Positions 1 through 24,619 of a stretch of 24,619 nt of DNA are shown piece after piece. A model generated the notes under the pieces. The model searched no databases. It saw only the letters and a program-made list of their open reading frames with translations, and was not told where the DNA came from. This stretch comes from a virus: positions 1 through 24,619 of IMG/VR virus record IMGVR_UViG_3300032050_000775; one strand, given 5' to 3'. The translations under genes were made by a program, and so were the position numbers. How positions within the stretch are numbered: position 1 is the first letter of the stretch; the number at the start of each line of letters is the position of its first letter.

Positions 1-2
1 TG

Positions 3-1319
3 TTGCAGTTTGGCAATGGGGCGCTTCAGTTCCAGACCCTGTCCGGTTTGACCGCTGGTAGCACTTATTCTTTTGCGCCTCAATTAAGCCTCGACTCCTC
101 CGGCAATCTGGGTATTGGGACGAGTTCGCCGGTTTACCAGACTCAAATTTATGGCTCTGGGCAAACAACCGCTGCTCTGACTGATGCGGGAAACAAAGGC
201 GGTTCGCTTTTGCTCAATACGCCTACGGTTTCTGCTGGAGACGGCGGCGCACTTTTGCTTGGCGCGGGTGGTTCTGGTGCAAAGCCGTTTGCTGCTGTCA
301 AGGGCCTATTGTCTGACGGTGGGGGCAACACTACTGGCGCTATTGCATTTTCCACAAGAAACGCAATTGGCGATACTGCGCTCACAGAACGTATGCGCCT
401 CAACTCCTCCGGCAACCTCGGCTTGGGGGTTACTCCTAGTGCTTGGGGCGTGGGATACAAAGCCTTCCAAAACGGCGTTTTCTGCTTGGCCTCAGACGGA
501 ACAAACAACGACCTGACGGCCAACCGCTTTATCAACTCTGGTGGAACTTCGACATACATTGCCAACGGTTTTGCCTCCATGCTTCGGCAAGACGGTGGCA
601 CGTTTAAGTTCTTCACAGCCCCCTCCGGCACAGCAGGTAACGCTATCTCGTTTACTCAGGCGATGACGCTGGATGCTAGTGGTAACTTGCTGGTGGGGAC
701 TACTACAAGCACAGCAAGACTTACAACAGCCTCGGCGGGTGCAGAAGGAGCTGTGGAGGTTTCCTTCCTCAGTGGTGGCTGTCAATTCTTCGTAAACAGC
801 GTAGGCGGTGGAAACGCTGCTGCCACAGTGCAAAGAATTGGCAGAAACAGCGGCACTACCCGATCAATAAATGCAGGCGGAACAATTAACGCCTCTGGCG
901 CTGACTACGCTGAGTACATGACCAAAGCTGGCGACTTTACTGTTGCCAAAGGTGATGTGGTTGGCATTGATGCACAAGGTAAGTTAACCAATGTATTTTC
1001 CAACGCTGTTTCATTTTGCGTAAAATCAACCGACCCCTCATATGTTGGCGGCGATACTTGGGGAACTGACTTTGAAAATGACCCGGACGGGTTGGAAGCA
1101 GCCCGTCAAACAGTAGATCGCATCGCCTTTGCTGGTCAGGTTCCTGTCAATGTAATTGGTGCTACTGCTGGTCAGTACATCATTCCTGTAAATGACAACG
1201 GCGCAATCAAAGGGGACGCTGTAAGTAGTCCTACATTTGAGCAGTACCAACAAGCTGTGGGCAAAGTCATCGCCATTGAAACTGATGGCCGAGCACGCAT
1301 CATTGTCAAAGTAGCTTAA
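3..1319 (+). CDS. Phage tail fibre protein, C-terminal part (5' truncated by window edge)
   Basis: This is the distal part of a tail fibre or receptor-binding protein; the reading frame is open to the window edge, so the true start lies outside. Three copies of a fibre motif are visible near residues 30, 131 and 221 (SLDSSGNLGIGT, MRLNSSGNLGLG, MTLDASGNLLVG), a pattern common in phage fibre shafts. From about residue 295 the sequence changes to a tip domain that starts GADYAEY (D301-Y305) and continues with a VAKGDVVGID segment. This resembles the Peptidase_G2/IMC intramolecular-chaperone domain, which in known fibres assists trimerisation and may cleave itself. Whether this copy cleaves cannot be read from the sequence. 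A small fibre-associated gene and the lysis genes follow directly. The fibre assignment is firm; the name of the tip domain is less certain. Confidence 0.85.
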   Translation: MQFGNGALQFQTLSGLTAGSTYSFAPQLSLDSSGNLGIGTSSPVYQTQIYGSGQTTAALTDAGNKGGSLLLNTPTVSAGDGGALLLGAGGSGAKPFAAVKGLLSDGGGNTTGAIAFSTRNAIGDTALTERMRLNSSGNLGLGVTPSAWGVGYKAFQNGVFCLASDGTNNDLTANRFINSGGTSTYIANGFASMLRQDGGTFKFFTAPSGTAGNAISFTQAMTLDASGNLLVGTTTSTARLTTASAGAEGAVEVSFLSGGCQFFVNSVGGGNAAATVQRIGRNSGTTRSINAGGTINASGADYAEYMTKAGDFTVAKGDVVGIDAQGKLTNVFSNAVSFCVKSTDPSYVGGDTWGTDFENDPDGLEAARQTVDRIAFAGQVPVNVIGATAGQYIIPVNDNGAIKGDAVSSPTFEQYQQAVGKVIAIETDGRARIIVKVA

Positions 1320-1337
1320 CCCCCGAAAGGAAATATC

Positions 1338-1634
1338 ATGACCACAACTTGGAAAATCACACAATGCGACCGACTCACCTCGGACGACTTCATCACAACC
1401 GCGCACTGGACCTGCACAGCCGTGGACGGTGAACACAGCGCTTCTATCTACTCCACCTGCTCATGGGCTGCTGGTACGCCAACAATCCCCTATGCAGACG
1501 TTACAGAGGCAGAAGTGCTTCAGTGGTGCTGGACATCTGGCGTGGACAAGGACGCTACTGAAGCTGCTTTGGCTCAGAACATTGCCTTGCAGAAAAACCC
1601 CGTGACCGCTACCGGCACACCTTGGTCAGCATAA
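1338..1634 (+). CDS. Small fibre-associated protein (DUF7936-like)
   Basis: A 98-aa protein preceded by a good ribosome binding site (GAAAGGAAA, 1325-1333). It begins TTTWKITQCDR and has an HWTCTAVDGEHSAS stretch followed by a tryptophan-rich C-terminal half. Small proteins with this TWxI...HW...DG layout are frequently found directly downstream of phage tail fibres, and I recall them as a DUF7936-type family; that name is from memory. No signal peptide or membrane segment is visible. A role as fibre accessory or fibre-assembly factor is inferred from position only. Confidence 0.7.
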   Translation: MTTTWKITQCDRLTSDDFITTAHWTCTAVDGEHSASIYSTCSWAAGTPTIPYADVTEAEVLQWCWTSGVDKDATEAALAQNIALQKNPVTATGTPWSA

Positions 1635-1658
1635 GCGTCTATGTAGGTAGTAGTACAA

Positions 1659-1862
1659 ATGGAACACATAGATCCTGTCGAATATGGCAAGCTAATCAGC
1701 ACTGTTGACACCCTCAGTAAGAAGGTGGACAGTATGGACGCTGACATAAAGAAGCTGCTGGCATTGGCTAATCAAAGCAAAGGTGGGTTCTGGATGGGTA
1801 TGACCATTGCCTCGTTATTCGGCGGCATCCTCACCTTTGTTGGTGAGCGTGTGTTTCGATAA
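1659..1862 (+). CDS. Small coiled-coil/membrane protein, holin candidate
   Basis: A 67-aa protein. Residues 5-40 form a probable coiled coil (heptad-like hydrophobics in STVDTLSKKVDSMDADIKKL), and residues about 43-62 form one hydrophobic segment (GFWMGMTIASLFGGILTFVG) followed by a basic end (ERVFR). This layout of N-terminal coiled coil plus C-terminal membrane helix is shared with XhlA-like and other small phage lysis proteins. The stop codon overlaps the next start (TAATG, 1860-1864), so it is coupled to the rest of the lysis cassette. It could be the holin, or a helper of the holin encoded downstream. Confidence 0.7.
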   Translation: MEHIDPVEYGKLISTVDTLSKKVDSMDADIKKLLALANQSKGGFWMGMTIASLFGGILTFVGERVFR

Positions 1863-2314
1863 TGCTTGTAGAACTCGCTGCTGCTAACGCAGCGTTCGCT
1901 GTCATCAAAGAAACCATATCGAACACTGGTGAGTTGATGAATGCTGGTAAGGCTTTGTCACAACTCTTTGATAGCGAAGCTACATTGCGTAAACGGTTGC
2001 TCGACAAGAGTGGTGACACCATCAACACCGATGCTGAAGAGTTCTTTGCTCTTGAGCAGATAAGGGTACAGAAGGAAGAGCTTGAACAGGCTATGACCTA
2101 TTATGGTAGACCCGGTCTCATCAATGACTGGCGCACATTTCAGGCCAAGGCAGCGAAGCAACGCAAGGAAGCACAAGAAGAAGAGATACGCAGGAAGATG
2201 CGTAGACGAGTCAAGATTATTGAAGGTATGTGGTGGGGAGTTTTAGCAATTGTCTTAGCTTTCTCCATCTATTTCACCATCACTATCATCACTCTATTCA
2301 GGGACAGAGCATGA
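1862..2314 (+). CDS. Conserved phage protein with C-terminal membrane helix
   Basis: A 150-aa protein starting in a TAATG overlap with the gene before it. The N-terminal part is alanine-rich (ELAAANAAFAVIKETISNTG), the middle is a long charged helix (about residues 60-120, rich in E, K, Q, R), and residues about 124-144 form a hydrophobic membrane segment ending in a short charged tail. The N-terminal 'AANAAFAVIK' pattern is recalled from proteins of marine and freshwater phages without an assigned function. Its place between candidate holins and the spanins suggests a lysis or membrane role; this is inference. Confidence 0.7.
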   Translation: MLVELAAANAAFAVIKETISNTGELMNAGKALSQLFDSEATLRKRLLDKSGDTINTDAEEFFALEQIRVQKEELEQAMTYYGRPGLINDWRTFQAKAAKQRKEAQEEEIRRKMRRRVKIIEGMWWGVLAIVLAFSIYFTITIITLFRDRA

Positions 2315-2637
2315 CAAAGACGTTTCAGAAAGATTCGCAGTACAATCAGTTTGACATCAACGACGATGGTGTTGTCACTGACGAAGAACTCAATAGATCT
2401 GAACGAATGATGCAGATTGAAAACATGGACAAACTTGCTGATCAACAGCGAGTGATGGCGTGGTTTGCTTTGTTTCTTCCTTTCATCACTGTGGTATTGA
2501 TGCTGCTTCCGTTTGTAGAGCTTGCAAAGGTTGATGCTGTTATGGGATTGGCTACTACATTTTGTGCTGCTATGGGTACAATTGTTGTTGCATTCATGGC
2601 TGCTACTGCCTATATTCGCGGGAAGATGTCAGAATGA
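2311..2637 (+). CDS. Two-TM membrane protein with EF-hand loop, holin candidate
   Basis: A 108-aa protein. The ATG at 2311 is preferred over the longer open frame because it forms an ATGA overlap with the previous gene and has AGGGAC just upstream. Residues 15-26 (DINDDGVVTDEE) match a canonical EF-hand calcium loop, with Asp1, Asn3, Asp5, Gly6 and Glu12 all in place. Two hydrophobic segments follow (about 50-70 and 77-99), ending in a short cytoplasm-like tail (YIRGKMSE). Two transmembrane helices and the position just before Rz/Rz1 and the endolysin make it a holin candidate. Calcium binding is predicted from the loop alone. Confidence 0.7.
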   Translation: MTKTFQKDSQYNQFDINDDGVVTDEELNRSERMMQIENMDKLADQQRVMAWFALFLPFITVVLMLLPFVELAKVDAVMGLATTFCAAMGTIVVAFMAATAYIRGKMSE

Positions 2638-3089
2638 ATTTATACATCACAGGTGGTGTAGCTGCTACAGCTTTTGCTGTTGGCTTTCTTGTCAATGGTT
2701 GGCGACTCAACGCTGAGATTGATAACATTCATGCTGCTCATACTGCTGCTGTTGCACAAGCCACTGTTGATGCTATGGAACAAACAATAACCTTGCAGGA
2801 GAAGAAAGACAATGCTATTAAACAGGCTCAACAAACCGCTGCTGCCAATGCTGCTGCTGCCACTCGTGCTCGTTCTGAGCTTGACTGGGTGCGCGACTAC
2901 CACAGTCGCACCACCGTTGAAGTCAGTAGTGCTACCTGCCCCTCCGTTAGAGAGCACACCACAACCCTCGCAGCCGTATTCGGAGAGTGCAGCGCTGCTC
3001 TTACAGGTATGGCGAAAAAAGCTGACGGACACGCCCTTGATGCCAAAGCCTTAATTGATGCTTGGCCCAAGCTTGAAAGCACCAAATGA
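2634..3089 (+). CDS. Rz: Rz-like i-spanin (inner-membrane lysis protein)
   Basis: A 151-aa protein whose start at 2634 forms an ATGA overlap with the preceding gene and follows GGGAAG; the open frame reaches further upstream but only in-frame with the previous gene's body. It has one N-terminal membrane segment (about residues 4-22) and a long alanine-rich, charged periplasmic helix, typical of Rz-type i-spanins (type II topology). I-spanins join an outer-membrane lipoprotein to fuse the two host membranes at the last step of lysis in Gram-negative hosts. An Rz1-like lipoprotein lies inside this gene in another frame, which supports the call strongly. Confidence 0.85.
   Translation: MNLYITGGVAATAFAVGFLVNGWRLNAEIDNIHAAHTAAVAQATVDAMEQTITLQEKKDNAIKQAQQTAAANAAAATRARSELDWVRDYHSRTTVEVSSATCPSVREHTTTLAAVFGECSAALTGMAKKADGHALDAKALIDAWPKLESTK
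2812..3054 (+). CDS. Rz1: Rz1-like o-spanin lipoprotein embedded inside Rz
   Basis: An 80-aa reading frame lies entirely inside the Rz gene, in the +1 frame. It starts with an ATG that has AGGAG 10 bases upstream (2797-2801). The N-terminus is a textbook lipoprotein signal: basic residues (R5, K8), a leucine-rich core, then the lipobox LTGC with Cys27 (codon 2890-2892). The mature part is proline-rich (VAPP, LPAPP, STPQPSQP), as known o-spanins are. Rz1 proteins anchor in the outer membrane and bind the i-spanin across the periplasm. The full embedding matches the lambda Rz/Rz1 arrangement. Confidence 0.88.
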   Translation: MLLNRLNKPLLPMLLLPLVLVLSLTGCATTTVAPPLKSVVLPAPPLESTPQPSQPYSESAALLLQVWRKKLTDTPLMPKP

Positions 3090-3547
3090 ATCTCACAATA
3101 AACTTCACTCTTAATGAACTGACACAGAGCGAAACTGCTCTACGCAAAGGACTCGACAATGCTCCTACACAAGACGTTATCTCTGCTTTGCAAACATTGG
3201 CAGTTAATGTGTTGCAGCCTGTACGTGACCATTACGGTAGGGGTGTCAAAGTTAACAGCGGCTATCGAAGCCCGGAAGTGAATGCTTCAGTTGGTGGTAG
3301 CAAGACCAGTGATCATTGCAAAGGGTTTGCTGCTGACATCGAAATACCCGGTGTGCCTAACAAAGAACTTGCTTTGTACATTCGTGACAATTTAGAGTAT
3401 ACTCAGCTTATTCTTGAAGCATACACTGAGGGTGTACCTGATAGTGGTTGGGTACATGTGTCGTATGATCCCACCAATCTAAAGAAACAAGTGATGACTG
3501 CTAAGTTTGTAAACGGTAAGGCTGTCTACTCTAACGGCATCGCGTAA
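3086..3547 (+). CDS. Endolysin, M15-type peptidase
   Basis: A 153-aa peptidase of the M15_3 (D-Ala-D-Ala carboxypeptidase/L-Ala-D-Glu endopeptidase-like) kind, expected to cut peptidoglycan cross-links in the periplasm. Visible signatures are NSGYRSPEVN (57-66), SDHCKGFAAD (75-84) carrying the zinc ligands His77 and Asp84, and WVHVSY (122-127) carrying the third ligand His124. No signal peptide is seen, so export would depend on the holin. The start overlaps the Rz stop (ATGA) and follows GAAAG. It ends the lysis cassette; a new gene with its own strong ribosome binding site starts 12 bases later. Confidence 0.9.
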   Translation: MNLTINFTLNELTQSETALRKGLDNAPTQDVISALQTLAVNVLQPVRDHYGRGVKVNSGYRSPEVNASVGGSKTSDHCKGFAADIEIPGVPNKELALYIRDNLEYTQLILEAYTEGVPDSGWVHVSYDPTNLKKQVMTAKFVNGKAVYSNGIA

Positions 3548-3558
3548 TAGGAAACAAT

Positions 3559-6165
3559 ATGGATAAAAGCTTTACATCAAAACAGAAGGAAATCGTTGCA
3601 CGTAAGATGGGGTATGACGGTCCTATGCAGGGCTTCGACGACTTCCTAGCTTCATCACCTTCTGACGCTCAGAAGTACAGCGCCATCACATCTAAGTTTG
3701 TAGAGCGTATGGCTAAAGGGGGCATGGTAAAGAAGTATCAAGAGGGCGGTGTTGTTACCGCATCACCTACTGATGCAACCACAGGTGCCCCAATTATACC
3801 GGGCGCTACAAGCTATACAGCAGCACAAACAGCAACACCTACTCCTATTGTTACACCCACCACAGGTGTTACAACAACCGCAACACCTGCACAAGTTGCA
3901 CAGGCCACCGACATAGCTGCACCAGATGTCATAAAAGCACCTACTATTGTTGCGGCTGGTGCCGCTGATGAGATTAAAACAGCGCTTGAAGGAGGTGTAA
4001 CTAAAAATCCCTTACCTCAAACATCTGATGTAATGACGGCGTTAAGAATGTCTCAGGGTAAAGAACAAGCGACACCAGATGCTTTGAAGAAGTATGATTG
4101 GAATCGTGATGGGAAAATTGATTTTTCAGACATGTCTAATGTATTGAAGATGCAGTTGGGTAAACCCACTACTATTCCTATGCCAGATGATATGGATTGG
4201 GGTAAGGAAGTCAAAACGGAAGGTGTGAGTGCTGCACAAGGTGCTGTCTCCGAAGGTTCCCTTGCTCAAGCAGCACAAGGTGAAGTGTCTGCTGAGTCTT
4301 TGGCTGAACAACAACAATTTAATGATGAGTATAAACGTTTAGTTGCTGCTGAACAGCGCACAACAGAAGAAGGGGAAATGGTTACTGCCGTAACAGATGT
4401 CCCTACTATTACATCACAGGCAGCACAAGCCGCAGCACCTACAGCAGTACAAGCTGCACAAGGGCAGGTTCAGGCTGATCAACTTGTAAAGGCTGCACAA
4501 ATTGCAGAGAGCGACATGGCACAGGCTACAGCAATCACTGCTGATGGTCTTGCTCCTGATGCTAAGATGGTGGCAGCAAAGCTGGATAAATTTACAGTGG
4601 ATGATGGCACATTGGCACAGGCTGCACAGGGTAACGTTGATGCCTTGTCTACGGTGCAAGGTCAGTTGTCTCAGTTGATGCAAAGCTTTAACGATGGCTC
4701 CACCCCTGCATGGGCTGCTGGTGCCATCCGTGGTGCTAACGCTGCTATGGCTGCACGAGGCTTGGGTGGTAGCTCTATGGCTGCTACAGCGATCTTCCAA
4801 GCTGCTATGGAGAGTGCGCTACCTATTGCTGCACAGGATGCTCAAGTGTTCCAGCAAATGGGTATGCAGAACTTGAACAACCGTCAGCAGGTTGCATTAG
4901 CTAATGCTGCAGCACAGCAAGGCTTGTCTTTGCAAAACCTGTCTAACGAACAGCAAGCTCGCCTTACTAACGCCACTAATTCGTTTGCTTTGCAAAGTCA
5001 AAACCTTAGCAACATGCAACAGACTATGTTGGCTAACACACAGATTCGTGCTACGTTGCAGGGACAAAACTTATCCAATCAACAGCAAGCTGCTGTGCTT
5101 AATGCTGCTCGTTACGCTGAACAAGCCAACATCAATCTCAACAACTTGCAACAGGCTGCTTTGCATAACAGTTCTATGCAGGTGCAGGTGGATATTAGCA
5201 ACGCTTCAAACCGTCAGCAAACAGCTTTGGCTAATGCTCAGATTGAAGCTGCCATGCAGGGTAAGGTGCTTGATAATAAACAACAAGCTGCTGTGTTGAA
5301 TGCTGCACGGATTTCTGAAAACCTCAACACTACATTCAATGCTGCACAACAAGCTGCTCTTAGTAATTCACAGTTGATGAAGGACATTGGTATTGCTAAT
5401 TTGAGTGCGGCACAGCAAACAACAATTGCCAATGCTGCTACGATTGCTTCGATGGATATGGCAAATTTAAATGCCCGTCAACAAACTGCTGTACAGAATG
5501 CTCAAGCTTTCTTGGCAACAGACTTGAAGAACTTGGACAATCAGCAGCAGATGGCTATTTTCAAAGCCAAAGCTATCACTGATACATTGTTAAGTGATAC
5601 CGCTGCTGAGAATGCTGCTAAGATTACTAATGCAAGCAATGAATTAGAAGCTGCTAAAATATCTGAAACACTCAGGTTGACAGCTAACCAGTTTAATGCT
5701 TCTGAGAAGAACAAAATTAGTTTAGCTAATATGGATGCTGCCAACGAGTTGGTGAAATTCAATGCTCAAGAAGCCAATGATCGTGCTGAGTTTAACTCGC
5801 GCATGTCTGCTGAGATTAATGTAGCGAATGCTAAAATCTTGGCTGATGTTTCTACAGCTAACACTGCTGCTGTCAACGCAGCCAATGCTGTCAATGCTAA
5901 GAATGCTACAGACTTGTCTGCCTCTGCATATGCTCAACAGAGTCAGACTTACAGAGACTTGTTATCGTATTCTTGGAAGACTGGTGAAAGCACTAAAGAT
6001 CGTTTTACCAATTTAGCCATTGCTTCTGTTCAGAAAGATGTTGCTAACATTAAAGCTGATAGTGAAAGTAGTAGCGCTCTCGGTAGATTTGCCACTGAAA
6101 TAGCTAAGAACACTACACTGTCAGACATTGAAAAAGGTTATAATTTCATTAAGGGTCTTTTTTGA
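3559..6165 (+). CDS. Large virion protein with eleven 22-residue repeats
   Basis: An 868-aa protein preceded by AGGAAAC. The N-terminal ~65 residues end in KGGMVKKYQEGGVV. A Thr/Ala/Pro-rich linker follows, then one dockerin-like EF-hand loop (D180-D191, DWNRDGKIDFSD). Residues about 225-360 hold a looser AAQGxV motif. Between residues 437 and 665 a Gln-Gln pair recurs exactly every 22 residues, at 443, 465, 487 and onward to 663 (11 copies, typical unit NLSNQQQAAVLNA). The rest is Ala/Asn/Gln-rich helix. A 22-residue period equals two 11-residue units, which would suit a long right-handed coiled coil. I do not know its exact role; a fibrous tail or internal virion component is inferred from composition and from the following virion-type genes. 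It has no cysteine-rich or catalytic signature. Confidence 0.75.
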   Translation: MDKSFTSKQKEIVARKMGYDGPMQGFDDFLASSPSDAQKYSAITSKFVERMAKGGMVKKYQEGGVVTASPTDATTGAPIIPGATSYTAAQTATPTPIVTPTTGVTTTATPAQVAQATDIAAPDVIKAPTIVAAGAADEIKTALEGGVTKNPLPQTSDVMTALRMSQGKEQATPDALKKYDWNRDGKIDFSDMSNVLKMQLGKPTTIPMPDDMDWGKEVKTEGVSAAQGAVSEGSLAQAAQGEVSAESLAEQQQFNDEYKRLVAAEQRTTEEGEMVTAVTDVPTITSQAAQAAAPTAVQAAQGQVQADQLVKAAQIAESDMAQATAITADGLAPDAKMVAAKLDKFTVDDGTLAQAAQGNVDALSTVQGQLSQLMQSFNDGSTPAWAAGAIRGANAAMAARGLGGSSMAATAIFQAAMESALPIAAQDAQVFQQMGMQNLNNRQQVALANAAAQQGLSLQNLSNEQQARLTNATNSFALQSQNLSNMQQTMLANTQIRATLQGQNLSNQQQAAVLNAARYAEQANINLNNLQQAALHNSSMQVQVDISNASNRQQTALANAQIEAAMQGKVLDNKQQAAVLNAARISENLNTTFNAAQQAALSNSQLMKDIGIANLSAAQQTTIANAATIASMDMANLNARQQTAVQNAQAFLATDLKNLDNQQQMAIFKAKAITDTLLSDTAAENAAKITNASNELEAAKISETLRLTANQFNASEKNKISLANMDAANELVKFNAQEANDRAEFNSRMSAEINVANAKILADVSTANTAAVNAANAVNAKNATDLSASAYAQQSQTYRDLLSYSWKTGESTKDRFTNLAIASVQKDVANIKADSESSSALGRFATEIAKNTTLSDIEKGYNFIKGLF
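4864..5592 (+). repeat. In-frame 66-bp (22-codon) repeat array
   Basis: Eleven consecutive units within the 868-aa virion protein gene. The CAGCAG/CAACAG/CAGCAA-type Gln-Gln codon pair recurs every 66 bases. The protein pattern is preserved while the DNA is diverged, so the period is kept by selection on the protein rather than by recent duplication. Confidence 0.85.
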
Positions 6166-6185
6166 TTTAAACGGAACATATTAAA

Positions 6186-6392
6186 ATGGAACACATTAAA
6201 GTTTACATGAGAAAAATTGAGAGCATGATTGCCGATAAAGATGAGAAGACTAATAAGTCTTCTAAAAATAAAGGACTACTTGCTCCATCAAAACCATTAA
6301 GTTCTGAAGAGAAATCAACGAATGAATTGGATGTTATTGCTAATATTGTTCACACTATTCGACAAGAACGGAAGGATATGTTAAATGGCTAA
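6186..6392 (+). CDS. Small charged hypothetical protein
   Basis: A 68-aa protein rich in Lys, Glu and Ser, with no membrane segment. Its start has only a weak upstream GGA; an alternative in-frame ATG lies at residue 8. The stop overlaps the next gene by 8 bases, and both sit between two large virion genes, so it is probably co-expressed with them. I do not recognise the family. Confidence 0.6.
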   Translation: MEHIKVYMRKIESMIADKDEKTNKSSKNKGLLAPSKPLSSEEKSTNELDVIANIVHTIRQERKDMLNG

Positions 6393-6879
6393 TATGAGTC
6401 CTGTTGATTTTATCAAACCTGTACCATCCGGTATTTCGTGGACAGACAACCCACGATCAACACCTTGGAATACACCACCTAAGCTTGTTAAAGTACAAGA
6501 TGTTGCTCGACGATACATTGCTTCATTATCACAGCCTAACACAATCAATAGTGCATTGGATGTACTTGAGACAGGCATTCCTGTTGCCGCACTTGCTAAT
6601 GCAATGATGCTCACTGGTGTTGCAAGTAATGTACATACCATTGATACTGGCATCTTAGTCATTCCTGTCATCATTGAAATGTTGGTGACGTTGGCTGAGA
6701 TACATGGTGTTGATTACATTGTGTTTGAGAAAGATCCTGATGAGGATAATATACCTTCTCGTGTGATTAAGAACGCTATGAAGAAAGCGCAAGAAACACC
6801 TGCTGAAGTTGAAGAAGAAGAACCTGTTGTTAATTTGTCAGGGTTGATGGCTCGTAAAAGCAAAACGGAGAATACATAA
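6385..6879 (+). CDS. Conserved phage virion-cluster protein, function unknown
   Basis: A 164-aa protein with AAGGATA upstream of its start. The N-terminal segment ISWTDNPRSTPWNTPP resembles a Gly-x-Ser/Thr...PW.xPP motif that I recall at the start of a small structural protein in cyanophages and other marine phages. The middle (about 60-105) is hydrophobic (VAALANAMMLTGVASN, ILVIPVIIEMLVTL) and could be buried helices or membrane-interacting. The C-terminus is a Glu-rich linker followed by NLSGLMARK. It overlaps its neighbours on both sides. Function is not known to me; the virion association is inferred from context. Confidence 0.65.
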   Translation: MANMSPVDFIKPVPSGISWTDNPRSTPWNTPPKLVKVQDVARRYIASLSQPNTINSALDVLETGIPVAALANAMMLTGVASNVHTIDTGILVIPVIIEMLVTLAEIHGVDYIVFEKDPDEDNIPSRVIKNAMKKAQETPAEVEEEEPVVNLSGLMARKSKTENT

Positions 6880-8345
6880 TGGGATTTAAATTTAGCTCAT
6901 TTATTGCAGGCGCTGCAGAAAACCTCACAGAAACTTTGAAGGAAGACGAGAAGCAAGCCGCTGCCGCTGCTTCTTTTGGTGTCAAAGCTCTCAAAGAAAA
7001 CTACGACAAGGTGCAAGCTGACAACCGTAAGCTTGAAGATAAGTTAGTGAAGAACAGGTCGATTCTAAAGACCTTCGATAGTACAGCTACAGATGCTGAA
7101 CTATTTGCTGCTGCTAGTAATGATACTTACATGGAAATGGCGATTGAAGCAGCCAAGGCAAACCCTTCATCATTTAAAGTTGGTGATGTTGTGAAGATCA
7201 GAGAAGCAAATCCATCTAATAAATCTTTTGAAGAAATGATGAAGGTATACACCACCATTCCTGCAGTGTCTAAAGCTGCTCGACTGGTTGAGGGTGATGT
7301 TGCTCCACAGAAACCAGAAGGTCTTTTCGGTATTGGTACATTGCGCAATCGTGCTGCTGCTAGTGCAGGCTCCAAAGCAGAAGAGCAAACAGCAAAGGCT
7401 ATGGGTGTTTCTATTGAGCAGCTTCGTGCTGCCAGTGGATATAAAAGACCTGAGTTTGATACTGGTGCTGAGTTTGATATGGCTAAGTTTCAGAAGGCTA
7501 AAGAGTTCAAAGAACTTAAAGACAAAGCACAAGTTGATTTACTTACTGCTCAAGAGACTGGTGACCCTAAAGCCATTAATGCTGCCAGTGAAAGGGTTGC
7601 TCGTATCAATACCAACGAATCAATTGGTAAAGTTGAAAAGAAAACAGACGCACAGATTCAGTCTGACTTGGTTACAGAGATTCAGCAGAAGCAGGCTACT
7701 GGTGACAAACAAGGTGCTGCAACTGCAACGGCTTTGTTGCGTCAGCGTCAAGCTTTAATGAAGGCACAGGGTGACGGTAAAACAGATGCTGATAAGATTA
7801 CACAGTCCAACTTAATTCAGGTTGCAACTCGTACAAGGGCTACAACAATTGAACAAAAACTACCACCGGGTCAACTCATCACTACAACTGACGCACAGGG
7901 TAATGTGACAATGTCATTGCGTGATTTGGACCAAGGTGATTTGTTCCGACAAGGTGATGCTATTGCAGCTAACGCTATCATTAAAGAGATGGCGAAACCT
8001 GACGGTACACCTCGCTCTGAGATGCACAAGAATGCTATGATGTCTGTTGGTATTAGGTTCGATGACGCTGGTAAAGCTATTAAACCTATTGTGCCTGAGT
8101 TGCCAACAAAGGGTGGTAAAACTACACCCAGCAATATCCCTGCAGTAGCACCACCAACTAGGGGTGGTCCTACTCCTGCTGCACCAGCACCAGCCGCTGC
8201 TAAACCAACATCACCACCTGCGATACCTCAGTTAACAGAAACAGACAAGCAGGCTCTAGTTTGGGCTAACAATCCAGCCAATGCTGGTAAGAAAGCCGAT
8301 GCTATCAAAGCAGCAATTGAACAAAAATTGAAGGTGAATAACTGA
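6879..8345 (+). CDS. Virion-cluster protein with long helical body
   Basis: A 488-aa protein starting in a TAATG overlap, with CGGAGAA upstream. Residues 15-70 form a charged, probably coiled-coil helix. The middle is mostly helical and rich in Ala, Lys, Glu and Gln. A Pro/Ala/Thr-rich linker (about 408-448) leads to a C-terminal segment (LTETDKQALVWANNPANAG) shared, from memory, with other phage proteins as a DKQAL-WA-NP tail motif. No enzymatic signature is visible. Position directly before the giant ejection-type protein suggests an internal virion or tail component, comparable in order to T7 gene 15 before gene 16; sequence similarity to T7 gp15 is not evident. Confidence 0.7.
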   Translation: MGFKFSSFIAGAAENLTETLKEDEKQAAAAASFGVKALKENYDKVQADNRKLEDKLVKNRSILKTFDSTATDAELFAAASNDTYMEMAIEAAKANPSSFKVGDVVKIREANPSNKSFEEMMKVYTTIPAVSKAARLVEGDVAPQKPEGLFGIGTLRNRAAASAGSKAEEQTAKAMGVSIEQLRAASGYKRPEFDTGAEFDMAKFQKAKEFKELKDKAQVDLLTAQETGDPKAINAASERVARINTNESIGKVEKKTDAQIQSDLVTEIQQKQATGDKQGAATATALLRQRQALMKAQGDGKTDADKITQSNLIQVATRTRATTIEQKLPPGQLITTTDAQGNVTMSLRDLDQGDLFRQGDAIAANAIIKEMAKPDGTPRSEMHKNAMMSVGIRFDDAGKAIKPIVPELPTKGGKTTPSNIPAVAPPTRGGPTPAAPAPAAAKPTSPPAIPQLTETDKQALVWANNPANAGKKADAIKAAIEQKLKVNN

Positions 8346-8346
8346 T

Positions 8347-11300
8347 ATGGCATTTGATCCAGACAAATACTTAGCGGAACAATCACCAAGACCATCGCGT
8401 GGCTTTGACCCCGATACGTATTTGGCTAATGTGGGAACACCTAAACCAAGCAGTTTTGATCCTGATGCTTATTTAGCTAGTACCGCTTCGGTTAAAACAA
8501 CATCACAACCACCATCTACAGGTGTATCGCCAACGGCTGCTAAGCCTCAAGAGTTTAACGTGCTTGAAGCTTCTCGGGAATCGCTTGCCCGTCAGCAATC
8601 AAAGCGTGAAACAGAAACCGCTGCAAAGGTAGAGGCTATTCCGTTTGAACAACTGTATAAAAACCCTGAGAACTTGAAGAAGATTCAAGACTATGCTTCC
8701 TCTCGCTTTGGTAAGACTGGACAAAAACAACAGGGTGAAACAGATGCCCAATTTGTAGATCGTTTCGCTCGTCATATGCGATTCATCAACACCAACGAAA
8801 TCAACTACTTCACTGAGCAAGACTGGATCAACAATTCCAAACCTCAAGACGTATTGAAGGCTGGTGAAGCTTATGCTTTGTTTGATAAAACTGCTGGCTT
8901 CTTGAGTAAAGGTGGTCAGAATCCATTGAAGGCTTTATCGGACTACATCTCTGGTGTTGTTAGCGCTCCTTCAACTGCGGCTAGTCTTGGTGTTGGTAAA
9001 GTTGTCACTGGACCTTTACTCAAGAAAGCAACACAAGAAGGTTTGAAAAAGGCTGTGTTGTCTAAGACAGGTGCTGTTGGTATTGGTGCGCCATTAGCTA
9101 CAGAAACATCCACCAATGTCTTATCCAATGTGTATGGACAGAAACGTGAACTGGCTGTAGCAGATGCTGCTGCTAAAGAGATGAGGACTTTGTTGCCTCA
9201 GTTGTCTGAAGAGCAACAACAACAAGTGCTGCCACAGATTGAGCAAATTGAAAAGCAAGTTGCTGAAGGTATCAACATTGGTGAAGCAGCACTAACTGGC
9301 GCAATCACTGCACCAATAAGTTTAGCTGTTGAAGTTGGACCATTGGCACTTGCTGCTAAAGGATCTACTAAGTTTATCAAAGGCAATGACTTCACTCTTA
9401 ATGAGATTCTTGATGCTCGTAAAAAACAACTCAACATTGCTAAGACACCCGATGCTTTGACTGGTAACAAGGACGCAGATAATGTAGCTGTCACAACCAC
9501 CAATATCTATGACGGTGGTGACTTGCTTGATGCACAGGGCGCTCCCACTGCCATTGCTCAGATGCAAGTAAAAAACTCTCTGGATAAACAAGCTGACTTG
9601 ATTGCTGCTTCCATTTGGAAACAGATACCTGACATGTCACCTAAACCGGGTGAGCAAACTTTTGAAGCTGTGCAACGTACTCTCAATAGTTTTGATAGCT
9701 TACCTGACAATGTTATCAAACAATCATTGGAAGACGCAGGTACAGATATTCCTAACTTCCTGACTCGTCTTGAAGCTGGTGGTCTTGACACTGATGCACT
9801 TGAAAAGTTCTCTGCGATGTATGGTGTTTCAACCAGTGATGCTGCTCGTACTCTTCAGAGTAAATCTGTTATCAGTCGTATGTTGAACACAATGCGTAAC
9901 ATCGACAAAGAATCTGCTAAAGCTGTTGATGCTTTGTTGGGTAAGCCAGATGCAACAACCGGGTACTTGTCAGCATTTAAGGGCTTTGTTGATCGCGTTG
10001 ACCGTAACATGATTACGGGTATGACAACCAACATGGCTACGGTGATGCGTAACGCTTTTGGTGTTGGTGTCAACTCCACATACGGCGCTGCTGAAGAAGG
10101 TCTTGAATCTTTGTTGTTCAACACAGGTCGTAAGCTTGCTGGTCAGATGCGTGGTAGTCCTGTCAAGGGTGACATTGGTCGTGGTATCTATGGTGCTATT
10201 GACGATACAGTGGATACATGGTTCTATCTTGGTCAGCAAGGATTGTCTAAAGACATTACCGAAGAAGCTCTGAAGAATAACCCAATGTTGATGAGCAAGA
10301 TGTTGGCTACTGCTGAAGAGATGAAGCAGACTGATTTGATTGCTCCAATACGTATATTGAACACACCTGCTGTGTTGATGGACAACTACATCCGCAGGGC
10401 TGTGTTTGCTTCGTCTATCGACTACCACATGAGACAGACTGGCCTTAACTTGTTCGATGTAATGGCGCAAGGTAAAAACATTCCGATTGATATATTGCGT
10501 AAAGGTGTTGATGACGCTCTTGAATTTACATTTAGTAAGACACCAACAGAAGGACTCGGACTAGCATTTGTTAAAGGTGTTGAAGCCGCCCGTCCTCTGA
10601 GTACAACAGTATTTCCTTTCGCACGATTCCTTGCTAACGCTACGAAGTGGACATGGAAACATTACAACCCCGGCATCACCACTGGTATGGGTGCAGCAGA
10701 CATGATGAGAGGTGTCAAAATGCTTCGCAATGGTGACGAGGCAGGACAGGCTTTATTGATGCAGGGTTCAAATCGCATTGCACAGCAAGCCACAGGTCTT
10801 GTAACACTCATTGCTGCTTATAAATATCGTGAAGAAAACCAAGACACTCCTTGGAACGTCATGAAGAGCGATGACGGTACAACCGTTGATGCTAAGTATT
10901 TGTTCCCGTTTAACGTACCTCTTGCTATTGGAGATTTCCTTTACAAAACAATTAACGGGAATCCTGAAGACTTCAAGACTAAAGACTTGGTCGAAGCGCT
11001 TACTGGTTTCAAAGATGTAGGTACACAAGGCCAGATGATTGATGTTGCTCGTGAAGCTGCATCGTCTATTGCTGCCAAATTCACAGGTGACGAGTCTGAT
11101 GAAGCTGCTCTAAATAAGATGAACAAGTCTAGTGCTGAGTTCGTTGGTGCATGGCTTGGTCGTGCGACTGTCCCACTGAATCAGTTTAGTGATTTGATTA
11201 GTGCATTTGATAACAACGAATCAATGCAGCGTGACATCTTCGTCACTCAGCCCGGTGAAAAGCTTAGTGGTACTGATATTATTGGTCGTTCTATTCAAAA

Positions 11301-13722
11301 AGGTATTCCTATTCTGAAACAAGCATTGCCAGAGTATCAACCAGCAACACGTGAGAAAGCTGCACCACGTGACACAGGTCCGTTCAAACAGATGACAGGT
11401 TTGGCTTTGATTCCACCAAAGAACGAAATCGAAACTGAGATTGAACGGCTCAACATTCCTTATCAAACTGTATTCAAAACTACTGGTGATAAAACTGTTG
11501 ACTCACAATCTCGTAAGTTCATGGCAGAAAACATTGAGGCCGTGTTGTTGCCCTATCTTCGTAGCGACGAATACAAGAACGCCACAACAGAAGGGCAGTT
11601 CGGTGAATTGAAGAATCGACTTTCAGAACTTCAAACAAAAGCTAAGAACATTGCAACACAGCAGTCTATTAAAGACTACTACAGCCGTGAACAAGTTCCT
11701 CCGATTGAACAGAAGAAGTTTGAAGCTTTGCCTCCAAAGGTTCGTGCTGCTACGATTAAACTTTACGATCAACAACTTGGTAGAAGCTTAAATGAAGACA
11801 CAGACTTCCGTAAGTTTGGTATTGCTTTGCAGTTGGCTAAGACTGTACAGAAAGCACCATTGGTTGTACAGGAAGACAAACCCGGTTTTGCTGTTGGTGG
11901 TAGTGTCGGTAAGCAAGCATTAAAGAAGGCTGGTCAGTCTACGTTGCTTGATCAGACAATGACGTTGTTGCAGCAGGTGAAGAAAGATGCTGGTGTTGCT
12001 GACGTACCCGTCGAGCAAGTAGCACCATCTGCCGCAATTGACCAGACAGCAAACATGTTGATGGGTAAGAAGCCTGTGCTGCCTAAAGCTGCATCAAAGT
12101 CTAAGCCTGTGCTTCCTGAAGAAGCAGCAAAGCCACCAGAAGCGCCTGTGTTGAGTCAAACAGAAGAAGCCTTACCTACCCTACCTACACAGACGATAGA
12201 GGCTCCTACGCCCTCTAAAGCCTTTGCTGATGAAGACTATGTCAAGGGTGAAGAAATGATGAAGGAACAGTTTGATGAAGACTATTTAACAAACTGGAAG
12301 ATTGCTAATCCAAACGACTACGCAAACACTTTGCATTCCTACACAGGACAAGCTAAGGGTATTAAGTACAAAGATATGCCACCACCTCCTTTTGCTGATA
12401 AGGTTGACGACACAATTAAGTATGACATGAAAGGTAAGGAACTTACAGACGGGGTTGTAGACAGTGTCGATGAGGTGGATGATCAACTCATAAAGTTTGA
12501 ACGAGTAAAAGGTGTGGAAGAAGGCGATCTGAACAATAAGTTCAAGACACCAAAGGCGTTCAATAAACTCACATACGATGACCAAACAAGTGTTACAGAA
12601 CAACGAAACAACATCTTGATGTCTATCAAGCAAGACCGTAAAGAGCAATTCAAACAGTTCCGAAAAAGTAAAGATTTCGATATGTTTGATGACGAAGCGT
12701 TGGCTGTACTACAGGGTGATTTCCGTGTGAAGAATGGTAGAGAACTTAATCTCAGAACAGATAGAGAAGCTGTGTTGGATTTGGCTACCGAGTATCAGAA
12801 ACAACTGGACGATCTACGAGTCAAGTATAAGGACACACCACCTGTCAAGTTGTACCACGGTGGTATGGATGTTAGTAGCATAAAGAGTGACGGGTTCTTT
12901 GACCCTCAATCTACAACCAAGAATTTCCATCAAGAAATGCTTGCTGGTGCTCCATCGTTTACACGAGATTTGAACTTTAACTTTGGTAGTGAAATGTATG
13001 GTGGTACGACTCCTTCTAATTTTGTTTACACTGAGGTTCCTTACGCAGATTACGTATTCACAAAAGTAAAAATGACCCCTGCAAACTATGACTCTAAAGA
13101 TCTGAACACTATTGCTCAGTCTATTAATGGTTCATCATATGTTGCCCGTCCGGTGTCGCTGCCTCGTGCTTCTTACTACGAAAAAGAAGACATGATTCCT
13201 GAAGCTAACAAGCTCATTGTTAAGGATGCATCAAGTAACATTGAAAAGCTGGTGTCTGCCAAACCAACAGGATTTGCTGGTCGTCCAAACCCTAAAGCGG
13301 TAGTAACACCCGATGCGCTGAAGGAAGCCGCTAAACAAACAAAGAACGTCATAGATGACGCTGTAAAATCTTCTAGCGGTAAAGAAGCGTACTTTGCATA
13401 TAACAGCATTAGAGATTTGATGCAGAAGTATGCAAGTATGGGTGCTAATGTACAAACAAAGGGTGGTATTGGTCAGCAATATGCAGCCAAGATGAACACA
13501 TTCTCTGACAGGTATCCTGATATTAAAAAGATAGCTAAAATTCTTGAGTCCTCTGGTGCCAAACAACGTGCTGAAACTCTGAAAAGCTTTGCTGATTTGT
13601 TGCAAAAATACAACGACATTGGTGGTAGTGCAGTAGAGGAGGCTGCTCGTGTCAAAGACTTAAATGCTGTGTTTAATTTTGTACCAAAGCTGGCAAAGGG
13701 TGGGCTTGCAATTCGTCGGTAG
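8347..13722 (+). CDS. Giant internal-virion/polyvalent-type protein with possible ART-like domain
   Basis: A 1791-aa protein. It opens with three exact 17-residue units starting FDPDxYLA (residues 3, 20, 37). Residues about 95-185 (LYKNPENLKKIQDYASSRFG and on) resemble a domain recalled from virion proteins of aquatic podovirus-like phages. Hydrophobic stretches near 203-245 and 313-340 could insert in membranes. Residues about 553-570 (RNMITGMTTNMATVMRN) and 756-776 (FPFARFLANATKWTW) resemble large-polyvalent-protein-associated domains. A linker near 1181 has FAVGGSVG. Residues about 1499-1600 start KLYHGG (His1504) and contain SFTRD (1537-1541), which looks like an ADP-ribosyltransferase-like fold. 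The protein ends LAKGGLAIRR. Such proteins are usually packaged and ejected with the DNA. I see no lysozyme or transglycosylase motif. Size and layout are clear; the domain names are inference. Confidence 0.75.
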   Translation: MAFDPDKYLAEQSPRPSRGFDPDTYLANVGTPKPSSFDPDAYLASTASVKTTSQPPSTGVSPTAAKPQEFNVLEASRESLARQQSKRETETAAKVEAIPFEQLYKNPENLKKIQDYASSRFGKTGQKQQGETDAQFVDRFARHMRFINTNEINYFTEQDWINNSKPQDVLKAGEAYALFDKTAGFLSKGGQNPLKALSDYISGVVSAPSTAASLGVGKVVTGPLLKKATQEGLKKAVLSKTGAVGIGAPLATETSTNVLSNVYGQKRELAVADAAAKEMRTLLPQLSEEQQQQVLPQIEQIEKQVAEGINIGEAALTGAITAPISLAVEVGPLALAAKGSTKFIKGNDFTLNEILDARKKQLNIAKTPDALTGNKDADNVAVTTTNIYDGGDLLDAQGAPTAIAQMQVKNSLDKQADLIAASIWKQIPDMSPKPGEQTFEAVQRTLNSFDSLPDNVIKQSLEDAGTDIPNFLTRLEAGGLDTDALEKFSAMYGVSTSDAARTLQSKSVISRMLNTMRNIDKESAKAVDALLGKPDATTGYLSAFKGFVDRVDRNMITGMTTNMATVMRNAFGVGVNSTYGAAEEGLESLLFNTGRKLAGQMRGSPVKGDIGRGIYGAIDDTVDTWFYLGQQGLSKDITEEALKNNPMLMSKMLATAEEMKQTDLIAPIRILNTPAVLMDNYIRRAVFASSIDYHMRQTGLNLFDVMAQGKNIPIDILRKGVDDALEFTFSKTPTEGLGLAFVKGVEAARPLSTTVFPFARFLANATKWTWKHYNPGITTGMGAADMMRGVKMLRNGDEAGQALLMQGSNRIAQQATGLVTLIAAYKYREENQDTPWNVMKSDDGTTVDAKYLFPFNVPLAIGDFLYKTINGNPEDFKTKDLVEALTGFKDVGTQGQMIDVAREAASSIAAKFTGDESDEAALNKMNKSSAEFVGAWLGRATVPLNQFSDLISAFDNNESMQRDIFVTQPGEKLSGTDIIGRSIQKGIPILKQALPEYQPATREKAAPRDTGPFKQMTGLALIPPKNEIETEIERLNIPYQTVFKTTGDKTVDSQSRKFMAENIEAVLLPYLRSDEYKNATTEGQFGELKNRLSELQTKAKNIATQQSIKDYYSREQVPPIEQKKFEALPPKVRAATIKLYDQQLGRSLNEDTDFRKFGIALQLAKTVQKAPLVVQEDKPGFAVGGSVGKQALKKAGQSTLLDQTMTLLQQVKKDAGVADVPVEQVAPSAAIDQTANMLMGKKPVLPKAASKSKPVLPEEAAKPPEAPVLSQTEEALPTLPTQTIEAPTPSKAFADEDYVKGEEMMKEQFDEDYLTNWKIANPNDYANTLHSYTGQAKGIKYKDMPPPPFADKVDDTIKYDMKGKELTDGVVDSVDEVDDQLIKFERVKGVEEGDLNNKFKTPKAFNKLTYDDQTSVTEQRNNILMSIKQDRKEQFKQFRKSKDFDMFDDEALAVLQGDFRVKNGRELNLRTDREAVLDLATEYQKQLDDLRVKYKDTPPVKLYHGGMDVSSIKSDGFFDPQSTTKNFHQEMLAGAPSFTRDLNFNFGSEMYGGTTPSNFVYTEVPYADYVFTKVKMTPANYDSKDLNTIAQSINGSSYVARPVSLPRASYYEKEDMIPEANKLIVKDASSNIEKLVSAKPTGFAGRPNPKAVVTPDALKEAAKQTKNVIDDAVKSSSGKEAYFAYNSIRDLMQKYASMGANVQTKGGIGQQYAAKMNTFSDRYPDIKKIAKILESSGAKQRAETLKSFADLLQKYNDIGGSAVEEAARVKDLNAVFNFVPKLAKGGLAIRR
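8353..8480 (+). repeat. Triple 51-bp (17-codon) repeat at start of giant protein gene
   Basis: Three units beginning with codons for F-D-P-D-x-Y-L-A at residues 3, 20 and 37. Exact 17-residue spacing, linkers rich in Pro, Ser and Gly. Similar FDPDxYLA units occur at the N-terminus of other phage virion proteins, from memory; their role is unknown. Confidence 0.8.
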
Positions 13723-13746
13723 TTGTTTGTAAGTACCGACAAAAAG

Positions 13747-13775
13747 AAAGGGGTAGCCGTTATAGCTACCCCTTT
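13747..13775. terminator. Bidirectional hairpin terminator between convergent operons
   Basis: A perfect 11-bp stem (AAAGGGGTAGC / GCTACCCCTTT) with a 7-base loop lies just after the last + strand gene and just beyond the 3' end of the - strand tRNAs. On the + strand the stem runs into TTTTGTT; on the - strand it is followed by CTTTTTG. It can therefore stop transcription from both sides, which fits the convergent layout. Confidence 0.9.
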
Positions 13776-13780
13776 TGTTA

Positions 13781-13856
13781 TGGCGAACCGAGTAGGAGTC
13801 GAACCTACAACCTACGGATTTGGAATCCGTTGCTCTGCCAGTTGAGCTACCGGAAC
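13781..13856 (-). tRNA. tRNA-Trp(CCA)
   Basis: A 76-nt cloverleaf with encoded CCA. D stem GCTC/GAGC, anticodon stem ACGGA/TCCGT with loop TTCCAAA (anticodon CCA, Trp), 5-nt variable loop, T stem GTAGG/CCTAC with loop TTCGACT, and discriminator G73 as in bacterial tRNA-Trp. The acceptor stem is odd: GTTCCGG against TCGGTTC leaves two adjacent U-U mismatches at 2-71 and 3-70, with a wobble pair at 7-66. The rest is canonical. It lies at the 3' end of the - strand unit, between the other tRNA-like element and the terminator. Confidence 0.85.
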
Positions 13857-13857
13857 G

Positions 13858-13928
13858 TGGAAGCGGGGGAAGTAATCGAAACTTCTGCGTAGAGCTTATG
13901 AGACTTACGGATGCCCTGAATCCCCGCT
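13858..13928 (-). tRNA. tRNA-like element with CAU anticodon loop and reduced D arm
   Basis: A 71-nt element one base from tRNA-Trp. It has a perfect 7-bp acceptor stem (AGCGGGG / CCCCGCT), an encoded CCA after discriminator U, and a perfect T arm (GAAGT, loop TTCGATT, ACTTC). The anticodon loop is CTCATAA (CAU) on a 6-bp stem with one bulged C (GTAAGT / GCTCTAC). Only 11 nt (TCAGGGCATCC) remain where a D arm should be, enough for a 2-bp mini-hairpin. It could be a tRNA-Met/Ile2-like gene with a collapsed D arm, a decaying tRNA, or a tRNA mimic. Identity elements are mixed, so I give no amino acid. Confidence 0.6.
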
Positions 13929-13940
13929 GACAATGTTATA

Positions 13941-14120
13941 TCACGATTTCGTAATACGCGACAGGTTGTCGAAGTAGGCAGCGTCAAATCCACGTTGCCA
14001 TTCTTTACCAGCCACTGACTCAGGATCGTATTGATTGTTCAACCATCCACGACTAAAGGCGTAGTGGCCTTGACCAAATTGAATCTTCAATGGTGGTGGT
14101 CGTTCAGCACGTTGTTGCAT
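13941..14120 (-). CDS. Small hypothetical protein
   Basis: A 59-aa protein. I prefer the ATG at 14120 to an upstream in-frame ATG at 14132, because GGAG stands 6 bases before it while the upstream ATG has no recognisable ribosome binding site. The start overlaps the end of the previous gene by 17 bases. The segment SVAGKEWQRGFDAAYFDNL is of a W-x-x-G-F/W-D-A-A type seen in several small phage proteins. No membrane segment is visible and the function is unknown. Confidence 0.65.
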   Translation of the reverse strand: MQQRAERPPPLKIQFGQGHYAFSRGWLNNQYDPESVAGKEWQRGFDAAYFDNLSRITKS

Positions 14121-14400
14121 GAGTGTCTCCATAAAGTTCGTTACTGAGTAAATACCCTTCTAGCTCCCACATCTTATTGATGGCATCTTCGTAAGCATAC
14201 TTTTCACCAAGGGCTTGATTGAACTTGGCAGGGTCTACACAAGCACTCTTACCAATGATGAGAAAGCCACAATGTAGATGCATAAAGCACAATGTTGTGG
14301 TGGTGTCAGGCACCCTGTAATACTCCACCTTCTTTGTCTTTTCAGCCATGTCTGTGGTGGTGACAGACGTGCGCTTTACAGGTTCATTTGGCTGATTCAT
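14104..14400 (-). CDS. N4 gp49/Sf6 gene 66-family protein
   Basis: A 98-aa protein. The start at 14400 has GAGG 9 bases upstream; a second ATG lies two codons earlier, and an open frame continues to 14445 without a better signal. Residues about 37-90 match the phage family 'N4 Gp49/Sf6 gene 66': a CFMHLHCGFLIIGKSACVDP stretch followed by YAYEDAINKMWELEGYLL. This family is widespread in phages near the early or middle genes; its biochemical role is not established. It overlaps both neighbours by 17 bases. Confidence 0.8.
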   Translation of the reverse strand: MNQPNEPVKRTSVTTTDMAEKTKKVEYYRVPDTTTTLCFMHLHCGFLIIGKSACVDPAKFNQALGEKYAYEDAINKMWELEGYLLSNELYGDTHATTC

Positions 14401-14566
14401 CTTCATAAGCCTCATCAACTTTCTTGACAATGTACTGGTGAGCAAGAATGGCTGCTACATGAGCGTTGCTTTCTTTGCTTGGTTGTTCAGGTTCAAATAA
14501 AATTTGAACAGACAAACTACCATCGTTGTCGTCGGTGAAGATGATGGTGGCTTTATTCGTTGACAT
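14384..14566 (-). CDS. Small acidic hypothetical protein
   Basis: A 60-aa acidic protein with a good ribosome binding site (AAAGGAC about 7 bases before ATG). The first half is probably a beta-hairpin (KATIIFTDDNDGSLSVQILFE) and the second half a helix (SNAHVAAILAHQYIVKKVDEA). Two similar small 'beta then helix' proteins are encoded further upstream on this strand (starts 19565 and 19778), which may be a recurrent small phage fold. The family is not recognised. Confidence 0.7.
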   Translation of the reverse strand: MSTNKATIIFTDDNDGSLSVQILFEPEQPSKESNAHVAAILAHQYIVKKVDEAYEDESAK

Positions 14567-14611
14567 ATGTATGTCCTTTCAGTTGGTTGTGCCGACATTG
14601 GCGAAGAGATG

Positions 14612-15106
14612 TTACCACATGTCAGGCCACCAACGGTTACCTTTTGATGTGTTGTCGCTTGCAGGCAACAGTTGTAGATTAGCTTCACAATGAAGACCAC
14701 ATACTGTATCACTCCGTAATGGAACAATATGGTCTACGTGTAGGTTGAGTCCTGTTCGGTTGAAAATAGTCGCAAGTTTATACATACCTCTGACCGCTTC
14801 TTTATCAACCCACGATGGTGTTGCTTTAAACTTTATCGCTTTTCGTTTTGCATTTTTAGCGTTGCTAATGTGTGGGTTGGCTTTTAGATAAGCGCTGTTT
14901 CGTTTAATGATAACGTCCTTGTTCGCATTGTAATATGCATTCTTTTGTTCGCACATAGTATCTTTGTTAGCTTGGTAATAATCGCTGTTTGTTTTTTTGC
15001 AGCATACCTTACACTCAGAGTTAACACCATGTTTACAACTTTTATGTTTATAAAATTCAGCAACACCCTTCTCAACCCCGCATTTCGTACACACCTTTGT
15101 CAACAT
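14612..15106 (-). CDS. Free-standing HNH endonuclease with zinc finger
   Basis: A 164-aa nuclease. I start it at the ATG at 15106, which has AGGAAAAG just upstream; the longer frame reaching 15187 would run through a structured RNA element. A zinc ribbon comes first (C6-x2-C9 and C32-x2-C35). Three 15-residue units of YY/L-x-A-N-K type follow (about 43-87), and then the HNH core: HVDHIVPL (H123-D125-H126), NLQLLP (N143) and N152. Proteins of this kind are site-specific DNA nucleases and often behave as selfish homing genes in phages. It may also serve DNA processing. It is placed directly downstream of the structured RNA and probably shares its transcript. Confidence 0.82.
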   Translation of the reverse strand: MLTKVCTKCGVEKGVAEFYKHKSCKHGVNSECKVCCKKTNSDYYQANKDTMCEQKNAYYNANKDVIIKRNSAYLKANPHISNAKNAKRKAIKFKATPSWVDKEAVRGMYKLATIFNRTGLNLHVDHIVPLRSDTVCGLHCEANLQLLPASDNTSKGNRWWPDMW

Positions 15107-15122
15107 AACTTTTCCTATAAAC

Positions 15123-15242
15123 AAAAAAGCCTGAAGAAACCACCGCCGACATGACTGGAACTCATGCCGTTGTACATCACTGTACATTGATGGCCTCTTC
15201 AGGCTTCACTGTAGCGTCAGATGGTTCCAGCAACCAACGCTA
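15123..15242 (-). ncRNA. Structured RNA element: three-way junction with terminator-like end
   Basis: Read on the - strand, an 11-bp hairpin (15212-15242, with a UCUG bulge) is followed by an 18-bp closing stem P1 (15189-15206 with 15127-15144), which ends in a U tract (15128 to 15123). Inside P1 are P2 (15171-15186, UGUACA stems around a GUGA tetraloop) and P3 (15148-15168, 7 bp with loop GUUCCAG). Wobble pairs (three in P1, one in P3) pair only on the - strand, so that is the RNA strand. The P3 loop is fully complementary to CUGGAAC in the upstream hairpin. It lies between two genes, just before the HNH ribosome binding site. Candidate roles are terminator/attenuator, stable small RNA or leader; none is known to me. 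Confidence 0.65.
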
Positions 15243-15250
15243 TGGTGGAG

Positions 15251-15727
15251 TTATATCATAGCTTGTAGCATATGAATAGGTAGATTGTAACAGCTACTCC
15301 GAACAACATACCCGTTGTCTGGATCGACTGTTCCTTTCGCCATGAAAATGGCTTCCTCGTAGTACCGTTCTTTAGAACATACACCAAGGAACCATCCAAC
15401 ACTGTAGTCGTTCTTTATCCTTGTGAACGCATAGTAGTCACACTCTTGTGTGGTGTTTAGCTTAGCAACAGAACACATGTAGGAATCTAAAGGTTTGACA
15501 GATGTCAGTTTTGTTTTGACATCTATGGTTGTACCGTCCTTCAGCACCAAATCATAGTCGTATGTGTTAGCTAGTTCACCACCCATCACCTGTTGAGCGA
15601 TAGCTTCACCTAGAAAACCAGCTAGATTTCCCTGACCTCTAGTGATGCTGTTGTTCAATCTGCCCATCTCTGCGGCCTTATCACGTGCCTCAACAAGCAT
15701 GTCGCCTGTAACAACAACCTCAATCAC
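15251..15727 (-). CDS. PD-(D/E)XK nuclease-like protein
   Basis: A 158-aa protein with a GTG start in a GTGA overlap with the preceding gene. The sequence has the spacing of a restriction-endonuclease fold: Glu41 in a helix (GFLGEAIAQQ), Asp59 (YDYDLVL) and then the D69-V-K71 strand (TTIDVKTK). The rest alternates strands and helices compatible with that fold. Members of this superfamily cut DNA with a metal ion; a role in host DNA breakdown, recombination or packaging-related cleavage is possible, but which one cannot be read. The fold call is inferred from motif spacing only. Confidence 0.6.
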   Translation of the reverse strand: MIEVVVTGDMLVEARDKAAEMGRLNNSITRGQGNLAGFLGEAIAQQVMGGELANTYDYDLVLKDGTTIDVKTKLTSVKPLDSYMCSVAKLNTTQECDYYAFTRIKNDYSVGWFLGVCSKERYYEEAIFMAKGTVDPDNGYVVRSSCYNLPIHMLQAMI

Positions 15728-15906
15728 TTCTTACCACCAATCAAATTCATATCACCGATATATATCTTGATGAATGGCAACAGGATGATGATGCCGACAA
15801 AGGCAAACAAGCCGTTCTCAATTTCATCAGTGTCAGCGATGTGGCAGATGTCTTGGTTGAATTCAATGTCGAGGCCAATGCCTTGTCGCAGTTCGATGAT
15901 TAACAT
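15724..15906 (-). CDS. Small protein with hydrophobic C-terminal segment
   Basis: A 60-aa protein with AAGGATA before its start. The N-terminal half is acidic (LDIEFNQDICHIADTDEIE); residues 32-51 (GLFAFVGIIILLPFIKIYIG) form one probable membrane helix, followed by a short basic end. It is coupled to the next gene by a GTGA overlap. No family is recognised. Confidence 0.6.
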   Translation of the reverse strand: MLIIELRQGIGLDIEFNQDICHIADTDEIENGLFAFVGIIILLPFIKIYIGDMNLIGGKK

Positions 15907-15920
15907 ACTATCCTTTTAAA

Positions 15921-16103
15921 TTACAGACTAGCGCCGATCTCTACAAACTCAAACGAGAGTTGATAAAGATGTGCATAGCTTGGTTGTTTGGTGAGCCAGT
16001 TCAGAAACTTGTCTTGTGCTTCAGAGATGGTCATTGCTTCGACGTGCATTACACCCTTAAACATATTGTTTTGGCTATTATAGCTTACAGTGAAGTGTCT
16101 CAT
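15921..16103 (-). CDS. Small hypothetical protein coupled to nrdB
   Basis: A 60-aa protein starting in an ATGA overlap with the end of nrdB, so it is probably translated by ribosomes that finish nrdB; its own ribosome binding site is weak. It reads as a strand-strand-helix-strand layout (RHFTVSYNS, GVMHVEAMTISEAQDKFLNWL, YQLSFEFVEI) with no membrane segment. Function is unknown; the linkage to ribonucleotide reductase is positional. Confidence 0.65.
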   Translation of the reverse strand: MRHFTVSYNSQNNMFKGVMHVEAMTISEAQDKFLNWLTKQPSYAHLYQLSFEFVEIGASL

Positions 16104-17059
16104 GCTGCTTTACCCCACACATCGTCCCATGTACCAGTCTGAGCACCCTTGCTGTAGTCTGTAACCTTCTGTTCAAAGAACGAGGTGTGTGAAACCCCTA
16201 ACATTCCATCAACCCAAGGTAAAGGATTCTTCTTGATCTTATACACACCCTTCATACCCATTGAAATCAATCGACGATCAGCAATGTATCGAATGTATTC
16301 CTTCACTTCTTCTTTCGTGAGGTTTTCAATTTCAACCATACCGAAAGCAAGATCAATGAACTTGTCTTCAAGAGCCACCATCTCTTTAGCAATCTCTTTA
16401 ATGCGGTCAGACGACGAATCATTTGGATGTTCCTTTACATATTCACGATAGACCTTGATCATTCCGTCAGCATGCATCGACTCGTCGGTCTGACTCCAAG
16501 CGATGATTTGTCCCAACCCTTTAAGTTTACCGTGACGCATGAAGTTGAGCAGCATAACAAAGCTAGAGAACAACTGCATACCTTCACCGAAGGCAGAGAT
16601 GACAGCAATCTTTTCAGACACAGGCATGTCATCTAAGTCTTGAAAGTATTTGTGTTTCTCCACCATCTCACCATACTGCATGAACTCATTGTAGGTTGAT
16701 TCAGGCAGGCCCAGTGTTTCAATCAAGTGGGAGTATGCGGCCACATGCAGCGCTTCTCGTGCAGCAAAACCACTCAACATCATTCTTACTTCAGAGTTTT
16801 TAAACAATGGAATGTAATGATCGTGATAGGCAGATCCAATATCCAAGTCGCCTTGAGTAAAGAAACGCAAGATCTTTGTCAGAAACTGACGCTCGTTCTC
16901 GCTCAACTTAGTCTTGTAGTCTTTGACATCTTCTGTTAATGGAACTTCGCTATGCAGCCAGTGACTTTGTTCGTGCTGCAACCAAGCGTCATACGCCCAC
17001 GGAAAGGAAAATGGACGGAAAACTACGCTCTCTTTTGTCAGGTCAAGTTTGTTTTTCAT
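16100..17059 (-). CDS. nrdB: Class I ribonucleotide reductase, small (radical) subunit
   Basis: A 319-aa NrdB. It holds the di-iron site and the tyrosyl radical used by NrdA to reduce ribonucleotides to deoxyribonucleotides. Ligands can be matched by spacing to E. coli NrdB: Asp71, Glu102 and His105 (AAREALHVAAYSH), with the radical Tyr109 exactly seven residues after Glu102, then Glu159 (FGEGMQLF) and Glu193/His196 (TDESMH). All are present, so an active radical-forming subunit is expected. The start lies 3 bases after the nrdA stop. It is shorter than cellular NrdB (about 375 aa), as phage versions often are. Confidence 0.95.
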   Translation of the reverse strand: MKNKLDLTKESVVFRPFSFPWAYDAWLQHEQSHWLHSEVPLTEDVKDYKTKLSENERQFLTKILRFFTQGDLDIGSAYHDHYIPLFKNSEVRMMLSGFAAREALHVAAYSHLIETLGLPESTYNEFMQYGEMVEKHKYFQDLDDMPVSEKIAVISAFGEGMQLFSSFVMLLNFMRHGKLKGLGQIIAWSQTDESMHADGMIKVYREYVKEHPNDSSSDRIKEIAKEMVALEDKFIDLAFGMVEIENLTKEEVKEYIRYIADRRLISMGMKGVYKIKKNPLPWVDGMLGVSHTSFFEQKVTDYSKGAQTGTWDDVWGKAA

Positions 17060-17062
17060 GTG

Positions 17063-18838
17063 TTACTCGCAAGCTAAGCAGACATCACCATCTGCAATTT
17101 GTTTCAAATCAATCTCGTCTTCAATGCGCTGACGCTTAATCTGCGCTCCTACTTTATCAGCCTTGCGCACCTTATCACTACGCAGGTAATACAAGCTTTT
17201 AAGACCCAGCTTGTAGGCAAGAAAGTGAACGCTGTGCAGATACTTCACAGACACGTTAGCAGGGAAGAACAGATTCACACTCTGTCCCTGATCAATGTAC
17301 CTCTGACGATCTGATGCAAGCTCAATCAACCAGCGCTGATCAATCTCCATTGCTGTTTTGTACACTTCCTTGAGTTGATCAGGGATGTTCAAGTGCTGTA
17401 CAGAACCATCGTTGGCGATGATGGATGCCCATGTGTCGTCGTCATCCATACCAATCTTAGCAAGCTCAACCTTGAGGAAGCGGTTCTTGTATACGAATGC
17501 ACCAGACAATGTATCCTGACGAAACACGTTGGCACGGTAGGGTTCAACAGAAGGGCTTGTGTTGCCCATGATTAAGCTGCTGCTTGCGTTAGGTGCAATA
17601 GCAGTCCAATGACTGAAGCGACGATGAATACCACTGAGATGTGCATCAGGGCACTCGCCACGTGATGTAACCAAAATAGCATCACCAATCGTGCATTGGT
17701 TGTGAATGTGTTTGAAGATTTCATTGTTGTAACTCTTGGCTAATACACCATCAATGGCAACGCCTTTCTTCTGCAAGAAAGCATGGAAGCCTAGTGTACC
17801 AATACCAATGCTACGCTCCATCATAGCGCTGGCACGAGCACGGGCAATAGTATCTGGTGCATTGTCAATAAAGTATTGCAGCACGTTGTCCAGCATCTCC
17901 ATAACATCAAGGATAAACTGTTTGTCCTTTTTCCATTCGTCATAGTATTCCAGATTCAATGAAGACAAGCAGCACACGGCTGTACGTTTCTCGTTTGTTG
18001 GCAAGAATATTTCAGTGCAGAGATTGCTACCGTTGATGGTGAAGCCTTTGTCTTTCAACCATGATGGCATAGCTTTGTTGGCTGTGTCAATGAAGATGAG
18101 GTAGGGTTCACCTGTCTGCATACGCAACTCAAGAATCTTTTGCCACAGATACTTAGCTGACACTGTCTCAACCACTTCACCATTGGCGGGGTTGATTAGG
18201 TTGAAGCTGTCATCAGCGTCATCATCTTTCATGCATCGCTCAATGATGGTCATGAACTCGTCAGATATGTTGATGCCGTGATGCATGTTCAAGGTGCGAA
18301 CGTTCTGATCACCAGTAGGTTTGCGCATCTCCAGAAACTGAATGATGTCAGGATGGTTGATGTTGAGGTAGGCAGCATAGCTTCCACGGCGTGTGCGCCC
18401 TTGGCGGTAGGCCAATGAACTAGCGTCATAGATTTTCAAGTGAGGCATCACACCAGTGGACTTGTCATCGCTGTTGCGGATACCAACGTGAACACCAACG
18501 CCACCACCCATCATAGAGAGCCAGTTTGTCTCCGAAAGATTATCGACCAAACCTTCTGCACTATCATCCATATAATTAAGAAAACAGCTAATAGGCAACC
18601 CGCGCTTAGAACGACCAAAAGATAAGATAGGAGTAGAATAGCTGAGCCAATGTTTACTAGAGTAGTCATACAGTCGCTGAGCATGTTCTTGATTGCTTGC
18701 AAACGATGCAGATACGAATGCGAATCGTTCTTGAGGAGAGTGTTCATCATCTTTCATGTAGCTTTCTTTAAGACGCTGTAGTCCAAGTTCATCGAACAAT
18801 GCGTCACGGGACAGGTCAACTTCAACCTTGAATGTCAT
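17063..18838 (-). CDS. nrdA: Class I ribonucleotide reductase, large (catalytic) subunit
   Basis: A 591-aa NrdA, shorter than cellular enzymes (about 760 aa) mainly because the N-terminal ATP-cone, which gives dATP feedback inhibition, is absent. The catalytic set is visible: Cys85 (LPISCF), N272-x-C274-x-E276 (NLCTEI) with Cys274 as the thiyl-radical residue, Cys289 (AVCCLSS) as the partner of Cys85, the Tyr pair in KSLYYLRS for radical transfer, and a C-terminal redox pair C587/C590 (CLACE). Lack of the cone suggests that the phage enzyme escapes dATP shut-off. AAAGG lies 10 bases before the start, and a UUCG hairpin terminator lies just upstream. Confidence 0.95.
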   Translation of the reverse strand: MTFKVEVDLSRDALFDELGLQRLKESYMKDDEHSPQERFAFVSASFASNQEHAQRLYDYSSKHWLSYSTPILSFGRSKRGLPISCFLNYMDDSAEGLVDNLSETNWLSMMGGGVGVHVGIRNSDDKSTGVMPHLKIYDASSLAYRQGRTRRGSYAAYLNINHPDIIQFLEMRKPTGDQNVRTLNMHHGINISDEFMTIIERCMKDDDADDSFNLINPANGEVVETVSAKYLWQKILELRMQTGEPYLIFIDTANKAMPSWLKDKGFTINGSNLCTEIFLPTNEKRTAVCCLSSLNLEYYDEWKKDKQFILDVMEMLDNVLQYFIDNAPDTIARARASAMMERSIGIGTLGFHAFLQKKGVAIDGVLAKSYNNEIFKHIHNQCTIGDAILVTSRGECPDAHLSGIHRRFSHWTAIAPNASSSLIMGNTSPSVEPYRANVFRQDTLSGAFVYKNRFLKVELAKIGMDDDDTWASIIANDGSVQHLNIPDQLKEVYKTAMEIDQRWLIELASDRQRYIDQGQSVNLFFPANVSVKYLHSVHFLAYKLGLKSLYYLRSDKVRKADKVGAQIKRQRIEDEIDLKQIADGDVCLACE

Positions 18839-18869
18839 GGGGTAATACCTTTGTGTTAAGAGGAAAAGA

Positions 18870-18887
18870 AAGCAGCCGAAGCTGCTT
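18870..18887 (-). terminator. UUCG hairpin terminator upstream of nrdA
   Basis: On the - strand AAGCAGC-UUCG-GCUGCUU forms a 7-bp stem closed by an extra-stable UUCG tetraloop, followed by a U-rich tail (TTTCTTTTCC). It lies between the mazG stop (18917) and the nrdA start (18838). It would end or attenuate transcripts from the upstream replication genes, implying partial read-through or a promoter for nrdA in the ~30 bases after it; I see no clear promoter there. Confidence 0.8.
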
Positions 18888-18916
18888 ATGTGAGGGAGGG
18901 GTAGAAGTTATAACAC

Positions 18917-19231
18917 TTAACGAAGATCACCACTGCCCTGTAAAGTACCATTGTCTTTTCTGCCCCACAGTTTTTGCAAATTGTGAATACATATTTCGGA
19001 CATGGTGAAGCCGTGGTCCTTGGCAACAGCAGCAACCTGCCACATCACATCGCCAAGTTCTTTCTTGATGTGCATGTTGTATTCTTCAATATCGCCCCCA
19101 TCTCGGCGCAGCTTAGCAGCCTTACCTGCCACTTCACCAGCTTCAGCTACCAAGTTCAATAGAGCATACTCACGGTCTGCTGTAGGAAGTCGAAGCTTCA
19201 TAGCTTCTGTTTGATATGTATCAATGTTCAT
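18917..19231 (-). CDS. mazG: MazG-family nucleotide pyrophosphohydrolase
   Basis: A 104-aa single-domain MazG. The metal-binding signature ExxE...ExxD is complete: E30-A-G-E33 (LVAEAGEVAGK) and E58-L-G-D61 (KKELGDVMWQ), spaced as the family requires. MazG enzymes hydrolyse (d)NTPs to monophosphates; phage copies are proposed to adjust nucleotide pools or ppGpp-type alarmones. It sits directly before nrdA/nrdB, consistent with a nucleotide-metabolism set. The start is in an ATGA overlap with a tiny membrane-protein gene. Confidence 0.92.
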   Translation of the reverse strand: MNIDTYQTEAMKLRLPTADREYALLNLVAEAGEVAGKAAKLRRDGGDIEEYNMHIKKELGDVMWQVAAVAKDHGFTMSEICIHNLQKLWGRKDNGTLQGSGDLR

Positions 19232-19398
19232 TTAATCGTCCTTACCTTTACACCAAACGTTGCTGCTGCAACTACTAACAAAACAACAACTGAAGCATGT
19301 ACAATTGTTGGAGCTACAACAAGCCACCAACTCCAGTCGATGAAGCCTGTCAGCTTTAAACCAACAAACAACACAGTCATTAAAGATAACAACATCAT
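19228..19398 (-). CDS. Tiny two-helix membrane protein (Fragile-X-F-like)
   Basis: A 56-aa protein with a strong ribosome binding site (GAAGGAGAAC, 5-6 bases before ATGATG). It has two hydrophobic segments: about residues 3-20 ending in LKLTGFIDWSWW, then about 24-49 (LVVAPTIVHASVVVLLVVAA). The KLTG-x-I-D-W-S-W-W motif is recalled from small phage proteins annotated as 'transmembrane Fragile-X-F-associated'. It overlaps both neighbours by ATGA-type junctions (start inside the previous stop, stop inside the mazG start). Function unknown; the inner membrane is the expected location. Confidence 0.75.
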   Translation of the reverse strand: MMLLSLMTVLFVGLKLTGFIDWSWWLVVAPTIVHASVVVLLVVAAATFGVKVRTIK

Positions 19399-19565
19399 TG
19401 TTCTCCTTCGGTTGGTGTGAACGACTTGCCCTTCTCAATTGCTTCAGTGAGACAGGCAACAAGGGCGTATCGAATCAGAAAGTCTTTGGCTTCATCATCA
19501 AGATTGACAGTGCAATCTGCCGAGCCGTCTTCGTTTTCTTTGATGCATTCAATTGTGATATTCAT
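19395..19565 (-). CDS. Small acidic hypothetical protein
   Basis: A 56-aa protein starting at 19565 after AAGGAAC. It begins NITIECIKENEDGSADCTVN (probable beta-hairpin) and continues with a helix (DEAKDFLIRYALVACLTEAI). Its stop is inside the ATGATG start of the next gene. Shape and start resemble the two neighbouring small proteins that begin with an xxITIxxE strand (starts 19778 and 20406). No function is recognised. Confidence 0.75.
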   Translation of the reverse strand: MNITIECIKENEDGSADCTVNLDDEAKDFLIRYALVACLTEAIEKGKSFTPTEGEQ

Positions 19566-19574
19566 TTGAGTTCC

Positions 19575-19778
19575 TTAATATGGTCCAGTGTGATGTTCAA
19601 CTGCATTGTAAAAATCAGACTCGAAAGTGTCAAAAACTTTTAACACATCGCCGTCATGTTTTTTTGCAAGTCGTACTTGATTGCAGAAGTCACTGATTAA
19701 ATTGTGGTATGAAACAGCGCTGAGATACATCATGGCTTCATCGTTGTTTTCACATTCAATAGTGATTTGAATTGTCAT
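19575..19778 (-). CDS. Small hypothetical protein
   Basis: A 67-aa protein with an excellent ribosome binding site (AAAGGAAA). It starts TIQITIECENNDEAMMYLSA, similar in opening to the next gene (NITIECIKENEDG), suggesting a duplicated small-protein family in this operon. It is acidic and has no membrane segment. Function unknown. Confidence 0.7.
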   Translation of the reverse strand: MTIQITIECENNDEAMMYLSAVSYHNLISDFCNQVRLAKKHDGDVLKVFDTFESDFYNAVEHHTGPY

Positions 19779-19828
19779 TTCTTTTTCCTTTCAAGATAAT
19801 TTATTGCCCTTTTAAGAGCATCAGCCAT
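19775..19828 (-). CDS. Possible 17-aa basic micro-ORF
   Basis: An ATG inside the end of the HNH gene opens a 17-codon frame (MADALKRAINYLERKKK) whose stop overlaps the next start (ATGA). It fills the only real gap in this part of the operon, and its last codons are built from the next gene's ribosome binding site (CTTGAAAGG). It may be a translated bridge that couples the genes, or chance. Its own ribosome binding site is poor. Confidence 0.3.
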   Translation of the reverse strand: MADALKRAINYLERKKK

Positions 19829-20246
19829 CTGACACTTTGTGCATCTTAGCAATTGTTCTCTCCTTTTTCTCAGCCTGTGTTTTCACACTGTGGCAACTGC
19901 GACACATGACTTGCAGATTCTCTATCTCACAGAAGATGCGGTTGATAAAATCATCCCAACTGATAAACCCCTTCTTAGGATCTACCACCGGTTTGATGTG
20001 ATCGACCTGCACGTCAGAAGCAACATAGAGTTTCTGACAAACAGCACAGTTGTAATGCATTGCCATCTTACCAGTCTTTGCATTAACCTTCCTAGCAACA
20101 AAGGCTTCCTTCAAAGCTTTGTACTTCGGAGGCCATCGTCGTGATGCCGCACGTAGGGCAGAGGTCACGAAAGATTTGAATCGTGCCTCTGTCCATTCAC
20201 CACCATTGCGTTTCTTATCTGTCACTTGGTACAGCTTCAAAGGCAA
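19821..20246 (-). CDS. HNH endonuclease, non-ATG start
   Basis: A 141-aa HNH nuclease. After a basic N-terminus (KKRNGGEWTEARFKSFV, RRWPPKYKAL) comes a zinc-bound HNH core: C67-x2-C70, D82-H83 (VQVDHIKPVV), N110 (ENLQVM) and C115-x2-C118-H119. The family is common in podovirus-like phages near replication genes. No in-frame ATG precedes the conserved start; a TGA lies three codons upstream of the TTG at 20246, so a TTG start (or GTG at 20225) must be used, within the end of the upstream gene. Low-level expression through coupling is likely. Confidence 0.85.
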   Translation of the reverse strand: MPLKLYQVTDKKRNGGEWTEARFKSFVTSALRAASRRWPPKYKALKEAFVARKVNAKTGKMAMHYNCAVCQKLYVASDVQVDHIKPVVDPKKGFISWDDFINRIFCEIENLQVMCRSCHSVKTQAEKKERTIAKMHKVSDG

Positions 20247-20406
20247 TGTTGGTCATGTCCAACATATTAGCAGGATCAATCAAGATGTTCTGCACAATAC
20301 CGCATACATCATCAACATCCAACGCAACGAAGTAGAAGGTGCTGTCTTCGTTCTCTTCCACCGCTACAACAAAGCCGTTCTCAGCATCAGTGATTGTTAT
20401 TTTCAT
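20215..20406 (-). CDS. Small acidic hypothetical protein
   Basis: A 63-aa acidic protein that starts in an ATGA overlap with its upstream neighbour and ends inside the HNH gene. It is rich in beta-strand pattern (MKITITDAENGFVVAVEE, TFYFVALDVDDVCGIVQ). It belongs by opening and size to the same group of small 'xxITI' acidic proteins as those starting at 19565 and 19778. Function unknown. Confidence 0.7.
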   Translation of the reverse strand: MKITITDAENGFVVAVEENEDSTFYFVALDVDDVCGIVQNILIDPANMLDMTNIAFEAVPSDR

Positions 20407-20576
20407 TGCAGTCCTTCCACATCAACCTTGTTAAATGTAATGTCAGCATCAAGCCTGCTCATGGCATAGATGATATGTTCTTTGACAGTGTCAACTAGGT
20501 AGTCTTCGTTGGAATACTCAGCACCCAAATCGTCAACATCAATCTCAGCTTCAAAGGTGACAGTCACTTTAGTCAT
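20403..20576 (-). CDS. Small acidic hypothetical protein
   Basis: A 57-aa protein. The ATG at 20576 is chosen over one at 20597 because AAGGAAAG stands directly before it. It begins TKVTVTFEAEIDVDDLGAEY and is followed by a helix (EDYLVDTVKEHIIYAMSRL) and a last strand. It overlaps the upstream DUF3310 gene by 8 bases and the next gene by ATGA. Another member of the small acidic group; function unknown. Confidence 0.7.
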   Translation of the reverse strand: MTKVTVTFEAEIDVDDLGAEYSNEDYLVDTVKEHIIYAMSRLDADITFNKVDVEGLQ

Positions 20577-20913
20577 CTTTCTTTCCTTCCAATTCAATCA
20601 ACAACTCAATGTAATGTTTGGCCTTCTCAAGATCAGCGATGCCATTCTTGTTGCGCCAACGACTGACATACTTGATGACGTTACCTTCAAAGTATCCGAT
20701 GTTGTTGGCATGGATATACTCAACAGGTTGGATAGCTAATTCTTTGTAATGATTACCAGCAACCTGAACATCCAATGCACGTTTGTTGAAGGCTACATCT
20801 TTTGGATTGTATTGCAGTATAGCTTTCCAATGATTACCAGTTTCATCACAACTAACACAAGGTTCGTGCTCACCATCATAGTTCATGTAAAAACATTCAC
20901 TGCACTTCTTCAT
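20569..20913 (-). CDS. DUF3310 protein with N-terminal zinc ribbon
   Basis: A 114-aa protein with a very strong ribosome binding site (GGGAGGTG). A zinc ribbon leads (C4-x2-C7, C19-x2-C22), followed by a DUF3310 domain from about residue 49: VAGNHYKELAIQPVEYI, YFEGNVIKYVSRWRNKNG and DLEKAKHYI. In T7 this domain is found in gp1.7, reported as a nucleotide kinase; many other phages carry it without tested activity. The zinc ribbon fusion is a common variant. Location between exonuclease and MazG agrees with a nucleotide or DNA-metabolism role. Confidence 0.88.
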   Translation of the reverse strand: MKKCSECFYMNYDGEHEPCVSCDETGNHWKAILQYNPKDVAFNKRALDVQVAGNHYKELAIQPVEYIHANNIGYFEGNVIKYVSRWRNKNGIADLEKAKHYIELLIELEGKKDD

Positions 20914-21224
20914 TGCACACCTCCCTCACACTTAGTGTTCTTGGTGAGTAAGGGAGACATACCATCACCGATCAATACCTGTCCCACAAGTTTTTCTGCT
21001 CTGTCGCTAAGTAGCTCAGTGAACTTGGCGCTCTCTTCCATCAAGGGAACAGCAGCAGCAAGGTAGCTGGCAATGGTGAGCAGACTCTTCATGTGTTCTT
21101 CGTCAAGGTCTACAGGACCAGCCATTGTCACCATCAGTTGAAAGCTACCATCCCATTCAACACCATCAGTAATGATGGGTCGTAGCACTAAAGCTACGTC
21201 ATTCTTTTTGAGGGGGGAATCCAT
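20910..21224 (-). CDS. Conserved-looking hypothetical protein
   Basis: A 104-aa protein with AAGGAC before its start, overlapping the exonuclease gene by 31 bases and the DUF3310 gene by ATGA. The N-terminal half is strand-rich (NDVALVLRPIITDGVEWDG, FQLMVTMAGPVDLD), the C-terminal half helical (HMKSLLTIASYLAAAVPLME). The helix near 45-60 is hydrophobic but too mixed for a confident membrane call. I do not recognise the family. Confidence 0.7.
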   Translation of the reverse strand: MDSPLKKNDVALVLRPIITDGVEWDGSFQLMVTMAGPVDLDEEHMKSLLTIASYLAAAVPLMEESAKFTELLSDRAEKLVGQVLIGDGMSPLLTKNTKCEGGVQ

Positions 21225-21895
21225 GTTTGTCCTTCATGTCTACGTAAGAAAAGTAGATGGGCGTTCTCAACAACCCTATCTTCGTTACCATCATAGGCTT
21301 CAACACAGCGTTGAAACAACTCTGCCTCATTCGTTGCCTCTTCCAACATCTTCTTAGCTTTGATGTTGCCAACGCCCCGAATACCTATGATGTTATCAGC
21401 AGCATCGCCTGTCAAGATTTGCATGTACAGCCTCAGAAGTCCTACATTCTCAGTGATGTAGTAGGCTTCTCTCTTGACGAAGTTGTAGTGCCATCCTGCT
21501 ACTTGATCCAAGTCTTTGTCCAATGAAACAATGACTCCATCGTCACCAAGCTTTGTAGCTTCAATGGCAATGGAGTCATCGGCTTCTTGACCTTCAGACA
21601 TGTCAGCTTTCCACTCTTGCATCAGATGCTTACGCAGCGCCGCCAAATGTTTAGGCTTCACCTTGTCTGCTCTGTTGCCTTTGTAGGGGGCTGTGACGGC
21701 TATGTCGTTTCTGAAGTTGCCCTTGCCTGTGAGGAAGAGCTTCCATTGGTCGACGTAGCCACACTTGTCTACACCACACATGAGAGTGTTGATGATGAGA
21801 GAGTCTACAGACCTGATAGCCTGTAGCTCATCCTCGTTCTCACATGCTGCTGCGGCCCTATAAGCGTAGATGTCCGCATCAAGCATCGCCAGCAT
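21194..21895 (-). CDS. 5'-3' exonuclease, FEN/T7 gp6-like
   Basis: A 233-aa nuclease of the PIN/FEN family (5'-3' exonuclease, flap endonuclease). Acidic metal ligands are visible in order: D6/D8 (MLDADIYAY), E104/D106/D107 (GQEADDSIA), D126/D128 (VSLDKDLDQ), D164/D167 (LTGDAADN). The helix-hairpin-helix DNA-binding part follows (GIRGVGNIKAKKML, 171-184) and YKGNRADKVKP (71-81) is the usual basic segment. It should remove RNA primers or degrade DNA 5' ends during replication and recombination. The start is in an ATGA overlap with the small gene upstream. Confidence 0.92.
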   Translation of the reverse strand: MLAMLDADIYAYRAAAACENEDELQAIRSVDSLIINTLMCGVDKCGYVDQWKLFLTGKGNFRNDIAVTAPYKGNRADKVKPKHLAALRKHLMQEWKADMSEGQEADDSIAIEATKLGDDGVIVSLDKDLDQVAGWHYNFVKREAYYITENVGLLRLYMQILTGDAADNIIGIRGVGNIKAKKMLEEATNEAELFQRCVEAYDGNEDRVVENAHLLFLRRHEGQTWIPPSKRMT

Positions 21896-22062
21896 CAGTC
21901 GCTCAAGCCTGCCGCTGGCTGTTCATCTTGCTCCGTAGCCTGTGCAGCTTGGAATTGCTGTACCAGCTTTTGATGCAAAGGGAATGCACCAGACTCTGTA
22001 GGCAACTGACCCAGTACACGGACGATGAAGGCCGCTTCGTTTGTTTCGATATTGAAGTTCAT
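21895..22062 (-). CDS. Small conserved phage protein between SSB and exonuclease
   Basis: A 55-aa protein joined to both neighbours (TAATG with the ssDNA-binding protein, ATGA with the exonuclease). It reads MNFNIETNEAAFIVRVLGQL then PTESGAFPLHQKLVQQFQ. The ILR/VRVLGQLPTxSGAFPLxQK pattern is recalled from short phage proteins, often near replication or fibre genes. The function is not known to me. The tail is Gln/Ala/Glu-rich. Confidence 0.75.
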   Translation of the reverse strand: MNFNIETNEAAFIVRVLGQLPTESGAFPLHQKLVQQFQAAQATEQDEQPAAGLSD

Positions 22063-22472
22063 TACAGTACATCCTCATCATCAGCAGAGATGCTGCCACC
22101 ACCTACGTATTCAACCAAGTCAGTGATGACCAACTTAGCCAACGAAGGGCTAACACCTTTCTTGTTCTTGTATGTCCAAGCGTAGCTGCCAATCATGCAG
22201 ATTGCCTTGCTGCCGTTACCAACGTCTTCAACGATTTCTTCGTTGTCAGTATCGAAAGCTTTGATGGGACGCTGACTCTTACAGGTGATGTACTTACCCT
22301 GCTCAGGCTTCTTCTCAAGGTTTTCTTGCACAGAGATGCCCATGTCTTCCAATGCAGCCACTGCTTTGTCGGACAGGTTACACAGATCAACTGTGTATGC
22401 ATCAGCCATTTCGTTTTTACGGTTCAGAGAAGCCCAATATACATCGGCTTTCAGTTTCAACTTATCACTCAT
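22062..22472 (-). CDS. Single-stranded DNA-binding protein (phage type)
   Basis: A 136-aa protein with AAAGGAAA before the start at 22472; an upstream ATG at 22508 lacks such a site. It has the layout of phage ssDNA-binding proteins: aromatic-rich N-terminus (DVYWASLNRKNE), a VDLCNLSDKAVAALEDMGI segment, GKYITCKSQRPIKAFD, GNGSKA, and a tyrosine/tryptophan strand (SYAWTYKNKKG) before VSPSLAKLVITDLVEY. The C-terminus is acidic (SADDEDVL), as in SSB proteins that recruit polymerase or exonuclease. Position between polymerase and exonuclease supports the role. Exact family (gp2.5-like) is inferred. Confidence 0.8.
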   Translation of the reverse strand: MSDKLKLKADVYWASLNRKNEMADAYTVDLCNLSDKAVAALEDMGISVQENLEKKPEQGKYITCKSQRPIKAFDTDNEEIVEDVGNGSKAICMIGSYAWTYKNKKGVSPSLAKLVITDLVEYVGGGSISADDEDVL

Positions 22473-22545
22473 TTGAGTTTCCTTTGATTTAAATGCTGAC
22501 CAATTCAATAGGGGTCAGCTTCCTATATTCTTCAGGTCGCTAGAC
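22473..22545 (-). other. Intergenic gap after polymerase gene
   Basis: A 73-base space, the longest between replication genes. It contains the ribosome binding site of the SSB gene and most of a 5-bp hairpin (22534-22547, AGGTC-GCTA-GACCT on the + strand) at the polymerase stop. No U tract follows and no promoter is evident. Confidence 0.4.
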
Positions 22546-24615
22546 CTATTGTATCACCAGCTTTTTAGCAGCGTCAATGTAGTATTGGTAGTCAATGTCT
22601 TTCCATGTGAAGTCATTGATGTCATTACATGTCCACATACCGTAGCCTTCACCAACCGATATACGCCTTGGTTCAGCCTCATCCTTGAGTGGTGGCATCA
22701 CCTTGACCAACTCTCCACCAGCAGTGCAAGCGTAGAACCTGCACATGTTTTGTTGTTGCACTTCAACGCAGCCACCCATCACCATCACAAGCTTACTGCT
22801 ACGAGGCACTTTCACCCTGAGCATGAAGTCATACTTGTTCTTGTGACCCTTGATATATACATCAACAGGGATACCGTGAAGCATCGCAGCTTCAGCAGCT
22901 TTCGGTATGACCAGACCACCTTGGTCTTGATGCCAGCCAAGTCCTTCGTATTGATAAGCACCCTTACGTTTTACTTTACCGTCAGTGTACACTGCGATAT
23001 AGTTATTAACGTCACGGATAATCATCTTGGAATAGTATGCATACTCAAGCTGCAAACCAACTTGTTTCTGCCACACTGCACAAATGGTTTCATATTCTGT
23101 AACCTTCCGACGAGGCAGCTTCACAGTGATACCGTCAGTGTTGACCTGAATAATGGACAAGCCTTCAATGTCCATCAGCTTATCAGCCAACAGACACAAC
23201 GATAGCTGACCATTGATGGTGATCGTCATCGTGTATTGCGGGTCGTAGAAGGGGCTGTACTTGTTGTTGCTATCCCCATACACACCGTTCAACGCAAGCT
23301 TCAGCATGGCGTTTTCTGCTGTGTTCTTGGCATAGCTTTTACGCTGTTCGTACACGTCCTGATAAATGTCACAGAACTTCTCAGACAAATGCTCAGGATA
23401 GACACGGTTGGCAATGGCAATGTTGGGATACATTGATGCAACGTCAGCGTCAATAATCATGTACTCATCATCATCACTAACAATCTGTGACTCAACAGAT
23501 CCGTGAATACCACCAGTGCCAAAGTCGAAACGGAAGCCACCGATTGTGACGTTCAAGTTGGTAGCAACTCTCCAGTTCTTCCAATAGCTGTACTGCTTCT
23601 CGCCCTTCTTCTTAGCCTTCAACTCCTCCTCTGACACCCACCCTAATGGATGCAAAGCTTTGAAGCCAGCAACAACCTCGTCGCTTGGTTTGTTGAACCA
23701 CTTCTGACGCTTCGTCACCATCTCAGCATAGGCAGCTAAGTCACCGAGATCGCTCTCTTCAATGTCAGACAACGCACCCTTTGTTTCTGTCAAAGACTGT
23801 GAAGCAAACCAATCCAACACAAGCTGAAACTCAGGGCGCTTGAAGTCGTAGTAGTTGAACAGGCAGTCTTTGATGTTGATGACGCTGCGCTTGGTCTGGT
23901 TCAGATGACGCTCACCCTTCTTACCAATACGATAGCAACTACCCGGCATGTCTTCTTCAAGACGCATGATGAAGTAGTCTTTGCCGATCTTCGTATCGTT
24001 GTGGTTGAGGAAGTTCCGGTCATACTTAACCGACAACTCTTCACGGAAGTTGATTGAGGCTAAGCATTCTTTGTAGAACAACAACGTCATCTTCACATCG
24101 TGCATGTTGTATTTTAACAACACATCTATCTGGTCATCTGTCAGATCAGAGTGAGGATCGTAGGGTAGGTCAACAATGCTGTCAGCTTTCATGTTGAACT
24201 CAAGCGCCTTCAACGATGTAGCCCTTGCGGGATTGTCGAAGTGCATGATTTTGTACAGGTCAATCTGCTGCACATACTGTGACCTGTCATGGATGATGTG
24301 ACCAAACCGATCATCACTACCGATGATGCTCTGTGCCTTCTTGTACACCCGTGTAGCCACAGCCTTGCCCGACACAGTGAGTGCCTTCTCAGACACAGAT
24401 ATGAGATCGTGCAGCACAGGATAGTCAAAGCCTATGTTGTTGTATCCCACCATCCTGTGCTTCTTGCGCTTGAGTTCCCCGAGAAAACTAAACAGTTTGT
24501 CAGCTTCGTTCTTCCGGTGTGAACATTCAAACGACACAACATGCGACTCGTCAGCACTGATCGCTGAGAACGTGAACGCTGTCTTGTATGTCTCTATGTC
24601 CCAAATGTAATCCAT
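22546..24615 (-). CDS. Family B DNA polymerase with 3'-5' exonuclease
   Basis: A 689-aa replicative polymerase. Proofreading motifs: Exo I D6-I-E8, Exo II D64 (YNNIGFDYP), Exo III Y169-x3-D173 (YNMHDV). Polymerase motifs: A, D391-V-A-S-M-Y-P (391-397); B, K439-x3-N443-x2-Y446-G447; C, V491-N-T-D494. In motif C the first Asp of the usual D-T-D is Asn; the second, catalytic, Asp is kept. It starts next to the window edge; MDYIWDIETY is a natural beginning with AAAG just before it, so I read it as complete. It lies first in a replication cluster with SSB and FEN-type exonuclease. It is distinct from T7's family A enzyme. Confidence 0.93.
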   Translation of the reverse strand: MDYIWDIETYKTAFTFSAISADESHVVSFECSHRKNEADKLFSFLGELKRKKHRMVGYNNIGFDYPVLHDLISVSEKALTVSGKAVATRVYKKAQSIIGSDDRFGHIIHDRSQYVQQIDLYKIMHFDNPARATSLKALEFNMKADSIVDLPYDPHSDLTDDQIDVLLKYNMHDVKMTLLFYKECLASINFREELSVKYDRNFLNHNDTKIGKDYFIMRLEEDMPGSCYRIGKKGERHLNQTKRSVINIKDCLFNYYDFKRPEFQLVLDWFASQSLTETKGALSDIEESDLGDLAAYAEMVTKRQKWFNKPSDEVVAGFKALHPLGWVSEEELKAKKKGEKQYSYWKNWRVATNLNVTIGGFRFDFGTGGIHGSVESQIVSDDDEYMIIDADVASMYPNIAIANRVYPEHLSEKFCDIYQDVYEQRKSYAKNTAENAMLKLALNGVYGDSNNKYSPFYDPQYTMTITINGQLSLCLLADKLMDIEGLSIIQVNTDGITVKLPRRKVTEYETICAVWQKQVGLQLEYAYYSKMIIRDVNNYIAVYTDGKVKRKGAYQYEGLGWHQDQGGLVIPKAAEAAMLHGIPVDVYIKGHKNKYDFMLRVKVPRSSKLVMVMGGCVEVQQQNMCRFYACTAGGELVKVMPPLKDEAEPRRISVGEGYGMWTCNDINDFTWKDIDYQYYIDAAKKLVIQ

Positions 24616-24619
24616 CTTT

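Follow-up and report, generated by a model that had tools for sequence, protein, structure and literature searches.

A phage RNA family with a conserved loop-loop pairing carried by homing-endonuclease cassettes

Phages commonly carry homing endonucleases as selfish genes, and to our knowledge little is known about how their expression stays low outside the T4-like phages. This question is raised by a locus in the 24,619-nt stretch of viral DNA analyzed here (the window), where an elaborate RNA element directly precedes the ribosome-binding site of an HNH gene. A reading made from the sequence alone (the sequence-only reading) had proposed an unassigned structured RNA with a three-way junction and a GNRA loop, and suggested that it could attenuate the HNH gene, act as a small RNA, or mark the boundary of a mobile insertion. 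We were interested in what this RNA is, how it moves, and which of these functions it might fulfill. The 24.6-kb contig also carries tail-fibre-like, endolysin, ribonucleotide reductase, MazG, exonuclease, and DNA polymerase genes.

Read directly, the sequence matches the proposed structure letter for letter. The two strands of the closing stem P1 (AAGCCUGAAGAGGCCAUC / GGUGGUUUCUUCAGGCUU) form 18 bp, after which six U follow, and the inner hairpin P3 (CGGCAUGA-GUUCCAG-UCAUGUCG) has a stem of 8 bp, one more than the 7 bp stated previously. The count of four wobble pairs was correct, three of them in P1 and one in P3. The assignment to the - strand was right as well, with a predicted fold energy of -60.5 kcal/mol compared with -37.3 +/- 3.9 kcal/mol for shuffled sequences (z -6.0), clearly better than the -47.8 kcal/mol of the + strand. 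The 11 bp given for the upstream hairpin H0 hold in the minimum-free-energy (MFE) fold of the lone sequence but not in the comparative structure, where the stem consists of about 8 bp and an additional G-C and the 7-nt loop is exposed; relatives do not conserve the GGUU/AACC pairs seen in the MFE hairpin. This loop is the exact complement of the P3 loop, as had been noticed. In a single sequence such a match is modest evidence, as an 8-nt match arises in 1% of shuffles; the loop-loop pairing is proven because the relatives covary, and not from the window sequence alone.

Table 1. Features of the RNA, the endonuclease gene, and the cassette (positions in the window)
Feature	Position	Strand	Remarks
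Structured RNA	15242-15123	-	H0, P1 enclosing P2 and P3, then U tract
H0, 5' hairpin	15212..15242	-	7-nt apical CUGGAAC (15230-15224) exposed
K1, CUGGAAC	15224..15230	-	First half of loop-loop (kissing) pairing; partner K2
Conserved linker CAGUG	15211-15207	-	Precedes P1 5' strand
P1 5' strand, 18 nt	15189..15206	-	Covariation
P2, UGUACA-GUGA-UGUACA	15171..15186	-	GNRA tetraloop
P3, 8-bp hairpin with 7-nt loop	15147..15169	-	Covariation
K2, P3 loop GUUCCAG	15155..15161	-	Second half of kissing pairing
P1 3' strand	15127..15144	-	Covariation
U tract UUUUUUGUU	15120..15128	-	Intrinsic terminator end, by sequence
Shine-Dalgarno UAGGA of endonuclease gene	15113..15117	-	By sequence; relatives similarly spaced
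HNH homing-endonuclease-like gene, 164 aa	14612..15106	-	ATG at 15106, end at 14612
Gene that took up the insertion, 158 aa	15251..15727	-	No PHROG family
Candidate extended -10 box TGATATAAC	15250..15258	-	Overlaps stop codon of upstream gene
Mobile cassette, approximate	14585..15271	-	Promoter box, RNA, HNH gene, short tail; from occupied vs empty alleles

Relatives were collected from uncultured phage contigs. A search with the upstream gene yielded 80 loci, most of which (including most of L004-L081) lack the RNA and the HNH gene at this place; the near-identical L002 and the divergent L003 carry both. Pattern scans and a search with the HNH protein added further copies in L083/L115, L084/L118, L116 (two copies), L120/L030, L121, L123, L124, L126, L128, L129, L131, L135, and L164. 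L122, L133, L134, and most new loci of a later scan were discarded as chance matches. The copies comprise A-type and B-type RNAs, and a covariance model (R1) built from four B-type copies only recovers the window RNA with an E value of 6.5e-14 together with all other A/B copies.

The model-fitted alignment A5 comprises 17 copies, 16 of them distinct and including the window, and has standard pairs in 97.2% of its cells, with two-sided changes at 30 of the 46 pairs. Its covariation score of 0.633 compares with 0.215 for shuffles and at most 0.107 for slid structures. All nine model pairs of H0 vary on both sides among the relatives (93% of cells paired), as do all eight pairs of P3 (99% of cells paired), and P1, which spans 18 positions in every copy, has two-sided changes at eight pairs. 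The P2 loop is GNRA in all relatives, being GUGA, GAAA, GCAA, or GUAA. Because the loop-loop pairing was left out of the covariance model, it provides an independent test: 98.1% of the K1/K2 cells are paired and four of the seven pairs show two-sided changes, with 25 two-sided cells vs 9.3 in shuffles and a score of 0.526 vs 0.143. Eight fully complementary loop pairs occur among the 16 distinct copies (CUGGAAC/GUUCCAG, CUGACC/GGUCAG, CUAGACC/GGUCUAG, CUGAUAC/GUAUCAG, CUCGCAC/GUGCGAG, CUCGAAC/GUUCGAG, CUCGUCC/GGACGAG, and CUCAUCC/GGAUGAG). Each pair matches exactly inside the molecule it comes from; after swapping between molecules the match is incomplete, apart from one wobble case. A contact inside a single molecule is simpler to assume than one between molecules.

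The covariation thus establishes the window RNA as a conserved fold in both its secondary structure and its loop pairing. The view of the sequence-only reading that the element is more than a plain terminator was justified. An open frame that starts at 15187 and runs into the HNH gene was considered as a coding alternative and rejected, because a ribosome-binding site precedes the HNH gene itself, base changes follow the pairing, and the length of P2 varies. As anticipated, the RNA belongs to no known family: Rfam 15 gave no meaningful match at gathering or permissive thresholds, the best being mir-1803 at 19.7 bits against a cut-off of 95. BLAST against GenBank phages returned a chance match only. 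Among bacterial and archaeal genomes, the A-type pattern found nothing and the C-type pattern (see below) six chance matches inside other sequence; model R1 found nothing in 300 genomes of one arbitrarily chosen order, which says little. We found such an RNA described in none of the open-access papers searched. We consider it confirmed that this is a new, uncatalogued phage RNA family carried by homing-endonuclease cassettes, and we infer its function from the setting described in the following.

All 17 A/B copies lie directly 5' of an endonuclease ribosome-binding site at short spacing, so that the position seen in the window also holds in the relatives. The window protein matches phrog_1035 "endonuclease VII" (E 9e-27) and reaches 17 bits with Pfam HNH, below its cut-off. 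Occupied and empty alleles were compared at two sites. At the site in the window, empty alleles read ...CTTCCTATCCACC AACTAAAGGAGCATACC..., and in occupied alleles the cassette lies inside this sequence at the 3' end of the upstream gene (CCNATHCACC^AACT), replacing its last codons. At the site beside the gene starting with MAKHVIFSRN, the empty allele is interrupted likewise, and part of the site sequence (AAAGNCNGANTAANCTGT) is repeated to either side of the insertion; in L121 and L124 this flanking repeat is unlike simple homing. By this comparison of alleles, the RNA and the HNH gene form one cassette, with about eight sites occupied. The suggested boundary of a mobile insertion was correct as to position: the RNA lies inside the insertion, and its promoter box lies near the 5' edge of the cassette. 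A tRNA-Trp (CCA) gene is located downstream of the cassette at 13781-13856 (-).

The RNA has been carried to several kinds of sites, including the gene in the window, two other genes in L083 and L120, and the MAKHVIFSRN gene in L121, L123, L124, L129, and L131. In the second copy of L116, L126, and L128 it stands before a gene that, from its sequence, we take to be ThyX-like. The endonucleases behind it belong to two unrelated HNH families, being EndoVII-like in most cases and HNH_3/AP2 (Pfam HNH_3, 71 bits) behind one L116 copy. At one site, A-type and B-type RNAs precede related endonucleases (L121/L124 vs L129/L131), which argues that the RNA has been swapped as a unit; together with the two HNH families, this makes it a portable module that does not depend on any one protein. 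It is not obligatory, as is seen from L191, the nearest HNH relative (61% identical) to lack the RNA.

On the 5' side, conservation between the cassettes begins with the candidate -10 box. A box (TGNTATAAC or ATATAAC/ATATACC) is found upstream of all RNA copies even as the flanking DNA differs from site to site; in all copies its TATAAC/TATACC core and the hairpin are about 8-10 nt apart, and in most the core is preceded by TGN. A consensus promoter scan of this strand of the window found no -35/-10 pair and did not report the box, and the putative promoter of the cassette thus rests on the conserved TATAAC box and not on a scan match. At the other end of the RNA, P1 is a G+C-rich stem followed directly by the U tract, as in an intrinsic terminator; a simple terminator scan with a loop limit of 8 misses this combination. 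The U-tract core CTTTTTTGTTT is conserved among the relatives, and four of them have CTTCTTTG.

Other endonuclease cassettes in these phages show different arrangements. In L208 and L217, TTGACA-N17-TATAAC is followed at once by the ribosome-binding site, with no RNA, whereas in L206, L210, and L219-L224 a different conserved leader comes after TTGACA-N17/18-TATAAC, and either its CCCCUGAC or its hairpin loop is able to pair with the Shine-Dalgarno region. These cassettes lend support to the putative promoter of the RNA-bearing cassettes. This second leader (GGAYGAAAAGGGUAGCUCCCCUGACA[stem-loop]CUAGUCCUUUAU) precedes other HNH genes at L210:1400-1490 (+), on the reverse strand of L206, and in L219-L224; its potential pairings by the loop or CCCC are CCGAUU/AAUCGG and CCCCUGAC/GUCAGGGG, and it has no match in Rfam. 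The cassette leaders here take at least three forms, namely none, Shine-Dalgarno-pairing, and terminator type, and such variants make leader control look like a general theme in these phages. Nine or ten relatives, though not the subgroup of the window, could form a further helix of 8-10 pairs between the 5' end of the RNA and the Shine-Dalgarno region, which would hide the ribosome-binding site; own and swapped pairings differ little in score, which is a weak control, and we keep the helix as no more than a lead. It would join the ~9 nt immediately following the TATAAC box to UGUUUGUAGG at the ribosome-binding site in L121, L123, L124, L129, L131, L128, L164, and relatives, with compensatory changes in L164 and L128.

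The most likely task of the RNA, judged from sequence comparison, would be to limit transcription of the endonuclease gene. We propose, at what we see as roughly an even chance, that it is a cis-acting terminating leader keeping endonuclease expression low, perhaps conditionally. Beyond the terminator form, the mechanism would be as follows. Transcription would start at the TATAAC promoter of the cassette or arrive from the upstream gene, and the nascent RNA would fold into H0 and the P1/P2/P3 domain, with the covariation-supported 7-bp loop-loop contact locking the fold. P1 and the U tract would end most transcripts just before the ribosome-binding site, such that the endonuclease would come from the read-through fraction only, presumably leaving the cassette harmless to its phage. 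Because the tertiary fold is conserved, one may speculate that a fold-recognizing factor, e.g., a phage or host protein, tunes termination or stability. The main argument for such a leader comes from the three leader forms, and the T4-like precedent, the unity of the cassette, the fixed position before the endonuclease ribosome-binding site, and the two HNH families are in line with it. Against it stand RNAs built to the same plan but lacking an endonuclease, L191 without the RNA, the promoter-less scan, and the missing antiterminator: a conserved alternative helix, mutually exclusive with the terminator as in a riboswitch or attenuator, was sought in 15 copies and none was found, so that a switch would be hypothetical.

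The three functions offered originally are not fully separable, although attenuation fits best. The small-RNA proposal draws its weight from RNAs of the same plan that we call class C (L125, L127, L130, L132, L138, L139, L141, L226, L233, L235, L237, and L238). These have a 5' hairpin (GUUG...CAAC or GUUGC...GCGAC), GUGAAG, and a stem ending in GGCUUUUUU, and their loops pair exactly, over 7-8 nt, with a strand beside an inner hairpin; five such pairs are GUAGUUGU, GUUGCAC, GUAACGGU, GUCGAAGU, and GUGGAAA with their complements. They start right behind promoters of their own (TTGACA...TAGAAA/TAGAAT-like or TATAAT). With no endonuclease adjoining, they either follow cro-like genes or sit between scaffold-like and capsid-like ones; we presume these names from the sequences, except for the annotated cro of MW202484. 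A conserved stretch without clear coding (CCGUCAGGGCGCGUUAGCUGAUGGUCUGCAUGGACUGAACCC...) lies behind class C in L130 (7155-7330), L127, L132, L138, L226, and L237, and a different one (CGACCGUACUCCGCACGAAAGCAGGGG...) in L233, L235, and L238. Class C is likely, though not proven, to be homologous to A/B. R1 reaches the tested members at 20-29 bits, but these scores are not decisive because the pattern scans that found class C used words common to A/B, and antisense copies of the palindromic stem score 16-34 bits too. If homologous, class C favors the main rival reading, an independent small RNA gene that acts in trans (with promoter, ~120-nt RNA, and terminator) and is taken along by homing cassettes while the endonuclease is expressed separately. 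We hold this to be possible yet rather doubtful, since every A/B copy found adjoins an endonuclease gene and no target RNA or protein is known. Equally tentative is the idea that A/B and class C form one widespread phage RNA superfamily, in which a 5' hairpin is locked by a fast-changing yet invariably complementary loop pairing to a terminator-stem domain, and which would act by virtue of its three-dimensional fold, either as a sensor or as a trans-acting RNA, and have been adopted by homing endonucleases as a portable control module.

It is improbable that the RNA is solely an elaborate transcription insulator keeping transcripts of the upstream gene out of the cassette. The terminator form, the site at the 5' side of the cassette, and the near-constant U tract would suit this role, but a plain hairpin would suffice for it, and even highly divergent sequences retain the loop pairing, the GNRA loop, and the P1 and P3 lengths. 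Two molecules could also be held together by fully complementary 7-nt loops, in the way kissing loops act in GOLLD/ROOL complexes (PMC12286853). Nevertheless, a complex in which the RNA binds its endonuclease or other copies of itself appears very improbable, given that the same RNA type precedes two unrelated HNH families and that complementarity within each molecule explains the data.

Among known systems, HEARO or IscB omega RNA, which we take to be RF02033, is likewise a noncoding RNA that a mobile element carries beside the gene of an HNH-containing nuclease, but the window RNA of ~120 nt has no Rfam match, and the 164-aa protein is far too short for an IscB-type nuclease. The phi29 packaging RNA and GOLLD/ROOL are also phage-encoded with conserved loop-loop contacts, whereas they differ in size, position, and topology, again with no Rfam match for the window RNA. 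Riboswitch and attenuator leaders share the order of promoter, structured RNA, terminator, ribosome-binding site, and gene, but no antiterminator helix was found here, and the RNA has no known ligand or Rfam match. With intrinsic terminators it shares the stem and the subsequent U tract, except that its 18-bp stem closes a junction with a conserved loop-loop pairing. The RNA is small and its covariation support strong, and it directs attention to a broader class of phage RNAs that is still uncatalogued. A portable, tertiary-structured leader common to unrelated endonucleases would, if true, be a new type of control device. In T4-like phages, terminators and hairpins control endonuclease expression (I-TevI, segB, and mobE), mobE and segF having terminators (PMC2988022). 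The nearest precedent is seg43(25) of Aeromonas phage 25, where the base of a very stable hairpin abuts the ribosome-binding site without hiding it (PMC2988022). As in these T4-type cases, a structured RNA stands directly before a phage endonuclease gene in the window; unlike their single hairpins, it consists of a three-way junction and a kissing hairpin ending in a U tract, and it is carried from site to site before two endonuclease families.
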